Assembly: GCF_006064855.1 (NCBI RefSeq)
Contig: NZ_CP040753.1
Span: forward strand, 2,708,001-2,772,000
Direction of reading: 5' to 3'
Origin: Sulfitobacter sp. BSw21498
GTDB taxonomy: Bacteria; Pseudomonadota; Alphaproteobacteria; Rhodobacterales; Rhodobacteraceae
DNA: 64,000 bases
Under the pieces are notes generated by a model, which saw only the letters and a program-made list of their open reading frames with translations, did not search any database and was not told the origin of the DNA. Position 1 is the first letter of the stretch, and each line of letters opens with the position of its first letter. A program made the position numbers and the translations under genes. This document shows, piece after piece, positions 1 through 64,000 of this stretch.

Positions 1-153
1 AACGCGGTTCATCACATCGGTGACCAGAAACGCCAGCGGATAGGTGAACGCGCCCCATGTCAGCCATTGGCCAAACAGGAATTGAACAAGGATGTTGGAG
101 GCCACAACAATGGCGGCCATAGCAAGAATGCCGGGAAGATAGGTGCGTGTCAT
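1..153 (-). CDS. yhhQ: Queuosine precursor transporter (VUT/YhhQ family), N-terminal part only
   Basis: The first 51 residues can be read; the rest lies beyond the left edge. The protein starts at an ATG at 153 and shows an N-terminal hydrophobic segment (about residues 8-27, LAMAAIVVASNILVQF) followed by TYPLAFLVTDVMNR. The T-Y-P-L-x-F-L-V-T-D-V-x-N block is typical of the VUT/YhhQ inner-membrane carriers that import queuosine precursors such as preQ0/preQ1 for tRNA modification. The Shine-Dalgarno is weak. Family assignment rests on this short block, but the block is distinctive. The neighbouring gene on the same strand (phytase-like) ends 94 bases upstream, so the two are probably separate units. 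Confidence 0.75.
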   Translation of the reverse strand, partial: MTRTYLPGILAMAAIVVASNILVQFLFGQWLTWGAFTYPLAFLVTDVMNRV

Positions 154-246
154 ATTTGGAACCGTTTTGTGCAAGGGTGCGGCGACTTGGCCTGCGGGGA
201 TCGCAGACAGTCATGCGTTGTAGGGATCGCATGCCATTCGCGCAAG

Positions 247-1143
247 CTATTGTGTGATCGTCAGTTCGATAACCTGGGTTTGCTGCACAGATAGGAAATT
301 ATCGTCTGAAATCATCGTCACACGCGTACGCCCGACACCATCGCGCCAAACGGTCAGCGCCTCGAGGTTGTCATACCGCGCAGGCAAGGTTTGCAACAAG
401 GTCACGGCGGAGGTCTGGTCGCCCGCCAGTTCGATCCGCCGCAATCGGGTGCGAAACCCCAGCGGGGTTACCGTTCGCTCAAGTAAATACAGCCGACCTT
501 CATCGTCGAAATCGGCACCGACAGGCACGAACGGGCTGTCTTTTTCAAGGTAGGCGGCAATGCTCCACGCGTCGTTTTGATACTTATACAGCGGTATTTG
601 ATTGCTGCGCGTATCCTCCGGCAGCGCGTACAGCGACCCTTCGGCATCCACCGCCAGTGCCTCGAAGCCAGCATTTTCCCTTAGCGATGCCCCTTGGGGC
701 GGGGCGATGATTTGCTGGGTCGTGCCATCGGCTAGATTTGTGCGCGCGATGCGGTGCTGCCCCTCGTAGCTGATAAAGATGCTGCCATCGGGCGCAATCG
801 CCAGCCCTTCGGCATCGGTATGGGGCCTGTCCATCACCGCACCGTTTTCATCACGCAAGGCAACCGAATGTATCACCTCTAAGCCCGTCAACGTGCCAAG
901 CGCATCCCGCGTCAGGTCGGCCACTATGATACGCCCGCGGTCGCTGATGACAGTCATTTGTTTGCCATCCGCGCGCATCTCGGCACCCGACAGGCCGCCG
1001 AACCAAGGGGCGTCGTTATCCCAATCCAGCTGCGTGTGATGCACAACGGGGCCATTTGCGCCCGCTGCAAGAGCAGCGGAGGCAAAGCCAAGGGCAAAGA
1101 GAATCTGTAGCAAGTTTAGTTCGAATCCAGCACAGATTGGCAC
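247..1143 (-). CDS. Phytase-like esterase domain protein, secreted
   Basis: This 298-residue protein has an N-terminal hydrophobic stretch ending in SAALA, read as a signal peptide, then repeated beta-propeller-like strands (GGLSGAEM, AEGLAIAPDGSIFISYE, GFEALAVDAEGSLYALPE, NLEALTVW). This pattern fits the esterase-like-activity-of-phytase family (PF13449), secreted proteins of mostly unknown substrate. The reading frame opens with a GTG at 1143 that overlaps the end of mepA by 28 bases. A TTG at 1113, just after the mepA stop, would start directly at the signal peptide and is an alternative start. It is the last gene of a three-gene overlapping operon with the MFS transporter and mepA. The true substrate cannot be read from sequence. 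Confidence 0.75.
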   Translation of the reverse strand: MPICAGFELNLLQILFALGFASAALAAGANGPVVHHTQLDWDNDAPWFGGLSGAEMRADGKQMTVISDRGRIIVADLTRDALGTLTGLEVIHSVALRDENGAVMDRPHTDAEGLAIAPDGSIFISYEGQHRIARTNLADGTTQQIIAPPQGASLRENAGFEALAVDAEGSLYALPEDTRSNQIPLYKYQNDAWSIAAYLEKDSPFVPVGADFDDEGRLYLLERTVTPLGFRTRLRRIELAGDQTSAVTLLQTLPARYDNLEALTVWRDGVGRTRVTMISDDNFLSVQQTQVIELTITQ

Positions 1144-2051
1144 TGCGCAGGCAGATCAGCGAGCAACAGTTCACGTTTTGGCTTGCGCTTGGGGGCATTA
1201 GGGTTCGGTGGGGGCGGGTTCAGGATATTCGCCTGCCATTGACGTGCATCCGCGCAGCCGTCGCCTGCGGGGGGCGGATCCTGGTTAACGCAACCGGTTG
1301 CGCCTTTCGGGCAGCTCAGCCGGACGTGGAAATGATAGTGGTGCCCGTACCAAGGGCGAATTTTGCGCAGCCAGCTCCGGTCCCCCTTTTCATCGGCGCA
1401 CATCTGCACCTTGGCACCGGGGAACACGAAAATACGCGCAACACGCGGGTCGGATGCAGCGGCCTTGAGCACCTGATGGTGCTGCGGCGTCCAGCTGCTG
1501 TTCACATAGGCACCGCTAGCGCGGCGCATCGAGATGGACGAAATGTTTTCACGCTGCGACCGGCTAAGCGACAGAGATTTAGGCGGGAGCATCCATATAT
1601 CCGCGTCCAAACCCATCTGGTGACTGGCGTGCCCGGTCAGCATCGGCCCGCCACGCGGCTGGCTGATATCACCGACATAGATTCCTTTCCAACCGGGTTG
1701 CTGCGCTGCCTTTGCGCTAAGCTGTTTGATGTAATCGATCATCTCTGGGTGGCCCCAGTTGCGGTTGCGCGACAGGCGCATCGCTTGCCAGGTTGGCCCC
1801 GTGTCGGCCAGCTGCTGCCCCCCTGCGACGCAGCCCTTGGCATAGCTGCCATAGGCGGCGGAAGACTGCCGAGAGCCATCGGATTTCGCGCCGAAAAGCT
1901 TCTTTGCTTGAATGTTGCTGCGCGCACCACCCGACGATCCGATGGTTGGCAGGATTTTGGATGCCTCTGCATTCGGCTTGGACGAAGACCCGCCGCAAGC
2001 CGCCAGGGCAAGGGCCAGCACGGTACAAGTGAGGAATCGGGACAGGATCAT
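1116..2051 (-). CDS. mepA: Penicillin-insensitive murein endopeptidase MepA (M74), lipoprotein
   Basis: MepA is a zinc metalloendopeptidase that cleaves D-Ala-meso-DAP cross-links in the periplasm. The 311-residue protein starts with a lipoprotein signal (LALAAC), so it is probably anchored to a membrane, unlike the soluble E. coli enzyme. The family blocks are visible: GGPMLTGHASHQMGLDADIW carries the HxxGxxxD zinc-binding pattern, and YGHHYHFHVRLSCP near the C-terminus carries the second histidine motif. Conserved cysteines (CVAGGQQL, CPKGATGC) fit the family's disulfides. Its ATG overlaps the stop of the upstream MFS gene by 4 bases (ATGA), showing translational coupling. Confidence 0.92.
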   Translation of the reverse strand: MILSRFLTCTVLALALAACGGSSSKPNAEASKILPTIGSSGGARSNIQAKKLFGAKSDGSRQSSAAYGSYAKGCVAGGQQLADTGPTWQAMRLSRNRNWGHPEMIDYIKQLSAKAAQQPGWKGIYVGDISQPRGGPMLTGHASHQMGLDADIWMLPPKSLSLSRSQRENISSISMRRASGAYVNSSWTPQHHQVLKAAASDPRVARIFVFPGAKVQMCADEKGDRSWLRKIRPWYGHHYHFHVRLSCPKGATGCVNQDPPPAGDGCADARQWQANILNPPPPNPNAPKRKPKRELLLADLPAQCQSVLDSN

Positions 2052-3421
2052 TTGGCGAAATCTCCGTTGGGTTTTACCCAGATTAACAGAACCAGACCGA
2101 TGATGAACAGCCCCACAACGGGGGCGATCCCGATCCGCTGGTTGCCCGACAGGTCGCTGGCGACAGCGATCAAAGCCGGTGCCAAAAACGATGTAGCTTT
2201 GCCCGACAATGCGTAAAGGCCAAATGCCTCGGTCATGCGATCAGGGTTGCCCTGACGGGTCAACATATTGCGCGACGAGGCCTGCAACGCCCCCCCCGCT
2301 GCACCGATCAGCGCACCGGCGATGTAAAAGGCGATGTCGGGCACAGCAGACCCTTCGGCCAGCGCGACGCCCATAATTGAGCCAGGGGTCAGCGAGATAA
2401 TCAGCACAGCCGTGGCGATCAGGATCAGACAGCAGGTCACGATAACGGGCATCGGCCCAATCGCGCGATCCACACGCCCCCCGACCCAAGAGAACACCGC
2501 GCCGGAAATCGCCGCGAGTATCCCAAAGACCCCGATATCAATAATGCTCCAGTTCAAGACACCAAGCGCATATATCCCACCGAACGTGTACATTCCGTTA
2601 AGGGCATCGCGATAAAACATCGATGACCCCAGATAGGCCAGAAGCGAAGGATGGCGCGGCAGGTTCTTGAGCGTGACCCGAAGATCCGCCAACCCTTTGC
2701 CCACCCGGTACCGCGCGGCACCTTTTACAGGCGTATCGCGCACATACAAAAAGAAAGGGATCATGAAAACGGCGTACCAGATCGCCGTTAACGGGCCGAC
2801 AATGCGGGTGTCAGCCTTGGTCGCCGGATCAAGCCCGAACAGCGGGTTTAGCCCTGCCATCGTGCGCCCCGTGCTGCCTGCCTGAAAAAGCGCGATCATC
2901 ACGATCAGCGCCAGAACACCGCCGACATAGCCAAACGCCCAGCCCGACCCCGACAGCCGCCCGCGTTCGCCGGGATCGGGGTGCAGTTCGGGCAGGTAAG
3001 AGTTGGTAAAAATCGTCGCGAACTCCATCCCGATCAGGCCGATGCCGAAAAAGAACAACGCCCAAACAACCGAGAAATCCTGCGGTGCCGTCCACCAAAG
3101 CCCGCCCGATCCCACGACATACAGTGCAGAAAATAGCCATATCCACGGCATCCGCTTGCCCGTTGAATCCGCAACCGCCCCGAGCGTCGGTGCCAAGATC
3201 GCAATAAGGATGCCCGCAGCCGTCAGGCCATACCCCCAATAGGCTTGCGCCTGCGCCTTGGCGGCCTCGAGCGCCATACCACCCTCGACCAGATTTGCCG
3301 TCGCCGTTTGGGCGAAATAGGGGCCGAAAATGAACGTCAAAAGGAGCGTGTTGTAGGGCTGGCTGGCCCAGTCAAAGAAGTACCAGCCCCAGATCTTCTT
3401 TCGCGCTGATGTGGCTGCCAT
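2048..3421 (-). CDS. MFS transporter, UMF1/Atg22-like family
   Basis: This 457-residue protein has about 12 membrane segments. The N-terminal WGWYFFDWASQPYNTLLLTFIFGPYFA matches the UMF1 (Atg22-like) branch of the major facilitator superfamily, which often carries the FDWANSPY-type signature. I chose the ATG at 3421 because AGGAGAGA lies 6-8 bases upstream; a longer frame reaches 3475 but has no such site. The substrate is unknown; amino-acid export is known for the yeast vacuolar relatives, but this cannot be transferred. It is the first gene of an overlapping operon with mepA and the phytase-like gene, which suggests a shared role at the envelope or in nutrient scavenging (inference). Confidence 0.85.
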   Translation of the reverse strand: MAATSARKKIWGWYFFDWASQPYNTLLLTFIFGPYFAQTATANLVEGGMALEAAKAQAQAYWGYGLTAAGILIAILAPTLGAVADSTGKRMPWIWLFSALYVVGSGGLWWTAPQDFSVVWALFFFGIGLIGMEFATIFTNSYLPELHPDPGERGRLSGSGWAFGYVGGVLALIVMIALFQAGSTGRTMAGLNPLFGLDPATKADTRIVGPLTAIWYAVFMIPFFLYVRDTPVKGAARYRVGKGLADLRVTLKNLPRHPSLLAYLGSSMFYRDALNGMYTFGGIYALGVLNWSIIDIGVFGILAAISGAVFSWVGGRVDRAIGPMPVIVTCCLILIATAVLIISLTPGSIMGVALAEGSAVPDIAFYIAGALIGAAGGALQASSRNMLTRQGNPDRMTEAFGLYALSGKATSFLAPALIAVASDLSGNQRIGIAPVVGLFIIGLVLLIWVKPNGDFAK

Positions 3422-3490
3422 GACTGCTCTCTCCTGTTTCAAGCGACGGTAGTGCAGCAACAGGGCGCGACGCAAGTCTGCGAATGGCTC

Positions 3491-3505
3491 TCCCGCGTAG
3501 CGGGA
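3491..3505. repeat. Small inverted repeat in the divergent gap before the BLUF gene
   Basis: TCCCGC and GCGGGA flank a 3-base spacer. It sits in the 195-base region between the MFS gene (minus) and the BLUF gene (plus), about 110 bases before the BLUF ATG. A second, shorter pair (TGTC-N4-GACA) follows at 3520-3531. It could be an operator half or chance; the rest of the gap is AT-richer and probably holds the promoter for the BLUF gene. Confidence 0.25.
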
Positions 3506-3616
3506 AGGGCGTTTTGATATGTCCTATGACATTCGAACAGGGTCGCTTTTTAAAAACCTTTTGTCTAAAGAAGATCAAGAACAATGCCCCGTTAAGATAT
3601 TTTTAGGAGACCCTAT

Positions 3617-3949
3617 ATGGCGATGATCCGGCTTCTCTATTTCAGCACCGCAGTTCCATCCGTTTCCAAAGCCGATGTCGCAGAAATATTTACCATCGCA
3701 GTGTGTGAAAACGAAAAGCACAGCGTCACGGGGGCCTTGGCATATAACGGGCGCAACTTCTGTCAGGTGCTGGAAGGTGAAGAAGCTGACGTACACCGGT
3801 TGATCGAAAATATTCGCAATGACGCGCGGCACAGCGGCTTTAAAATCCTCGATGAAAAACAGATCGAGACCCGGCATTTCGCCGATTGGTCGATGCTTAA
3901 AGTCGACAGTCTTGATTTCTCTGTCGTCATCAACGCGATGCAAGCGTAA
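3617..3949 (+). CDS. Short BLUF-domain blue-light photoreceptor
   Basis: The 110-residue protein is little more than one BLUF domain, which binds FAD non-covalently and senses blue light. All key residues are present with the spacing of AppA: Tyr8, Asn32, Gln50, Trp91 and Met93 (AppA Tyr21, Asn45, Gln63, Trp104, Met106, a constant offset of 13). The VTGALAYNGRNFCQVLEGE block is typical. There is no output domain, so it should act by binding a partner. TAGGAGA stands 7 bases before the ATG. It is followed by a hairpin terminator and so forms a single-gene unit; no light-related gene is next to it, and the partner is unknown. Confidence 0.95.
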   Translation: MAMIRLLYFSTAVPSVSKADVAEIFTIAVCENEKHSVTGALAYNGRNFCQVLEGEEADVHRLIENIRNDARHSGFKILDEKQIETRHFADWSMLKVDSLDFSVVINAMQA

Positions 3950-3964
3950 AATAATGCGAATTCG

Positions 3965-4005
3965 ACAAGGGCGGCGGGGCTAAAGCCGCGCTGCTCTTGT
4001 TCTTT
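3965..4005 (+). terminator. Intrinsic terminator after the BLUF gene
   Basis: A 16-base-pair stem (3965-3980 with 3985-4000, two G-U pairs and one mismatch) closes a TAAA loop and is followed by TCTTT. It lies 15 bases after the BLUF stop codon and separates it from yggT. Confidence 0.7.
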
Positions 4006-4051
4006 GGCGCGGGCGCACATACCTTCGCGCTGTGCAACGAAAGGCCCCCCT

Positions 4052-4339
4052 ATGACATCCCTTTTTCAGATCCTGATGCTCGTGCTGAACATCGTTTGGT
4101 TCATCATCATCGCGCATGTCATCATGAGCTGGCTGATTAATTTTCAAGTCTTAAACCTTCGTCAACCTTTGGTGGCGCAAGTTTGGGACGGGCTCAATCG
4201 CTTGCTGGAGCCTGTCTATAGCCGCGTCCGCAGCATTCTGCCGCAGATGGGCGGGCTTGACCTCGCGCCGTTGGTCGTCCTGATCGCGGTCGCTGTTCTG
4301 CGTATCCTGCTTATCAACAACGCTGCAATGTTCTACTAA
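4052..4339 (+). CDS. YggT family membrane protein
   Basis: This 95-residue protein has two membrane helices (about residues 4-26 and 70-92) separated by a short loop with the family signature NLRQPLV...LNRLLEPVYSRVRSILP. YggT proteins are conserved small inner-membrane proteins; links to cell division, envelope integrity and osmotic stress have been proposed, but the biochemical role is not settled. I use the ATG at 4052, which begins directly at the first helix; an upstream ATG at 4004 in frame adds 16 unlikely residues and overlaps the terminator region. It is a single gene ahead of recQ with a 109-base gap. Confidence 0.9.
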   Translation: MTSLFQILMLVLNIVWFIIIAHVIMSWLINFQVLNLRQPLVAQVWDGLNRLLEPVYSRVRSILPQMGGLDLAPLVVLIAVAVLRILLINNAAMFY

Positions 4340-4448
4340 TCGGGCATCTTCTGGGGCCTTGGCCCTGCCGGACGCACGGGCAGGGATTGTCCCCCGCCCG
4401 CGACTATGAGATTCTGCATGCTGCAGGTTAGATACAGTTGGGTTTTTC

Positions 4449-6494
4449 ATGTCAGGCGCTGCCACGCTACTTCGTGATGTCTTTGGGTTCGACGGGTTCC
4501 GTCCTGGTCAACAAGAGATCGTAGAGGCCGTTACCGCCGGTGAAAACACGCTGGCGATCATGCCCACCGGGGGCGGTAAGTCCCTGTGTTTCCAGATGCC
4601 TGCGTTGCTGCGGGATGGGGTGACGGTCGTTATATCTCCGCTTATTGCGTTGATGCGTGATCAGGTCCGCGCCTTGCAAGAGCTTGGCGTGGGGGCCGGG
4701 GCGCTGACCTCGGGTAACACGCCCGAAGAAACCGATGCCGTGTGGGAAGGGCTCGAAGCGGGCACGCTCAAGCTATTGTATATGGCACCCGAACGGCTCG
4801 CCGCGGGGTCAGTCACCGGCATGTTAAAGCGTGTCGGCGTGTCATTGATCGCTGTGGATGAGGCGCATTGCGTCAGCCAGTGGGGCCATGATTTTCGCCC
4901 TGACTATTTGCGCATTGGTGAATTGCGACGCACGCTGGATGTGCCTCTGGCCGCCTTTACCGCGACGGCAGATGCCGAAACTCAAGCCGAGATCATCCAG
5001 AAGCTTTTTGACGGAGCCCCGCCACGCGCCTTCCTGCGCGGGTTCGACCGTCCCAATATCCATCTGGCTTTTGCTGCCAAAAACGGACCGCGCGCGCAGA
5101 TTTTGAACTTTGCCAGCGCGCGTAAGGGGCAGTCTGGCATCGTCTATTGCGGCACCCGTGCGAAAACCGAAGGGCTTGCCAAAGCGCTGCGCGATGACGG
5201 GCATCTGGCTCTGCATTATCACGGCGGGATGGAAGCAGACGACCGCCGCACGGCAGAACGCCGCTTCCAACAAGAAGACGGGCTGATCGTCGTGGCGACC
5301 GTGGCCTTTGGCATGGGGATCGACAAACCGGACATTCGGTGGGTCGCCCATGCCGATCTGCCCAAATCCATTGAAGCTTACTATCAGGAAATCGGACGCG
5401 CGGGCCGCGACGGTGCCCCGGCTGAAACGCTTACGCTGTTTGGTCCCGATGACATCCGTTTGCGGCGCAGCCAAATTGACGAAGGGCTGGCCCCGCCCGA
5501 ACGACGCGCGGCGGATCATGCCCGATTGAACGCCCTACTGGGGCTTGCCGAGGCGCTGGAATGTCGCCGCCTGAACCTGCTTAAATATTTTGACGAAAGC
5601 GACGTGAGTTGCGAAAATTGTGACCTCTGCGACTCGCCTGTGGAGGTGTTCGACGGCACCACGGCGGTACGCAAGGCGCTGTCGGCGATGCTGCGCACCG
5701 AGGAATGGTTCGGCGCGGGTCATTTGATCGACATCCTGCTTGGCAATGAAACTGACAAGATCCGCGAGCGCGGGCATAGCGACCTGCCGACGTATGGGGT
5801 GGGAAAGGAATATGACAAACGCGAATGGCAGGCCGTGTTCAGGCAGATGATGGGCCACGATCTCGTGCGCCCTGACGCTGCGCGCCACGGTGCGTTGCGG
5901 ATGACCGATGCCGCGCTGCCCATTCTACGCGGCGAGGCGTCTATCTCTCTGCGCCGCGACAGTATTCGTGCCGCCGCAGCGCAGCGCCGCCCCGCGGTAA
6001 AAGCAATGGTCAGCGACGAAGATGCGCCGCTGCTGTCGGCGCTCAAGGCCAAACGTCGGGGGCTCGCAGAGGCCGCGAAAGTGCCCGCATACATCATTTT
6101 CAATGACCGCACGCTGATCGAGATGGCCGAGAAACGGCCAGCGACATTGGACGCGATGGCGCGTATCGGCGGTGTTGGGGCGAAAAAGCTCGAGAACTTC
6201 GGCGATGCGTTTCTAGAGGTGATCAACGGCGCTGCGGCCGAAATGCACCCGACACGCCGCAAGCTGGCAGGGCGGGCCGCGGGGTCCGTCTTTGATCAGC
6301 TGCAAGAAGTCCAAACCACGCTGTCACGGGGCGCGGACGGCGGCGAAAAACCCCTGAGCTGCTCGACGTCGTTACTGGCGAAAGTGGCGCAACTTCATGC
6401 GCCGAACCTCGATGCAATAGAGCGTATCCTGGGCGAGAAACGAACCGAAAGGTTTGGCCCCGCATTTCTGGACGTCCTGCAGCAAGCGGGCTAG
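4449..6494 (+). CDS. recQ: ATP-dependent DNA helicase RecQ
   Basis: RecQ is a 3'-5' superfamily 2 helicase of recombinational repair. The 681-residue protein has Walker A PTGGGKS (Lys44), DEAH at 137-140, the aromatic-rich loop that follows it (SQWGHDFRPDY), motif VI QEIGRAGRDG, the RecQ-C-terminal zinc site with cysteines in CRRLNLLKYF and CENCDLC, a winged-helix region, and a single C-terminal HRDC domain around 510-590 (KVPAYIIFNDRTL, IGGVGAKK). About 85 residues follow the HRDC. No clear Shine-Dalgarno precedes the ATG. It lies 29 bases before yaaA, so both stress-linked genes may be co-transcribed. Confidence 0.96.
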   Translation: MSGAATLLRDVFGFDGFRPGQQEIVEAVTAGENTLAIMPTGGGKSLCFQMPALLRDGVTVVISPLIALMRDQVRALQELGVGAGALTSGNTPEETDAVWEGLEAGTLKLLYMAPERLAAGSVTGMLKRVGVSLIAVDEAHCVSQWGHDFRPDYLRIGELRRTLDVPLAAFTATADAETQAEIIQKLFDGAPPRAFLRGFDRPNIHLAFAAKNGPRAQILNFASARKGQSGIVYCGTRAKTEGLAKALRDDGHLALHYHGGMEADDRRTAERRFQQEDGLIVVATVAFGMGIDKPDIRWVAHADLPKSIEAYYQEIGRAGRDGAPAETLTLFGPDDIRLRRSQIDEGLAPPERRAADHARLNALLGLAEALECRRLNLLKYFDESDVSCENCDLCDSPVEVFDGTTAVRKALSAMLRTEEWFGAGHLIDILLGNETDKIRERGHSDLPTYGVGKEYDKREWQAVFRQMMGHDLVRPDAARHGALRMTDAALPILRGEASISLRRDSIRAAAAQRRPAVKAMVSDEDAPLLSALKAKRRGLAEAAKVPAYIIFNDRTLIEMAEKRPATLDAMARIGGVGAKKLENFGDAFLEVINGAAAEMHPTRRKLAGRAAGSVFDQLQEVQTTLSRGADGGEKPLSCSTSLLAKVAQLHAPNLDAIERILGEKRTERFGPAFLDVLQQAG

Positions 6495-6523
6495 CTCTTG
6501 CCGCGACCAAATAAGGAAGACCT

Positions 6524-7303
6524 ATGCTGACCGTCATTTCGCCTGCCAAGAAAATGGACTGGACCCCCCGCACCGTCGAGATGACGGCGCCCGATTTGCA
6601 CGATGATGCCGTGGCTTTGGTCAAGGTGGCCCGCGCGCTGAGCGTTGGTGATTTGCAATCATTGATGCACCTGAGCGAAAAACTGGCCCAGCTGAACCGC
6701 GATCGTTTTGCCTCGTTCGAGGAAAACCCCACCCTTGATACTGTGCGTCCCGCTGCATTTGCCTTTGCCGGCGACACCTACCAAGGGCTCGAGGCGACAA
6801 GTTTGGACCCCGATGAAGTGAGCTATGCGCAGGATCATCTGCGAATACTGTCGGGGCTTTATGGCGTACTGCGCCCCTTGGATGCAATTCAGGCCTACCG
6901 GCTTGAAATGGGCAGCCGGTTGAAGACGCCGCAGGGTAAATCGCTGTACGAATACTGGGGCGCGCGTTTGTCCGATGCGTTGAACCAGCAGGCAGAGCAG
7001 ACCAACAGCAGGTTTCTGGTGAACTGCGCCAGTCAGGAATACTTTGGCGCGGTCGACCTGAAGGCGCTGGTCCCCGCTGTCGTGACGCCACAGTTCATGG
7101 AAGACAAATCTGACGGCAAAGGCCCGAAAATTGTCAGCTTCTACGCCAAGAAAGCGCGCGGCGCGATGGCGCGGTTCATTGTGCAGAACCGGCTTACCGA
7201 CTCGGATGCGATCAAGGATTTTGATATCGGCGGGTATGCTTGGAAGCCAGATCTGTCTACGCCGGAAAAACCCGTATTTGTGCGTCCCTATCCCACCAGC
7301 TGA
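6524..7303 (+). CDS. yaaA: Peroxide stress protein YaaA (UPF0246)
   Basis: The 259-residue protein begins MLTVISPAKKMDW, the family signature; LSGLYGVLRPLD, YRLEMG and NCASQEYF blocks are also present. In E. coli YaaA lowers intracellular free iron during hydrogen peroxide stress and limits Fenton damage to DNA; the family also has DNA-binding features. AAGGAAG stands 6 bases before the ATG. It follows recQ closely on the same strand, which would pair DNA repair with oxidative-damage control (inference). Its last 16 bases overlap, tail to tail, the end of the hybrid kinase gene on the other strand, with no space for a separate terminator. Confidence 0.94.
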   Translation: MLTVISPAKKMDWTPRTVEMTAPDLHDDAVALVKVARALSVGDLQSLMHLSEKLAQLNRDRFASFEENPTLDTVRPAAFAFAGDTYQGLEATSLDPDEVSYAQDHLRILSGLYGVLRPLDAIQAYRLEMGSRLKTPQGKSLYEYWGARLSDALNQQAEQTNSRFLVNCASQEYFGAVDLKALVPAVVTPQFMEDKSDGKGPKIVSFYAKKARGAMARFIVQNRLTDSDAIKDFDIGGYAWKPDLSTPEKPVFVRPYPTS

Positions 7304-9432
7304 CCCTCAAGCGGGAAGGCCGAGGTGGGGCAGTACCGTTCCAAAAGCGCCACGATTTCCGCCTTGCGCAACGGTTTGGTAAGGAAATGATCCAGACCGG
7401 CGGCTAGGATATTATCCTTCTCGTCCTGAATGACATGAGCAGTCAGAGCGACAATAGGACAGCTGTCGCGAGCCCCATTCTCCAAGGCGCGAATGGCTGC
7501 GGCGGCCTCTTTTCCGTTCATTTTCGGCATGGATATATCCATGAAGACCAGATCAGGCCGGAAGGATTGAAACAGGGTAACTGCATCCTCTCCATCGACG
7601 GCGAGCTGCAAGTCAATGTTCAGCCGTTGCAGCATCTTGCGCAGGACGAGGCGGTTGGTTTTATTATCTTCCGCGGCCAGAACACGCATCGGGCGGGTGC
7701 CGTTGGCCAAGGGGGGCGATTTTGTCATCTCTGCCAGCAGATCGGTGATGTTGATCGGATTTTTCATGATCCGGCGCAAACGCACGTCGCCCACATTTTC
7801 CCGGATTGAATCCGGGGCCTCGCTGTACAAAATCACGTCTGTTGCGGACAGACGCGCCTGAACCGCGCGCGCAAATTCAAATCCGTCCATATCGGGCAAG
7901 ACCTGATCAACAAGAACCAGATCCACGCTGTCATCCAAGGTTACCAATCCGCAAGCGCCGGTGGCGCATGTGGTGACCCGTACCCCGATATGTTCCAGGT
8001 TGCGCTGGAGGATGGACCGGCAGATCGTTTCTGTTTCGACGATCAGAACGTGTCGCAGAAACGCAGGCGGCATCAGGGTCGGCGTCGGCGCGTCGACTTG
8101 CACTTTCAGGGGAAGTTCGAACCCGAAGCAGGACCCAACCTCTGGCTCGGACGTGACCCATATCTCGCCGTTCATCAACTGCACCAACCGTTGACAGATC
8201 GCCAGCCCCAGGCCGGCCCCTTCTGCAGTCGGGCTTGGCTCGCTGTTGGCTTGGGTGAATTCCCCCATAATATGATCGATGATATCAGGGGGGATGCCGA
8301 TGCCTGTATCCTCGATAGAGACTTTTATCAGCACGTTGTCGGGTTCACTGTCTGGCAGGCCCGTGGCCCGAATGAGAATGTGCCCGTTTCGCGTAAACTT
8401 CACCGCATTTCCTACAAGATTGGTCAGCACCTGTCGAATGCGCCCGGCATCCCCGATCAATTTGCGTGGCAGAAAGAGGTCAAAATCCAAAGCGATATCA
8501 AGCCCCTTTTGAACCGCGAGCGGTTGCAACAGCAGCAATACCTCTTGGAAAATTCGTTCTAGATCAAAGGGGGCGGGATGGATGCTGAGCCGGTTTGCTT
8601 CGATCCGGGAAAAGTCCAACACGTCGTTGATAATAACCAATAGTGCTTCACCAGAGGTTTTAATCGTATCGACATACAACCGCTGGTCCTGCGTCAGCAC
8701 GGTATCGCCAAGCACTTCTGTCATTCCGACGATCCCGTTCATCGGGGTGCGGATTTCATGGCTCATCTTGGCTAGAAACAAGGATTTCGCACTGTTGGCA
8801 GCTTCGGCAGTGGCACGGGCGTCGACCAGTTGCCGCTGATGCGCGACGCTGTCGGTGATATCGCGGGCCAGTGAAACGGTGTCGCCGCCTTTGCCGCGTT
8901 GATCGACGATTTTGATGTAAGTGCCGTTCCAGAGCCTTACGATGATCGGTTCCGGGGCCTTTTGCTGTGACCGCAGGATCATCTTGGCACGCCATTCCTC
9001 AGGCGTGTGTCGACCGATGTTAATGATACCCTCTTCGGTGAGGATGCGCAGGATGGTCAAATAGCTGACGCCGGGTCGGATAATATCGATACCGTCAAAC
9101 ACCGCGAGATAGGATCGGTTCGCCATGATCATCTCGCTGTGTCTGTTAAAAAAGGCAAAGCCGTCGTGGATGGTTTCAATCGAATGCCACAGGCGCCGTT
9201 CCGTCAGTTCAACCTGCTCCCGCGCAGCGCAAAGATCGGACATTACCCGTTGGTTTTTAAAACGGATACTTTCGACCTCCGCCCGCGTCTCGGAGATTTC
9301 TTCACTTACGCGTTGGGCGTGCTGATCAAGTTTTCGTTGGGCGGCACAAAGCTCCGCCTGCTTTCTTTCAAGCCTTGCTTCCGCCTGTTCGCGGCGGCGG
9401 CGTTCTTGCACAAGCCTATCTGACGTTTCCAT
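7288..9432 (-). CDS. Hybrid sensor histidine kinase with two receiver domains
   Basis: The 714-residue protein has no membrane segment and should be cytosolic. Order: charged coiled coil (1-80), PAS-type domain (about 82-195), HisKA with FLAKMSHEIRTPMNG (phospho-acceptor His225), HATPase_c with NLVGNAVKF and GIGIP, then two receiver domains (about 463-575 and 582-705). REC2 is canonical (AEDN, FMDISMPKMNG, LTKPL). REC1 keeps the acceptor Asp (LVDQVLPDMDG) and Lys (MKNP) but has ETE instead of the usual acidic pair, so it may be weakened. This layout resembles BarA/GacS-like soluble relatives. No response regulator or HPt gene is adjacent; the degenerate HPt-like protein at 47.9 kb lacks its His. 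GGAG lies 6 bases before the ATG. Confidence 0.93.
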   Translation of the reverse strand: METSDRLVQERRRREQAEARLERKQAELCAAQRKLDQHAQRVSEEISETRAEVESIRFKNQRVMSDLCAAREQVELTERRLWHSIETIHDGFAFFNRHSEMIMANRSYLAVFDGIDIIRPGVSYLTILRILTEEGIINIGRHTPEEWRAKMILRSQQKAPEPIIVRLWNGTYIKIVDQRGKGGDTVSLARDITDSVAHQRQLVDARATAEAANSAKSLFLAKMSHEIRTPMNGIVGMTEVLGDTVLTQDQRLYVDTIKTSGEALLVIINDVLDFSRIEANRLSIHPAPFDLERIFQEVLLLLQPLAVQKGLDIALDFDLFLPRKLIGDAGRIRQVLTNLVGNAVKFTRNGHILIRATGLPDSEPDNVLIKVSIEDTGIGIPPDIIDHIMGEFTQANSEPSPTAEGAGLGLAICQRLVQLMNGEIWVTSEPEVGSCFGFELPLKVQVDAPTPTLMPPAFLRHVLIVETETICRSILQRNLEHIGVRVTTCATGACGLVTLDDSVDLVLVDQVLPDMDGFEFARAVQARLSATDVILYSEAPDSIRENVGDVRLRRIMKNPINITDLLAEMTKSPPLANGTRPMRVLAAEDNKTNRLVLRKMLQRLNIDLQLAVDGEDAVTLFQSFRPDLVFMDISMPKMNGKEAAAAIRALENGARDSCPIVALTAHVIQDEKDNILAAGLDHFLTKPLRKAEIVALLERYCPTSAFPLEGQLVG

Positions 9433-9482
9433 CCAACACTCCGAATCCTCCTTGTCTGCACAGGAGAATGGAGCATTGCAGA

Positions 9483-9497
9483 TGAATAACTGCTTAA
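9483..9497. promoter_or_regulatory. Candidate CtrA-type site upstream of the hybrid kinase
   Basis: Read on the minus strand the site is TTAA-N7-TTCA, with an extended half site GGTTAA; the CtrA consensus is TTAA-N7-TTAA. It lies about 50 bases upstream of the kinase ATG at 9432. One base deviates, and sites of this quality occur by chance, so this is a lead only. Confidence 0.25.
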
Positions 9498-9537
9498 CCG
9501 GTTCACCGTTTTTCGCCCAGTAAACGCGATTTCGTGG

Positions 9538-11580
9538 TTAACGTTGTCCTTCGCGCAGCCATGCCGCAAGGATCAGGGCACTGCCAAGCAACAGAACAAG
9601 CCACGCCGGAAGGATCGGCATCTGGCGCACGTCCCGCGTTTCATAGGCATTCCGAGGTGTCAGCCCAATCCATCCGCGACCTGCAGCGGGGCGACCGACA
9701 CGTACGTCGCGGATACGGGGCAGACCCTCTTCGATCCGCGCGACGCCGCCGCGTGCGGGGGCCAGTACGGGGGTCAGGGTTTCATCGCTCGCGATCGTTT
9801 CGTCAAACTCTTTCGGGGCGGCAGGGCCCAAGCCGATCACGGCACTTTGGTCGCCATTTTCAAGCCGGTAGAGCCCAATCTCGGGCCCATCGTAAACGCC
9901 TTCGAAAACGCCGGGTGATGTGGGTGTCAGGGCAAGCTGCGCGGTGCTGCCATCGGGATTGGTGATGGTGACAGATGGAATTTCATCGCCAAGGGTACGG
10001 CGGGTGATGCGCATGGTCTGGCCATCGGCGTTTGCGGTCAGCGCCTCTTCTTCCAGCTCTGGTTCTTTCATCATCCAGTGGGCCAGACGCCGCAGCAGTT
10101 CAAGCTGCGGCCCCCCGCCTTCATAGCCGCGGTTCCAAAGCCACGCATGATCCGATGCCATCAACGCAACGCGCCCTTCTTCGACCCGGTTCAGGATCAA
10201 CAGCGGTCGGTCGCCTTCGCCCGTCATCACGACATCTCCCAAGGGGTCCGTCACGTCGATCTGCCGCAGCCAGCGGCCCCATGTGTCCTGTTCGGGCAAG
10301 CCGCTGGTGACCGGATGGCGGTGGCCCAGTTCAGAGACCAAAGGGCGGTACGGCTGTTCGATCACCCGCGCGGTAGGCGTGGCGGGCAGCACGTCTCCCA
10401 ATGGGGACCGATAGATGCTGTCGGCACTGGCGAAATCCGCGCCGGCTGCGACCAGTACGGCCCCGCCGCCGCGCACATAATTCGCGACGTTTTCCAGGTA
10501 CAGCGACGGTAGGATGCCGCGTCGTTTATAGCGGTCAAAGATAATCAGATCGAAATCTTCGATCTTTTCCATGAACAATTCGCGAGTGGGAAAGGCGATC
10601 AGGGACAGTTCGTCCACCGGCACGCCATCCTGTTTTTCGGGCGGACGCAGGATCGTGAAGTGCACCAGATCGACAGAACTGTCGGATTTCAGCAGGTTGC
10701 GCCATGTGCGCCCGCCCTGGTGCGGTTCGCCGCTGACCAGCAGAACGCGCAGCCGATCCCGCACGCCGTTGATCTGGATCAGCGCAGCGTTGTTACGGTC
10801 GGTCAGCTCTCCTTTGGCTTCGGGCAGCGAAAACCGGATGACGTTGCGGCCGCTGTGGGGCAGGGTCACGGGCAATTCGAGGTCTTGGCCCACCGGCACG
10901 CGGAAGGTTTGCGGCGGCTCCCCGTCGACCGAGATTTCAAGCGGGGCCAGCGCGTCTTTTTGCGGGGCGGCACCAAGGTCGTCGATGCGCAGGGTCAAGA
11001 TTACCGGTTCGCCGATGATGGCAAAGGCCGGGGCGTTGCGTACGGACAGGCGGCGATCCCAATCGCTTTGCTTTCCGGTCATCAGCAGGTGCATCGGCGC
11101 GGGCAGATCCACAGGTAGATCAGCGTCATGGATACGACCGTCGCTCAGTGCCAGAATCCCAGCGATACGGGCGCGCGGTTCTTCAGCCAGCACCTCTGAT
11201 AGCGCAGTCATCAGCTGCGTACCGCTGTCCCCTTCGCCGTCCGGCACGGTCACGCGGCGCAGTTCGGTGTTGTCGCGGGTCGCGATCTGGGCGGCCAGCG
11301 TATCCGCGGCAGTGCTGGTTTGTGCGGGGCGATCCGCGAGTTTTTGACTGGCGCTTGCGTCTTCCAGCATCACGACAATATCCGTGAGCGGCGCACGATC
11401 TTCTTGTTGGACGGAGGGGCCGGCGAGGGCCGCAAGAATAACGGCCATCGCCGCCCCCCGTAGCGCCCAACCCTGCAACCCGCGCAGCACTGCCAAGACC
11501 ACGGCGGCCAGCGCCAGCGCTGCAACCACCGCCAATAATGGCAAGGGGATTAGCGGATCGAATATAACGCTCGACGTCAT
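9538..11580 (-). CDS. Large membrane protein with glutamine-amidotransferase-like fold, last gene of the MoxR operon
   Basis: The 680-residue protein has two N-terminal membrane helices (about 12-30 and 37-55), a large periplasmic or extracytoplasmic portion with a von Willebrand-like segment (DIVVMLEDASASQ), a region resembling class I glutamine amidotransferase folds (LRVLLVSGEPHQGGRTWRN, DLIIFDRYKRRG, YVRGGGAVLVAAG), and a C-terminal helix (MPILPAWLVLLLGSALILAAWL). This is the usual last member of alphaproteobacterial MoxR-DUF58-BatA/DUF4159 clusters. The active-site Cys of real amidotransferases is not seen, so a structural or binding role is likely. It starts at 11580, overlapping the upstream stop by 4 bases. 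The precise function is unknown. Confidence 0.8.
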   Translation of the reverse strand: MTSSVIFDPLIPLPLLAVVAALALAAVVLAVLRGLQGWALRGAAMAVILAALAGPSVQQEDRAPLTDIVVMLEDASASQKLADRPAQTSTAADTLAAQIATRDNTELRRVTVPDGEGDSGTQLMTALSEVLAEEPRARIAGILALSDGRIHDADLPVDLPAPMHLLMTGKQSDWDRRLSVRNAPAFAIIGEPVILTLRIDDLGAAPQKDALAPLEISVDGEPPQTFRVPVGQDLELPVTLPHSGRNVIRFSLPEAKGELTDRNNAALIQINGVRDRLRVLLVSGEPHQGGRTWRNLLKSDSSVDLVHFTILRPPEKQDGVPVDELSLIAFPTRELFMEKIEDFDLIIFDRYKRRGILPSLYLENVANYVRGGGAVLVAAGADFASADSIYRSPLGDVLPATPTARVIEQPYRPLVSELGHRHPVTSGLPEQDTWGRWLRQIDVTDPLGDVVMTGEGDRPLLILNRVEEGRVALMASDHAWLWNRGYEGGGPQLELLRRLAHWMMKEPELEEEALTANADGQTMRITRRTLGDEIPSVTITNPDGSTAQLALTPTSPGVFEGVYDGPEIGLYRLENGDQSAVIGLGPAAPKEFDETIASDETLTPVLAPARGGVARIEEGLPRIRDVRVGRPAAGRGWIGLTPRNAYETRDVRQMPILPAWLVLLLGSALILAAWLREGQR

Positions 11581-14339
11581 TGGCCCAACCTGTCCAGCAG
11601 CGCAGGCACATGGACCTGATCGGATTTATAGTTACCGGTCAGCACATGCATGACCAGATTGACGCCAAAACGATATGCCAATTCGCGTTGACGTTCCCCC
11701 GCAAAGCCGCGCCCGATGGGTACCATCGGGGCACCGTTCGGCGACACGGCCCAAGCCGCGGCCCAATCGTTGCCGCCAATCACAACCGGGCTGACGCCAT
11801 CGTTGAGATTGCGAAATGGCATTCCTTCTACCTGCTCTGCATCGGGGGCCGATGCCTCTACCCACAGATCGCGCCCGCTGTGCCGACCAGGAAAATCCTG
11901 CAGCAAATAGAAAGTGCGGGTCAGAACGTGATCCGCAGGCAGGGGTTCTAGCGGCGGGATGTCCAGCGGGGCGGCGAGGTCTTGCAGCTTGCGGCCATTG
12001 GGGCTTGCGGCACCGAACCCCGCGATATTCGCATCACGCGTGTCAAACAGGATCATCCCGCCGGACCGCAGATAGTTGTTCAGCTTGGTATAGGCAGCAT
12101 CCGAAGGGCGGGGCTGCTCTGGCGTGATGGGCCAATAAAGCATGGGGAAGAACGCAAGCTCGTCCCGCTCCAGATTGACGCCGATGGGGTTGGCGGGTTC
12201 AACCGACGTGCGGAAATAGAGCGTATCCGACAGCCCACGCAATCCGGCATCCGACATCTCGTCGACCGACGCATTGCCGGTGACCACATAGGCCAGCGTC
12301 ATCTCTGCCGTGGCGTTGAGGGCAAAGCTGTCGTCTGCCTGCGCATCAGCCTGCGTCGGCGCATAAATCAGCGCGGCAAGGATCAGCCCTGCGGCATTGC
12401 TGTGTTTCAGAAGCCGCCCAGACAGGGACAGCGACGCGACAACATCGGCCATCAACAGCAGAATCGACAGCGACAACAGCCATCCGGAAAGCGGCTGCTC
12501 ATCTGCGACATCAAGCCCGCGCACTGGCACGTCCGCAGGCCACGTTGCAGGCCCGAGCGTGGTATCGGCCACCACCACGTTGCGCGCAATACGCCTGTCG
12601 CCAGAGGCATAGACCCCCGGCTGCAAATTCGGCCCTGCAGGGGCATCCGCCAGATCAGCGCCATCCACACCCGGCAGCGTGCCCGCGTCGGACAACGTGC
12701 CGAACCCGTCCATCACCCGCAGGGGTGTCCATGTCGTGCCCTTCAGGTCGGAGGTTTCGATACCTGCAGAGGATGAAGAAATTGCTAAACGCTCCATCAT
12801 CTGCACAAATAATCCCGAAAGCGGCAGCGTTGACCATTCGGCTGTGGCGGTTACGTGAAACAAGATGATCTGCCCCTGACCCAGTTGCTTGCGCGTGACG
12901 AGCGGCGTGCCATCGCTGAGCGCCGCGATCACGCGGTCCGACAGGGTGGGATCGGGCTGTGCGACGACTTGGGCGGATACAGTCACATCCTCCGGTATTT
13001 CCAGCCCGAAAAACGGAGAGGTTTCGCGGAAAGCATCGAGTGTTTTAGGGGCTCCCCAGCTCATCGCGCCGCCAACGCTGCGGCCGCCAGACCGCAGGCG
13101 CACGGGCATCAGCGGGTCTTCGGTGTCGCGGCTGATATCGCTGGCGGCAATGCGTGGCCCGGCAAAACGGACCAACATCCCGCCCGCTTCGATCCAGTCG
13201 AGCAGCGGTGCCTGTTCTGCCTCGGACAGGGTCGCGATATCGGCCAGCACGATCACATCGGGGTTGGCGGGCAGCACATCGCCAAGCGCGCCGTCAATCA
13301 GATCGGCGGCGGGGGCCAAGGCTTGTTCGATATAATGTAGCGGCGACAGCAGCTCTAGCCCCTCGCGGTTCTCGCGTCCGGCAATCAGCCCGACCTCGCG
13401 CCGCCGCAACGCATCGTCCACAAGCGTTGTCGCCCCGGCAGAGCGTTGGCCTGCAATGTCAAACCGGGTGATCCGGGCGCGCAGTTCAGCGGGGAGCGAC
13501 AGGGCGGCGGTGGCCTGCGTCGATCCCGCTTCGAATGTGGCGGGCACACTGGCGAGGGTGCGCATATTCCCCGCCGGATCGCGGCCCTGCGCATTGATCG
13601 TCACGGCACGTTCGGCAGTGGGCAGGGCGCGTTTGACGGTAAGGGTGATCGCCCCGTCCTCATAGGTTGCGGGTGCCATCGCCAGCACATCTGCGCCGGT
13701 CTGGTACACCTCTACGCTGCCCTGATCCTGTAACGCCCCAAGCATCGCATCGCGCCCGTCATAGGCGAGCCCGTCACTGAACCAAATCGTATCGAACCCG
13801 CTAAGTGTGCTGGTAATCTCAATCGCGCGGTCGATATCGGTGGGGGCGGGCTGCCATGGTGCTGGCTTGAATCCGGCCAGCCGACTGCGCCCCGCGTCGG
13901 CAGACTGAAAGGCGGGTTGCTCGGGGCGGGTGAGGGTCAGGAAGCCAACGGTGCGTCCGGCGCGTGCGGCACGGGTCAGCTGTGCTTCTAGCGCTTCGGA
14001 TTGCTGCGGCCAGCGGGTCGCGCCGGCCCAGGACCCGTCCACTACGATCAGCAGCGGGCCGGTGCCTTGGGTCTGTTCTTCTTGCGGGTTCAGGATAGGT
14101 CCAGCCAGCCCGATGATCAGCGCCGCCACGGCAAGCATGCGCAACAACAGCAGCCACCACGGCGTGCGGTCCGACACGCTTTCGGCATCGCTGAGGCCGA
14201 GTAAAAGCGCCACGCCGGGAAAACGGCGGCGGATGGGGGCTGGTGGCACAGCCCGCAAGATCAGCCACAGGATCGGCAGCGCCAGAAGCGCAAGCAGCAT
14301 CCAAGGCGCGGTAAAACCGATACCCCCGAACACGGTCAT
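11577..14339 (-). CDS. BatA N-terminal / DUF4159 membrane protein
   Basis: The 920-residue protein begins with the aerotolerance-regulator (BatA) N-terminal domain (GGIGFTAPWMLLALLALPILWLIL, then PPIRRRFPG-like text), followed by a second helix near residue 65, a vWA-like part (LLIVVDGSWAGATRW), a central periplasmic part, a helix pair near 640-690, and a C-terminal DUF4159 domain (MTLAYVVTG, LSDTLYFRTSVEP, FFPMLYWPI, GGMILFDTRD). I use the ATG at 14339: it gives a 4-base ATGA overlap with the DUF58 gene and starts at the BatA domain; a longer frame from 14447 runs into DUF58. In related Bat/MoxR systems such proteins assemble at the membrane with the MoxR ATPase; the process served here is not known. 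Confidence 0.85.
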   Translation of the reverse strand: MTVFGGIGFTAPWMLLALLALPILWLILRAVPPAPIRRRFPGVALLLGLSDAESVSDRTPWWLLLLRMLAVAALIIGLAGPILNPQEEQTQGTGPLLIVVDGSWAGATRWPQQSEALEAQLTRAARAGRTVGFLTLTRPEQPAFQSADAGRSRLAGFKPAPWQPAPTDIDRAIEITSTLSGFDTIWFSDGLAYDGRDAMLGALQDQGSVEVYQTGADVLAMAPATYEDGAITLTVKRALPTAERAVTINAQGRDPAGNMRTLASVPATFEAGSTQATAALSLPAELRARITRFDIAGQRSAGATTLVDDALRRREVGLIAGRENREGLELLSPLHYIEQALAPAADLIDGALGDVLPANPDVIVLADIATLSEAEQAPLLDWIEAGGMLVRFAGPRIAASDISRDTEDPLMPVRLRSGGRSVGGAMSWGAPKTLDAFRETSPFFGLEIPEDVTVSAQVVAQPDPTLSDRVIAALSDGTPLVTRKQLGQGQIILFHVTATAEWSTLPLSGLFVQMMERLAISSSSAGIETSDLKGTTWTPLRVMDGFGTLSDAGTLPGVDGADLADAPAGPNLQPGVYASGDRRIARNVVVADTTLGPATWPADVPVRGLDVADEQPLSGWLLSLSILLLMADVVASLSLSGRLLKHSNAAGLILAALIYAPTQADAQADDSFALNATAEMTLAYVVTGNASVDEMSDAGLRGLSDTLYFRTSVEPANPIGVNLERDELAFFPMLYWPITPEQPRPSDAAYTKLNNYLRSGGMILFDTRDANIAGFGAASPNGRKLQDLAAPLDIPPLEPLPADHVLTRTFYLLQDFPGRHSGRDLWVEASAPDAEQVEGMPFRNLNDGVSPVVIGGNDWAAAWAVSPNGAPMVPIGRGFAGERQRELAYRFGVNLVMHVLTGNYKSDQVHVPALLDRLGQ

Positions 14340-15220
14340 GCCGCCCCCCCGCTGCGCGTATCCAGCGCACCATACAGCCACAGCAGCGCCGATTGCGCCG
14401 TGCTGTCGGTGTGGTGCAGCCCGTACTGCCAGCCGGTCAGGGCGCAAAGTTGCTGCAGCTCTGCCTTACGTTCGGCGAGCCGTTCAAGATAGCGGTGTTT
14501 CAGGTCGTTCGCCTTCAACGTTTCATGACGCAAGGTGCCGCCGACGCTTTCAAAGATGGTGCGGCCGGTAAACGGGAAGGCCTCTTCTGACGGGTCAAGC
14601 ACATGGAGCAACACGCCCCGCACGCCGCGGTCGGCGGCCTTGGTCAGGGCCGTGGCGACCCCCGCAAGATCGCCCATGAAGTCAGAGATAAATACAGCCC
14701 GCGCTTGGGGGATCATGGCACGGTGCTCGGGCGGCGCATAATCCGCGGCGTCGTCCTGACACAGCGCTTCGGCAAGTCGTAAAATCTGGGGCCTGCCCGA
14801 CCGCGGAGGCAGGGCGCTGCCGGTCAGGCCGACGCGTTCACCGCCCCGTTGCAGCAAAACCGCCAGCGCAAGTCCCAGCAGCCGTGCGCGGTCAGCTTTC
14901 TGTTCCAGCGCGGCGGTCGAGGCAAAGCGCATCGAGGCCCCCTGATCGACCCAGAGCATGACGGACTGCGCGATCTGCCATTCGCGTTCGCGCACAAATT
15001 CATGGTCCCCCATAGCCGAACGCCGGTGGTCAATACTGCGCCGGCTGTCGCCAACCTGTGCCGGCCGGTATTGCCAGAAATCATCCCCCACCCCTGCGCG
15101 ACGACGTCCATGCGCGCCCAGCAGGACCGCGCCGGCCAGATGCTCTGCACGGGCCAGCAGCGCGGGCAAACGGGCCGCTTGCTCCTCGGATCGGATGCGA
15201 AGGGTGTCGGGGCTGTTCAC
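14336..15220 (-). CDS. DUF58 domain protein (vWA-like)
   Basis: The 294-residue protein carries the DUF58 signature around residue 70 (YRPAQVGDSRRSIDHRRSAM followed by VREREWQ) and a von Willebrand A-like fold with VDQGASM where a DxSxS metal site is expected; Gly replaces the first Ser, so metal binding may be impaired. DUF58 proteins are almost always coded beside MoxR ATPases and are thought to link the ATPase to membrane partners. The start is GTG at 15220, overlapping the MoxR stop as GTGA. It has no signal peptide or membrane helix, so it is cytosolic. Confidence 0.88.
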   Translation of the reverse strand: MNSPDTLRIRSEEQAARLPALLARAEHLAGAVLLGAHGRRRAGVGDDFWQYRPAQVGDSRRSIDHRRSAMGDHEFVREREWQIAQSVMLWVDQGASMRFASTAALEQKADRARLLGLALAVLLQRGGERVGLTGSALPPRSGRPQILRLAEALCQDDAADYAPPEHRAMIPQARAVFISDFMGDLAGVATALTKAADRGVRGVLLHVLDPSEEAFPFTGRTIFESVGGTLRHETLKANDLKHRYLERLAERKAELQQLCALTGWQYGLHHTDSTAQSALLWLYGALDTRSGGAA

Positions 15221-16224
15221 GCCGCGGCCTTTTTCCCGATCAGGCTGGCCGTGGTTGCGTCGATCAACGTGTTCAGGCTGTCACCCCGTGCGCGCGCGGC
15301 AAAGTTCAGTGCCATTCGGTGCATCAAAACGGGGCGGGCCATATCAATCACATCTTCGGCCGAGGGGGCCAACCGCCCTTGTAGCAAGGCGCGCGCGCGC
15401 ACGGTCAGCATCAACGCCTGCGCAGCACGGGGGCCGGGGCCCCAAGCCACGGTATCGCGCACGTTCTGGCTGGCGTCGGGACCGTCAGGGCGGAAGGCGC
15501 GGACCAGATCAAGGATCAGTTCGACCACGGATTCACCGACCGGCATCTGCCGCAGCAGCGTTTGCGCGGCCAACAACTTTTCCGTGGTAAACACAGCCGT
15601 GGCCTGCGCATCGGTATCGCCCGTGGTCGCCATCAGGATATCGCGTTCTGTATCGCGGTCGGGATAGGCCACGTCGATCTGCACGAGGAAACGGTCAAGC
15701 TGGGCCTCTGGCAACGGGTAGGTGCCCTCTTGTTCAATCGGGTTCTGGGTGGCAAGCACGTGAAACGGATGCCCCAAGGCGCGGTCCTGTCCAGCAACGG
15801 TCACTGTCTTTTCCTGCATCGCCTGCAACAACGCGGATTGAGTGCGCGGCGAGGCGCGGTTGATCTCGTCCGCCATCAGCAGCTGGCAAAAAATCGGCCC
15901 TTCGACAAAACGGAATGCGCGGGTGCCATCGGCGGCGGTGTCCAGCACCTCTGACCCCAGAATATCCGCAGGCATTAGATCGGGCGTGAACTGGACCCGA
16001 TTGCCATCCAGCCCCATAACTGTGCTCAACGTTTCGACCAGCCGCGTCTTGCCCAGACCCGGCAGACCGATCAGCAACCCGTGCCCGCCACACAGCAGCG
16101 CCGTCAGTGTCAGATCAACGACCCGCTCCTGTCCGATAAAGCGCCGGTTGATCGACGCCTTGGCCTCGGCCAGCTTTTCGCCAAGCGTCTCGATTTCTGC
16201 TACCATATCGCGGGCTTGGGTCAT
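15217..16224 (-). CDS. MoxR-family AAA+ ATPase
   Basis: The 335-residue protein has Walker A GLPGLGKT (53-60), Walker B LLMADEINRASPRTQSALL, sensor 1 ATQNPIEQEGTYPLPEAQLDRF, and a C-terminal lid with WGPGPRAAQAL. These are MoxR hallmarks. MoxR ATPases act as chaperone-like machines with vWA/DUF58 partners, in roles from methanol dehydrogenase assembly to stress tolerance; none of those client genes is present here. It opens a four-gene operon in which all three junctions overlap by 4 bases. AAGGA lies 9 bases before the ATG, in a 58-base divergent gap shared with the DUF1285 gene. Confidence 0.94.
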   Translation of the reverse strand: MTQARDMVAEIETLGEKLAEAKASINRRFIGQERVVDLTLTALLCGGHGLLIGLPGLGKTRLVETLSTVMGLDGNRVQFTPDLMPADILGSEVLDTAADGTRAFRFVEGPIFCQLLMADEINRASPRTQSALLQAMQEKTVTVAGQDRALGHPFHVLATQNPIEQEGTYPLPEAQLDRFLVQIDVAYPDRDTERDILMATTGDTDAQATAVFTTEKLLAAQTLLRQMPVGESVVELILDLVRAFRPDGPDASQNVRDTVAWGPGPRAAQALMLTVRARALLQGRLAPSAEDVIDMARPVLMHRMALNFAARARGDSLNTLIDATTASLIGKKAAA

Positions 16225-16282
16225 GACTTTTGCGTCCTTGGAGTTATATCAGTTAGATGTAAGTGTATCGTGTGAACAGGAA

Positions 16283-16873
16283 ATGGCAAAAGCAATGAGT
16301 GGACAAAAAACCGTGACCCCAACAGCAGAAAGCCTTGCCGCGTCTGTTTCCGCCGCCAAAACACGCGGATTGCCGCCGGTAGAGAAGTGGAACCCTCCGT
16401 TTTGCGGCGATCTGGACATGGAGATCAAACGCGACGGCACCTGGTTCTATCAGGGCACCCCGATTGGCCGCATGGGGCTGGTGAAACTCTTTGCGTCGAT
16501 TCTGATCCGTGAAGATGACGATTATTTCCTGATCACGCCGGTCGAAAAGGTCGGCATCAAGGTCGAAGATGCCCCCTTTGTCGCCATCGATTTCGAGGCC
16601 GAAGGCAGCGGCACCGACCAGACGCTCACGTTCCAGACCAACCTTGGGGATATCGCGGTTGCGGGCCCCGATCTGCCGATCCGTATCGAGCGTGCCCCCG
16701 ATACCGGAGAGCCCGCGCCCTATGTCCGCATCCGCCGCAACCTTGAGGCGCTGATCGACCGGAAAAGCTTTTACCGGCTGGTCGAACTGGGTCAGCACCA
16801 CGAGGGATGGTTCGGCGTATGGTCAGGCGGCAGCTTCTTTGGCATCATCCCGTCGGGCGAACTGCCTGACTGA
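16283..16873 (+). CDS. DUF1285 domain protein
   Basis: The 196-residue protein matches DUF1285: PPVEKWNPPFCGDLDMEIKRDGTWFYQGTPIGR near the start is the family signature, and FYRLVELG followed by WFGVWSGGSFFGI lies at the end. It is a small soluble protein; family function is unknown. Two ATGs compete: 16283 has AGGAA only 2 bases upstream, and 16295 has it 12 bases upstream, so either could be used. It is divergent from the MoxR operon across a 58-base gap which must hold both promoters. The following 134 bases to the polA stop show nothing I recognise. Confidence 0.88.
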   Translation: MAKAMSGQKTVTPTAESLAASVSAAKTRGLPPVEKWNPPFCGDLDMEIKRDGTWFYQGTPIGRMGLVKLFASILIREDDDYFLITPVEKVGIKVEDAPFVAIDFEAEGSGTDQTLTFQTNLGDIAVAGPDLPIRIERAPDTGEPAPYVRIRRNLEALIDRKSFYRLVELGQHHEGWFGVWSGGSFFGIIPSGELPD

Positions 16874-17007
16874 TTTCGGTGCGCGGAAAGCGCCCCGCTG
16901 CGACGCGCGACACTGAATGCCAAGATTGGGCCCGGTGCGAAACAGGTCTCGCGGAGCAAAGGCAGCCCTCACTGGATAGCGCTCACCTAGACAAACGGCA
17001 AAGGCGC

Positions 17008-19806
17008 TTAATGCGCCTCCGCCCAGTTTGACCCTATCCCTGCGTCCACCGTCAGCTTTACGTCCAGTTTGACCACCGGATCGGCTGCGTTTTCCATCAC
17101 ATGACGCGCGGCGTCGATCAGAGCATCTTCGGCCCCTTTTTCCACCTCGAACAGCAGTTCATCGTGTACCTGCAACAGCATCGTGGCGGGCAAGCCCTTG
17201 ATCGCGTCGGGCATGCGGATCATCGCGCGGCGGATCACGTCTGCGGCTGTCCCCTGGATCGGCGCGTTAATAGCGGCCCGTTGGGCGAACCCGGCGCGGG
17301 GGCCTTTGGCGCTGATCTCTGGCGTGTGGATTTTGCGTCCGAACAGGGTCTGCACAAAGCCATGCTCTTTCGCGAACGCTTTGGTGTCGTTCATATAGGT
17401 GCGGATGCCGGGGAAACGTTCGAAATAACGGTCAATGAAGCCCTGTGCCTCGGCTCGCGGAATGCGCAGGTTGCGCGCCAGGCCAAAGCCCGAGATGCCA
17501 TAGATGACACCAAAGTTGATCGCCTTGGCCTGACGGCGCACGTCCGACGTCATTTCATCGAGGGGGACGCCGAACATTTCTGATGCGGTCAGGGCGTGAA
17601 TGTCGATGCCGTCCTGAAAGGCCTGCTTGAGCTCGGGGATGTTGGCAATATGCGCCAATATCCGTAGCTCGATCTGGGAATAGTCCAGCGCAATCAGCAC
17701 TTTACCCTGCTCGGCAACAAAGGCCTCGCGGATGCGGCGGCCTTCTTCGGATCGGATCGGGATGTTTTGCAAGTTTGGATCGGTTGACGCCAGCCGGCCC
17801 GTCGATGCCCCCGCGATGGAGTATGAGGTGTGTACGCGTCCGGTGTCAGGGTTGATGTGGTCCTGAAGCGCGTCGGTATAGGTCGATTTCAGCTTCGACA
17901 GTTGCCGCCAGTCCAGCACACGTGCGGGCAGGTCATGCTCTGTTGCCAGATCTTCGAGCACGTCGGCACCAGTGGCATAGGCACCTGTCTTGCCCTTTTT
18001 GCCGCCTTCCAGCGCCATCTCGTCAAACAGGATCTCACCAAGCTGCTTGGGCGATCCGACATTGAATTTGCGACCGGCGAGTTGATAAATTTCATCCTCA
18101 AGCCCTGCCATCTTCTGCGCAAAGGCATTCGACATCCGGCTCAGCGTATCGCGGTCAACCTTGACGCCAGACCGTTCCATCGCGGCCAACACAGGCACCA
18201 AGGGACGTTCAAGCGTTTCATACACCTTCGTCACCTCGACGCGGTGCAGCTGCGGCTTGAACAGCTGCCACAAACGCAGGGTAATATCCGCATCCTCCGC
18301 GGCATATTTCACGGCATCGGCCAGCGGTACCTTATCAAAGGTGATCGCGGATTTACCCGAGCCTAGCAAAGGTTTGATCGGGATCGGCGTGTGCGACAGA
18401 TACCGTTCTGACAGCGTGTCCATCCCGTGCCCGTGCAGCCCTGCGTGCATCGCATAAGACAGCAGCATCGTATCGTCGATCGGGGCGACATTGATGCCGA
18501 GCTGCCCAAATATCTTGCTGTCGTATTTCATGTTCTGCCCGATTTTCAGGATCGTGGGGTCCTGCAACATCGGGGTCAACAGGCGCAGCGCATCTTCAAG
18601 GGGGATCTGCCCCTCAGCCAGATCGTCAGAGCCAAACAGATCATCGCTGCCACGCGCCTTGTGGATGAGCGGGATATAGCAGGCTTTGCCGGGTTCGACG
18701 CAAAGCGATACGCCGACCAGCTGCGCGACCATATCGTCCAGCCCGGTGGTCTCTGTATCGACGGCAACATAGCCGAATTCGTAAATCCGGTCGATCCAGG
18801 CCTGCAGCGCCTCTGTGTCGCTGACATGTTCATACTGATCCGGATCAAAGGGCACGTCCGCCGCGGCGGGGGCATCGGCAGCAACCGGTGCGTCCGCGAT
18901 GGTGGGGGCCTCTTTGCCCAAAACCTCTGCTACGCGTTTTGACAGCGTGCGAAACTCCATCTCGGCAAGGAAACCGAGCAGCTGGTCGGCATCGGGGTCG
19001 CGTACCTCGAGGTCGTCCAGCGTAAAGTCCAACGGCGTATTCTCGTCCAGCTGAACCAGAGCGCGGGACAGGCGGATTTGATCTGCGTGGTCGATCAAGG
19101 TCTGGCGACGCTTGGGCTGTTTGATCTCGCCCGCGCGTTCAAGCAACGTATCAAGATCGCCATATTCGTTAATCAGCAGCGCGGCGGTCTTGATCCCGAT
19201 TCCGGGTGCGCCGGGCACGTTATCGACGGAATCGCCGGCCAGGGCTTGCACATCAACCACACGGTCGGGGAACACGCCGAATTTCTCGAACACGCCATCA
19301 CGGTCGATGCTTTTGTTCTTCATCGCATCCAGCATTTCGACGCCGCCGCCGACCAGCTGCATCAAATCCTTGTCCGAGCTAATGATGGTGCAGCGCCCGC
19401 CCGCGGCACGGGCCTGCACGGCGAGCGTCGCGATGATATCATCCGCCTCATAGCCTTGCTTTTCCTTGCACGCGATGTTGAAGGCTTCGGTGGCGGTGCG
19501 GGTCAGGGGGATCTGCGGACGCAGGTCTTCGGGCATGGCCTCGCGGTTGGCCTTGTACTTGTCGTACATGTCATTGCGGAAGGTGTGGCTCCCCTTGTCA
19601 AAGATCACGGCCACATGGGTTGGCGCATCGGGCCCGGTGTTGCCTTCGACATAGCGCTGCAACATGTTGCAAAATCCTGCAACGGCTCCGATCGGCAGCC
19701 CGTCTGATTTGCGCGTCAATGGCGGCAGCGCGTGGTAGGCGCGAAAAATAAACGCCGACCCGTCGATCAGATGCAGATGGTGACCCTTGCCAAATGTGCC
19801 GGACAT
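17008..19806 (-). CDS. polA: DNA polymerase I
   Basis: The 932-residue protein has all three domains. The 5' nuclease (about 8-290) shows LIDGSAFIFRAYHA, GYEADDIIATLA, SSDKDLMQL and DNVPGAPGIGIKTA. The proofreading exonuclease is intact: DTETTGL, NMKYDSKIF and YAAEDADITL carry the acidic residues. The polymerase has DYSQIELR (motif A), RRQAKAINFGVIYG (motif B) and QVHDELLFEV (motif C, about 879-888). Functions are Okazaki fragment maturation and gap filling in repair. AGAGGAG lies 8 bases before the ATG. The DUF2459 gene upstream ends 119 bases before the start, so polA probably has its own promoter in that gap. Confidence 0.98.
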   Translation of the reverse strand: MSGTFGKGHHLHLIDGSAFIFRAYHALPPLTRKSDGLPIGAVAGFCNMLQRYVEGNTGPDAPTHVAVIFDKGSHTFRNDMYDKYKANREAMPEDLRPQIPLTRTATEAFNIACKEKQGYEADDIIATLAVQARAAGGRCTIISSDKDLMQLVGGGVEMLDAMKNKSIDRDGVFEKFGVFPDRVVDVQALAGDSVDNVPGAPGIGIKTAALLINEYGDLDTLLERAGEIKQPKRRQTLIDHADQIRLSRALVQLDENTPLDFTLDDLEVRDPDADQLLGFLAEMEFRTLSKRVAEVLGKEAPTIADAPVAADAPAAADVPFDPDQYEHVSDTEALQAWIDRIYEFGYVAVDTETTGLDDMVAQLVGVSLCVEPGKACYIPLIHKARGSDDLFGSDDLAEGQIPLEDALRLLTPMLQDPTILKIGQNMKYDSKIFGQLGINVAPIDDTMLLSYAMHAGLHGHGMDTLSERYLSHTPIPIKPLLGSGKSAITFDKVPLADAVKYAAEDADITLRLWQLFKPQLHRVEVTKVYETLERPLVPVLAAMERSGVKVDRDTLSRMSNAFAQKMAGLEDEIYQLAGRKFNVGSPKQLGEILFDEMALEGGKKGKTGAYATGADVLEDLATEHDLPARVLDWRQLSKLKSTYTDALQDHINPDTGRVHTSYSIAGASTGRLASTDPNLQNIPIRSEEGRRIREAFVAEQGKVLIALDYSQIELRILAHIANIPELKQAFQDGIDIHALTASEMFGVPLDEMTSDVRRQAKAINFGVIYGISGFGLARNLRIPRAEAQGFIDRYFERFPGIRTYMNDTKAFAKEHGFVQTLFGRKIHTPEISAKGPRAGFAQRAAINAPIQGTAADVIRRAMIRMPDAIKGLPATMLLQVHDELLFEVEKGAEDALIDAARHVMENAADPVVKLDVKLTVDAGIGSNWAEAH

Positions 19807-19925
19807 GTCGGTGCTCCTCTTTCAGACAAGCCTTCTTTTGTCACGAAGCAGCCAAACTCTCCAGCGGCCAATTGACAGGGACCGGCTTCATTTTGCCACT
19901 TAAACTCCCCGCGGAGCGTCCCACG

Positions 19926-20567
19926 TCAGCGGTGATCGCTTTGGTAAAGTTGATAGGACAGGCTGACCGAAAGAGGCAGCGGCGTCCAACGCCCAAAACG
20001 CAAGCCCGCCGCACGCAGCTGGTCGCCGATCCAGACATTACAGGTGCGCAGGATGCTAAAACGCCCTTTGGCCGCAAAGAATCCGTCGGTGGTGGTATAC
20101 CCTGTGACCCCCACGCGTTCGGGCAAGCCATCGGGCCCGAGTGTAAGCTCGGACCAGACATTACCTACCAGCGTGCGATACTGCCGTTCTGTCATCGCGA
20201 CGCTCCGGCGTTTGATCTGCCGGTCTATTGGGCCGATCACGTCAATCCGCAAGACTGCGTCATCGCCGATAACACCGCGCCAGACATTGCCGGGCTTCAG
20301 CTCGCGATAGGTCGGGGTTTCCGTATAAAACTTGCGCGCGCCCCAGCCGATCACCAGCCAGCGCGCATCAGGGTGCGATAGCGGCACGCCACGCGCCTCG
20401 AGCGCTGCAAAACGCGGCCGCGAAATGTCATCGAGCGGAATCAGCAGATCGTAATGGATCGGTCCGTGGATCAGAAGCACGTCGCGCGTGGGCATCGCAC
20501 GGTCTTGGGCTACGCCGGGCGCCCAGACGGCGCCAATAAGGGCAGCAATCACAAAACACGCTGGCAC
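19926..20567 (-). CDS. DUF2459 (TIGR02117-like) membrane-associated protein
   Basis: The 213-residue product from a GTG at 20567 matches DUF2459: LIHGPIHYDLLIPL, WLVIGWGARKFYTETPTY and TCNVWIGDQLRAAGLRFG are characteristic. The N-terminal hydrophobic helix appears to begin before the GTG: the frame stays open back to 20617, and a CTG at 20606 would give a basic start (TKALRW) plus a complete membrane helix. That CTG overlaps the stop of the zinc-finger gene as CTGA, so an unusual CTG start is plausible. The conserved H and C residues (HGPIHYD, TCN) suggest a hydrolase-like or transglutaminase-like site, but this is not shown. Function is unknown. Confidence 0.82.
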   Translation of the reverse strand: MPACFVIAALIGAVWAPGVAQDRAMPTRDVLLIHGPIHYDLLIPLDDISRPRFAALEARGVPLSHPDARWLVIGWGARKFYTETPTYRELKPGNVWRGVIGDDAVLRIDVIGPIDRQIKRRSVAMTERQYRTLVGNVWSELTLGPDGLPERVGVTGYTTTDGFFAAKGRFSILRTCNVWIGDQLRAAGLRFGRWTPLPLSVSLSYQLYQSDHR

Positions 20568-20602
20568 AAGCGCAAAGGCGCCCAGCCATCGTAACGCTTT
20601 GG

Positions 20603-20782
20603 TCAGACTTTGCCCTCAAACTCGGCGTGGATGAACTTGCAGTCGCAATACCCACATTCGACCCAGCCTTTGTCCTGCGGGATTTGCAGCCAGACGCGTG
20701 GGTGCCCCAAGGCACCTTCGCTGCCGTCACAGGCGACGCGCCAGGTGGTCACAATGCGGGTTTCCGGTGCTTGGAATGTCAT
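20603..20782 (-). CDS. CHCC zinc-finger protein (59 residues)
   Basis: This short gene reads [11 protein letters not shown] through FEGKV. Cys18, His27, Cys43 and Cys46 (ACDG, GHPRVWL, ECGYC) form the CHCC zinc-finger pattern of PF10276, the domain also found in the mitochondrial complex I subunit NDUFS6. In Alphaproteobacteria it is a common free-standing small protein; links with respiratory complex I assembly are known for the mitochondrial relative only. The upstream in-frame region has no better start. It lies at the head of a unit with the DUF2459 gene, divergent from gpmI. Confidence 0.88.
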
Positions 20783-20871
20783 GCTGTCGTCCTTGGCTTT
20801 GATGCGCCCATCTTATGACTAAACCGCGCCGGCAGGGCAAGGGTGCGCCGCGTGATTTGGCCAGCGCCAGC

Positions 20872-20885
20872 TTACAAGTTTGTAA
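20872..20885. promoter_or_regulatory. Palindrome TTACAA-GT-TTGTAA in the divergent gap before gpmI
   Basis: A perfect inverted repeat with 6-base arms and a 2-base centre lies in the 185-base gap between the zinc-finger gene (minus) and gpmI (plus), 82 bases before the gpmI ATG. Its size and position fit an operator for a dimeric regulator (for example MarR- or TetR-like), but no regulator gene is nearby and I cannot assign one. Confidence 0.35.
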
Positions 20886-20967
20886 TCTGCGATGAATTAG
20901 GTTCACCATCCGTCACAGAGCCGCTAAAAGACGGAAAACCACTGAAAATCTCCGGAGCGGTCTTAGG

Positions 20968-22485
20968 ATGAACACCCCAAAACCTGTCGTATTGTGCATT
21001 CTGGATGGGTGGGGCCTGTGCGATGACCCCAAAGGGAACGCACCGCTGCTGGCCAAGACACCGCATTTCGACCGGATCATGCAAAGCTGCCCCTCGGCCA
21101 CGCTGACCACCTTTGGCCCTGACGTCGGGTTGCCACAGGGGCAGATGGGGAACTCCGAAGTGGGGCATACCAATATCGGGGCCGGTCGGGTGGTGGCGAT
21201 GGATCTGGGTCAGATTGATTTGGCTATCGAAGAGGGGGCGTTTGCGAAGCATCAGCCTTTGCTCGATTTTATTGCGACGCTGAAAAAGACCGGCGGCACG
21301 GCCCATCTGATGGGGCTGGTGTCTGACGGCGGCGTGCACGGGCATCTCACGCATATGATCGCCGCGGTGCACGCGATTTGCGATCACGGTGTTCCGGTGG
21401 TGATCCATGCTTTGACGGACGGGCGCGATGTGGCTCCACGGTCGGCACTGGGCTATTTCGAGACGTTGCAAGCGGCGTTGCCCGAAGGGGCGTCCATCGC
21501 GACAGTATTGGGGCGCTACTTTGCGATGGACCGCGACAACCGCTGGGACCGCGTGGCCAAAGCCTATGAGGCGATTGTTTTGGCCAAGGGCCGTGCCGCG
21601 CCGACCGCGTCCGCTGCGGTGACGGATGCCTACGGGTTGGAAGAGAACGACGAATTTATCACGCCCGCCGTGTTGCATGGCTATGGGGGTGTGCAAGACG
21701 GGGACGGGGTGTTTTGTCTGAATTTCCGCGCCGACCGCGCCCGCGAAATCATGTCGGCGCTTGCAGCTCCTGATTTTGATGCGTTCGACACGGGCACGCA
21801 ACCCAAGTGGTCTGCGGTCATGGGAATGGCGGAATATTCCGATGCGCATATGGCGTTCATGACCACGATGTATCCCAAGCCCGAAATCGTAAATACGCTT
21901 GGCGCATGGGTTGCGCAGCATGGCCTGCGCCAGTTCCGTCTGGCCGAGACAGAGAAATACCCCCATGTGACGTTCTTCCTGAACGGCGGTGCGGAAACGC
22001 CGTTGATAGGCGAAGACCGCTTTATGCCAAAGTCGCCCAATGTGGCCACCTATGACATGCAGCCCGAGATGTCATGCGGCGAGGTGACGGACCATTTCGT
22101 GCAGGCGATCAAGGACCGCTATGACTTGATCGTGGTGAATTATGCAAACCCCGACATGGTAGGGCACACCGGCGATCTGGATGCCGCCATTGCCGCCTGC
22201 GAGGCGGTGGATACGGGCCTTGGCCGTGTGCTCGAGGCGCTAGAGGATGTCGGCGGGGCGATGATCGTCACGGCGGACCACGGCAATTGCGAAACCATGA
22301 TTGATCCCGACACCGGCGGCGCGCACACGGCACATACATTGAACCCCGTGCCGGTCGCGGTTGTGGGCGGGCCCGAAGGGGCTAGCTTGCGCACAGGTCG
22401 GTTGGCCGATCTGGCCCCCACGGTCTTGCAGTTGATGGGATTGAAACAGCCTGCCGAGATGACGGGAAAGTCCTTGCTCGAATGA
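20968..22485 (+). CDS. gpmI: 2,3-bisphosphoglycerate-independent phosphoglycerate mutase
   Basis: GpmI interconverts 3- and 2-phosphoglycerate in glycolysis and gluconeogenesis with two manganese ions. The 505-residue protein has the alkaline-phosphatase-superfamily metal motif LDGWG, the catalytic serine in MGNSEVGH, the substrate-binding HALTDGRD, and the C-terminal metal ligands in ANPDMVGHTG and TADHGNCE. Length is as usual. It is the first gene of a unit with the EnvC-like gene (4-base overlap) and ctpA. The gpmI-envC-ctpA order is common in Alphaproteobacteria. Confidence 0.97.
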   Translation: MNTPKPVVLCILDGWGLCDDPKGNAPLLAKTPHFDRIMQSCPSATLTTFGPDVGLPQGQMGNSEVGHTNIGAGRVVAMDLGQIDLAIEEGAFAKHQPLLDFIATLKKTGGTAHLMGLVSDGGVHGHLTHMIAAVHAICDHGVPVVIHALTDGRDVAPRSALGYFETLQAALPEGASIATVLGRYFAMDRDNRWDRVAKAYEAIVLAKGRAAPTASAAVTDAYGLEENDEFITPAVLHGYGGVQDGDGVFCLNFRADRAREIMSALAAPDFDAFDTGTQPKWSAVMGMAEYSDAHMAFMTTMYPKPEIVNTLGAWVAQHGLRQFRLAETEKYPHVTFFLNGGAETPLIGEDRFMPKSPNVATYDMQPEMSCGEVTDHFVQAIKDRYDLIVVNYANPDMVGHTGDLDAAIAACEAVDTGLGRVLEALEDVGGAMIVTADHGNCETMIDPDTGGAHTAHTLNPVPVAVVGGPEGASLRTGRLADLAPTVLQLMGLKQPAEMTGKSLLE

Positions 22486-23612
22486 TCCGCTTTTGTGCCC
22501 TTGCTCTGATGATCTGGCCGGTCAGCGTGGTTGCGCAGACAGAGGCGGCTGAACAGGCGCGTCGTGCGATGGCCGATCTTGAGGCGGCCTCTGTCCAGTT
22601 GGATGCAGCGAGTGGTGCGCGGGACCGTGTTCAGGCACTAACCCAGACCATTCAGGCGTTTGAAACGGGTCTTGGTGCCATGCGCGAGGGGCTGCGTCAG
22701 GCGGCCATCAACGAGGCCCAGCTGAGCAAGAAACTACAGGCCCGCGATGGCGAGGTCGCGCAGTTGCTGGGTGTGCTACAAAGCATTGGCGGAAACCCGT
22801 CGCCCACGTTGTTCCTGCACCCCGAAGGGCCGGTAGGCACGGCGCGCGCGGGCATGTTGTTGGCCGAGCTGACACCCGCGTTGAACACCCGCGCCGATGT
22901 GTTGCGGCAGGATTTGCAAGACGTCCAGACGCTGCGCGCACTGCAAACTGATGCGGCACAGCGCCTGCAGGACGGGCTGACCGAAATCCAGCGGGCCCGT
23001 ACCGAATTGAACCAGGCCATGGCCAACCGAACCGACTTGCCCAAACGCTTTAGCGAAGACCCGGTCCGCACCGCGATCCTGATTTCCACCTCGGAAACAC
23101 TGTCGGGGTTTGCCAGCGGCCTTTCGGAAATGACCTCAGAGCCGATCGCGGACGCGCCGGCTGATTTCGAAGGGCAGAAGGGCGAACTTGCCATGCCGGT
23201 GCAAGGCGTGATCCTGCGCCGCGCCAATGAAACCGATGCCGCAGGGGTGACACGCCCCGGTATTATCCTTGCCACACGCCCGCGTGCCATCGTGACATCG
23301 CCAACAGCGGCAACAATCCGCTACACCGGCCCCCTTTTGGACCTTGGCAACGTGGTCATTCTTGAACCTCGGGCCGGCGCGTTGTTTGTGTTGGCGGGGC
23401 TGGATGTGGTGTATGGCGAGGCAGGACAGGTGATCGGGGCGGCAACGCCTATCGGTCTGATGGGCGGCCCGACCGGGGTAAATCAACAGGCGCTCTCACC
23501 AAATGGTGATGGGGCTGGCATAGAGCGTTCAGAAACGCTCTATATAGAAGTAAGAGAGAACAATGTTCCGCAGGACCCGTCAGACTGGTTCCGAACTGAT
23601 AAGGATGGATAA
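22482..23612 (+). CDS. EnvC-like murein hydrolase activator with degenerate LytM domain
   Basis: The 376-residue protein has a signal peptide (cleavage near VVAQ), a long coiled-coil-rich region (about 20-215) with many Gln, Glu and Arg, and a C-terminal LytM-like domain (about 230-372) ending ETLYIEVRENNVPQDPSDWF, which matches the EnvC end. The zinc-ligand His/Asp residues of active M23 peptidases are absent (VVILEPRAGALFVLAG in place of the HxH strand), as in EnvC and NlpD, which activate amidases rather than cut. It likely acts in the periplasm at the division site. Its ATG overlaps the gpmI stop by 4 bases. Confidence 0.88.
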   Translation: MIRFCALALMIWPVSVVAQTEAAEQARRAMADLEAASVQLDAASGARDRVQALTQTIQAFETGLGAMREGLRQAAINEAQLSKKLQARDGEVAQLLGVLQSIGGNPSPTLFLHPEGPVGTARAGMLLAELTPALNTRADVLRQDLQDVQTLRALQTDAAQRLQDGLTEIQRARTELNQAMANRTDLPKRFSEDPVRTAILISTSETLSGFASGLSEMTSEPIADAPADFEGQKGELAMPVQGVILRRANETDAAGVTRPGIILATRPRAIVTSPTAATIRYTGPLLDLGNVVILEPRAGALFVLAGLDVVYGEAGQVIGAATPIGLMGGPTGVNQQALSPNGDGAGIERSETLYIEVRENNVPQDPSDWFRTDKDG

Positions 23613-23615
23613 ACG

Positions 23616-24953
23616 ATGAAGAAGTTCGTGATGGCTGCCGTGGGCGGTACGCTGGCAGGGGTGATTGCCACGACGCAGATTGCGGGCCCTTTGCTGGCGC
23701 AGGAAACCGAAAAAAGCAGCAACGTCTATGAACAGCTTGATCTGTTCGGGGACATCTTTGAACGCATCCGCGCCCAATACGTCGAAGAGGTTGATACCGA
23801 AGAACTGGTCGAGGCCGCAATCAACGGCATGCTGACCTCGCTTGATCCCCACTCCAGCTATCTATCGCCAAAGGACGCGCTAAAAATGCGCGACCAGACG
23901 CGCGGAGAATTCGGCGGGCTTGGCATTGAGGTGACGCAGGAAGAGGGCTTCGTCAAAGTTGTTTCCCCCATCGACGGCACGCCTGCCTCTGAGGCGGGGA
24001 TCGAAGCGGGCGATTTCATCACCCATGTGGATGGCGAAAGCCTGCTGGGTCTGACCCTGGATGACGCCGTTGAACTGATGCGCGGACCTGTCGGGTCCGA
24101 AATCGCGATCACCGTAGTGCGCGAAGGTGAGACCGAGCCGTTTGACGTGTCGCTGGTGCGGGATACCATCCAGCTGACCGCGGTGCGGGCGCGTACCGAG
24201 GGCAACGCTGTTGTCTTGCGTGTCACGACGTTCAATGAACAGACCTACCCCAAGCTGAAAGAAGGCCTGGACGAGCAGGTCAAAGCCGCCGGCGGGATCG
24301 AGAACGTCAGCGGCTTTGTGGTCGATCTGCGCAACAACCCCGGTGGGTTGCTGAACCAAGCGATCGCCGTGTCAGATGCCTTCCTTGAAGAAGGAGAGAT
24401 CGTCAGCACACGTGGCCGTGATGCGGCAAATGGCGACCGCACTAATGCGACGCCGGGTGATCTGGCCGAGGGTAAGCCGATTGTCGTGCTGATCAACGGC
24501 GGCTCTGCTTCCGCCTCCGAGATCGTTGCCGGTGCCTTGCAAGACCACCGACGCGCGATTGTGGTGGGCACAAAAAGCTTTGGTAAAGGGTCGGTGCAAA
24601 CGATCATGCCGCTGCGGGACGAAGGGGCGATGCGCCTGACCACGGCGCGGTACTACACGCCGTGGGGCCGCTCTATCCAGGCGCTCGGGGTGTCCCCTGA
24701 CATCATCGTCGCACAGCCTCCGACCAAACCTGCGGACCCCGAAGACGAGGATACAGCAGCACGCCCCCTGCGTACCGAAGCAGATCTGCGTGGCAGCCTC
24801 AACAATGACAGCCTGACCGACGATCAGGTCGACCAGATCATGGAAGACCGTGCCAAAGCCGAAAAAGCCGCGTCCTTGCGCGAAGAGGATTATCAGCTGG
24901 CCTATGCCATCGACATCCTCAAAGGCCTGTCCGCACTTGGCCCGAAAAAGTAA
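23616..24953 (+). CDS. ctpA: Carboxyl-terminal processing protease (S41 family)
   Basis: The 445-residue protein has a signal peptide ending near LLAQE, a short N-terminal helical part, a PDZ domain (about 90-170, GGLGIEVTQEEG, ITHVDGESLLGL) and the S41 protease core. The catalytic Ser lies in GGSASASEI and the Lys in GTKSFGKGSVQ. It degrades or trims envelope proteins; in other bacteria CtpA controls murein hydrolases, which fits its place right behind the EnvC-like gene (4-base gap). A strong terminator follows. The C-terminal tail after the core is acidic and low in complexity. Confidence 0.95.
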   Translation: MKKFVMAAVGGTLAGVIATTQIAGPLLAQETEKSSNVYEQLDLFGDIFERIRAQYVEEVDTEELVEAAINGMLTSLDPHSSYLSPKDALKMRDQTRGEFGGLGIEVTQEEGFVKVVSPIDGTPASEAGIEAGDFITHVDGESLLGLTLDDAVELMRGPVGSEIAITVVREGETEPFDVSLVRDTIQLTAVRARTEGNAVVLRVTTFNEQTYPKLKEGLDEQVKAAGGIENVSGFVVDLRNNPGGLLNQAIAVSDAFLEEGEIVSTRGRDAANGDRTNATPGDLAEGKPIVVLINGGSASASEIVAGALQDHRRAIVVGTKSFGKGSVQTIMPLRDEGAMRLTTARYYTPWGRSIQALGVSPDIIVAQPPTKPADPEDEDTAARPLRTEADLRGSLNNDSLTDDQVDQIMEDRAKAEKAASLREEDYQLAYAIDILKGLSALGPKK

Positions 24954-24974
24954 ACGTCGCACTCAAAAGCTATG

Positions 24975-25013
24975 AAAAAAGGCCGGTCCGCAGTCATGCG
25001 GGCCGGCCTTTTG
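24975..25013 (+). terminator. Intrinsic terminator after ctpA
   Basis: AAAAAAGGCCGG and CCGGCCTTTT flank an inner stem (CCGCA/TGCGG) and a GTCA loop. The flanking A and T runs make it usable in both directions; it ends the gpmI-envC-ctpA unit. The next gene on the minus strand ends at 25107. Confidence 0.88.
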
Positions 25014-25106
25014 TTATTTCTGCCCGGGTTTCGTCGGGGCCAACTAAAGCGATCGGCCGCGGGGGCATCCCCAGCCTCACCATAGGGTTGGCGCACGAAG
25101 CGTCCG

Positions 25107-25478
25107 TCAGCTGGTTTCGACGCAATGCCGCCGAAAGGCCCGTTTAAGCATATCCAGCTCTGCACGCAGCAAATCCACCTCGGCACGCAGGTTCGGGCCC
25201 GTCACCTCGTCCCCGATCAGGGTGATTTTGGCCAGTGTCGTGCAGGATGTCCGATCTGCGATCAGCAGGGTATGGATGCCGTCGGCAATTGCCGCAGCGG
25301 GAACGGGGATGCTGAGCACCCAATGGTCAGACCCCGCGTTATGTACCAGCTTTATGCCCGCCACGTCGGCATCGGCGTGGGTGACTGCAAGATCGGGTTG
25401 GGCGTCGCCCGCGCCGGTGACGATCCCTTGCCACGTGCCATCGATCATATGGGTCTTGGTGAGGGTCAGGTTGCTCAT
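25107..25478 (-). CDS. Conserved hypothetical protein, 123 residues
   Basis: I do not recognise a named family. The protein has alternating beta-rich text (GTWQGIVTG, DHWVLSIPVPAAAI, IHTLLIADR, LAKITLIG) in about the first 90 residues, like a small beta-sandwich, and a short amphipathic helix at the end (LRAEVDLLRAELDMLKRAFRRH) that could form a coiled coil. There is no signal peptide or membrane helix. AGGAG lies 7 bases before the ATG. It follows the DUF6478 gene by 9 bases on the same strand, so the two very likely form an operon and may work together. Confidence 0.75.
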   Translation of the reverse strand: MSNLTLTKTHMIDGTWQGIVTGAGDAQPDLAVTHADADVAGIKLVHNAGSDHWVLSIPVPAAAIADGIHTLLIADRTSCTTLAKITLIGDEVTGPNLRAEVDLLRAELDMLKRAFRRHCVETS

Positions 25479-25487
25479 GCGGGGCTC

Positions 25488-26261
25488 CTACAACTGGGCG
25501 CGCGGGCGGCGCGAAAAGGTCAGGTCACGCAGCATGATCTGGTTCATCTCGGGCCCTTCAAAAATCAGGTCGATCCAGGCTTTCTCCACGCGCTTTTCAT
25601 TCAGGTTGGAATAAGCGAGGTCGAACTCTGCTGTGATGTCGGTTTTGTCCAGCGGCAGTTCCTGAACCATCTGTTCTGTATTGGGGCCGTGGCGGATATT
25701 GAGACGGGCGAAGATCTCGATGGGTTTTTCCATCTCGATCACAGCATCCACACGCAGGACATGGGTCCGCTTAAGCCCCTCGACGCAGTCATCCGGCAAA
25801 TCCAGAACCAGCGACAGGAACGACCCGTCAAACCGATAGACCTCCAGCCTCAGCCCATAGGGTGCCAGGTGGGTCTCTTCGAGATTGCGGATTTGCCGGA
25901 TGCCCAATTCTGACAGGATGCAATCGTGAAAGATCGTGACCTCGTCGCCCATGGTCGCTTTGGGCTGAACTGACGACAGGCCAGAGTGCGCCAATGGTGC
26001 GCGCCACAGCTGCGGACGCCAGGACCAGTCGGTGTTATGCGGGCGGAAGAATTTCGTGGACCCGACGCGGGGCAGGGCAAGTCGGTCTTCGGCGGTATAG
26101 ATCAGCTTGTCCAGATGTCGGCGCAACGCGCGGGCTTGACCTGCTTGCTTGCGCAGCACCGAGATGTCGGTGTGGGGGGCACGGTCTGCCTTGGCTGACC
26201 AGCGGCGGGTGAACCGCGCGATCATGGCGCTGTCGATCAGCTTTTTCCCAAGTTTGCGCAT
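25488..26261 (-). CDS. DUF6478 family protein
   Basis: The 257-residue protein (MRKLGKKLIDSAM...) matches the roseobacter-type DUF6478 proteins: RPHNTDWSWRPQLWRAPL, TIFHDCILSELGIRQIRN, FDGSFLSLVLDLP and the closing MNQIMLRDLTFSRRPRAQL are typical. The family is soluble, with no known function. I use the ATG at 26261; an open frame continues upstream to 26330 but without support. A FHD-x-C segment and many aromatic residues suggest a binding fold rather than an enzyme; this is inference. It precedes the 123-residue gene by 9 bases. Confidence 0.78.
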   Translation of the reverse strand: MRKLGKKLIDSAMIARFTRRWSAKADRAPHTDISVLRKQAGQARALRRHLDKLIYTAEDRLALPRVGSTKFFRPHNTDWSWRPQLWRAPLAHSGLSSVQPKATMGDEVTIFHDCILSELGIRQIRNLEETHLAPYGLRLEVYRFDGSFLSLVLDLPDDCVEGLKRTHVLRVDAVIEMEKPIEIFARLNIRHGPNTEQMVQELPLDKTDITAEFDLAYSNLNEKRVEKAWIDLIFEGPEMNQIMLRDLTFSRRPRAQL

Positions 26262-26357
26262 GGTGCCTGTTACCCCGATTAAGGATTGGGTTGTTGGTCG
26301 TACCCTACCGGCTGCGGCTTGGGGGCACAAATGAAATGGCGGGGTGTAATTGGCGCG

Positions 26358-26954
26358 TTAGTTGCGCTTGGCGACGGTGGTTTGCGCGGGTGCGCTTGCC
26401 TTCATGCTACGGGTGATCAACTGAGACAGCACCCCGCGCCCAGAGGAGCTTACGATATCGCCGCGTTCCGGACCGTAGACCGCGATGCCGGCGGTTTGTG
26501 TGCCCATCCGCGCCACGCCTCGCCATTGGTTCGGGGAAAGACCGCCCACAGGAATACGCCCTTGAGCGCGGAAAGTGACGTGATTTACGCCCTTTTCCAC
26601 ATTGCTCACGTTTTGCAGCGCGGTTTCTGCCGCGATCTGCTGTGCGCTTGGCAAGGGGCCGGATTTGGACGGGGTCAGGCTGACTGTGATCAACCCGCGC
26701 GGTGCCGCCCCCGCAGAGGCAGGTGCCCCTAACCCGTCACAGCGTGCAACCACGGCAAAGCGGGCTTCGAGGCTGGTCTGGTCGATGCAGAAACCGTCGG
26801 GGGCGACCAATTCGACCCCGCCGGCCATTTTTGCACGCGACAGCGGTGGCTTGGCAGCACCCGAAGACGCGCCAAACCCCTGACCGCCCTCGCAGGCGGT
26901 CAGAAGCACCAGCCCAAGGGCCGCGACCGGACCTTTACAGGTCCATGTAGTCAT
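26358..26954 (-). CDS. Putative lipoprotein downstream of ilvD
   Basis: The 198-residue protein has a lipoprotein signal with the lipobox LLTAC (Cys21), so it should be anchored to a membrane. The mature part has two cysteines ([21 protein letters not shown]) that could pair, and a conserved-looking closing part ([25 protein letters not shown]). I do not recognise a characterised family. The ATG at 26954 overlaps the end of ilvD by 20 bases, so the two are co-transcribed, an arrangement probably due to packing rather than shared function. A longer frame to 27095 lies inside ilvD and is not credible. Confidence 0.78.
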
Positions 26955-28701
26955 GGGTTTCCGCCTTTGCGCCGGGATGCGTGACCGCACCCAGATAGGT
27001 TGGGCCCACAAGCTGCGCGTATTTCCACAGTGCGCCGCTTTGGTAGTTGGTCTTGCGCGCACCGGGCCAAGCGGCTTTACGCTCTGCCATTTCATCGTCC
27101 GAGATATCGACCGAGATAGAGCCGGTGATCGCGTTCAACGTGATCATGTCGCCCGCCTTGAGCAGGGCAATCGGGCCGCCATGTGCGGCTTCGGGACCAA
27201 CGTGACCGACGCAGAAACCGCGTGTCGCACCAGAGAAACGGCCGTCAGTGATCAGCGCGACTTTTTTGCCCATGCCCTGACCGGAAAGTGCCGCTGTTGT
27301 CGCCAGCATTTCGCGCATGCCGGGGCCACCGGCGGGGCCTTCGTTGCGGATCACGAACACGTCGCCTTCGCTGTAGGCGCGGTTTTGCACGGCTTCGAAA
27401 GCGTCTTGCTCACATTCAAAGATCAGCGCCGGACCGGTAAACACGATGTCCTCTTCGGACATGCCCGCGATTTTCACGATCGCCCCTTCGGGGGCCAGGT
27501 TGCCCTTCAGGCCCACGACGCCACCGGTTTTGCTGATCGGCGTTTCGATGGCGTGGATGACTTTGCCGTCTGCTTCGCGTTCGATCATGTCCAGCTCTTC
27601 GCCGATAGACCGGCCCGAAACTGTCAGACAGTCAGCGTGCAGCAGCCCAGCCTTGCGCAGTTCCTTCATCACAACAGGCACACCGCCCGCGTCATACAGG
27701 TCTTTCGCCACATGTGACCCGCCGGGTTTCATGTCTACGAAATAGGGCGTGTCGCGGAAGATTTCGCACACATCGCTGAGGTCAAACGAGATGCCCGCCT
27801 CGGCGGCCATGGCTGGCAGGTGCAGGCCGGCATTCGTCGACCCGCCTGTGCATGCAACGATGCGTGCCGCGTTTTCAAACGCTTCGCGGGTACAGATGTC
27901 ACGCGCACGAATGTTCTTTTCGATCAGGTGCATCACCGCTTCGCCCGAGGCGGCCGCATAGGCGTCACGCGATACATAGGGTGCGGGCATGCCCGAAGAG
28001 TTCAACAGCGCAAGGCCGATCGCCTCAGAGACGCAGGCCATGGTGTTGGCGGTGAACTGGCCACCACAGGCACCGGCCGTCGGGCAGGCCACGCGTTCCA
28101 AAATCTCGAGGGCGGCTTGCGACATGCTGCCGTTCTGGTAGTTGCCCACGGCCTCGAACACGTCTTGCACGGTCAAATCACGGCTGGCGAATTCGGCAGG
28201 CACATCCGCACCTTCCGGCACTTTGCCCGGCAGGATCGACCCGCCATACAAGAACACAGACGGCACGTTCAGACGCAGCATCGCCATCATCATGCCGGGC
28301 AGCGATTTGTCGCAGCCCGCAAGTCCGACGATCGCATCGTAACAGTGCCCGCGCATGGTCAGTTCCACGGTGTCGGCAATCGCCTCGCGCGATGCAAGCG
28401 ACGACCGCATGCCCTCGTGGCCCATAGCGATACCGTCGGTCACGGTGATGGTGGTGAATTCGCGCGGCGTACCCTGCTGCGCCTTGACGCCGATCTTGAC
28501 CGCTTGGGCCTGACGGTTCAGCGCGATGTTACACGGGGCCGCTTCGTTCCAGCAGGTTGCCACGCCCACCAGAGGCTGGTGAATCTCTTCTTCGGTCATG
28601 CCCATTGCGTAATAATAGGACCGGTGCGGCGCGCGCTCTGGCCCTTCGGTCACGTGCCGGCTTGGCAGTCTGGATTTATCAAAGCGGGTGTTGGTGGACA
28701 T
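26935..28701 (-). CDS. ilvD: Dihydroxy-acid dehydratase
   Basis: IlvD converts 2,3-dihydroxy-isovalerate and its homologue to the 2-oxo acids in valine, isoleucine and leucine synthesis. The 588-residue protein shows the iron-sulfur cluster cysteines in [10 protein letters not shown] (Cys50), [11 protein letters not shown] and [14 protein letters not shown], plus the magnesium/substrate motifs [11 protein letters not shown] and GRFSGATRG. Length and motifs are complete. It stands first in a unit with the lipoprotein gene. The 154-base gap to the divergent ABC-like gene should hold both promoters. Confidence 0.97.
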
Positions 28702-28855
28702 GTGGCAGGCCTCTCTGAGTGGACGTTTACACCGGAATAGCCACCCAGACCTGCCGCTGCAAGGCTCAAGCCACCAGTTGAACAGCGGGGGCTCTGCGCG
28801 TAGGTGTTTAGCCGAACCTTGGCTCTGTGCCGCCCCCTAGCGAAAGCGACCCTGC

Positions 28856-31800
28856 ATGGAGCAGTCGATTTTTTCCTTTATTTGGAAATACTCCCGTCGG
28901 GAACAGTTGGTTTTGCTTGTCCTGACGCTGATTACCTTCCCCTTCCTCTATGTCACACTCGAACTGCCCAAGCGTATCATCAACGACGCAATCGGGGCCG
29001 AGACGGATGTGATCGACGCCTTTGGAATGTCGTTCAGTCAGGTGCAATTCCTGATGCTGCTGTGTTTTGCCTATCTGTTTGCGGTGCTGATCCACGGTCT
29101 GATGAAGATGCGTCTGAACACGATGAAAGGCGTCTTGGCTGAACGGCTTTTGCGGCGGTTCCGGTATCAGCTGATCGCCCGCATGATGCGGTTTCCACGC
29201 AGCTATTACGAAAATACCAGCCAAGGCGAACTGGTGTCGATGGTAACCTCGGAGGCGGAGCCGATGGGGGGGTTGATGGGCGATGCCGTTGCCCAACCCG
29301 TATTTCAGGCGGGGCAGATGTTGATCATCTTGCTGTTCCTCTTTTTGCAATCCCCGTGGTTCGGACTGGCAGGCGTCGCGCTGATCCCGTTGCAGGCCTA
29401 TCTGATCCCGATGTTGCAGCGGCAGATCAACCTGCTGAACAAAGACCGCATCAGAGAGGTGCGGCACCTGTCGTCGGAGATTGGCGAAACCGCGGCCGGC
29501 ATCACGGACCTGCGCACCAATGGCGGCTGGCGCTACCGTTTGGCGTTGTTCACCGACCGGCTGGGGTACTTGTTCGAGATCCGCTTTCAGATCTACCAAA
29601 AGAAATTCTTTATGAAGTTTTTGAACAACTTCATCACCCAGCTTACGCCGTTCTTTTTCTATGCTGTCGGGGGCTATCTTGCGATTAAGGGACAGATCAC
29701 CGTGGGCGCGCTGGTCGCGGCGCTGGCAGCCTACAAGGATTTGTCCAGCCCGTGGAAAGAGTTGCTAACCTACTACAACCAAACGCAGGATATGTCGCTG
29801 CGGTGGGATGTGGTCGTTGAACGGTTTGCGCCACGCGGAGAGATTGACGCAAGCCTGTTCGAGGGCGAGCCTGCCGAAATCCCCCACCTGCGCGGAGCTA
29901 TCGTGCTTGAACACGTGTCCCTGCGCACACCGGATGGTAATACGATCTTGGACGATCTCAACCTCGAGATTCCCAAGGGCGCACGGGTGGCAATCGAGAT
30001 GCCCAACCAGACCGAACGCACCGCCTTGGCAGAGCTTCTGACCCGAGAGGCGTTACCGAGCCGCGGTCGGATCACCATGGCAGGGCATAATCTTGCAGAG
30101 CTGCATCAGGCGGTGTTGGCCGCACGCATCGGCTATGCCCATTCGAACCCCTATTTGTTTCAGGGCACTGTCGGGGATAACCTGCTGATGTCGCTCAGGT
30201 CGAGCCCCAAGACCGTGCTGTGGGACCCGAAAATGACCGACCGCGCGGCGATAGAAACGCAGCGATCGGGCAACAGTCTGGACAGCACCAAAGCCGATTG
30301 GCTGGATCCGGGGCTGGCCAATTTGAACACCCGCTCCGATATTTATGACTGGTGGTATCAACTGGTCAGCGCCGTGGGCACCCAGGACGTGATGTTCCGC
30401 GCCATGGCCGTCGACCGGATGAATCCTGAGAAACACCCCGAACTTGCGGCGCGTGTCGTAGCCTTGCGTGACGAGGTGCACGAGCGGCTCAAGGAACAGG
30501 GGCTTGATAAAGTGGTGCACCGCTTTGATCCCGACCGGTTCAACCCGGCGTTGGCGCTTGGGGGTAACCTGATGTTCGCCGCGCCGATCCGCAGCATTTC
30601 GCAAGCCGGTCTCGCGTTGGAACGCAGCTTTCTGGCGATGATCATTGAACAGGGGCTTGCCGAGCAGGGGATCGCGATTTCCCAGACGCTGGTGGAAACG
30701 CTGCACCAAACCTTTGGCCGGGATGGCACAGACCACCCGCTGTTTACCGCCCTTGGCATCGAAGAAGAGCTGTACGATCAACTGGTCGACATTGCGCTGC
30801 GCCGCCGCGCCAACGGTGACGAAGCGCTAAGCGAGGATGAATTTTCGCTGCTTCTGACGGTGCCCTTTGCCTTCACCGCCGAACAGATCGGCCCTGCATT
30901 TCCCGAAACCTTTAAGGATGAAATCCTCAGGATCCGTAAAAATCAGGGGGCCGCGATGCGCGAACGGGCACGCGACCTGTTCGTACCGATTGCGTCCGAC
31001 CAATATTTGCCGCGCCTGACTGTGCTTGAAAACGCGCTGTACGGCCGGATATCTGCTGTGGCGGGTCTGCAGGCTGATCTTATCCTTGATGTGGTGTCGG
31101 ATGTGTTCAAGAAACACGGTCTGCAACAGGATGTGGCGCTGAATGTCTTTGATCTACCAGTCAGTATCGGCGGGTCGAACATATCGACGATGTTTCAAGA
31201 ACGGGCAGGGTTCAGCCGCGCAGCGATGAAGCGCCCGGATATTTTGATCCTGAACCAGTCCCTCGCGGGTCATGATGCCGAAGGTCTTTCGCGCTTGCGC
31301 AACAAGATAGGTGAACTGCTGCCCGAAACGACCCAGATTTTCATGAACACCACATTCGCCAATCCCGATGATTTTGACGTCTACATCAAAATACGCGGCG
31401 GGCGCGTTGATGGTCTGGCACAGGTCGATACGCCGAACCAGGATGACAGTATTTCCGATGATTTACGGCGCAAACTTCGGATCATCGCGCGCAACGAATT
31501 GTTCGGAAACCTCGACTCGCGCAATCAAAGGCTGCTGGCTTTTGCAGCGCAGTGGTTCTCTGTCGACAAAGGAGAGGTGATCTTTGCGCAGGACCAGCGC
31601 CCGGATGCCGTATATCTGTGTCTGGCGGGCAAGGGAGAGCTGACCTGGCGTGACCCCGAAGGCTTGGCGCATCACGTGTCGACCGTCGAAAAGGGCCGCT
31701 TGATCGGTGACCTTGCGGTCATCGTCAACGAGCCGCGGCAGATGGATTTTGTCGCGCTTGAAGACAGCCGGTTCCTGCGGATCGGGGCAGATCAGTTCCG

Positions 31801-31957
31801 ATCGGTGGTCGAAAACGACCGTGTCATTCTGCTGAGCCTCCTGCGGACGGTGTCGGGCCACCTGACCAACGCCGCCGACTTGCTTCGTGCGGCACGGGTG
31901 GATATCCCGCGCGAAGATGAACCGTTGCCCCCGCCCGTAGGAGATGACCCCACGTGA
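28856..31957 (+). CDS. ABC-exporter-like protein with fully degenerate ATPase and C-terminal cyclic-nucleotide domain
   Basis: The 1033-residue protein has an ABC-exporter membrane domain (about 15-320, helices near 17-37, 62-82, 150-180, 258-295), a nucleotide-binding-domain outline split into 345-450 and 715-852, an insert of roughly 260 residues between, and a cNMP domain (about 895-1003). The ATPase motifs are all replaced: Walker A is EMPNQTERT (381-389, Arg388 for Lys), the Q-loop Gln is lost (HSNPYLF), the LSGGQ is ISTMF (776-780), Walker B is LILNQ (Asn800, Gln801 for Asp-Glu), and the switch His region is NTT (831-833). The cNMP domain keeps GDLA...EPR (951-961). It probably does not hydrolyse ATP. 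It overlaps the CPBP protease gene by 4 bases. Confidence 0.85.
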   Translation: MEQSIFSFIWKYSRREQLVLLVLTLITFPFLYVTLELPKRIINDAIGAETDVIDAFGMSFSQVQFLMLLCFAYLFAVLIHGLMKMRLNTMKGVLAERLLRRFRYQLIARMMRFPRSYYENTSQGELVSMVTSEAEPMGGLMGDAVAQPVFQAGQMLIILLFLFLQSPWFGLAGVALIPLQAYLIPMLQRQINLLNKDRIREVRHLSSEIGETAAGITDLRTNGGWRYRLALFTDRLGYLFEIRFQIYQKKFFMKFLNNFITQLTPFFFYAVGGYLAIKGQITVGALVAALAAYKDLSSPWKELLTYYNQTQDMSLRWDVVVERFAPRGEIDASLFEGEPAEIPHLRGAIVLEHVSLRTPDGNTILDDLNLEIPKGARVAIEMPNQTERTALAELLTREALPSRGRITMAGHNLAELHQAVLAARIGYAHSNPYLFQGTVGDNLLMSLRSSPKTVLWDPKMTDRAAIETQRSGNSLDSTKADWLDPGLANLNTRSDIYDWWYQLVSAVGTQDVMFRAMAVDRMNPEKHPELAARVVALRDEVHERLKEQGLDKVVHRFDPDRFNPALALGGNLMFAAPIRSISQAGLALERSFLAMIIEQGLAEQGIAISQTLVETLHQTFGRDGTDHPLFTALGIEEELYDQLVDIALRRRANGDEALSEDEFSLLLTVPFAFTAEQIGPAFPETFKDEILRIRKNQGAAMRERARDLFVPIASDQYLPRLTVLENALYGRISAVAGLQADLILDVVSDVFKKHGLQQDVALNVFDLPVSIGGSNISTMFQERAGFSRAAMKRPDILILNQSLAGHDAEGLSRLRNKIGELLPETTQIFMNTTFANPDDFDVYIKIRGGRVDGLAQVDTPNQDDSISDDLRRKLRIIARNELFGNLDSRNQRLLAFAAQWFSVDKGEVIFAQDQRPDAVYLCLAGKGELTWRDPEGLAHHVSTVEKGRLIGDLAVIVNEPRQMDFVALEDSRFLRIGADQFRSVVENDRVILLSLLRTVSGHLTNAADLLRAARVDIPREDEPLPPPVGDDPT

Positions 31958-32844
31958 CCCGATACGCTGCCCACAAAGCCTTTATCGCGCCGGCGATTCC
32001 TTCGGCAGCACCGTGGCGTCTGATCGTCGGATTTCTGGCGGCAACCGCGATCTATCTGCTGCTGAACAACCTGATGTTCACGACGCTGTTCAAACTGATG
32101 GGCCCGCGTGCGGATGGTTTCTATGACAGTTTGTTGACGGGCCAAACGCCCATGGCGATGCTTTTGCTGCTTGGCAGTTTCGGCCTGATGACTGTCGGCG
32201 TGGCAGTGGTGGCGCGCCTGATCCACAAACGTCCCGTGCGCGGCCTGATGGGGCCGGCACATCTGGTGGCACCGCAATTCTGGTCCGTGCTCAAGATACT
32301 GGTGCTGCTGGGGGTGGTCACATATCTGCTGCCACCGTGGAACCTTGGGGCACCCTATGTGCCCAACCTTGCGCTTGGCACGTGGCTGCTGCTGCTCCCA
32401 TTTTCTCTGTTGGGGGTGCTCGTACAGGTCAGTGCCGAAGAGATCGTCTTTCGCGGATATGTACAACAGCAGCTTGCGGCACGGTTTAGCTCGCCGCTGG
32501 TGTGGATGGTGTTGCCGGCGGTGATTTTCGCGCTTGGCCACTATCTGCCTGATCAGGCCGGCGAAAATGCGCTGGTTATCGCGCTGTGGGCCGGTGTTTT
32601 TGGCATGCTGATGGCGGATCTGACTGCGCGGGCGGGGTCGTTGGGGCCCGCTATTGCCGTGCATTTTTGTAATAATGTCGCGGCCATCGTGATCACCTCT
32701 ATGCCTGATGATCTGTCGGGTCTGGCGCTGTATCTGACCCCCTTTGGAATGAACGACACCGAGGCCTTGCGCGCTTGGTTGCCCGTCGATTTCGCGCTGA
32801 TGATGGTCAGCTGGCTTGCCGCGCGGCTGGCGATCCGGCGTTGA
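31954..32844 (+). CDS. CPBP family intramembrane metalloprotease
   Basis: The 296-residue protein has about eight membrane helices and the CPBP (Abi/RCE1-like) motifs: EEIVFRGYVQQQL with the paired Glu and Arg, FALGHYLPD with the His, and VHFCNN with the His and Asn. These are the catalytic residues of RCE1-type glutamic intramembrane peptidases. In bacteria members serve in bacteriocin immunity or maturation, or as helpers of membrane proteins. The start is a GTG at 31954 with AGGAGA 7 bases upstream, overlapping the ABC-like gene as GTGA, so the two products are coupled and may act on the same membrane process (inference). Confidence 0.88.
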   Translation: MTRYAAHKAFIAPAIPSAAPWRLIVGFLAATAIYLLLNNLMFTTLFKLMGPRADGFYDSLLTGQTPMAMLLLLGSFGLMTVGVAVVARLIHKRPVRGLMGPAHLVAPQFWSVLKILVLLGVVTYLLPPWNLGAPYVPNLALGTWLLLLPFSLLGVLVQVSAEEIVFRGYVQQQLAARFSSPLVWMVLPAVIFALGHYLPDQAGENALVIALWAGVFGMLMADLTARAGSLGPAIAVHFCNNVAAIVITSMPDDLSGLALYLTPFGMNDTEALRAWLPVDFALMMVSWLAARLAIRR

Positions 32845-32902
32845 TTGCAATTTACATCGCGTCAGCTTATCTGGAAAGCGAAACTGGAAGCAAAGGTTCA
32901 CC

Positions 32903-33889
32903 ATGAACTGGATCAACAACTACGTCCGTCCCCGGATTAATTCGATCTTCTCGCGTCGCGAGACGCCGGACAATCTGTGGACGAAATGCGAAGAATGCGG
33001 CACCATGCTGTTCCACCGCGAGGTGTCGGACAACCTGAACGTCTGCACCAGCTGTGGTCACCACATGGCGATTACCCCGCGCGAACGGTTCAAAGCGTTG
33101 TTCGACGGCGGCATTTTTACCGAGGTAAAAGTCCCCGCGCCAACGCCGGACCCGTTGCATTTTCGCGATCAAAAGAAATACCCTGACCGCATGAAGGCCG
33201 CCCAAAAGCAGACGGGCGAAGCCGAGGCTATGCTGGTCGCCACCGGTGAAATCGGCCGCACGCAAATCGTTGCGGCGGGGCAGGATTTCTCGTTCATGGC
33301 CGGGTCCATGGGCATGTATGTCGGGAACGCCATCATTGCCGCCGCCGAAAAGGCGGTAAAGCTGAAATGCCCGCTAGTGCTCTTCTCCGCAGCAGGTGGC
33401 GCGCGTATGCAAGAAGGCATCCTGAGCCTGATGCAGATGCCCCGCACGACGATCGCTGTGCAGATGCTGAAAGAAGCGGGGCTGCCCTATATTGTCGTGC
33501 TGACGCACCCCACCACGGGCGGCGTCACTGCGAGCTATGCGATGTTGGGCGACGTGCAGATTGCCGAACCTAATGCGCTGATCTGCTTTGCCGGACCTCG
33601 GGTCATCGAACAGACCATCCGCGAAAAGCTGCCCGAAGGGTTCCAACGTGCCGAATATCTGCTGGATCACGGGATGCTGGACCGCGTGACGCCGCGCACA
33701 AAGATGCGCGACGAGCTGATAGATATCACGCGCATGCTGATGAAGCTGCCTCCTGCGGTACGGGGTGATCTGCCGGCACCCACCGAGGGCGGCGACCTAT
33801 CCCATGCGTTGACCCCCGCACCTGAGGCCGACACCCCAGCTGTTGCTGCGCCGACCAAGGGTACGGCTTCGAACGCCAAAGCGAAATGA
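32903..33889 (+). CDS. accD: Acetyl-CoA carboxylase carboxyltransferase beta subunit
   Basis: AccD, with AccA, moves the carboxyl group from biotin to acetyl-CoA to make malonyl-CoA. The 328-residue protein has the N-terminal four-Cys zinc ribbon (Cys29, Cys32, Cys48, Cys51), and the crotonase-like core with SFMAGSMG, GARMQEG, HPTTGGVTASYA and FAGPRVIEQTI. The C-terminal 40 residues are Pro/Ala-rich and of no clear function. The ATG at 32903 is preceded by AAGG; upstream open frame to 32816 runs into the CPBP gene and is not used. It overlaps folC by 4 bases; accD-folC is a widespread order. Confidence 0.97.
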   Translation: MNWINNYVRPRINSIFSRRETPDNLWTKCEECGTMLFHREVSDNLNVCTSCGHHMAITPRERFKALFDGGIFTEVKVPAPTPDPLHFRDQKKYPDRMKAAQKQTGEAEAMLVATGEIGRTQIVAAGQDFSFMAGSMGMYVGNAIIAAAEKAVKLKCPLVLFSAAGGARMQEGILSLMQMPRTTIAVQMLKEAGLPYIVVLTHPTTGGVTASYAMLGDVQIAEPNALICFAGPRVIEQTIREKLPEGFQRAEYLLDHGMLDRVTPRTKMRDELIDITRMLMKLPPAVRGDLPAPTEGGDLSHALTPAPEADTPAVAAPTKGTASNAKAK

Positions 33890-35160
33890 CGCAGAAGACA
33901 TCGGATGCAGTGCTGGCGCGCATGATGGCGCTGCATCCCAAGATCATCGATCTGACGCTGGATCGCATGTGGCGGTTGCTTGATGCTTTGGGTAACCCAC
34001 AGAATGATCTGCCGCCCGTCATCCACATCGCTGGGACCAACGGCAAGGGCTCTACCCAAGCAATGATCCGCGCCGGGCTTGAGGCCGATGGCCATCGCGT
34101 GCATGCGTATACTTCACCGCATCTCGCGCGTTTTCACGAACGCATTCGCCTTGCCGGAGCGCTGATTTCCGAAGCCGCGCTGACTGAACTGCTGGATGAA
34201 TGCTATGCCGCGAACAATGGCGAAAGCATTACATATTTCGAGATCACAACCTGCGCCGCACTGCTGGCGTTTGCCCGTACTCCGGCGGAGTATACCTTGC
34301 TTGAAGTCGGGCTTGGCGGGCGTCTCGATGCGACGAATGTTGTGGACCAACCTGCGTTGACAGTGATCACGCCGGTGTCCATCGATCACCAGCAGTTTCT
34401 GGGCACGACCCTGCCCGAGATCGCAGGCGAAAAAGCTGGCATCATCAAGCGGCGCGTCCCTTGCGTTGTCGGCCCTCAACAAGACGCGGCCCTCGAGGTG
34501 ATAGAGGCGCAAGCCGCCCGCCATCACGCCCCGATCCTCGCCTACGGCCAGCAGTGGCATGTCGGGCAAGAGGCCGGTCGTATGGTCTATCAGGATGACG
34601 CGGGGCTGCTTGACCTGCCCAAACCTAACCTATTGGGCGCACACCAGATTTCTAATGCGGGTGCGGCTTTGGCAGCGCTAAGGCAGTTGGGTGTCTCGGC
34701 CGAGGCCTGCGAGGCAGCCGTCACCCGTGCCGCGTGGCCTGCACGAATGCAGCGGTTGCGCGAAGGGCCATTGGTCGACAGCGCACCCAAGGCTGAATTA
34801 TGGCTGGACGGGGGGCATAATCCGGCTGCGGGCGATGCGATCGCGGCTGTCCTGGACGCACTTCCCGCGCGGCCGACGTATCTCATTTGTGGCATGTTGA
34901 ATACAAAGGACATCGGCGGCTATCTGCGCCCATTGGCGGGGCATGCAGAAAAGCTGTTTGCGGTATCCATTCCGGGAGAGGCGGCGACCCTGCCCGCAGA
35001 AGAAACCGCGCGGGCTGCAGCCGAGGCCGGATTGTCCGCACATGAAGCGCTCGGGGTGGCCGAGGCACTAGCGACGATCGTCGCGGATGTGCCTCATGCA
35101 CGGGTGCTGATTTGTGGATCGCTTTATCTGGCCGGAGCGATTTTGCGGGAAAACGGATAG
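33886..35160 (+). CDS. folC: Bifunctional dihydrofolate/folylpolyglutamate synthase
   Basis: FolC adds glutamate to dihydropteroate and to tetrahydrofolates. The 424-residue protein shows the Mur-ligase-type P-loop GTNGKGST, the folate loop SPHLARFHERI, EVGLGGRLDATNV, the omega-loop SIDHQQFLG with GEKAGIIK, and the C-domain LDGGHNP. Length is normal. The ATG overlaps the accD stop as ATGA. After the stop there is a 95-base AT-richer gap which probably carries the promoter of the next gene; no terminator is visible. Confidence 0.96.
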   Translation: MTQKTSDAVLARMMALHPKIIDLTLDRMWRLLDALGNPQNDLPPVIHIAGTNGKGSTQAMIRAGLEADGHRVHAYTSPHLARFHERIRLAGALISEAALTELLDECYAANNGESITYFEITTCAALLAFARTPAEYTLLEVGLGGRLDATNVVDQPALTVITPVSIDHQQFLGTTLPEIAGEKAGIIKRRVPCVVGPQQDAALEVIEAQAARHHAPILAYGQQWHVGQEAGRMVYQDDAGLLDLPKPNLLGAHQISNAGAALAALRQLGVSAEACEAAVTRAAWPARMQRLREGPLVDSAPKAELWLDGGHNPAAGDAIAAVLDALPARPTYLICGMLNTKDIGGYLRPLAGHAEKLFAVSIPGEAATLPAEETARAAAEAGLSAHEALGVAEALATIVADVPHARVLICGSLYLAGAILRENG

Positions 35161-35255
35161 CGTTTTAACTAATAGAATTGGCTATATTTACGATTTATAG
35201 GGGATTTGCGTACTAGGTTCCGAGGGTAACTTTTTGCCTTTGGGGGGCCAATGCA

Positions 35256-35903
35256 ATGATCAAACCATATCAGAATTTCCCTGCGCTGCGCAGGATCGCT
35301 TTCGGACATCTACAACTGATTGCGATCTTTATAGGGGTGACGTTCATCGTCGATCACTGGCGGTCGGCGGATGGCGCTAATGTTGTGCAGGGCTATATCA
35401 ACGGGGGGGTGTCACGCCCGTCTGTCGGTGGGCCCGCCTTTGTGCCGCTGTCGCCGGCAGCGCTGCTGAACAAGATGCACAAGGATGCTTCGTTCGACGT
35501 CGCCCATGCGGTAAGCGCGATCGTGCAGTCTTTTGACGACACACGACAGGGACAAGTGCTTGAATCCTATTTGATCTGGGCAATCAGTACAGAACGGTCG
35601 GACAGCTATATCGACACCCTATTAAATAGCGCGGCAGCCAAGGGCGATTTCAATGTTCCGTTGGCGCTGACAACCCCGTCAGGTGCATTCAATACTGCTG
35701 GTTTTCTCACCTCGGTTGTTATTGCGGAACGCAAAGCACTTGCAGCTCGTGATGCGGCCAGCGATCAACAAGCCACATCGCAGGAAGGCCAGCGGATCAA
35801 CCGGTCGGTCGCATTCTATCACAGTCAGGCTGCACCAGTGCGTCTGGCAGCGTTTGACCCATCAAGCAGCTGGGTGACCTCAGGGGGGCAGCAGCGCAAT
35901 TAA
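35256..35903 (+). CDS. Unrecognised membrane-anchored protein, 215 residues
   Basis: I do not recognise this gene. The product has one N-terminal hydrophobic helix (about residues 17-33, AFGHLQLIAIFIGVTFIV) and then a soluble part with no cysteine, rich in Ser, Ala and Gln. A helical stretch (ALLNKMHKDASFDVAHAVSAIVQSF, then LESYLIWAISTERSDSYIDTLLNSAA) lies in the middle. The topology is probably N-in with the body in the periplasm. It has its own AT-rich upstream gap with a good GGGGG-type site 9 bases before the ATG. Its stop overlaps tail to tail with zapE by 4 bases. It could be an envelope protein of narrow distribution. Confidence 0.6.
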   Translation: MIKPYQNFPALRRIAFGHLQLIAIFIGVTFIVDHWRSADGANVVQGYINGGVSRPSVGGPAFVPLSPAALLNKMHKDASFDVAHAVSAIVQSFDDTRQGQVLESYLIWAISTERSDSYIDTLLNSAAAKGDFNVPLALTTPSGAFNTAGFLTSVVIAERKALAARDAASDQQATSQEGQRINRSVAFYHSQAAPVRLAAFDPSSSWVTSGGQQRN

Positions 35904-36958
35904 GCGCCCCAGCCTTCCGCCTGCATTTCGCGCAGACGGGACGCTGTACGCTCAAACTCAAAGGTACCCTCACCCTCTAGATACAACATTTCGGGTTCGG
36001 CAGATGCAGAACAGATCAACCGCACCTTGGCTTCATAAAGCGCGTCAATCAAAGTCACGAAACGCTTTGCCTCGTTGAAGTTCGACCTGCCAAGGCTGGG
36101 GATGTCATCCAGCATCAACACGCGCACGGCCTCTGCCAAGGTCAGGTAATCCGCTGCACCCAAGGGCTGACCGCACAGCGCGTGAAACTTGGCGCGGGCC
36201 ACCCCGTTGCGAAACTCCGGGACCACCACATCGCGACCTTTAACCCGCAAGACCAGCTCCTCCCCCGGTCCGCCGGCCAGATCGTTCCAGACAGCATCCA
36301 TCGCAGCACGGCTTTCAGGATTGACGGGGGTGAAATAGGATTTCGTACCAGCCAGCCGGTCCTGTCGGTAGTCCCGCGGACTGGCAAGCTCAATCACCTT
36401 CATCTTCTCTTTGATCAATTCGATGAAGGGCAAGAAAATCTGACGATTCAGCCCGTCTTTGTACAGATCATCCGGTATCCGGTTCGAGGTCGTCACCACA
36501 ACCACGCCAGCGGCGAAAAGGGCTTCGAACAGGCGTCCGACAATCATCGCATCGGTAATGTCGCTGATCTGCATCTCGTCAAACGCCAGCAGCTTCACAT
36601 TTGCCGCGACCTCTGCCGCCACGGGTGCAATAGCATCATCCACACCGGTTTTCCGGGCCTCGTGCATCGCGTTGTGAATTTCCTGCATGAACGCATGAAA
36701 ATGCACGCGCCGCGTAGGCACATCGCCCATATTCGCTGCGAACATATCCATGAGCATCGACTTGCCGCGCCCCACACCCCCCCAAAGGTAAAGACCCTGT
36801 GGCGGTTCGGGTGCGCGTTTGAAAAACCCTTTTTTCTGCGGGGCCATCAACGCACTTCGGATGCGGTCCAGCTCTGGCAAAACGGCTTCTTGTGCCGCAT
36901 CTGGCGACAGGCTGCCATCGGCAATTCGGTCTTCGTAAATGGAACGTAAATCGGTCAT
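35900..36958 (-). CDS. zapE: Cell division ATPase ZapE (AFG1 family)
   Basis: The 352-residue protein has Walker A GGVGRGKSMLMD (Lys66), the following HFHAFMQEIH block typical of AFG1-like ATPases, Walker B KLLAFDEMQISDI, sensor TTSNRIPDDLYKDGLNRQIFLPFI and an arginine-finger region. In E. coli ZapE is a Z-ring-associated ATPase needed for division under some conditions; the mitochondrial relative LACE1/AFG1 handles respiratory-chain subunits. The start at 36958 overlaps by 20 bases the longest open frame of the divergent MFS gene, supporting a later start for that gene. Confidence 0.93.
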   Translation of the reverse strand: MTDLRSIYEDRIADGSLSPDAAQEAVLPELDRIRSALMAPQKKGFFKRAPEPPQGLYLWGGVGRGKSMLMDMFAANMGDVPTRRVHFHAFMQEIHNAMHEARKTGVDDAIAPVAAEVAANVKLLAFDEMQISDITDAMIVGRLFEALFAAGVVVVTTSNRIPDDLYKDGLNRQIFLPFIELIKEKMKVIELASPRDYRQDRLAGTKSYFTPVNPESRAAMDAVWNDLAGGPGEELVLRVKGRDVVVPEFRNGVARAKFHALCGQPLGAADYLTLAEAVRVLMLDDIPSLGRSNFNEAKRFVTLIDALYEAKVRLICSASAEPEMLYLEGEGTFEFERTASRLREMQAEGWGA

Positions 36959-37019
36959 ATCCCCGACTTACAACGTGCCACCTGCTTTGAAAAGAAGCAC
37001 TGAAGGCCGACCTGACCGT

Positions 37020-38324
37020 ATGATTGAAATTGACCCTCTCGGTTTCAAAGCTACGGTGGCGACAACAGCTTCGGGGGGCGTCGTGGAAAAGAACGCATCA
37101 ATCTTTACACCAGTGCTGATCGTCGGGTGTTTGATCATCATGGTCAGCTTCGCCGTGCGCGCATCCTTTGGTGTGTTTCAAATCCCGATCGCAGAAGAAT
37201 TCGGCTGGCTCCGATCAGAGTTTTCGTTAGCCATCGCGATCCAGAACCTCGCGTGGGGCATCGGGCAACCGATCTTTGGCGCGATGGCAGAAAAAATCGG
37301 TGACCGTCGCGCCATCATCATCGGGTCCGTGATCTATGCCGTGGGGCTGGTTCTATCGGCCAATTCCGTGTCCCCCATCGAACATCAAACCTATGCGTGG
37401 CTGGTCGGCTTCGGGATCGCGGGGACGGGATTTGGCGTTATTCTGGCTGTGGTTGGCCGCGCCTCTACCGCCGAAAACAGGTCGATGTCGCTGGCCATCG
37501 CCACCGCTGCGGGCAGCGCGGGTCAGGTCTTTGGGGCACCGGTGGCTGAATGGCTGCTGGGTTTCCTCAGCTGGCAGGCGACATTCCTCGTCTTTGCCGG
37601 CGCGATCATGGCGATGCTTTTGACGCTGCCGTTGATGCGCACGCCTGCCATGGCAAGCAAGGCCGAGCTGGAAGAAAGCCTGTCACAAATCTTGGGCAAA
37701 GCGCTGCGCGATCCGACATTTACCTTCATTTTTATCGGCTTTTTCTCCTGCGGGTATCAGCTGGCTTTTATCACCGCACATTTCCCCGCCTTCGTGACAG
37801 AGCTCTGCGGTCCTATCCTTGCCGGTGGCGTGCTGCATAATATCGGGATCACGACGACTTCGGCGCTTGGCGCGGTTGCGATTTCGCTGATTGGTCTGGC
37901 CAACATCGCCGGTACCTTGCTGGCGGGGTGGGCCGGTAAGCGGTATTCCAAGAAATACCTTTTGGCGGCGATTTATACGGGGCGTACCGTGATCGCGGCG
38001 CTCTTCATTATGCTGCCGATCACGCCGGTATCGGTCATTCTGTTCTCTGTCGGCATGGGGGCGTTGTGGCTGGCAACGGTGCCGCTGACCAGTGGTTTGG
38101 TCGCGCATATCTATGGGCTGCGCTATATGGGCACGCTGTACGGAATTGTGTTTTTCAGCCATCAATTGGGCAGCTTTTTAGGCGTTTGGCTGGGCGGGCG
38201 GATGTACGATGCTTACGGCGATTACACGGTCGTGTGGTGGATCGGCGTGGCCGTCGGCGCGTTTAGCGCACTGATCCATCTGCCGATCCGCGAACGCCGG
38301 TTGCCCGGACTGGTGACGACTTAG
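37020..38324 (+). CDS. MFS transporter, monocarboxylate/oxalate-formate-type
   Basis: The protein (434 residues from ATG 37020) has 12 predicted helices. IPIAEEFGWLRSEFSLAIAIQNLAWGIGQPIFGAMAEKIGDRRAI contains the MFS loop 2-3 motif and resembles the oxalate:formate / monocarboxylate-porter branch. The start is uncertain: a GTG at 37084 would begin MEKNASIFTPVLIVG directly at helix 1, and a longer frame begins at 36939 but overlaps zapE. The substrate is not predictable from sequence; organic acids are the likeliest for this branch. Its stop overlaps the alpha/beta hydrolase stop by 4 bases on the other strand. Confidence 0.85.
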   Translation: MIEIDPLGFKATVATTASGGVVEKNASIFTPVLIVGCLIIMVSFAVRASFGVFQIPIAEEFGWLRSEFSLAIAIQNLAWGIGQPIFGAMAEKIGDRRAIIIGSVIYAVGLVLSANSVSPIEHQTYAWLVGFGIAGTGFGVILAVVGRASTAENRSMSLAIATAAGSAGQVFGAPVAEWLLGFLSWQATFLVFAGAIMAMLLTLPLMRTPAMASKAELEESLSQILGKALRDPTFTFIFIGFFSCGYQLAFITAHFPAFVTELCGPILAGGVLHNIGITTTSALGAVAISLIGLANIAGTLLAGWAGKRYSKKYLLAAIYTGRTVIAALFIMLPITPVSVILFSVGMGALWLATVPLTSGLVAHIYGLRYMGTLYGIVFFSHQLGSFLGVWLGGRMYDAYGDYTVVWWIGVAVGAFSALIHLPIRERRLPGLVTT

Positions 38325-39244
38325 GGCGTTGCGCTGATATGCGCCCTGATCGCCGCGACAATCTGGGGCGCGTGGGTATAGGGCAGGCCATGGCCCGCAC
38401 CTGTGATCACCTCGTGTTCGGCGGTCCGGTTCCATTCGGCGAGGCTGCCAATGGCTGAAGCGGGGATCACCCGATCCTCGTCGCCCCACACCGCCAGTAC
38501 AGGGATGTCGAACGACTGGATCGCGCGGTGTTCGTCGCGTAGCACGTCAGCCAGAATACCGCGGCGGCTGGCCAGCACCGCGGGAACATAATGCTTATAG
38601 TCCAGCTGCTCTGCCTGATGGTCATGGATATGTGGCACCTGCACGGGGGTGTCGCGTTCGGCCTTGATGCCGCGGCGGAATGTGGGTGGGAAAAGCACCA
38701 GCATCAGCCAATCGCCAATAACCGGCGTTTTGGCCATGAAATCTACCAGCTTGTTGTGCGCCAGCCCCATGCCTGCCGGTGCCAGCAAGATCAGCCGTTC
38801 GACCCGGTCGGGGAAGGCGGCGGCAAAACAGGACGCGATGGAGCCCCCCATGGAATAGCCCAACAGGGTAAAACTGCCGGTCACGTCCTGGTCTTCCAGC
38901 AGGTCTTGTAGTTGTTTGATAAAGAACTGTCGGTCCTGCGGTCCGGAAGGGCGGTCTGAATATCCCCGCCCGTAAAGATCATAGGTCAAAGTGCGATAGC
39001 CCATCGATGCCAACCCCCGGGCCACAGCGCGCCAGGCAAGGCTGGGGGTGGTCAGCCCGTGCACACAGACAGCAACAGGCCCTTGGGCGGGGCCGATCCA
39101 TTCATAGTGGGTCACGCCGCCTGGCAGCTCTGCAAACTGGCCAGAAGCGCTGCCCCGGTCCGCGTCCTCCATCTCGGCGCGGTTGCGTTCAATCACAAGC
39201 GGGATCGCAACCACCAGCATACCAAGTAGGAGAAACCAGATCAT
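38321..39244 (-). CDS. Alpha/beta hydrolase with N-terminal membrane anchor
   Basis: The 307-residue protein starts with a hydrophobic helix (FLLLGMLVVAIPLVIE), then an alpha/beta hydrolase fold: oxyanion region CVHGLTTPSLAW, nucleophile elbow GYSMGG (Ser131), acid in VWGDEDRVIP and catalytic His in GAGHGLPY. A mobile lid follows the elbow. The substrate is unknown. It is the last of three genes (HAD phosphatase, ornithine-cyclodeaminase-like, hydrolase) joined by ATGA overlaps, which implies a common pathway, possibly of a small amino-acid-derived compound (inference). Confidence 0.88.
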   Translation of the reverse strand: MIWFLLLGMLVVAIPLVIERNRAEMEDADRGSASGQFAELPGGVTHYEWIGPAQGPVAVCVHGLTTPSLAWRAVARGLASMGYRTLTYDLYGRGYSDRPSGPQDRQFFIKQLQDLLEDQDVTGSFTLLGYSMGGSIASCFAAAFPDRVERLILLAPAGMGLAHNKLVDFMAKTPVIGDWLMLVLFPPTFRRGIKAERDTPVQVPHIHDHQAEQLDYKHYVPAVLASRRGILADVLRDEHRAIQSFDIPVLAVWGDEDRVIPASAIGSLAEWNRTAEHEVITGAGHGLPYTHAPQIVAAIRAHISATP

Positions 39245-40161
39245 CTACGCGCGCGCCACCGGTCAAGGATGTAGCGGCTGGTCATCAGGTCCAGATGCGC
39301 GCCCCCGCCGTTTTTGAACAGGGTGATCTCGTCGTCTGACTGGCGGGTAAAGGATCCCATATCATAGTAATCCGCGACGATGTCATTGGCAGAAAGCACC
39401 CCTTGGGCGATGGGGATTTTCAGCTCTCCGATGTGGTCAACCGTGGTGTCGAGGCTGTCGACGAATAGTCTTGTTTTGGTCAGCGCCGCGTCGTCTACCT
39501 CGCGCATGTCGGGGCGATAGGCTCCGATCAGGTCAAGGTGCTGGCCGGGTTGCAGCCACGCGCCCTTGATCAGCGGTTCGATCGACATGGTGGCGCTGGT
39601 GATGATGTCCGCGTGGCGCACGGCGGTCTCAAGGTTGTCGGCGATCTTCAGACCCTTGATATCGCGGGCCATCGCTTGCGCATTCGGGGCAGAGCGGTTC
39701 CACACGGTAAATTCGGCATCGGGAAAGACCGCGCTATAGGCGGCATGCAGTCCGCGCCCTTGGGTGCCTGCGCCGACAATCAGGATTTTGCGGCTGTCAG
39801 GGCGGGCAAGCTTGCGGGCCGCCAGCAGACTGTCACCGGCGGTTTTCCATTTGGTAACAAGATGAAAATCCACCAGCGCCTCGAGCGCGCCATGATCGTC
39901 GGCATAAAGCGACACGCCACCGTTCACCATAGGTGCCCCTTTGGCGGGGTTGTCGGGAAAGATGGTGGCGGATTTCACGGCCAGCCCCAGCCCGTCGATC
40001 CAGGCGGCGCGGTTCAGCAGCGTGTCCTTGCCACGGTACAAAAACGTATCCGAAATCTCGGCGCGCGGTAGTTTGTGGCCGGCGGCCAGCGCATCGGTCA
40101 GGCCGATCCAGTCCAGCAGCGCCTCGCCTTGGTCAAAGGGGATAATATCGAACTGGGTCAT
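39241..40161 (-). CDS. Ornithine cyclodeaminase / mu-crystallin family protein
   Basis: The 306-residue protein has an N-terminal substrate domain (NRAAWIDGLGLAVKSATIFPDNP carries the conserved Lys and Asp-Asn-Pro), and a Rossmann domain with ILIVGAGTQGRG and SATMSIEPLIKGAWLQPGQHLDLIGAYRPDMREVDD, which are family signatures. Members include ornithine cyclodeaminase, alanine dehydrogenase (AlaDH/Ocd), and imine reductases, so the exact substrate is open. I use ATG 40161, overlapping the HAD stop by 4 bases; an upstream frame to 40212 lies in the HAD gene. It overlaps the hydrolase gene downstream likewise. Confidence 0.9.
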   Translation of the reverse strand: MTQFDIIPFDQGEALLDWIGLTDALAAGHKLPRAEISDTFLYRGKDTLLNRAAWIDGLGLAVKSATIFPDNPAKGAPMVNGGVSLYADDHGALEALVDFHLVTKWKTAGDSLLAARKLARPDSRKILIVGAGTQGRGLHAAYSAVFPDAEFTVWNRSAPNAQAMARDIKGLKIADNLETAVRHADIITSATMSIEPLIKGAWLQPGQHLDLIGAYRPDMREVDDAALTKTRLFVDSLDTTVDHIGELKIPIAQGVLSANDIVADYYDMGSFTRQSDDEITLFKNGGGAHLDLMTSRYILDRWRARR

Positions 40162-40778
40162 GCGGCTTCTTCCTCGGTCAGCAGACCTGCGGTGACCAGC
40201 CTGTCTGCCCACCCGTCCGGTCCGGTGAAGTGGTGGGTTTGCCAGCCACGGGCGTTTGCGGCGTTGATATTGTCAATGCGGTCATCGGCGAACAACAGCG
40301 CGTCGCCTGACAGGCCTGAGGTATCTTCAAGTGCGGCATAGATCGCAGGGTCCGGCTTGATCATGCCCATATGGCCCGAGATAAAATCGCGATCGAACGC
40401 ACGCAAGAATGGGTAGTGCTGCGCCGCAAGATCATAGGACTGGATGCCGAAATTGGTCAGCGAAAAAACAGGCACGTCCTTGGCCTGCAGCGCTTCTTTC
40501 AGCCGCAATGAGCGGGGGATCACGGGCGCTGCCATCTCGATCCAGCGGTCGTGCCACATGCGGATTTCGGCGCGCCACGCGGGGTTTTCCTCGGCGGCGG
40601 CATAGATCGTGTCGGTAAAATGCTGCCCGCTGTCGACGCGGTCGTTCATGCCGTGCAGGTCGACTTCGGCGAACATGGCGCGGCGGCGTTCCTCTCCGAT
40701 GACGGAATCGTAGAACCGTTCGGGCTGCCATTCGATCAGCACATTTCCAATGTCAAAGACGACTGCTGCTGGTTTCAT
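40158..40778 (-). CDS. HAD-superfamily phosphatase (YihX-like)
   Basis: The 206-residue protein has HAD motif I FDIGNVLIEW, with Asp9 as nucleophile but Gly rather than Asp two residues later, as in the YihX/HAD-IA-like group; motif II SLTNF, motif III Lys in IKPDPAIY, and motif IV FADDRIDN. An alpha-helical cap lies between residues about 20 and 90. YihX hydrolyses glucose-1-phosphate, but substrates in this group are broad. First gene of the overlapping HAD-OCD-hydrolase unit; a 47-base gap separates it from the DUF188 gene upstream. Confidence 0.9.
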   Translation of the reverse strand: MKPAAVVFDIGNVLIEWQPERFYDSVIGEERRRAMFAEVDLHGMNDRVDSGQHFTDTIYAAAEENPAWRAEIRMWHDRWIEMAAPVIPRSLRLKEALQAKDVPVFSLTNFGIQSYDLAAQHYPFLRAFDRDFISGHMGMIKPDPAIYAALEDTSGLSGDALLFADDRIDNINAANARGWQTHHFTGPDGWADRLVTAGLLTEEEAA

Positions 40779-40825
40779 GTGCTCTTCCTTTTGCCGGGTC
40801 CGAAGGGGTCTTGCTGCCCCGAGCC

Positions 40826-41275
40826 CTACCGTTGTGCCGCGCGAAGTTCGCGCTCTAGTGCTTCCAGAAAACGGGAGCGGTCTGCCTTTGTAAACCCTTT
40901 GCCACCGCCCTGACGGAACGGGTCGGCGGCGCGCAGGTCGGTCATCAGATCGCGGGTTGCCAGCACGTTACCGATATTGGCCGAGGTCAGCGCTTCGCCG
41001 TTGTGTTTCAGCACCCGTGCGCCCGCTTCGACGCAGCGCGCCGCTAGGGGGATATCGCCCGTGACCACCACATCGCCAGGGCCGCAGCGGTCTGCGATCC
41101 AGATGTCGGCGATGTCGGGGCCGTCGGGGACAATCACCGTTTCGACCAGTGGGTTCTGCGAGGGGCGCAGCCCGCCGTTGGACACCACATACATCCGTAC
41201 CTTGTGACGGGTGGCCACGCGTTCGGCCTCTGCTTTGACGGGGCAGGCATCAGCGTCGATATAAAGCGCGGTCAT
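40826..41275 (-). CDS. YaiI/YqxD family (UPF0178, DUF188) protein
   Basis: The 149-residue protein has the complete family pattern: [57 protein letters not shown] and GGGKGF. The fold is PIN-like with acidic residues at the putative metal site (Asp7, Asp9, then Asp54, Asp58), so a nuclease activity has been suggested but not shown. It stands 9 bases after the fghA stop on the same strand and is probably co-transcribed with it. Confidence 0.93.
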
Positions 41276-41284
41276 TGTCCCAGC

Positions 41285-42118
41285 CTATCGCGCATACAGG
41301 GCGTCGGCATGGAACGCGATGTGGTCTTCCATGAACGTCGAGATGAAGAAATAGCTGTGATCGTACCCCGGTTGCATCCGCAGTGTGGCATTCTGGCGCG
41401 CCTTCGCTATCGCCTCGGCCAATGCTTCGGGCTTGAGCAGATCAAGGAACTGATCATCCGTGCCCTGATCAATCAGGATCGGGCCGTCAAAACCGCGTTC
41501 GGCCATCAAAAGCGTTGCGTCATGTTTGGCCCATGTGGTTTCGTCATTGCCAAGGTATGCGGCCAGCTGTTTGCGACCCCAATCGCTGCTGGTGGGGTGG
41601 GCGATCGGTGCGAAGGCAGAGACCGAGGTAAACCGTCCCGGCAAGTTCATCGCCAATGTCAGCGCCCCGTGCCCGCCCATCGAGTGCCCGCAGATCGCCT
41701 GACGGTCCATATCCAGCGCGAAATTTTCGCCAAGCAGCGCAGGCAGTTCGTCGGCGATATAGTCCCACATCTGGAAATGCGGCTTCCACGGGTCTTGTGT
41801 GGCGTTCACATAAAAGCCCGCGCCTTTGCCCAGATCATAGGCGTCATCATCGGCCACATCATCCCCGCGCGGCGATGTATCAGGAAAAACGACTGCGATC
41901 CCGTGTTCAGCGGCCCATGCCTGTGCCCCTGCCTTGGTCATCGCGTTTTCGTGGGTGCAGGTCAGGCCTGACAGGAACCACATCAGCGGTACCGGTCCCT
42001 GCTTGGCCTCTTCGGGGAGGAACAGGGCAAAGGTCATATCGCAGCTGCAGGCCGTGGAGCGGTGGGAATAGACGCCTTGGGTGCCTCTGAAGCTGGTGTT
42101 CTCGGAAATCGTTTTCAT
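41285..42118 (-). CDS. fghA: S-formylglutathione hydrolase
   Basis: FghA hydrolyses S-formylglutathione to formate and glutathione, the second step of glutathione-dependent formaldehyde oxidation. The 277-residue protein has the esterase-D pattern: LSGLTCTHENAMTKAG, SPRGDDV, GAGFYVNATQDPW, GHSMGGHGAL (nucleophile Ser146), QGTDDQFL (Asp) and GYDHSYFFI (His). The ATG at 42118 has AGGAGA 8 bases upstream; an in-frame upstream extension to 42175 lacks support. The partner glutathione-dependent formaldehyde dehydrogenase gene is not in the window. Confidence 0.95.
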   Translation of the reverse strand: MKTISENTSFRGTQGVYSHRSTACSCDMTFALFLPEEAKQGPVPLMWFLSGLTCTHENAMTKAGAQAWAAEHGIAVVFPDTSPRGDDVADDDAYDLGKGAGFYVNATQDPWKPHFQMWDYIADELPALLGENFALDMDRQAICGHSMGGHGALTLAMNLPGRFTSVSAFAPIAHPTSSDWGRKQLAAYLGNDETTWAKHDATLLMAERGFDGPILIDQGTDDQFLDLLKPEALAEAIAKARQNATLRMQPGYDHSYFFISTFMEDHIAFHADALYAR

Positions 42119-42218
42119 CGGGCGTCTCCTGTGTCTGGTTGGTATATGGCTATCGGGCATCGACGCGGGCGGCAAGGGCGGGACGCTGCGCGGCGCGTAT
42201 TTGCGAAAAGGGTGAAGG

Positions 42219-43148
42219 CTACAGGCCCGTCACCCATGCGATCACGAGACTGACGCTGAGGATGCTGAACAGCGTTGACACCAGTATCGCAGCAGAGACA
42301 CGTTGCGGCCCTACGTTGTAGTGTTGGGCGAGCATATAGACATTGCCCGCAACGGGCAGCGCGGCGGTGGCGATGATAACACCTGCCTTATACGGGTCCA
42401 CATGGAACAGCCACAGCGCAGCAAGGGCGACAAACGCGGGGTGCAGCACCAACTTGCAAAAAGACAGCCAGCCTGCAACGTGCAGTTTTTCGGCAGATTT
42501 TGTGGCCAGCGAGGCGCCGATTGCGAACAACGCGCCAGGGGTTGCCGCACCGCCCAGGATCGCCAGAAAGTCATTCATCGGGGCCGGAATGGGGATGCGC
42601 AGGCCGGACCAGAAGAAGCCCAATGTCATCGCAACGATCATCGGGTTTTTCACCAGCCCCAAGCCAATGGTGCGCAAGGCGCGCAAGCTAAGTTGGCCGT
42701 CGCGCGACCCGGTGATCAGGATGACGATGAGGCTGGAGAAGACGATCAGATCTACCGCCAGTGCTAGTACCACAGGGCCGATTGCCTCTGCCCCGAGCAA
42801 AAGCGTGAGCATGGGGACGCCAAGAAAGCCGGTGTTGCCGATGACGGCGCATTGCGCCTCCATTGCGGTGCTGGGAACGTCAAGCCCGCGCCAAAAGCCG
42901 ACCAACGTGGCGATGCCATAGACGAACCCTGTTCCCCACAGATAGGCCGCGACAAGCCGTGTGTCCCAGACCTCTGCCAGGGACAGATTGGCAGAAAAGC
43001 GGAACAGCATGGCGGAGAGCGCAAAATAGAAGACGAACTTGGTCAGATAGGCCGTGGCTTCTGCGGTGAAGAACCGTGTGCGCCCGGCCCAATAGCCCAG
43101 ACCGATCAGCGCGAAAAAGGGCAGTGTTTTGAGAAAGATCGCCAGCAT
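42219..43148 (-). CDS. AEC family transporter (auxin efflux carrier-like)
   Basis: The 309-residue protein has about ten helices and the AEC/BASS-type inverted-repeat outline: FALIGLGYWAGR at the start, GNTGFLGVPMLTLLLG in the middle helix break, GAATPGALFAIGASLA and ATAALPVAGNVYMLAQHY in the second half. Bacterial members export or import organic acids such as malate or malonate, and lactate; the substrate here is unknown. It lies 100 bases upstream of fghA on the same strand. The 204-base gap to paaK (43149-43352) holds nothing I can identify except the region before this gene's start. Confidence 0.88.
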   Translation of the reverse strand: MLAIFLKTLPFFALIGLGYWAGRTRFFTAEATAYLTKFVFYFALSAMLFRFSANLSLAEVWDTRLVAAYLWGTGFVYGIATLVGFWRGLDVPSTAMEAQCAVIGNTGFLGVPMLTLLLGAEAIGPVVLALAVDLIVFSSLIVILITGSRDGQLSLRALRTIGLGLVKNPMIVAMTLGFFWSGLRIPIPAPMNDFLAILGGAATPGALFAIGASLATKSAEKLHVAGWLSFCKLVLHPAFVALAALWLFHVDPYKAGVIIATAALPVAGNVYMLAQHYNVGPQRVSAAILVSTLFSILSVSLVIAWVTGL

Positions 43149-43352
43149 GTGGAATTGGTAGCGGCTGCTTGTGCTTCGTGCAACGGGGCAACAGTGCTGT
43201 GATGCAAATACATCTGCTTTGGGTGGGGGACGCTGTCAGTTCAGGGGGCGGAGCGTGGCAGTCTATTCGGCAGCGTCCCCGCAATTTCAGAGGTCTAGAT
43301 CGACCGCGTGGTGGCGTGCGCGGCCGATGGGTTTGCAGGCGCGCTGCGGCGG

Positions 43353-44663
43353 CTAGCCTTTGGGGCGGTTGTCGATGATGCGCACGGCTTTGCCTTCGGA
43401 GCGGGTGATGCTGTTCACATCGCCCACGTCGATTTGCACGCTGATGCCCACGGTCTCTTTGATCTGCGCGGCCAGTTGTTGCGCTGCAGCCTCACGGGCG
43501 AGTCCGCCAACGGTGGCGTCGGCACATTCGCACAGCACGCGCATCTGATCCATCCGGTCCGGTTTGCTCAGCTCGATCTGGAAATGCGGGGCGAGTCCGG
43601 GTGTCGCCATCAGGGCTTCCTCGATCTGCGTGGGGAAAACATTGACGCCGCGCAGGATGATCATATCGTCGCTGCGGCCGGTGACTTTTTCCATCCGGCG
43701 CATGCTGCGCGCGGTGCCGGCCAGCAGGCGGGTCAGGTCGCGGGTGCGGTAGCGGATGATCGGAAACGCCTCTTTGGTGAGCGATGTAAACACCAGTTCG
43801 CCTTTTTCGCCGTCGGCTACGGGCTGGCCTGTTTCGGGGTTGATCACTTCGGGATAGAAATGATCCTCCCAGATGTGCAGCCCGTCCTTGGTCTCGACGC
43901 ATTCGCAAGAGACACCGGGGCCCATGATCTCGGACAGGCCATAGATATCAACGGCGTGCATATCGAACGCCTGTTCAATCTCGATCCGCATGGCGTTGGT
44001 CCAGGGTTCGGCCCCGAAGATACCCACCTGTAGCGAGGAGTGGCGCGGGTCGATGCCTTGACGCGCGTATTCGTCGAGGATCGATAGCGCGTAAGAAGGC
44101 GTCACCGTGATGCCGTCGGGCTTGAAATCTTCGATCAGGCGCACCTGCCGCGGGGTCATCCCGCCCGAGATCGGCACCGTGCTAAGCCCGAGGTTATCAG
44201 CCCCCAGATGTACCCCTAACCCGCCCGTAAACAGCCCATACCCGTAAGCATTGTGCAGCATGTCGCCGGGTTTGAGCCCCGCAGCACGCAGGGACCGCCC
44301 CATGACAGTTCCCCAATTGGCGAGGTCGTTTTTCGTATAACCCACGACCGTTGGCTGGCCCGTCGTGCCCGATGACGCATGGATGCGCGCCAGCTGGTCG
44401 CGGGGCACGGCGAACATGCCAAAAGGGTAATTATCGCGTAGATCGGTTTTAACGGTGAAGGGGAACTTTGCAAGATCCGACAGGCTGTGTAGGTCGTCGG
44501 GGTGTACGCCCGCTGTGTCAAAGCTTTGGCGGTAAAAGGGGACGTTCGCATAGGCGTGGTGCAGTGATTTCTTCAGCCGCTCCAGCTGTAGGGCGCTGAT
44601 TTCATCGCGGCTGGCAAGCTCGATCGGGTCGAGGGATGATCGGGCGGGCGTGAGGTCTTTCAT
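43353..44663 (-). CDS. paaK: Phenylacetate-CoA ligase
   Basis: PaaK activates phenylacetate to phenylacetyl-CoA with ATP. The 436-residue protein is a short adenylate-forming enzyme with the AMP motif HASSGTTGQPTVVGYT, the block DIYGLSEIMGPGVSCEC, and the C-terminal RSDDMIILRGVNVFPTQIE followed by the small lid domain. Length matches PaaK. It overlaps paaI by 4 bases. The rest of the paa pathway (ring epoxidase paaABCDE, paaG, paaZ) is not in this window. Confidence 0.95.
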   Translation of the reverse strand: MKDLTPARSSLDPIELASRDEISALQLERLKKSLHHAYANVPFYRQSFDTAGVHPDDLHSLSDLAKFPFTVKTDLRDNYPFGMFAVPRDQLARIHASSGTTGQPTVVGYTKNDLANWGTVMGRSLRAAGLKPGDMLHNAYGYGLFTGGLGVHLGADNLGLSTVPISGGMTPRQVRLIEDFKPDGITVTPSYALSILDEYARQGIDPRHSSLQVGIFGAEPWTNAMRIEIEQAFDMHAVDIYGLSEIMGPGVSCECVETKDGLHIWEDHFYPEVINPETGQPVADGEKGELVFTSLTKEAFPIIRYRTRDLTRLLAGTARSMRRMEKVTGRSDDMIILRGVNVFPTQIEEALMATPGLAPHFQIELSKPDRMDQMRVLCECADATVGGLAREAAAQQLAAQIKETVGISVQIDVGDVNSITRSEGKAVRIIDNRPKG

Positions 44664-45097
44664 GGGGTCATTTCCTCCTCGAAATGATGGCCTTTGATGG
44701 TGCGTGACAGGCCACGGAACAAGGCGATGGTGCGCCCGTCCTCCCCCGTGACTGTCACGTCATAAACGCCGGAGCGTCCGGTTTTTGATTGTTCCCGCGC
44801 TGTTGCCAGCAGTCGTTCGTCCGGTTTGCCGGGGGCGAGGTAGGAAATCTGGTTCTGTTGGGCCACGGCAAGCTGGTTGTAGCTGTTGCAGGCAAAGGCA
44901 AATGCGCTGTCCGCGAGGGTAAAGATATACCCGCCGTGTGCGATGCCGTGGCCGTTAAGCATGACCGGGGTGATCACCATCGACAGGTCTGCCTCTCCGG
45001 GGCCGATATGGTCGATCCGCATGCCCAACGACTGGCTTGCTGTATCGGTTGACCACATGGCGGCAGCGGATTTTTCAGCACGGAGTTGCGGGGTCAT
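44660..45097 (-). CDS. paaI: Hydroxyphenylacetyl-CoA thioesterase PaaI
   Basis: The 145-residue protein is a hot-dog-fold thioesterase. GHGIAHGGYIFTLADSAFAFACNSYNQ contains the PaaI motif with the catalytic Asp in the long helix after HGG. PaaI rescues CoA trapped in hydroxylated phenylacetyl-CoA by-products. Its stop overlaps the paaK start (ATGA), the usual paaI-paaK coupling. Divergent from the DUF2794 gene across a 114-base gap. Confidence 0.94.
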   Translation of the reverse strand: MTPQLRAEKSAAAMWSTDTASQSLGMRIDHIGPGEADLSMVITPVMLNGHGIAHGGYIFTLADSAFAFACNSYNQLAVAQQNQISYLAPGKPDERLLATAREQSKTGRSGVYDVTVTGEDGRTIALFRGLSRTIKGHHFEEEMTP

Positions 45098-45211
45098 GAC
45101 GGGCCTTTATGTTTCACATTTTGAATGCTTGCACAGATAATGTAACGCGTTCAAGAGATTTGATCTGCGGGCTCTCTTGATTTGAGCGTCGAAGGGCGCA
45201 ACTGTCAAAGT

Positions 45212-45562
45212 ATGACAGTGCATATCCATCCCTCACACCCGCAGAACGAACGCGCGCCCGAGCAGGTTTCCTTTCACCGGACCGAACTTGGCCCGATCCT
45301 GTCGCTTTACGGCCGAATGGTCGCGGCGGGTGAATGGCGCGACTATGGCATCTCTTTGCTGCGAGAGGTTGCTGTGTTTTCGATCTTTCGCAGGACCGCC
45401 GAGATACCACTGTACCGCATCGAGAAGCGCCCCAAGTTGCGGATGAAACAGGGGATGTACGCAGTCATTGGTGCCAACGGGCAAGTGCTGCGGCGCGGTC
45501 AGGACCTTGCCTCCGTGCTGCGGGTGCTCGAGCGCAAGATGATCCGTTCGGTAGACAACTAA
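45212..45562 (+). CDS. DUF2794 domain protein
   Basis: The 116-residue protein matches DUF2794: VSFHRTELGPILSLYGRMVAAGEWRDYGIS, FSIFRRTAEIPLYRIEKRPKLR and QGMYAVIGANGQVLRRGQDL. It is a small basic soluble protein of unknown function, very widely conserved in Alphaproteobacteria. I use the ATG at 45212; a frame to 45182 exists. It is a single gene, divergent from paaI-paaK and ending 31 bases before the minus-strand NlpC gene ends. Confidence 0.92.
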   Translation: MTVHIHPSHPQNERAPEQVSFHRTELGPILSLYGRMVAAGEWRDYGISLLREVAVFSIFRRTAEIPLYRIEKRPKLRMKQGMYAVIGANGQVLRRGQDLASVLRVLERKMIRSVDN

Positions 45563-45593
45563 CCGATCGCGTGCGCGGTAACCGGGGATGGAT

Positions 45594-46403
45594 CTAAGGC
45601 CATTTGGAAGGGCTTAGGCGTTTGTGTCCGGTCAGCGGGCCGTCGATTTTGGCGATACGTGTCAACGCGTCCTGAACGGGTTCGCGTGTGACGGCCATGT
45701 GATGCGCGTTTGCGTGGATCATCGTGGTGGGGTCAAGCACGAGTGCGACATGACCTTTCCAGAACAGCAGATCATTGCGCCGGATATCGCGGGGGGTATG
45801 GCTTGAATCGGGCACGGGGTCGGCAAAGCTGGACTGCTGTTGGTCACTGTCGCCGGGGCAAGGAATGCCGCAGGCAAGGAAAGCGGCCTGCACGAGGCCC
45901 GAGCAATCGATCCCCCAGCGGCTGTTCCCCCCCCACAAATATGGCGTGCCCAAAAACATCTCGGCCACGGCGGCGGGATCGCTAAAGTGGTGCGGCAGCG
46001 GCGCAAGATGTTGGGTCGGGATATAGCCGAGCGCGGTTTGCGCAAACCGGCCTTCTGTCTGGGTCACGGCAACACGGCTGCCAAAGCTGAGCGCACTGAC
46101 ATCGGGTGATTTCAGGTCGGCGTGGGCATAGGCGTGGGTGGCCGGTGCGGTCACGACATGGGTTGGTGTGGTCACAGGGCCGATGGCAGTTTCGTTGACA
46201 TAGCCGCAGTAGCTATCCTTGGTCAGTTGCACATAGGCGCTGCCGTTGACGCGATCCAGCACGGTCAGCATCTCACCGTAGAGCGCCTGCCGGTCGCGGG
46301 GGCAAGTCGGGCTGCGGTCAAGATCGGTGACCGGCACGATGATTTGCGCCGTAGTTTTCTGGGTGATGAGCGCGGGGTTGGGAGACAGACGGCGGTCGGT
46401 CAT
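45594..46403 (-). CDS. NlpC/P60 (C40) peptidase with SH3-like domains
   Basis: The 269-residue protein has SH3b-like beta repeats (about 20-135, with Tyr-Gly-Glu and GYVNE turns) then an NlpC/P60 domain with nucleophile Cys167 (WGIDCSGLVQAAF), His218 (GHVALVLD) and a third polar residue near His230. Such enzymes cut D-gamma-Glu-DAP bonds in muropeptides. There is no signal peptide, so it is probably cytosolic and acts in muropeptide recycling, which suits coupling by a 4-base overlap to the M17 aminopeptidase gene upstream. Confidence 0.92.
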   Translation of the reverse strand: MTDRRLSPNPALITQKTTAQIIVPVTDLDRSPTCPRDRQALYGEMLTVLDRVNGSAYVQLTKDSYCGYVNETAIGPVTTPTHVVTAPATHAYAHADLKSPDVSALSFGSRVAVTQTEGRFAQTALGYIPTQHLAPLPHHFSDPAAVAEMFLGTPYLWGGNSRWGIDCSGLVQAAFLACGIPCPGDSDQQQSSFADPVPDSSHTPRDIRRNDLLFWKGHVALVLDPTTMIHANAHHMAVTREPVQDALTRIAKIDGPLTGHKRLSPSKWP

Positions 46404-47782
46404 TTGGATAGAAACGTCCCAAGGCTGGCATGTAGCGCACGGGTTGCCTGTCCGACGCCGCCTTTGGCGCGGGCGGGCGCTGCGGCGGGTTGCCAGCCAT
46501 AGATGTCGAAATGCGCGTAAGGGCTGTCGGTGACAAAGCGACGCAAGAAAAGGGCCGCCGTGATGCAGCCCGCGAACCCGCCCGAGGGGGCGTTATCCAG
46601 ATCGGCGATGCCGGGTTCGATCAATGGTTCGTAGGGCGCGTGGAACGGCATGCGCCAGACGGGGTCCGCCTGCGTGACCGCGGCGGTTTCAAGTGCGGCG
46701 ATGAAATCGGGGTCATCGCTGAAATAGGGCGCAAGATCAGGACCCACAGCGACCCGCGCGGCACCGGTCAACGTCGCCATAGAGATGATCTGGTCGGGTT
46801 TGTCCTCATCCGCCAGTGCGAGTGCATCGGCCAGCACCAACCGCCCTTCGGCATCGGTATTGTTGATTTCGACCGTGAGGCCCTTGCGTGATGTCAGGAT
46901 ATCCTGCGGGCGGAAGGCATTGCCGGAGACCGAATTTTCAACAGCGGGAATCAGCACGCGTAGCTGCACGTCCATTCCCGTGGCCATGATCATATGCGCC
47001 AGCCCCAGCACCGCTGCCGCACCGCCCATGTCCTTTTTCATCAGACCTATCGAAGCGCCCGGCTTCAGGTTCAGCCCGCCGGTATCAAAGCAGACGCCTT
47101 TGCCGACAAGCGTCAGTGTCTTGCCGCTGTTGCCCCAGTTCATATCAATCAGGCGGGGTGCGCGGTCGGCGGCGCGGCCCACGGTGTGGATCAGGGGAAG
47201 GTTCTGGGTCAGCAGATCGTCGCCGGTGATCACAGTGATGCGGGCCCCGTGTCGGTCAGCAAGCTTGCGCGCGGCGTCTTCCAGATCGGGCGGCCCCATA
47301 TCAGAGGCAGGCGTGTTGATCAGATCGCGGGTCAGCATTTCCCCTTCGGCGAGGGCGCGGATGTGATCGGCGTCAACTCCGTCTGGCGCGACAAGGCGTG
47401 CGGCCATCGGCGATTGCGTGGCGTAACGGTCGAACCGGTATGAGGCGAGCAACCAACCCAGCGTTTCAACGGCCAAGTCAGCCGGGGATAGGTCGGCGTG
47501 TAGCGCATAGTCACCCTTGGGCAGCTTGGCCGCGGCCCCTGCAAGATGAAAGCGCCCCCGTGTGCGGCTGTTGGCTGTGCCATACCCCGCCAGCGCCATG
47601 CGAAGCGACCCGTCATCGCCCGGCAGCGTCAGGGCCTGTCCCAAGGCACCGGTGAACCCCTGCACCTCGACCCATTTACGCACTGCGGCGGGCTGGCCGT
47701 CGAGCCAGCCTGGCAGGGCGTCGCACCCGATCAGATGAAGCGGAATCGCAGAGGCGGTGGGATCGGCGAAGAGAGCGGGCAT
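46400..47782 (-). CDS. M17 leucyl aminopeptidase family protein
   Basis: The 460-residue protein has the M17 core: VGKGVCFDTGGLNLKP, MKKDMGGAAAVLG, and the signature NNTDAEGRLVLADAL, all with the expected two-metal ligands. The N-domain is divergent from PepA, and the length fits the short PepB-like group. It is cytosolic and cleaves N-terminal residues from peptides. It is coded directly before, and overlaps, the NlpC/P60 gene, so the two may degrade peptides released from peptidoglycan (inference). Confidence 0.93.
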   Translation of the reverse strand: MPALFADPTASAIPLHLIGCDALPGWLDGQPAAVRKWVEVQGFTGALGQALTLPGDDGSLRMALAGYGTANSRTRGRFHLAGAAAKLPKGDYALHADLSPADLAVETLGWLLASYRFDRYATQSPMAARLVAPDGVDADHIRALAEGEMLTRDLINTPASDMGPPDLEDAARKLADRHGARITVITGDDLLTQNLPLIHTVGRAADRAPRLIDMNWGNSGKTLTLVGKGVCFDTGGLNLKPGASIGLMKKDMGGAAAVLGLAHMIMATGMDVQLRVLIPAVENSVSGNAFRPQDILTSRKGLTVEINNTDAEGRLVLADALALADEDKPDQIISMATLTGAARVAVGPDLAPYFSDDPDFIAALETAAVTQADPVWRMPFHAPYEPLIEPGIADLDNAPSGGFAGCITAALFLRRFVTDSPYAHFDIYGWQPAAAPARAKGGVGQATRALHASLGTFLSK

Positions 47783-47849
47783 GGGGCAAGGCCTTTCGTG
47801 CGTGGTATTCGCCCGCAGCCTAGACGTATCCTGTGCCGCTGCAAGCCCG

Positions 47850-48227
47850 TCAAAGGGGGAAGTCCTGCGTGTCCCAAATCGCGGTCAGCGACCGGTCGCC
47901 GATGCGGATCAACCGCGTCAGCGTCGCGCCAATGGCAACCGGGCTGGTCTGGTCTATCGCGCAGATGACATTCCCCGCGACATGCGCCAGTTTTTCCAGC
48001 CCGACCTGTTCGGCAATCGCGATCAGGGATCGGCAGTTTTTACGCAGTTCGGGCCAGTTGGACGCTTGGTATAGGCGATTGCAATGTGACATGCGCAGGG
48101 CCAATTCCTCCATCGCGCGGCAAACCACATCCTCGGCCCCTGTTTCGCCCAGTTGGTCATATAAAATACCCAGACGTTCCTGATCTACGCGGACTTGTTC
48201 GACTGGCCGCATTTGCAATACATACAT
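47850..48227 (-). CDS. HPt-like protein lacking the phospho-acceptor histidine
   Basis: The 125-residue, all-helical protein resembles a histidine phosphotransfer (HPt) four-helix bundle: helix text RLGILYDQLGETGAEDVVCRAMEEL and then CRSLIAIAEQVGLEKLAHVAG, which lines up with the HPt motif A-H-x-L-K-G-S-S-x-x-x-G if Arg66 stands at the His position and Ile69 at the Lys. It therefore cannot carry phosphate in the normal way and may act as a binding partner or inhibitor. The ATG at 48227 has GAGG 8 bases upstream; a GTG at 48236 is also possible. The family link is by eye and should be taken with care. Confidence 0.6.
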   Translation of the reverse strand: MYVLQMRPVEQVRVDQERLGILYDQLGETGAEDVVCRAMEELALRMSHCNRLYQASNWPELRKNCRSLIAIAEQVGLEKLAHVAGNVICAIDQTSPVAIGATLTRLIRIGDRSLTAIWDTQDFPL

Positions 48228-48376
48228 TCGTGTCACCTCATCATAACGCCCCCACAGCGCATCGGCACTATGTCGGCCAAATGATGTCCAGTTCGTTAAC
48301 GGCCGCGTGCGTTTTCGCTCGAATACGATGCGAATTCAGGGTATTTCGGTTAAAATTTAGTAAAGGCGAGACACAG

Positions 48377-49027
48377 ATGGATAAGGCGAAACCGCTCCCG
48401 AATTACCTGGTTCAGCGCTATCTCGGTTGGAAAGCAACCAGTTACGCTGAAAACGAGTCGTGGTACCGACGGTTGGCCAGCGACGGGCAGCATCCCCGTG
48501 CGATGATCATTTCATGCTGCGACAGCCGAGTTCATGTGACGTCAATCTTTGGCGCAGATCAGGGTGAATTTTTTATTCACCGTAATATCGCCAACTTGGT
48601 GCCACCTTATCAGCCCGACGGCCAGCAGCACGGTACCTCTGCCGCGGTTGAATATGCGGTTCAGGCGTTGAAAGTTGCGCATGTAATCGTGCTGGGCCAT
48701 TCCAGCTGTGGCGGTGTTCAGGGCTGTCTGGATATGTGTCAGGGCAATGCTCCGGCACTGGACGCCAAAGACAGTTTTGTCGGACGGTGGATGGATATCC
48801 TGCGCCCGAAATACGAAGTTGTCGCGGATATCGAAGACCCGAAAGAGCAGGCGCGCCAGCTTGAGAAACACGCTGTTATGACTTCGCTTGAAAACCTGAT
48901 GACGTTCCCCTTTGTGGCCGAGCAGGTCAATGCGGGCGAGCTGACATTGCACGGACTGTGGCACAACATCGGCGAAGGCGGGCTGGAATGCTATAGCGCC
49001 GACAAGAAGATGTTCCGGCCGGTATAA
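48377..49027 (+). CDS. Beta-class carbonic anhydrase
   Basis: The 216-residue protein catalyses CO2 hydration. Zinc and active-site residues are visible: Cys47, Asp49, Arg51 in CCDSRV, and His108, Cys111 in GHSSCGGV. RNIANLVPPYQ is the usual substrate/dimer block. It has no signal peptide and is cytosolic; a role in supplying bicarbonate to carboxylases is likely. Start at ATG 48377; open frame extends to 48086 but is in the divergent gap and the upstream gene. The 150-base gap upstream is shared with the HPt-like gene. Confidence 0.95.
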   Translation: MDKAKPLPNYLVQRYLGWKATSYAENESWYRRLASDGQHPRAMIISCCDSRVHVTSIFGADQGEFFIHRNIANLVPPYQPDGQQHGTSAAVEYAVQALKVAHVIVLGHSSCGGVQGCLDMCQGNAPALDAKDSFVGRWMDILRPKYEVVADIEDPKEQARQLEKHAVMTSLENLMTFPFVAEQVNAGELTLHGLWHNIGEGGLECYSADKKMFRPV

Positions 49028-49067
49028 TGGACCAGCAAGGCCAGCGCGGTTTTGGCGGCGCTGACGT

Positions 49068-49667
49068 GTGATTGTTCCTGCGCTTTTACTGTTGGTGTCG
49101 ATCATTGGCACGGTTATCGCGACCTCCCAGCCTGTCTGGGGGGATCTCGTCTTGCTGGCGGGGCCAAGCGCCATCGCCAGCGCGATCTTGCTGCTGCGCG
49201 AAGCGCGGGTCTGGCTGGCGGGTCAGTCCCGGCGCAGTGCCCGCGGGGCGGTGGTGATCGACGGGTCAAACGTCATGTACTGGTGGGGCGGCACGCCGTC
49301 GATCGCGCCAGTGCAGGATGTGGTGCGCACCCTGACGCACCTTGGTTTCAAGACGGGCGTGGTGTTCGATGCAAACGCAGGGTACCTGCTGACGAATGCC
49401 TTTAAGGACGATGCGGCGCTTGCGGCGATGCTCAAGCTGCCGGTGGATCAGGTGATGGTCGTACCGAGCGGCTCTCCGGCGGATCCGTATATCCTGACCG
49501 CTGCGCGCGAGATGGGGGCCGTCGTGGTCACAAATGATCGCTACCGTGACTGGGCAGAGGATTTCCCCGAAGTGCTGGGTCACGGGCATCTGATCAAAGG
49601 CGGGTACCGGCAACAAAAACTGTGGTTTGATTTTGCGACCGTGTCAGACGCGCATAACGCTGCATGA
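49068..49667 (+). CDS. Membrane-anchored NYN-domain protein
   Basis: The 199-residue protein (GTG start at 49068) has two N-terminal membrane helices (about 2-20 and 26-44) and then a NYN/PIN-like nuclease domain of the Zc3h12a type: VVIDGSNVMYW (Asp65, Asn68), TGVVFDANAGY, DPYILTAAREMGAVVVTNDRYRDW. The conserved acidic residues point to a metal-dependent ribonuclease. The domain would face the cytoplasm, so it could cut RNA at the membrane (inference). It follows the carbonic anhydrase gene by 40 bases and ends at a strong terminator. Confidence 0.85.
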   Translation: MIVPALLLLVSIIGTVIATSQPVWGDLVLLAGPSAIASAILLLREARVWLAGQSRRSARGAVVIDGSNVMYWWGGTPSIAPVQDVVRTLTHLGFKTGVVFDANAGYLLTNAFKDDAALAAMLKLPVDQVMVVPSGSPADPYILTAAREMGAVVVTNDRYRDWAEDFPEVLGHGHLIKGGYRQQKLWFDFATVSDAHNAA

Positions 49668-49697
49668 GCCAAGGGTCGCCCGCCGGCAGTCGGACAT

Positions 49698-49733
49698 AAC
49701 AAAGGCCAGCGCATCGCACTGGCCTTTGTTTAA
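49698..49733. terminator. Bidirectional intrinsic terminator between the NYN gene and asd
   Basis: A perfect 12-base-pair stem (AACAAAGGCCAG with CTGGCCTTTGTT) closes a 9-base loop. A- and T-rich flanks on both sides let it serve both converging genes. Confidence 0.88.
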
Positions 49734-49748
49734 TTCAGGGTAGGGAGC

Positions 49749-50771
49749 TTAGCCCTTTTTCAGCACTTCGCGGCCCAGCAGTTCAGCGATCTGCACGGCG
49801 TTCAGCGCGGCACCCTTGCGAAGGTTGTCGCTCACGCACCACAGGTTCAGACCGTTATCGATCGTGCTGTCCTGACGGATACGGCTGATAAAGGTCGCGA
49901 AATCACCGGCACATTCAACGGGGGTGACATAGCCACCGTCTTCGCGCTTATCGATCACCATGATGCCGGGGGCTTCGCGCAGGATGTCGCGGGCCTCGTT
50001 CTCGTCAAGATGGTCCTCGAATTCGATGTTGATCGATTCGGCGTGGCCAACAAAGACGGGGACGCGCACGCAGGTCGCTGTGACCTTGATTTTGGGATCG
50101 ATGATTTTCTTCGTCTCAACCATCATCTTCCACTCTTCTTTCGTGTCGCCGCTGTCCATAAAGACGTCGATATGCGGGATCACGTTAAAGGCGATCTGCT
50201 TGGTGAACTTGCGCGGCGGCTTGCTGTCGGTGGGGTTATAGATCGACTTGGTCTGGTCCCACAGCTCGTCCATCCCGTCCTTGCCCGAACCGGACACCGA
50301 CTGGTAGGTCGACACGACAACACGTTTGATCGTGGCGCGGTCGTGCAGCGGCTTAAGCGCGACAACCATCTGCGCGGTAGAGCAGTTCGGGTTCGCGATG
50401 ATGTTTTTCTTGGCGTAATCGTGGATCGCGTGGGCGTTCACCTCTGGTACGATCAACGGGATATCCGGATCGTAGCGGTACAGCGAAGAGTTATCGATCA
50501 CGACACAACCGGCCTTGGCAGCCTTGGGCGCGTATTTCTTTGTCGCCTCTGACCCGACGGCAAACAGCGCCATATCCCAGCCCGTAAAGTCGAACGTATC
50601 CAAGTCTTTCGTCTTGAGTGTCTTATCGCCAAAGCTGACTTCGGATCCCATAGACTTGCGCGAAGCAAGAGCCACGATTTCATCTACAGGGAAGTGGCGC
50701 TCGGCCAGAATGTTCAGCATTTCACGGCCCACATTACCTGTGGCACCCGCGATGACGACGCGATAACCCAT
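49749..50771 (-). CDS. asd: Aspartate-semialdehyde dehydrogenase
   Basis: Asd reduces aspartyl phosphate to aspartate semialdehyde for lysine/DAP, threonine and methionine synthesis. The 340-residue protein has the NADP-binding GATGNVGREML, SVSGSGKDGMDEL, the catalytic Cys130 in NPNCSTAQ, and VRVPVFVGHAESINIEF. Complete. It stands alone; the terminator at 49.7 kb follows its stop, and 76 bases separate its start from the MFS gene end. Confidence 0.97.
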   Translation of the reverse strand: MGYRVVIAGATGNVGREMLNILAERHFPVDEIVALASRKSMGSEVSFGDKTLKTKDLDTFDFTGWDMALFAVGSEATKKYAPKAAKAGCVVIDNSSLYRYDPDIPLIVPEVNAHAIHDYAKKNIIANPNCSTAQMVVALKPLHDRATIKRVVVSTYQSVSGSGKDGMDELWDQTKSIYNPTDSKPPRKFTKQIAFNVIPHIDVFMDSGDTKEEWKMMVETKKIIDPKIKVTATCVRVPVFVGHAESINIEFEDHLDENEARDILREAPGIMVIDKREDGGYVTPVECAGDFATFISRIRQDSTIDNGLNLWCVSDNLRKGAALNAVQIAELLGREVLKKG

Positions 50772-50847
50772 CTTAAAACTCCAATACTAAAATGTGATGG
50801 TGCGGGCCTCTTATACCGCTTGGGGGCGCGGGGGAAGGGGTCGTGGC

Positions 50848-52023
50848 CTATTCACCTGCGTCACGCGAAAACAGATAGACAAACAGACCCGCCGCCATGA
50901 GCGCGGCAAACAGGGTAAATATCATCACATAAGGGGCCTGAGCCGTGACAGCGGGCTGGCTGGCTGCATAGACGCGGCCCGACAGAAACTGCGCCACGCC
51001 GACGCCGCCGATGCTGCACAGGTTCAGCAGGGTCATGCCGCGCCCGATTAACTGCGGTGGCATAAAGCTGCGCCCATGCGCGATGATCACTGCATATGTC
51101 GCGCCAAAAAGACCGATCGCCGCCATCAAGGCTGTGGCAAGGATGATGCCGCTGTCGGGGAACATCACAAGAGCGATCAGTGTAAGAAGGTTGAGCGCAG
51201 TGCCCCCGATGATCACCCACTTTGTGCTGCCGATAAAGCGGTCCAGCGGGCCGTAGGCAAGGCTGCCAGCTACCATCGCGATCCCCATTAGTAGGGTAGC
51301 CCACCCGATTTGATGGGCATTCGCGCCAAAGACGTCCTCGAAATAGGGGCCGATCCAAAGCCCGCGCAACGCGCCGACCTGGGCGTAGCTGACGCTCATG
51401 ATCGGGAAAATGAACCACAGTGCTTTGATCTTAAAGACGCCAAGCAGGCTGCCACGTTGTTCCCCTTCGGGGGTGGCGGGGTCGCGCACGACACACCAGA
51501 TGCCAATCGCCGTCAGCGTCGTGATGGTGCAAAGCCCCCAAAGCGCGGCGCGCCAGCCGATCGTTTCAGCCGCAATCGCCATTGGATAGGATGCCACGAG
51601 GTTCCCGAATGTGCCGACCCCCACCATGACAGACGCCAGCACGACAAAACGGCCCGGCGCAAATTCACGCGCGAAGATATAGTAGGCCGCCATCAGCACC
51701 GGCGCGCAACCGATCCCGATCAGCACCATCGCCAGATTGATATGCAGCGGCTGCGTTGCCACCGCAAAAAGCGCAGCCCCGCCCCCACCGCCAATCAGCA
51801 GCAGGCTGGCCGCCGTGCGCCGTGGCCCGACTGTATCCAGCGCCCAACCAACGGGCAGTTGCATCGCCGCAAAGGAAAAGAACCACAGCCCCGACGCAAA
51901 GGCGAGGTCTTCGGGCGTGGCCCCCAGATCGACCCGCAAAGAGGGGCTGAGCACGGCCAGAAAGGCGCGGAAAAACTGGCTGAGCACATAGCCCAACCCC
52001 AACAGGGCGATCCCGCGCATCAT
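50848..52023 (-). CDS. MFS transporter
   Basis: The 391-residue protein has 12 helices and classical MFS outlines (FFRAFLAVLSPSLRVDLG, then GWALDTVGPRRTAASLLL as the loop 2-3 motif). It begins with tandem ATGs at 52023 and 52020; the stop of the upstream aldolase gene lies between them (ATGATG), so the genes are coupled. Coupling to an HpaI-type aldolase suggests uptake of an acid that the aldolase or its pathway uses (inference); the actual substrate is unknown. Confidence 0.88.
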   Translation of the reverse strand: MMRGIALLGLGYVLSQFFRAFLAVLSPSLRVDLGATPEDLAFASGLWFFSFAAMQLPVGWALDTVGPRRTAASLLLIGGGGGAALFAVATQPLHINLAMVLIGIGCAPVLMAAYYIFAREFAPGRFVVLASVMVGVGTFGNLVASYPMAIAAETIGWRAALWGLCTITTLTAIGIWCVVRDPATPEGEQRGSLLGVFKIKALWFIFPIMSVSYAQVGALRGLWIGPYFEDVFGANAHQIGWATLLMGIAMVAGSLAYGPLDRFIGSTKWVIIGGTALNLLTLIALVMFPDSGIILATALMAAIGLFGATYAVIIAHGRSFMPPQLIGRGMTLLNLCSIGGVGVAQFLSGRVYAASQPAVTAQAPYVMIFTLFAALMAAGLFVYLFSRDAGE

Positions 52024-52796
52024 TTCAGGGTATCACGCCATTTGCCCGCAAGCGCTTGGGCCGCGTGGCTAAGGATCAACACATCGGCCCCGACCGCGAC
52101 AAACTGCGCCCCTGCCTCTAGGGCATCGCGGGTCATGTCGTCGTTGGTCGACAGGATGCCCGGCGCTTTACCCGCCGCGTGGATCTTGTGCAGCGCGGTC
52201 ATGATCGCGTCTTGCACTTCGGGGTGGAGCGCATTGCCCATATACCCCATATCCGCCGCCAGATCCGCGGGCCCGATGAACACCCCGTCGATCCCGTCAA
52301 TTTTCAGAATATCGTCGAGGTTCTCCAGCCCTTTAACGCTTTCAACCTGCACAAGCAGACAGATTTCGTCGTCCGCTGTGGTGCCATAATCCGCGATCTG
52401 CGAAAACCGTGCTGCGCGGGTCAGCGCATAGCCGACGCCGCGATCGCCATGAGGTGGGTAGGTGACGTCGCGCACCAGTTGGCGGGCCTGATCGACGTTG
52501 TCGACCATTGGCACCAGCAAAGTCTGCGCCCCGGCATCAAGCATCTGTTTGATCAGGTGGGTCTCGCCCACGGGGACGCGCACAACCGGATGGCTGTCTG
52601 ATGCTTCGAGCACCTGCAGCTGCGCCAAGATAGAGCGCAGGTCGTTGGGGGCGTGTTCGCCATCGATGACCAGCCAGTCGAAACCCGCAGTCCCCATCAG
52701 TTCAGCGCTATAGGTATCCGCAAGCCCCAGCCAGCAGCCAAAGACGGTATCGCCTTGTTTCAAAGCCTGTTTGAACGCGTTGAAGGGGGCTGGCAT
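52020..52796 (-). CDS. HpcH/HpaI aldolase family protein
   Basis: The 258-residue protein is a class II pyruvate aldolase of the HpaI group: VFGCWLGLADTYSAELMGTAGFDWLVIDGEHAPND at the start, VRVPVGE, LVPMVDNVDQARQLV and FIGPADLAADMGYMG carry the conserved Arg, Glu and Asp metal ligands. Relatives cleave 2-keto-3-deoxy acids or HHED into pyruvate and an aldehyde. Start: AAGGA is 8 bases before the ATG at 52796, but only 2 before the one at 52802, so I use 52796. It overlaps the MFS gene. Confidence 0.9.
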   Translation of the reverse strand: MPAPFNAFKQALKQGDTVFGCWLGLADTYSAELMGTAGFDWLVIDGEHAPNDLRSILAQLQVLEASDSHPVVRVPVGETHLIKQMLDAGAQTLLVPMVDNVDQARQLVRDVTYPPHGDRGVGYALTRAARFSQIADYGTTADDEICLLVQVESVKGLENLDDILKIDGIDGVFIGPADLAADMGYMGNALHPEVQDAIMTALHKIHAAGKAPGILSTNDDMTRDALEAGAQFVAVGADVLILSHAAQALAGKWRDTLK

Positions 52797-52920
52797 GGGC
52801 ATGATCCTTGGTGCTGTTTCAGCGTACCCTAGGGTCAAGCATTACGAAGTGTCCAGAGGGGGCGCTGCCCCCGTCGCGCGGGCGCGCCTCCCCCGGAGTT
52901 TAAAGGGCAAAATGAAGGGG

Positions 52921-53625
52921 TCAGATGACCTTGATTACATCCTTGTCGATGGCCAGCATGTAGCCGCGCCGCGCGATATTCTTGACCAGCAGTTCAGACA
53001 CGATCTGGTTGCCGAGCGTGTCGCGTAGACGTTTGATGCGCGTGGCCCCCGCCGCTTCGTCACAATCGGCGGCGGTCCGGCCTGAAATGACGCCTTCGAT
53101 TTCCGAGCCGGACAGGACGTCATCATCCATACGTGCTTCGGCGAGAACCGACATCGTCTCCATCGCGGCGGCGGTCAGTTTGAAACCGAGGTTATTGAGA
53201 TAGACGGTGTTCTCTTCGCGGCTGATCAGCAGGGAGTTCACCTGAATCCCCACCCGTTCGATCTGCGCCATGCGGCGGTTGAAGCCGACGAGCATGATCA
53301 GGAACACCAGCGCCGCGACCAGCATTGCGGTGGCAAAGACCAGCAGCACGATAATCACGATCCGGTAGCTCGACAGGGTTTCAGAGAAAGCCGTGCCCGA
53401 TTGCGCAAGGATTTCAAGCAGCTTGATTTCTGCCTGTGTGGTCAGATCGTCATTTTCGACAAAGATGCGTTCGACCTGTGCGTTAAAGGCGTTGGCGTCG
53501 GGCAGAGCCCACAGCAAAAGCCCCGCGCCGATCAGAATGATCGCCACGACGGCCGCGATACCACCGCCGACAAAACGTCCGCCCGTGCGCCGCATCTCAG
53601 AAGCGGAGGAAGTTTTTTCCGGCAC
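52921..53625 (-). CDS. Two-TM protein with C-terminal OmpR-type winged helix
   Basis: The 234-residue protein has membrane helices at about 20-41 and 88-114, a 45-residue external loop, and a cytoplasmic C-terminal part (131-226) that reads like an OmpR/PhoB winged helix: LLISREENTVYLNNLGFKLTAAAMETMSVL, a helix with EIEGVIS, a recognition-helix-like GATRIKRLRDTLG (192-204), then SELLVKNIARRGYMLAI as the wing. So it is a membrane-bound putative transcription regulator with the DNA domain at the C-terminus, the reverse of ToxR. GTG start at 53625 has AAGGAA 6 bases upstream, inside the previous gene, with which it overlaps by 29 bases. Confidence 0.65.
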   Translation of the reverse strand: MPEKTSSASEMRRTGGRFVGGGIAAVVAIILIGAGLLLWALPDANAFNAQVERIFVENDDLTTQAEIKLLEILAQSGTAFSETLSSYRIVIIVLLVFATAMLVAALVFLIMLVGFNRRMAQIERVGIQVNSLLISREENTVYLNNLGFKLTAAAMETMSVLAEARMDDDVLSGSEIEGVISGRTAADCDEAAGATRIKRLRDTLGNQIVSELLVKNIARRGYMLAIDKDVIKVI

Positions 53626-53890
53626 TCTCTTTCCTTTGGTTAAGCCCATCTTCGCCAAAGACAGAAACAACCGTCAGCAGCGTCCAGCCCTGTGCGGCCA
53701 AGCGTTTGGTCAGTTGTGACTGTGCCGTGGCGCGGCTGCAGTCACCAGATACTTGCGCCACACCATAATGCAGGCGCAAGGGGTTTTCCTGCTTGGCTTT
53801 ATAATCGGCAAAGCATTCTGCCGCTTGGGCAGAGGGGGCGGACAGGGCGAGCAGCCCCGCCGCGGCCAGGGAAAGGAGGATGTGTTTCAT
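53597..53890 (-). CDS. Small secreted protein with two cysteines
   Basis: The 97-residue protein has a clear signal peptide ([22 protein letters not shown], cleaved before AECF), and a mature part of about 74 residues with two cysteines (ECFADYKAKQ and SGDCSRATAQ) that could form a disulfide. No named family is recognised. The mature part looks like LRLHYGVAQVSGDCSRA and AAQGWTLLTVVSVF. It overlaps the start of the winged-helix gene, so the two are coupled, and the secreted protein might act with or on the external loop of the regulator (inference). There is little Shine-Dalgarno before the ATG. Confidence 0.72.
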   Translation of the reverse strand: MKHILLSLAAAGLLALSAPSAQAAECFADYKAKQENPLRLHYGVAQVSGDCSRATAQSQLTKRLAAQGWTLLTVVSVFGEDGLNQRKESAGKNFLRF

Positions 53891-53916
53891 GTATATAAGA
53901 CTGCGCTTATCCGGGC

Positions 53917-53931
53917 GGATATTCAATATCC
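53917..53931. promoter_or_regulatory. Palindrome GGATATT-C-AATATCC
   Basis: A perfect inverted repeat with 7-base arms and one central base lies 27 bases upstream of the small secreted gene's ATG (minus strand) and about 150 bases before the 54.1 kb gene on the plus strand. The position is right for an operator or for a promoter-overlapping site. AT-rich against a GC-rich background. Confidence 0.4.
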
Positions 53932-53958
53932 ATTGGGGCTGGGGGGCCTTGATATCCG

Positions 53959-53976
53959 ATAACAGCGGGGTGTTAT
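53959..53976. promoter_or_regulatory. Inverted repeat ATAACA-N6-TGTTAT
   Basis: This second inverted repeat in the same divergent gap has 6-base arms and a 6-base G/C spacer. It lies 28 bases beyond the 53.9 kb palindrome. It could be a site for a dimeric regulator such as the winged-helix protein next door; that link is only positional. Confidence 0.3.
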
Positions 53977-54078
53977 TGCCTGTCTGAGGGGGGTTGCCCA
54001 TTTTGATCACACGGCCTCGCTCTTGATGGCTTTGCATGGGGTGCTTCCCATGGTGCCCTTAACCGAAAGGATCAGACA

Positions 54079-54657
54079 ATGCGCTTTACATTGCACCATA
54101 AATTCATCGCCTCGATTGCAGCCGCAGCTGTCGCAATCACGGCTTTTACCGCCGTTCCAGCCGCCGCGGGTGATCGCAATAGGGACCTGGCAAAGATCGC
54201 GGTGGGGGTGCTGGGTGTGGCCATTGTCGGTAAGATCATTCACGACAAGAACAAGCGCGACGATGAACGGGCACGGCAGGAAGTGTCAAAGCATCGCCAT
54301 GCGCCCGACACTGTGTACCGCGCGCCCCGCCCCCCTCGGGCTGAACACGTACCGGTCTACCGCGCGCCCAAAGCGCAGCGCCATGTAGAGCCGCGCCCGC
54401 TGCCAAAGGGGTACAAGCGCCAGCAGTACGACAGGCACGCCAATGCCAAGCTGTTGCCCAAGCAATGTTTCCAAAGTTTCGATACGCGTCGCGGTCAGGT
54501 GCTGATGTTCGGCCGCCGCTGTCTCGAAAATAATTTCCGTCATGCCGACCGTTTGCCGCAGCAATGTGCGCAGCAAATCCGGACCCATCGCGGCACCCGC
54601 AATGGTTATGACGCCCGCTGCCTTCGTGGTGCGGGATACAGTTTGGCGCGCGGTTAA
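54079..54657 (+). CDS. Basic periplasmic protein with four cysteines
   Basis: The 192-residue protein has a signal peptide ending near VPAAAG, then a second hydrophobic patch (DLAKIAVGVLGVAIVGKIIH) that could be a membrane helix, a proline-rich basic region (VYRAPRPPRAEHVPVYRAPKAQ, a partial repeat of VYRAP) and a C-terminal part with four cysteines (PKQCFQSF, RRCLEN, QQCAQQ, ARCLRG). It resembles common roseobacter proteins of unknown function. AAAGGA lies 9 bases before the ATG. It is followed by a strong terminator and so forms a single-gene unit. Confidence 0.75.
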   Translation: MRFTLHHKFIASIAAAAVAITAFTAVPAAAGDRNRDLAKIAVGVLGVAIVGKIIHDKNKRDDERARQEVSKHRHAPDTVYRAPRPPRAEHVPVYRAPKAQRHVEPRPLPKGYKRQQYDRHANAKLLPKQCFQSFDTRRGQVLMFGRRCLENNFRHADRLPQQCAQQIRTHRGTRNGYDARCLRGAGYSLARG

Positions 54658-54704
54658 TCTCCGCGTGTCAATACCGGGGGGCATCTAGGTGTCCTTCATC
54701 GGGG

Positions 54705-54740
54705 AAGGGAGGAATGTTCGGGCATTCCTCCCTTTCTTAT
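54705..54740 (+). terminator. Intrinsic terminator after the 54.1 kb gene
   Basis: A perfect 12-base-pair stem (AAGGGAGGAATG with CATTCCTCCCTT) around a TTCGGG loop, followed by TCTT. It ends the preceding gene. The 104 bases from here to the rnhB ATG show no other structure I recognise. Confidence 0.85.
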
Positions 54741-54844
54741 TGTCTGTGGATATCTTTTTCGATTGTGGCACCGCGGTCTTCGCAATGTCACAATTCGCGG
54801 TGTCGGGGCTTGAGCTTTGGGGCGGGTTGGGGTTTGCACACCCT

Positions 54845-55462
54845 ATGAAACCAGATTTTGAATTTGAACGGGCCGCCCATGCGCGCGGCTTTCTGCGGGT
54901 CGCTGGCGTTGACGAGGTGGGGCGCGGGCCATTGGCGGGGCCGGTCACAGCCGCTGCCGTGGTGCTGGACCCTGACCGTATCCCCGAGGGGCTGAACGAT
55001 TCAAAAAAGCTGACCAAACGGGCGCGCGAACGGCTGTATGAGCAGATTTTGCAGGTCGCAGATGTAAGCGTTGCCCATGCCTCGGTCGAGGAAATCGAAG
55101 AGCTGAACATCCTGAGGGCGAGCCACCTTGCGATGGTGCGCGCGTTGAAGGGGCTGAAGACGCCGGCGGACTATGCGCTGATCGACGGCAATATGATCCC
55201 ACGCGATCTGACGGTAGTCGCTGAAACCGTGATCAAGGGAGACGCCCGATCGCAGTCGATTTCTGCGGCCTCTATTGCGGCTAAAATATGTCGAGATTGT
55301 GTCATGTTGTCATTGGCGCAACAGCATCCCGGATATGGCTGGGAAACCAACATGGGATACGGGTCAAAAAAGCACATGGAAGCGTTGCAGGAAATTGGTG
55401 TGACCCCACACCATAGACGTTTGTTCAAGCCGGTACACAACATGTTGTATCAAGATAAATAA
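54845..55462 (+). CDS. rnhB: Ribonuclease HII
   Basis: RNase HII removes ribonucleotides misincorporated in DNA and RNA-DNA hybrids. The 205-residue protein begins MKPDFEFERAA; the signature VAGVDEVGRGPLAGPV carries the first acidic residues, followed by DSKKLT, IDGNMIP and KGDARSQSISAASIAAK. The ATG at 54845 gives the normal family length; the open frame continues upstream to 54689 through the terminator and is not used. It stands 101 bases before ccrM, an order seen in other Alphaproteobacteria. Confidence 0.95.
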   Translation: MKPDFEFERAAHARGFLRVAGVDEVGRGPLAGPVTAAAVVLDPDRIPEGLNDSKKLTKRARERLYEQILQVADVSVAHASVEEIEELNILRASHLAMVRALKGLKTPADYALIDGNMIPRDLTVVAETVIKGDARSQSISAASIAAKICRDCVMLSLAQQHPGYGWETNMGYGSKKHMEALQEIGVTPHHRRLFKPVHNMLYQDK

Positions 55463-55472
55463 CTAACCACTT

Positions 55473-55477
55473 GATTC
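55473..55477. promoter_or_regulatory. GANTC site 1 upstream of ccrM
   Basis: GATTC, the sequence type methylated by CcrM, lies 87 bases before the ccrM ATG. See the second site at 55496. In Caulobacter, two GANTC sites in the ccrM leader make transcription depend on methylation state. Confidence 0.6.
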
Positions 55478-55495
55478 AAAAAAGAAATTGACCAT

Positions 55496-56664
<1,169 letters not shown>

Positions 56665-56707
56665 GCTTCTCCACCCCCCACTTACACCCTTTTTACGAAC
56701 ACCGCCG

Positions 56708-56749
56708 GTGTCCTTGCCGCCTTATGAGAAGGCGTGCCTATAAGGACAC
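56708..56749. repeat. Nested hairpin downstream of ccrM
   Basis: An outer stem GTGTCCTT/AAGGACAC (8 bp) encloses a GC pair step and an inner stem CGCCTT/AAGGCG around a 5-base loop, with a T bulge and a 4-base right-hand internal loop. It lies between the ccrM stop and a classical terminator, and lacks a T run of its own. It could be a 3' UTR structure of the ccrM mRNA, a protein site, or a small RNA stem. Confidence 0.45.
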
Positions 56750-56758
56750 TCACCTTGG

Positions 56759-56787
56759 CCCCGCCTTTCATTGGCGGGGTCTTTTTC
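56759..56787 (+). terminator. Intrinsic terminator of the rnhB-ccrM region
   Basis: CCCCGCC and GGCGGGG enclose a TTTCATT loop and are followed by TCTTTTT. It ends ccrM transcription 95 bases after the stop, and lies just beyond the alkB stop on the other strand. Confidence 0.85.
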
Positions 56788-56805
56788 GTTTCAAACCGAG
56801 GGGCG

Positions 56806-57957
56806 TTAGCGCGGATAGGGGGTCTTGCCCGCATTATAGTCGGCCCATTCCGTAATCTCGGGGTAGTAGGTCCGACGCCATGCACGCACCCGCGGGTTCA
56901 TCACGCGCCGCCAGACCCAGGGCATCATCGCGGCCATGGTCATAATAGGGTAGCCATAGGGTAGCTGCGGTGCCTGCGCGTCGCCATAGGTTTGCAGTAC
57001 GGGGAACCGACGGTCCGGTTTGTAGTGGTGGTCCGAATGGCGTTGTAGATTGATCAGCAGCCAGTTCGACGCCATATGCGCGGCATTCCATGAATGGCGC
57101 GGCTGGACATGTTCGTATTTGCCCTCGCCCAGATGTTTACGCGTCAGCCCGTAGTGTTCGATATAGTTCACCAGTTCGAGCTGCCAGATCGCCACGCCGG
57201 CTTGCAGCAGGAACAGGGCCAGTCCGACCCAGCCTCCAAGTACCACAGCCAGGATCAGGCAGCCCGCTTGCAGCGCCCAATATTTGAAGAACGGGTTGCC
57301 AAGGTCGGTCCAGGGTTTGCTCTTGCGTGCCAGCATCGCTTTTTCAGCCTGAAAGCTGGACACAAGCGATTGCCGCAGCACGCGCGGATAAAAGCGGTGG
57401 AACCCTTCATTGTAGCGCGCCGTTACCGGATCGCGCGGGGTGGCGACATAGCGGTGGTGCACCAGCAAATGTTCGGACCGGAAGTGCGAATAAAGCACCA
57501 TCGCCAGCAGGGCATCGGCCCAGAACCGTTCGCGCTTGTTGCGTTGGTGCATCAGCTCGTGGGCATAGTTGATCCCGATGGTGCCGGTCATGACGCCCAC
57601 CCCGAAGAAAACCGCGGCCTTCTCCCAGCCGGACAGATGCGCGGCCTGCGGCACGTACCACAGCAGCCCAAACAACGTGAGGAACTGCACAGGCATCCAC
57701 GCGGTCGTAATCATGCGGTACCAGAACAGATCGTCATCGGACGCGTCCGGATCGGCGTTATCAAGGTTCAGCCCCGCGATCGCGTCGATGATCGAAAACA
57801 GGTACCATGTGACCACCGGCATCACGATCACAGTCCACCCACCAACATAGGCTGATATCCAGACCAGCGGGATCAACCCAAATGACAGAGCATAGGGCAA
57901 TGCACGGCGGAACTGCGACAGTTGATGGGTGCTTACGTTTGTTGTGGGCGAGGTCAT
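56806..57957 (-). CDS. alkB: Alkane 1-monooxygenase
   Basis: AlkB is a membrane di-iron enzyme that hydroxylates medium and long n-alkanes with electrons from rubredoxin. The 383-residue protein has about six helices and the histidine boxes HELMH (133-137), EHLLVHH (162-168) and LQRHSDHH (304-311), plus the family motif NYIEHYGL (264-271). Box 2 has Val166 where most AlkBs have Gly (EHxxGHH). No rubredoxin, rubredoxin reductase or regulator is next to it. A 78-base gap separates it from mutY on the same strand. Confidence 0.94.
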   Translation of the reverse strand: MTSPTTNVSTHQLSQFRRALPYALSFGLIPLVWISAYVGGWTVIVMPVVTWYLFSIIDAIAGLNLDNADPDASDDDLFWYRMITTAWMPVQFLTLFGLLWYVPQAAHLSGWEKAAVFFGVGVMTGTIGINYAHELMHQRNKRERFWADALLAMVLYSHFRSEHLLVHHRYVATPRDPVTARYNEGFHRFYPRVLRQSLVSSFQAEKAMLARKSKPWTDLGNPFFKYWALQAGCLILAVVLGGWVGLALFLLQAGVAIWQLELVNYIEHYGLTRKHLGEGKYEHVQPRHSWNAAHMASNWLLINLQRHSDHHYKPDRRFPVLQTYGDAQAPQLPYGYPIMTMAAMMPWVWRRVMNPRVRAWRRTYYPEITEWADYNAGKTPYPR

Positions 57958-58035
57958 GCTGCACGGCCTTTTGAGGGTGTCTGGCCCCGATGGACGGGCA
58001 CAGGTTTGGCTGCGATAAACTATGACGTGCAGCCG

Positions 58036-59100
58036 CTACCGTAGCAAGTCGTAGGCTTTGCGCATCACCGTGGGCAGATCCGAGGGGCGGAAGTCGTCCG
58101 GCGCAACAAAATGCCCGCGCTCCGGATCCGCCTCGGCCGGTAGGGGCGCGTGCATGACGGTCAGCATCAGGTGGAAATGCGTAAAGGTATGGCGCACCTC
58201 GCCCGCGAGCGGCTGCCAGTCGGCGGAAGCAGGCGGCGTACCGGACGGGCGCGCGGTGTCGGTGTTGATCCAGTCGGTGCCGGGCCAGCCGAGCATACCG
58301 CCCAGCAATCCTTTGTCGGGGCGCGTCTCAAGCAGCCATGCCCCGTCCGCCCGCTGCCCCAGATAAACGGTACCATGCCGGATCGGTTTCGGCTTTTTCG
58401 GGGTCTTCTTTGGCAGCTCGGCTGCGGTGCCGTTGCGGCGGGCAAGGCAGGGATCGCGCCACGGGCAAATGCCGCAGGTGGGGGATTTCGGCGTGCAGAT
58501 TGTGGCCCCCAGATCCATCACCGCTTGGGCGTAATCTCCGGGGCGGATGGCTGGGGTCAGCACCTCTGCACGTGCCATTAGATCGGGCTTGGCGGCGGGC
58601 AGTGGCGTGTGAATATCATAAAGCCGGGCCATCACCCGTTCGACATTGCCGTCCAGCACCGTGAACGGCAGATCAAACGCGATAGAGGATACGGCCGCAG
58701 CGGTGTAGGGCCCGATCCCTGGTAGCTGTAGCAGGGCGGCGTGATCGGCGGGGAACTGGCCGTCATGCTCGGCCACCACGGCGCGGGCGCATTTCAGCAG
58801 GTTGCGGGCGCGGGCGTAATACCCCAAGCCAGCCCATTCCCCCATCACATCGGCATCGGCCGCCGCCGCCAGATCAGCCACAGTAGGCCAGCGTGCGGTG
58901 AACCGTTGGAAATAGTCGCGCACCGTCGCAACCGTGGTTTGCTGCAACATCACCTCGCTCAGCCAGATACGATAGGGATCGGGGCGCACGCCGGCCGCAC
59001 GGTCCGCCGGAGGTGTCCGCCACGGCATCGCACGGGCATGTACATCGTACCATTCCAAAAGGATCAGCGGCAGGTCGCCGGATGGGTCGGTGTCACGCAA
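58036..59100 (-). CDS. mutY: A/G-specific adenine glycosylase MutY
   Basis: MutY removes adenine mispaired with 8-oxoguanine. The 354-residue protein has the helix-hairpin-helix LQLPGIGPYTAAAVSSIAF, the catalytic Asp in VMDLGATIC, the 4Fe-4S loop CTPKSPTCGICPWRDPC, and a NUDIX-like C-terminal domain (LLGGMLGWPGTDW, HTFTHFHLML) that recognises 8-oxoG. Complete. It is divergent from the DciA-like gene across an 84-base gap and lies upstream of alkB. Confidence 0.96.
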   Translation of the reverse strand: MRDTDPSGDLPLILLEWYDVHARAMPWRTPPADRAAGVRPDPYRIWLSEVMLQQTTVATVRDYFQRFTARWPTVADLAAAADADVMGEWAGLGYYARARNLLKCARAVVAEHDGQFPADHAALLQLPGIGPYTAAAVSSIAFDLPFTVLDGNVERVMARLYDIHTPLPAAKPDLMARAEVLTPAIRPGDYAQAVMDLGATICTPKSPTCGICPWRDPCLARRNGTAAELPKKTPKKPKPIRHGTVYLGQRADGAWLLETRPDKGLLGGMLGWPGTDWINTDTARPSGTPPASADWQPLAGEVRHTFTHFHLMLTVMHAPLPAEADPERGHFVAPDDFRPSDLPTVMRKAYDLLR

Positions 59101-59184
59101 TGTTTATAACCTTTTCGGTTGGGTATGGCTGGTGATACGAGGCGGGATCGCTATGTTGTGGCTAGTCATTCGGGAAAGATAGTC

Positions 59185-59694
59185 ATGCCGCCACGGCGTA
59201 CCAGTACAAAAGGGTTCAAAAGGACCGATAGCTTGCTTTCGGCCAAGATCCGTCAGGCGAGCGAAACCCGTGGTTTTGCCCAATCCCGCTTGTTGACCCA
59301 ATGGGCCGAGATCGTGGGCCAAGACACCGCGGCCATTTCGCGCCCCGTTGAGGTAAGCTATGGCCGGGGCGGCATGGGGGCGACGTTGACCTTGCTGACG
59401 ACAGGGGCGAATGCGCCGATGCTGGAAATGCAAAAAGAACAACTGCGCGCCAAGGTAAACGCCATCTACGGCTTTAACGCGATTGCGCGTGTGCGGGTGA
59501 CACAGACCGCCGCGACGGGCTTTGCCGAAGGGCAGGTCGCCTTTGCACCGCAACCCAAGACCCATCCCGAACCGCCGAACGATCCCGTCTTGCATCAGCG
59601 CGCTGTCGAAACCGTCGGCCCTGTCGCGAACGACGCCCTGCGCGATGCACTTGCACGTCTGGGCGAGAACATATTGAACAAGACCAAACGCTGA
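59185..59694 (+). CDS. DUF721/DciA-like protein
   Basis: The 169-residue protein has a basic N-terminus (PPRRTSTKGFKR) and the DUF721 core (LLTQWAEIVGQDTAAISRPVEVSYG, LTLLTTGANAPMLEMQKEQLRAKVNAIYGFNAIARVRVTQT). DUF721 contains DciA, the ancestral loader of the replicative helicase DnaB in bacteria that lack DnaC. The start at 59185 skips a longer open frame to 59119. It sits 13 bases before the DsbA-like gene and is co-transcribed with it; mutY is divergent. Confidence 0.88.
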   Translation: MPPRRTSTKGFKRTDSLLSAKIRQASETRGFAQSRLLTQWAEIVGQDTAAISRPVEVSYGRGGMGATLTLLTTGANAPMLEMQKEQLRAKVNAIYGFNAIARVRVTQTAATGFAEGQVAFAPQPKTHPEPPNDPVLHQRAVETVGPVANDALRDALARLGENILNKTKR

Positions 59695-59707
59695 AAAAGG
59701 AAATCAC

Positions 59708-60418
59708 ATGAAACCGACATTCCCCATCCTTGCCGCTGTTGCCGTGGCCGCCGCAGGTGGCTGGTACGCTTTCAGCGGTACGAATGCCGTGGATAGCACG
59801 CAGATCACCCCTCTGGTCAGCGCAGCCAACGCACAAACAGCTAGCGCGGACAAAGCAGACACCGCTTCATCCGAAACGACTGCCGAAACCGCTGCTATTG
59901 AGGACATGACACTGGGTAACCCCGATTCAGCTGTTCAGATCATCGAATACGCCTCCTACACCTGCCCGCACTGCGCCGCCTTTGACCAAGGCCCGTTCCA
60001 GCAGCTCAAGGCGGATTACATCGACAACGACAAAATCGGCTTTACCTATCGCGAGGTTTATTTTGACCGCTACGGTCTTTGGGCCTCGATGGTGTCGCGC
60101 TGCGGGGGCGAGGACAAGTTCTTTGGCATCACCGACATGATCTATGCCGGCCAGTCCGAATGGGTCCGCGCCGGAGAGCCCACAGCCATCGTCGAAGAGC
60201 TGCGCAAGATCGGCCGCCTTGCCGGCTTGGACAACGAAGAACTGGATGCCTGCCTTCAGGACGGTGAAAAAGCACAATCGCTGGTCGCATGGTGGGAAGA
60301 AAACCAAAAGGCGGACGACATCACCAGCACGCCTAGCTTCATGATCAACGGCAAGAAATATTCCAACATGCCCTATGCCGAGATGAAAGAGATCATCGAC
60401 GCAGCATTGGAAGAATAA
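59708..60418 (+). CDS. DsbA-like thioredoxin-fold oxidoreductase
   Basis: The 236-residue protein has an N-terminal hydrophobic helix (ILAAVAVAAAGGWYAF) that anchors or exports it, an Ala/Thr-rich linker (about 30-66), and a DsbA-type fold with active site YTCPHCAAF (Cys86, Cys89) and a cis-Pro loop TSTPSFMING. It forms disulfide bonds in periplasmic proteins. AAAAGGAAA lies before the ATG. Its stop overlaps the CoA-transferase start (TAATG). Confidence 0.94.
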   Translation: MKPTFPILAAVAVAAAGGWYAFSGTNAVDSTQITPLVSAANAQTASADKADTASSETTAETAAIEDMTLGNPDSAVQIIEYASYTCPHCAAFDQGPFQQLKADYIDNDKIGFTYREVYFDRYGLWASMVSRCGGEDKFFGITDMIYAGQSEWVRAGEPTAIVEELRKIGRLAGLDNEELDACLQDGEKAQSLVAWWEENQKADDITSTPSFMINGKKYSNMPYAEMKEIIDAALEE

Positions 60419-61530
60419 TGGCGGCCCCGCTGGCAGGGCTCAAGGTTATTGAGCTGGCTCGTATTCTGGCAGGCCCCTGGGCCGGCCAGACCCTTTCGGA
60501 TCTGGGCTGCGAGGTCATCAAAGTAGAGAGCCCGGCGGGCGACGACACCCGCCAGTGGGGGCCCCCGTTCATTGAACGCGACGAGGATAAATCTGCCTCG
60601 TATTTCCATTCGGCCAATCGGGGCAAAGCGTCGGTTGTGGTCGATCTGACCACCGATGAAGGTCAGGCCAAGATGAAAGAGCTTTTGGCCGCTGCCGATA
60701 TCCTGATCGAGAATTTCAAAACCGGTGGGCTGGCGAAATACGGGATGGATTATGCCAGCCTGTCCAAGCAGTTCCCCAAGCTGATCTATTGTTCGATTAC
60801 CGGTTTCGGTCAGGACGGGCCCTATGCGCATCGCGCGGGCTATGATTTCATCATCCAAGGCATGTCCGGCCTGATGTCGATTACCGGTGAACCCGACCGC
60901 CAGCCCCAGAAACACGGGATGGCGATCACGGATATCTTTACCGGTATCTATGCCACCACGGCCATTCTTGCAGCGGTGCACCAGCGTGGCCAGACCGGTG
61001 TGGGCCAGCATATCGACATGGCCTTGCTGGATTGTGCTGTTGCGGTCACGGGCAATCAGGCAATGAACTATCTGACAACGGGCAATGCGCCCACGCGGAT
61101 GGGCAATGCGCACCCGAACCTGACCCCCTACGAGGTGTTCGAATCCTCTGACGGGCATCTGATCATTGCCACGGGCAATGACGGGCAGTTCCAACGGCTG
61201 TGCCGGATGTTGGGGCTGGATGACATGGCAACCTCGGCTGACTATGCCAAGAATGCCGACCGCGTCGCCAACCGCCCCGAGATGATCCGCCGTTTGACAG
61301 GGGCCACCAGCCAGCGCACCCGTGACGATCTACTCGCCGCCTGCGAGGCAGAGGGCGTGCCGGCAGGGCCGATCAACGATATGGCCGATATGTTCGAAGA
61401 CCCCCAAGTCATCGCGCGTGGCATGAAGGTCGAACTGGACGGGGTGCCGGGCATCCGGTCGCCGTTCAAATTCTCGGGAGCCGAGCTGGCTTTGCATCGT
61501 GCAGCGCCAAAGCTTGGTCAGGACGACTAG
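60418..61530 (+). CDS. CaiB/BaiF family CoA transferase
   Basis: The 370-residue protein is a class III CoA transferase: PLAGLKVIELARILAGPWAGQTLSDLGCEVIKVE is the family start, IENFKTGGLAKYG and AITDIFTGIYAT follow, with Asp172 at the position of the nucleophile in formyl-CoA transferase. The last block is GVPAGPINDMADMFEDPQVIARGM. The CoA donor/acceptor pair is unknown. It overlaps the DsbA-like gene by one base; no obvious functional link. It ends 46 bases before the lpxK stop. Confidence 0.94.
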   Translation: MAAPLAGLKVIELARILAGPWAGQTLSDLGCEVIKVESPAGDDTRQWGPPFIERDEDKSASYFHSANRGKASVVVDLTTDEGQAKMKELLAAADILIENFKTGGLAKYGMDYASLSKQFPKLIYCSITGFGQDGPYAHRAGYDFIIQGMSGLMSITGEPDRQPQKHGMAITDIFTGIYATTAILAAVHQRGQTGVGQHIDMALLDCAVAVTGNQAMNYLTTGNAPTRMGNAHPNLTPYEVFESSDGHLIIATGNDGQFQRLCRMLGLDDMATSADYAKNADRVANRPEMIRRLTGATSQRTRDDLLAACEAEGVPAGPINDMADMFEDPQVIARGMKVELDGVPGIRSPFKFSGAELALHRAAPKLGQDD

Positions 61531-61576
61531 GTCACACGCAAATCGCAGCCGGAGCCTCGTTGCAGGGTCCGGCGTG

Positions 61577-62569
61577 CTATTTGGGTGGCGGCAGTTGGTC
61601 CAACGCCGCAAATAGCGCGTTGTCAGGGTCGAATTTCAGACGCACGGGCAGGGTAATTACCTTCATTCTGAAAGACGCGGGCAGACGCACCGCGTCTTTT
61701 TCCGTTGTGACCAGCTGTGCCCCCCGCAAGGCAGCGTCGGCCTCAAGCCGTCCCATCAAGGCGGGGTTCAGCGGCTGGTGATCCTCCAGCGCTTCGGCGT
61801 GGACAATCTCGGCCCCGAGATCGCGCAGGGTGGCAAAGAATTTCTCGGGGTGGCCGATCCCTGCAAATGCCAGCGCCCGCGTGTCAGACCAATCCATCCC
61901 CGTTTGTAGCGGGGCGAGTTCGGCACGGACATGCGGCAGCCCATCGGGCAGGGCGGTCGCGTCGAACTGCGCCTGATCTGCTGCGCCGCCGATGGACAGC
62001 ACGATATCCGCCCGCGCCAGACCCGTAGCAACGGGTTCGCGCAAGGGGCCCGCAGGCAGGCACAGCCCATTGCCGAACCCCTTGGCCGCATCCACCACCA
62101 CGATCGACAGGTCCTGATGCAGCGCGGGGTTCTGAAATCCGTCGTCCATCACAATCACTGACGCCCCCGCATCCGCCGCCGCCTGCGCACCCGCTGCCCG
62201 ATCTTGCGCGACCCAGACATCAGCAAAAGCAGCCAGCAGCAGCGGTTCATCCCCCACCTGCGCGGCACTGTGGCGCGAGGGGTCCACCTGCACCGGTCCT
62301 TTTAGCGTGCCACCATACCCGCGCGAAACCACATGGGGCGTGTGATACTTGTCACGCAGATGTTCGACGACGGCCATGACTGTTGGTGTCTTGCCCGTGC
62401 CGCCAGCATTGATATTGCCGACGCAGACCACCGGAATATCCAGACGCAACGGCGTGCCCCCAGTCAGCCGCCGTGCAGTGGCCTTGGCGTAAAGCGCGCC
62501 CAAGGGTTGCAACAGACGTGCGCGCCAATCGGGTGTCGGGCGGTGCCAAAAGGCGGGGGCGCGTTTCAT
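61577..62569 (-). CDS. lpxK: Tetraacyldisaccharide 4'-kinase
   Basis: LpxK phosphorylates the lipid A precursor to form lipid IVA at the inner face of the inner membrane. The 330-residue protein has the P-loop [38 protein letters not shown] and [11 protein letters not shown], all typical. Its ATG overlaps the upstream waaA stop by 4 bases (ATGA). The operon order is DUF4170, waaA, lpxK, as in related genomes. Confidence 0.95.
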
Positions 62570-63795
62570 GGCTTGGCCTCTCGCTGATCAAGCGTTTCTT
62601 GCACAAGGTCGATCACCCTGTCGGTAACGGCGGCACCACGGCTGATGACATCCCACCCCGCCTGCGCCATCGTAGCGGCCTGATCCGGCGCGATCAGACG
62701 GGTCACGGCAGTGCCAAGGGCCGTCGCGTCATTCACGATACGCGCGGCACCCTCGGCAGCGAGACGGGTATAAAGCGGCAGATAGCGCCGGACCTTGGGC
62801 CCGTAAAGCACAGCCGATCCTAATGCGGCGGCCTCGAACGGATCACAGCCGCCGCTGCCGTTGATCAAGGAATTCCCCAGAAAGGACACTGGAGCCAGCC
62901 GGTAGAACAGCCCGATCTCTGCCGGATCATCGGCGATCATCACTTGGGTCGAGGCGTCGGGATAGCCCGCATCACCCCATCGCAGCACGCGAAAGTTCTG
63001 ATCGTCCATGCGCTGCGCGAAAGCATCGGCCTGTTTAGGGTCGGCGGGCGCGAGGATCAGCAGCAAACGGTGCGACAGACGCAGACCCTGACGGTGCGCA
63101 GTGAGCACCGTGTTCAGCTCGCCCTCGAGCACCTGATTGGCAAACCAGATCGGGCGCCCTACGGCGGCTGCCGACAGATCTGCCAGATCAGATTCCATAC
63201 AGGGCAGAACGCGTCCGCCGGCTTGCAGTGCGGGGGTCCGCTCTATGTCTTTGCGGGCCAGTCCCAGCCGGACCAGCCGCTGCAGCCCCGCGTCCGATCG
63301 CGTCATGATGGCCGAGAAATGCATCAGCAGATCGCGGGTCAGATCGCGCAGCCAACGGTCGCGCCGCCCGTCAAAGCCGTCGCTGTCGGCGTCGATCAGG
63401 AACATCGGACAGGCATGTGTGGTCATCTCTGCGATCATATTCGGGTGCAGTCGCCCCCACGCCCAGACACAGGCATCGGGCTGCCAGTAATCGATAAAGG
63501 TCTTGGCGAGCGTCGGGTGGTCTTCGGGCAGGGTATCGATCAGCACGTCTGCCTCGCTACACGGCGGCAGGTCCACCGGCGTTGAGGCTTGGGGGACGGT
63601 GATCAGAACACTCAGCCCCGGACGGCTACGGCAAAGCCGTATGGCGAGGTCTTGTATCGCGAACAAGCTGCCGGGTTCGGGGGCGTGGCACCAGACAAGT
63701 TCGCCTGCGGGGCGCTTGGCCACGGGGGTGAATGGCGGCACGCCCCCGCGACCGGTAAAGGCGCGATAGGCTGACAGCCCAAGCGACCGCGCCAT
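62566..63795 (-). CDS. waaA: KDO-transferase family (WaaA/KdtA-like) glycosyltransferase, divergent
   Basis: The 409-residue protein has the WaaA-type two-domain fold by context and by its C-domain ([29 protein letters not shown]), and lies in the lipid A operon. The N-domain is unusual: HAPEPGSLF (37-45) stands where the canonical H-A-x-S-x-G-E motif carries the catalytic Glu (Ser43 here), and [11 protein letters not shown] (110-120) replaces the usual E-x-E-x-WPN. WaaA adds KDO to lipid IVA from CMP-KDO. The divergence may be a roseobacter subfamily with another catalytic residue (perhaps Glu40), or altered sugar transfer. The stop overlaps lpxK. Confidence 0.82.
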
Positions 63796-63801
63796 AAGGG
63801 G

Positions 63802-64000
63802 TTACCCCAACTCTTCGGTAGAGGACGCTGCAGCTTCTTCGTCGCGCAGACGGTGCAGATGCGCGATAAAGTACCGCATATGCGCGTTATCGACCGTGCG
63901 CTGTGCTTCGTTTTTCCAAGCGTCATAGGCGCTGGCATAGTTCGGGAAGATCCCAACGACGTGGATGTCATCGACATTCTTGAACGCGGTGCCGGTGGGC
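63802..64000 (-). CDS. DUF4170 protein, C-terminal part only
   Basis: The last 65 residues can be read; the start lies beyond the right edge. PTGTAFKNVDDIHVVGIFPNYASAYDAWKNEAQ then TVDNAHMRYFIAHLHRL matches DUF4170, a small soluble alphaproteobacterial family of unknown function that is usually coded just before waaA-lpxK. It ends 6 bases before the waaA start, so it is part of that operon. Confidence 0.85.
   Translation of the reverse strand, partial: PTGTAFKNVDDIHVVGIFPNYASAYDAWKNEAQRTVDNAHMRYFIAHLHRLRDEEAAASSTEELG

What the first reader, a model, noticed from the sequence alone, without database searches (positions are those of the whole stretch)
28856..31957. ABC-exporter homologue with every ATPase motif lost, an insert in the NBD and a cNMP domain
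The membrane domain and NBD outline are clear, but Walker A (EMPNQTERT), Q-loop, signature (ISTMF), Walker B (LILNQ) and the switch His (NTT) are all changed, including the Lys, Asp and catalytic Glu. About 260 residues split the NBD, and a C-terminal cyclic-nucleotide domain keeps the GDLA...EPR phosphate-binding residues. Loss at all sites with the frame intact over 1033 codons argues for a selected non-ATPase role, such as a cNMP-gated membrane scaffold, channel or regulator, perhaps with the CPBP protease coupled to it.
Basis: partly seen in the sequence, partly recalled or inferred. Interest (0 to 1): 0.75.

Follow-up and report, generated by a model that had tools for sequence, protein, structure and literature searches.

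The report
Conserved ATPase-dead ABC exporter relative
A marine bacterium keeps, under strong selection, a membrane protein shaped like an ATP-driven export pump whose ATP-burning motifs have all changed, which suggests that the pump fold now does a job other than ATP-driven export.

Summary
ORF 28856-31957 (1033 aa, Sulfitobacter) is a type I ABC-exporter half with a predicted complete NBD fold, no intact ATPase motif, a ~270-residue NBD insert and a C-terminal CRP-like domain. It is not decaying: 86 of 86 orthologue rows lack the Walker A Lys, catalytic Glu and switch His, and dN/dS is 0.03-0.05 in the two closest pairs. Erosion is older than this lineage: 0 of 461 aligned relatives have all five catalytic residues checked, though 5 rows lack only one. 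The insert holds an extra copy of the NBD's own Q-loop/helical segment. The CRP-like domain was a separate gene: it lies directly downstream in 46 of 54 genomes with the unfused form. A CPBP intramembrane protease with intact motifs follows in 78 of 84 orthologue loci and in none of 72 unfused loci. cNMP gating is weakened: the cassette Glu is Asp in 86 of 86 rows, and the genome has no class I, class III or CYTH cyclase; a Glu-keeping paralogue goes with cyclases instead. Best reading: an ATPase-incompetent membrane sensor or scaffold partnered with CPBP. Partnership and ligand are inferred.

The parts
28856..31957 (+). ATPase-degenerate ABC-exporter half with C-terminal CRP-like domain, 1033 aa
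28856..29845 (+). type I exporter transmembrane domain, about residues 1-330; best conserved region (144 of 330 positions invariant in 68 orthologues)
   Evidence: Pfam PF00664; conservation; fold
29888..30196 (+). N-terminal half of the NBD, residues 345-447
   Evidence: Pfam PF00005 weak; VIA match to ComA NBD spans 343-854
29996..30022 (+). former Walker A, residues 381-389 (EMPNQTERT); Lys replaced by Arg388 in 86 of 86 orthologue rows
30197..31015 (+). insert within the NBD, about residues 448-720
30524..30691 (+). extra copy of the NBD Q-loop/helical-subdomain segment inside the insert, residues 557-612
   Evidence: hhalign to residues 712-767: 96.5%, E 8.5e-10 in the unfused set and 96.5%, E 7.7e-10 in the fused set; ten shuffles of this pair at most 0.5%
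30989..31156 (+). the copy of that segment that leads into the signature region, residues 712-767
   Evidence: matches canonical exporters of the same genome at 97.2% in the unfused set and 81.5% in the fused set
31016..31435 (+). C-terminal half of the NBD, residues 721-860, with former signature, Walker B and switch
31241..31258 (+). former Walker B and catalytic Glu, residues 796-801 (ILILNQ)
31451..31900 (+). CRP-like (cNMP_binding) domain, about residues 866-1015, homologous to a separate gene in unfused relatives
   Evidence: Pfam PF00027
31706..31744 (+). phosphate-binding cassette, residues 951-963, GDLAVIVNEPRQM; Asp952 where the canonical residue is Glu, Arg961 kept
31954..32844 (+). 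CPBP (Rce1-like) intramembrane protease with EEIVFR, FALGH and HFCNN motifs; overlaps the ABC-like gene by 4 bases
   Evidence: Pfam PF02517 E 5.3e-17; motifs; synteny
32816..33889 (+). accD ORF (likely start near 32903); found downstream in 42 of 42 orthologue loci with at least 5 kb of downstream sequence
   Evidence: gene name recalled from sequence
33886..35160 (+). folC, next in the same run of genes; 42 of 42 loci
   Evidence: gene name recalled from sequence

Best explanation
A conserved pseudo-exporter. It has the fold of a type I ABC half-exporter and presumably dimerises, but it no longer hydrolyses ATP. Shown: every catalytic motif is changed and stays changed under purifying selection; the NBD fold is predicted to be complete; the CRP-like domain is a separate neighbour gene in unfused relatives; a CPBP protease gene follows in nearly all orthologue loci examined. 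Inferred: the NBD pair, its enlarged helical insert and the CRP-like domain act as a cytoplasmic sensing or gating unit that moves the membrane domain, and this controls, positions or feeds the CPBP intramembrane protease. The effector is probably not a cyclic nucleotide made in the cell; another phosphate ligand such as ppGpp, or ATP bound without hydrolysis, are candidates. The unfused relatives' setting, a glycosyltransferase cluster in other Alphaproteobacteria, suggests that the family began as a regulated exporter or flippase of a glycan or glycolipid.
Against: No biochemical data. ATP binding without hydrolysis is not excluded (Arg388 invariant, Thr or Ser at 389 in 62 of 86 rows). Five of 461 relatives, none in the orthologue clade, lack only one of the five residues (L143 and L190, which are one genome; L203; P0185; P0205), so some distant members may still hydrolyse ATP. 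Constraint is weaker in more distant pairs: among the 14 lowest-dS pairs listed dN/dS reaches 0.262 overall and 0.47 in NBD parts. The CPBP link is gene order only, and accD-folC are equally constant neighbours, so operon position could be incidental. CPBP is beside 0 of 72 unfused loci, so it is not part of the older setting. No dimer or complex was modelled.
Confidence: 0.42

Rival explanations
1. It is still a transporter or flippase: the substrate is moved without ATP hydrolysis (facilitated or gradient-driven), or with a non-canonical nucleotide cycle in which Arg388 and other residues stand in for the usual ones.
For: The transmembrane domain is the best conserved part (144 of 330 positions invariant against 32 of 243 in the NBD). 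Unfused relatives lie in a glycosyltransferase cluster (GT28-like and GT4-like neighbours in 19 of 24 wide loci), as expected for a glycan or glycolipid exporter. Arg388 is invariant.
Against: Signature, both Walker B acids and the switch His are lost as well, and lost positions vary (position 801: Q, K, R, N, H, T in 86 rows). No glycosyltransferase cluster was seen beside the window gene: its run of neighbours is CPBP, accD and folC.
Confidence: 0.27
2. Half of a heterodimer with an intact ABC exporter half encoded elsewhere, as in transporters with one degenerate site.
For: Degenerate sites are common in heterodimeric exporters (PMC7756269, passages read). The genome encodes other half-exporters with intact motifs.
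Against: Walker motifs and signature are all dead here, so with an intact partner each composite site would still lack one side (inference from NBD dimer architecture). Of 42 orthologue loci with at least 5 kb on both sides, an ORF with Walker A and LSGG[QE] occurs in 2, over 3 kb away and on the other strand.
Confidence: 0.07
3. A cyclic-nucleotide-gated channel, scaffold or regulator.
For: cNMP_binding domain well over the Pfam cut-off; Arg961 in 152 of 152 fused rows; a Glu-keeping paralogue lies within 3 kb of a class III cyclase in 8 of 35 loci.
Against: Asp952 instead of Glu in 86 of 86 rows. No class III, class I or CYTH cyclase in the 99.99% complete genome. In 36 same-genus genomes the Asp type is present in 9 of 9 without a class III cyclase, while the Glu-type paralogue is in 23 of 27 with and 1 of 9 without (types assigned by identity class). 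Cyclase classes II, V and VI, and imported cAMP, were not tested.
Confidence: 0.12
4. An ATP sensor: ATP binds the degenerate NBD pair without hydrolysis and sets the state of the membrane domain.
For: NBD fold complete; Arg388 invariant, and Thr or Ser at 389 in 62 of 86 rows.
Against: The glycine loop of Walker A is lost (Gly387>Glu in 85 of 86) and positions 382-386 vary, which leaves little of a phosphate loop.
Confidence: 0.09
5. A decaying gene that happens to be open.
For: All motifs changed.
Against: dN/dS 0.027 and 0.051 in the two closest pairs, with NBD and insert similarly constrained; orthologues in 30 of 36 same-genus genomes, 29 full length and one cut off by a contig end.
Confidence: 0.01

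Closest known systems
Type I ABC exporters of the MsbA / PCAT1 / TmrAB / TAP kind
   Different: No canonical Walker A, Walker B, signature, Q-loop or switch residue; ~270-residue NBD insert; C-terminal CRP-like domain
Heterodimeric exporters with one degenerate site (TM287/288, TAP, TmrAB, MRP1, CFTR)
   Same: Tolerated loss of catalytic residues in an ABC exporter
   Different: There one of two sites is degenerate (PMC7756269 passages; listing); here one chain has lost all motifs and no partner gene is beside it
HetC, a peptidase ABC exporter with a cNMP domain
   Same: ABC exporter with a CRP-like ligand domain, which in HetC binds ppGpp (PMC10986499, abstract and passages)
   Different: HetC has the domain N-terminally, has a C39 peptidase, and needs its ATPase residue; here no C39 domain and no ATPase residues
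NCBIfam NF041647, ABC transporter permease fused to a CPBP protease
   Same: ABC membrane part linked to a CPBP protease
   Different: The CPBP neighbour matches it at only 33.5 bits against a cut-off of 435, and here the protease is a separate gene beside a different ABC type

Membership tests
Type I ABC exporter | Exporter membrane domain and NBD fold | tested here: met
Type I ABC exporter | Walker A GxxGxGK[ST] | tested here: not met
   EMPNQTERT; Lys>Arg in 86 of 86 orthologue rows; 8 of 9 other ABC_membrane proteins of the same genome have it
Type I ABC exporter | Walker B Asp with catalytic Glu | tested here: not met
   Asn800-Gln801; Glu absent in 86 of 86
Type I ABC exporter | Signature LSGGQ | tested here: not met
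   ISTMF
Type I ABC exporter | Switch His and Q-loop Gln | tested here: not met
   Thr832 and Ser430
Type I ABC exporter | ATP-driven transport | not testable with these tools
   needs biochemistry
Cyclic-nucleotide-binding domain (CRP-like) | Domain profile | tested here: met
   PF00027 55.2 bits against a cut-off of 27.5
Cyclic-nucleotide-binding domain (CRP-like) | Cassette Glu and Arg that bind the cyclic nucleotide (motif recalled) | tested here: not met
   Asp952 instead of Glu in 86 of 86; Arg961 kept in 86 of 86
Cyclic-nucleotide-binding domain (CRP-like) | A source of cyclic nucleotide in the genome | tested here: inconclusive
   PF00211, PF01295 and PF01928: none in own genome; other cyclase classes and uptake not tested
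Peptidase ABC exporter with cNMP domain (HetC, NHLM) | C39 peptidase domain | tested here: not met
   only ABC_membrane, ABC_tran and cNMP_binding found by Pfam up to E 1
CPBP intramembrane protease (neighbour) | EExxxR, FxxxH and HxxxN motifs (recalled) | tested here: met
   EEIVFR 162, FALGH 192, HFCNN 237
ABC-derived ion channel | Conductance | not testable with these tools
   needs electrophysiology

The most novel reading that the evidence does not exclude
A widespread alphaproteobacterial family of ABC-exporter-fold proteins has largely given up ATP hydrolysis and works as ligand-controlled membrane machines. A CRP-like subunit (first a separate gene, then fused) replaces the ATPase as the input, a duplicated helical segment enlarges the NBD, and in the roseobacter group one branch was rewired to an intramembrane protease and away from cyclic nucleotides while a sister branch stayed with the cyclases. 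(Probability set at 0.25, down from 0.3 in my draft, because one search shows that a few distant members lack only one catalytic residue.)
Probability: 0.25. Interest if true: 0.85.

Novelty: new variant of a known kind. Interest (0 to 1): 0.68.

Why it matters
ABC exporters are defined by ATP hydrolysis. A large bacterial family that keeps the fold while the catalytic residues erode in one chain would be a natural test of what NBDs do besides hydrolysis, and gives a clean setting (Asp-type against Glu-type paralogues, with and without cyclases) to learn how a CRP-like domain can drive an exporter fold. The frequent pairing with an intramembrane protease in marine roseobacters makes a partnership directly testable.

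Tried and rejected
Pseudogene: rejected by conservation and dN/dS.

Foreign insert domain: not needed for the matched copy (residues 557-612), which matches the protein's own NBD segment. Against a full triplication: the first unit matches the others in the unfused set (81.8% and 43.3%) but hardly in the fused set (8.0% and 11.1%), and the second unit of the fused set matches canonical exporters at only 10.2% (64.5% in the unfused set). The rest of the insert (about 613-711) has no assigned origin. A separate prediction of the insert was not obtained, so its fold was not searched alone.

Acid swap: unfused relatives have Asp or Glu where Walker A should have Ser or Thr (48 of 54) and mostly lack the Walker B Asp (6 of 54 have it). 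A compensatory exchange could not be tested: only 3 independent pairs on starred branches.

An intact-motif member was looked for and not found among 461 aligned sequences, but five rows have four of five residues and 69 have three. The 240 proteins among the 461 are the capped best 120 of each of two searches, so they lean towards the two queries.

Literature: searches gave no paper; some searches listed papers (12, 2, 6 and 5 shown) on other systems, judged by title and start of abstract. Two papers were read in passages. Only this open-licence library was searched. Ligand candidates other than ppGpp were not pursued.

Caveats on counts: locus sets contain duplicates of one organism (86 orthologue rows thin to 68 under 90% identity; the 84 loci and 72 unfused loci also hold repeats). 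The Fisher tests ignore relatedness; their sets were typed from the listings, the Asp and Glu types were assigned by identity class and checked by residue only in fetched rows, and G005 and G027, with partial or broken paralogues, were counted as lacking the Glu type. Cyclases beside loci were found with a profile grown from three cyclases of these loci; the Glu group of 35 includes six loci of other families, and 1 of 21 unfused loci also has a cyclase within 3 kb. The tree (quick method) used 36 of 91 own-family representatives; L174, L176, L197 and L212 were dropped beforehand as partial or odd. In one search ten fused loci (L172, L173, L179-L183, L214-L216) were excluded by hand from the unfused set. 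G038 counts as lacking the downstream CRP-like gene by the gap rule although one was aligned from it (L039). The glycosyltransferase counts include cross-hits: only 10 of 24 loci have two distinct GT4 best ORFs and 14 two distinct GT28 best ORFs. dS near 0.9 is close to saturation, so dN/dS values are approximate.

Full report

Motif loss. In 86 aligned orthologue rows above 57% identity: Walker Lys388 is Arg in 86, Gly387 is Glu in 85, catalytic Glu801 is absent in 86, switch His832 is absent in 86. By contrast 8 of the 9 other ABC_membrane proteins of the genome have an intact Walker A; the ninth is an NBD-less paralogue. Outside the own family's fused clade, 54 unfused rows are partly eroded: Lys 30, Arg 22; Ser or Thr after the Lys in none; Walker B Asp in 6; catalytic Glu in 32; signature Gln in 49; switch His in 21. 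Over 461 aligned sequences none has Lys, Ser/Thr, Asp, Glu and His together, but five have four of the five and 69 have three, so a few distant members may still work as ATPases. On a 74-row tree each trait needs several changes (Lys 9, Glu 9, His 8 at least). Erosion therefore looks old and repeated; the counts cannot tell loss from gain.

Selection. For L001-L002 (92% identical) dN/dS is 0.051 overall, 0.031 in the membrane domain, 0.063 and 0.053 in the two NBD parts, 0.050 in the insert and 0.067 in the CRP-like domain; for L014-L016 it is 0.027 overall. Over the 14 lowest-dS pairs listed (of 353 computed) it runs from 0.027 to 0.262 overall and up to 0.47 in NBD parts, still well under 1. 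Arg388 is one of 32 invariant positions among 243 NBD positions in 68 thinned orthologues, while 801 varies (entropy rank 186 of 243).

The insert. Profile comparison of three segments of the unfused relatives shows that residues 557-612 resemble residues 712-767 (96.5%, E 8.5e-10) and that the first unit resembles the second (81.8%) and third (43.3%); 30 column shuffles gave at most 1.7% and 3 reversals at most 0.9%. In the fused set the second and third still match at 96.5%, while the first matches them at only 8.0% and 11.1%. Against the Q-loop-to-signature segment of six canonical exporters of the same genome, the units match at 96.0%, 64.5% and 97.2% in the unfused set, but the second and third at 10.2% and 81.5% in the fused set. 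The insert thus contains at least one extra copy of the NBD's own helical segment; the rest of it (about 613-711) is unexplained.

The CRP-like domain. In unfused relatives a separate gene for this domain lies directly downstream on the same strand in 62 of 71 loci, which is 46 of 54 distinct genomes. It is fused in 146 own-family rows and in six loci of other families. The own-family fused proteins form one clade on the membrane-domain tree, and fused against unfused needs two changes. Fusion of a neighbour gene is the simplest account.

Is it cAMP-gated? The cassette Glu is Asp in 86 of 86 window-type rows, while Arg961 is kept in 152 of 152 fused rows; the 12 separate proteins that I aligned read GE at this site. 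The own genome, 99.99% complete, has no class III cyclase, no class I cyclase and no CYTH protein. Among 36 same-genus genomes the Glu-type paralogue is in 23 of 27 with a class III cyclase and 1 of 9 without (p = 1.3e-4), while the Asp type is in 26 of 27 and 9 of 9 (cyclase listing). Within 3 kb a cyclase is found in 8 of 35 Glu-type loci, 0 of 42 orthologue loci, 0 of 13 other Asp-type loci and 1 of 21 unfused loci. These tests ignore relatedness. The reading is that the Glu type works with cyclases and the window type does not. HetC shows that a cNMP domain on an exporter can bind ppGpp instead (PMC10986499, abstract and passages).

Neighbours. The CPBP protease gene follows in 78 of 84 orthologue loci by the strict rule (same strand, gap -60 to 300); a CPBP hit is present in 83 of 84, with an exact 4-base overlap in 40, and in 0 of 72 unfused loci. 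accD and folC are downstream in 42 of 42 loci with at least 5 kb there, ilvD upstream in 23 of 42. The CPBP motifs are intact. In unfused relatives the gene instead sits beside glycosyltransferases of the GT28 and GT4 kinds, a histidine phosphatase, a protein that resembles polysaccharide deacetylases by eye only (no family hit) and a methyltransferase: GT28-like and GT4-like neighbours are in 19 of 24 wide loci, the phosphatase in 18. Two same-genus relatives of the 51-54% group (L042, L044) keep this cluster. The older job was therefore probably tied to a glycan or glycolipid.

Spread. Relatives at E <= 1e-60 were found in 102 of 288 Alphaproteobacteria genomes and 24 of 120 genomes of the own family; at E <= 1e-50 in 28 of 299 of the phylum, 27 of them in the same class, some by partial matches only. 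A window-type orthologue is in 30 of 36 same-genus genomes, one of them cut off by a contig end.

Conclusion. That it does not hydrolyse ATP is a strong inference. A sensor or scaffold partnered with CPBP is my best guess, at 0.42. A transporter without hydrolysis is the main rival, at 0.27.

Noticed in passing
L040:5921-7339 (own genome G000:C1:1738061-1739005): A paralogue of the membrane domain with no NBD at all (472 aa), about 70-78% identical in seven of nine other fetched loci and 42-49% in two; a cupredoxin-like gene is beside it in 9 of the 10 loci and a multicopper-oxidase-like gene in 6 (names by eye).
   Followed up: partly
L184:474-10720: Gene cluster found in many Alphaproteobacteria loci: GT28-like and GT4-like glycosyltransferases, histidine phosphatase, deacetylase-like protein, degenerate ABC protein, CRP-like protein and methyltransferase; no paper on it.
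   Followed up: partly
L033, L034, L043, L113, L115, L117, L119, L204: Glu-type relatives of the window protein within 3 kb of a class III cyclase gene: a likely truly cyclic-nucleotide-linked sister system.
   Followed up: partly
L037-L039, L126-L155: In most unfused relatives Walker A has Asp or Glu in place of Ser/Thr while Walker B has lost its Asp: a possible exchange of the metal ligand, too few independent changes to test.
   Followed up: partly
L143:1495-4143, L203:6941-10252, P0185, P0205: Members nearest to canonical motifs, each lacking one of the five residues checked: useful comparison proteins that may still be ATPases.
   Followed up: no
L041:4336-5707: The Glu-type paralogue appears broken into separate frames in one same-genus genome (G027).
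   Followed up: no
L089, L090, L091, L093, L098: 53-55% identical forms in metagenome bins labelled Gammaproteobacteria (Granulosicoccus, Oceanospirillaceae): transfer or mis-binning.
   Followed up: no
G005:C42:1140-4082 and G395:C16:464-3439 (L174): Members whose membrane domain and first NBD half are 57-58% identical to the window protein but whose rest is only 30-41% identical, so the two parts differ greatly in divergence.
   Followed up: no
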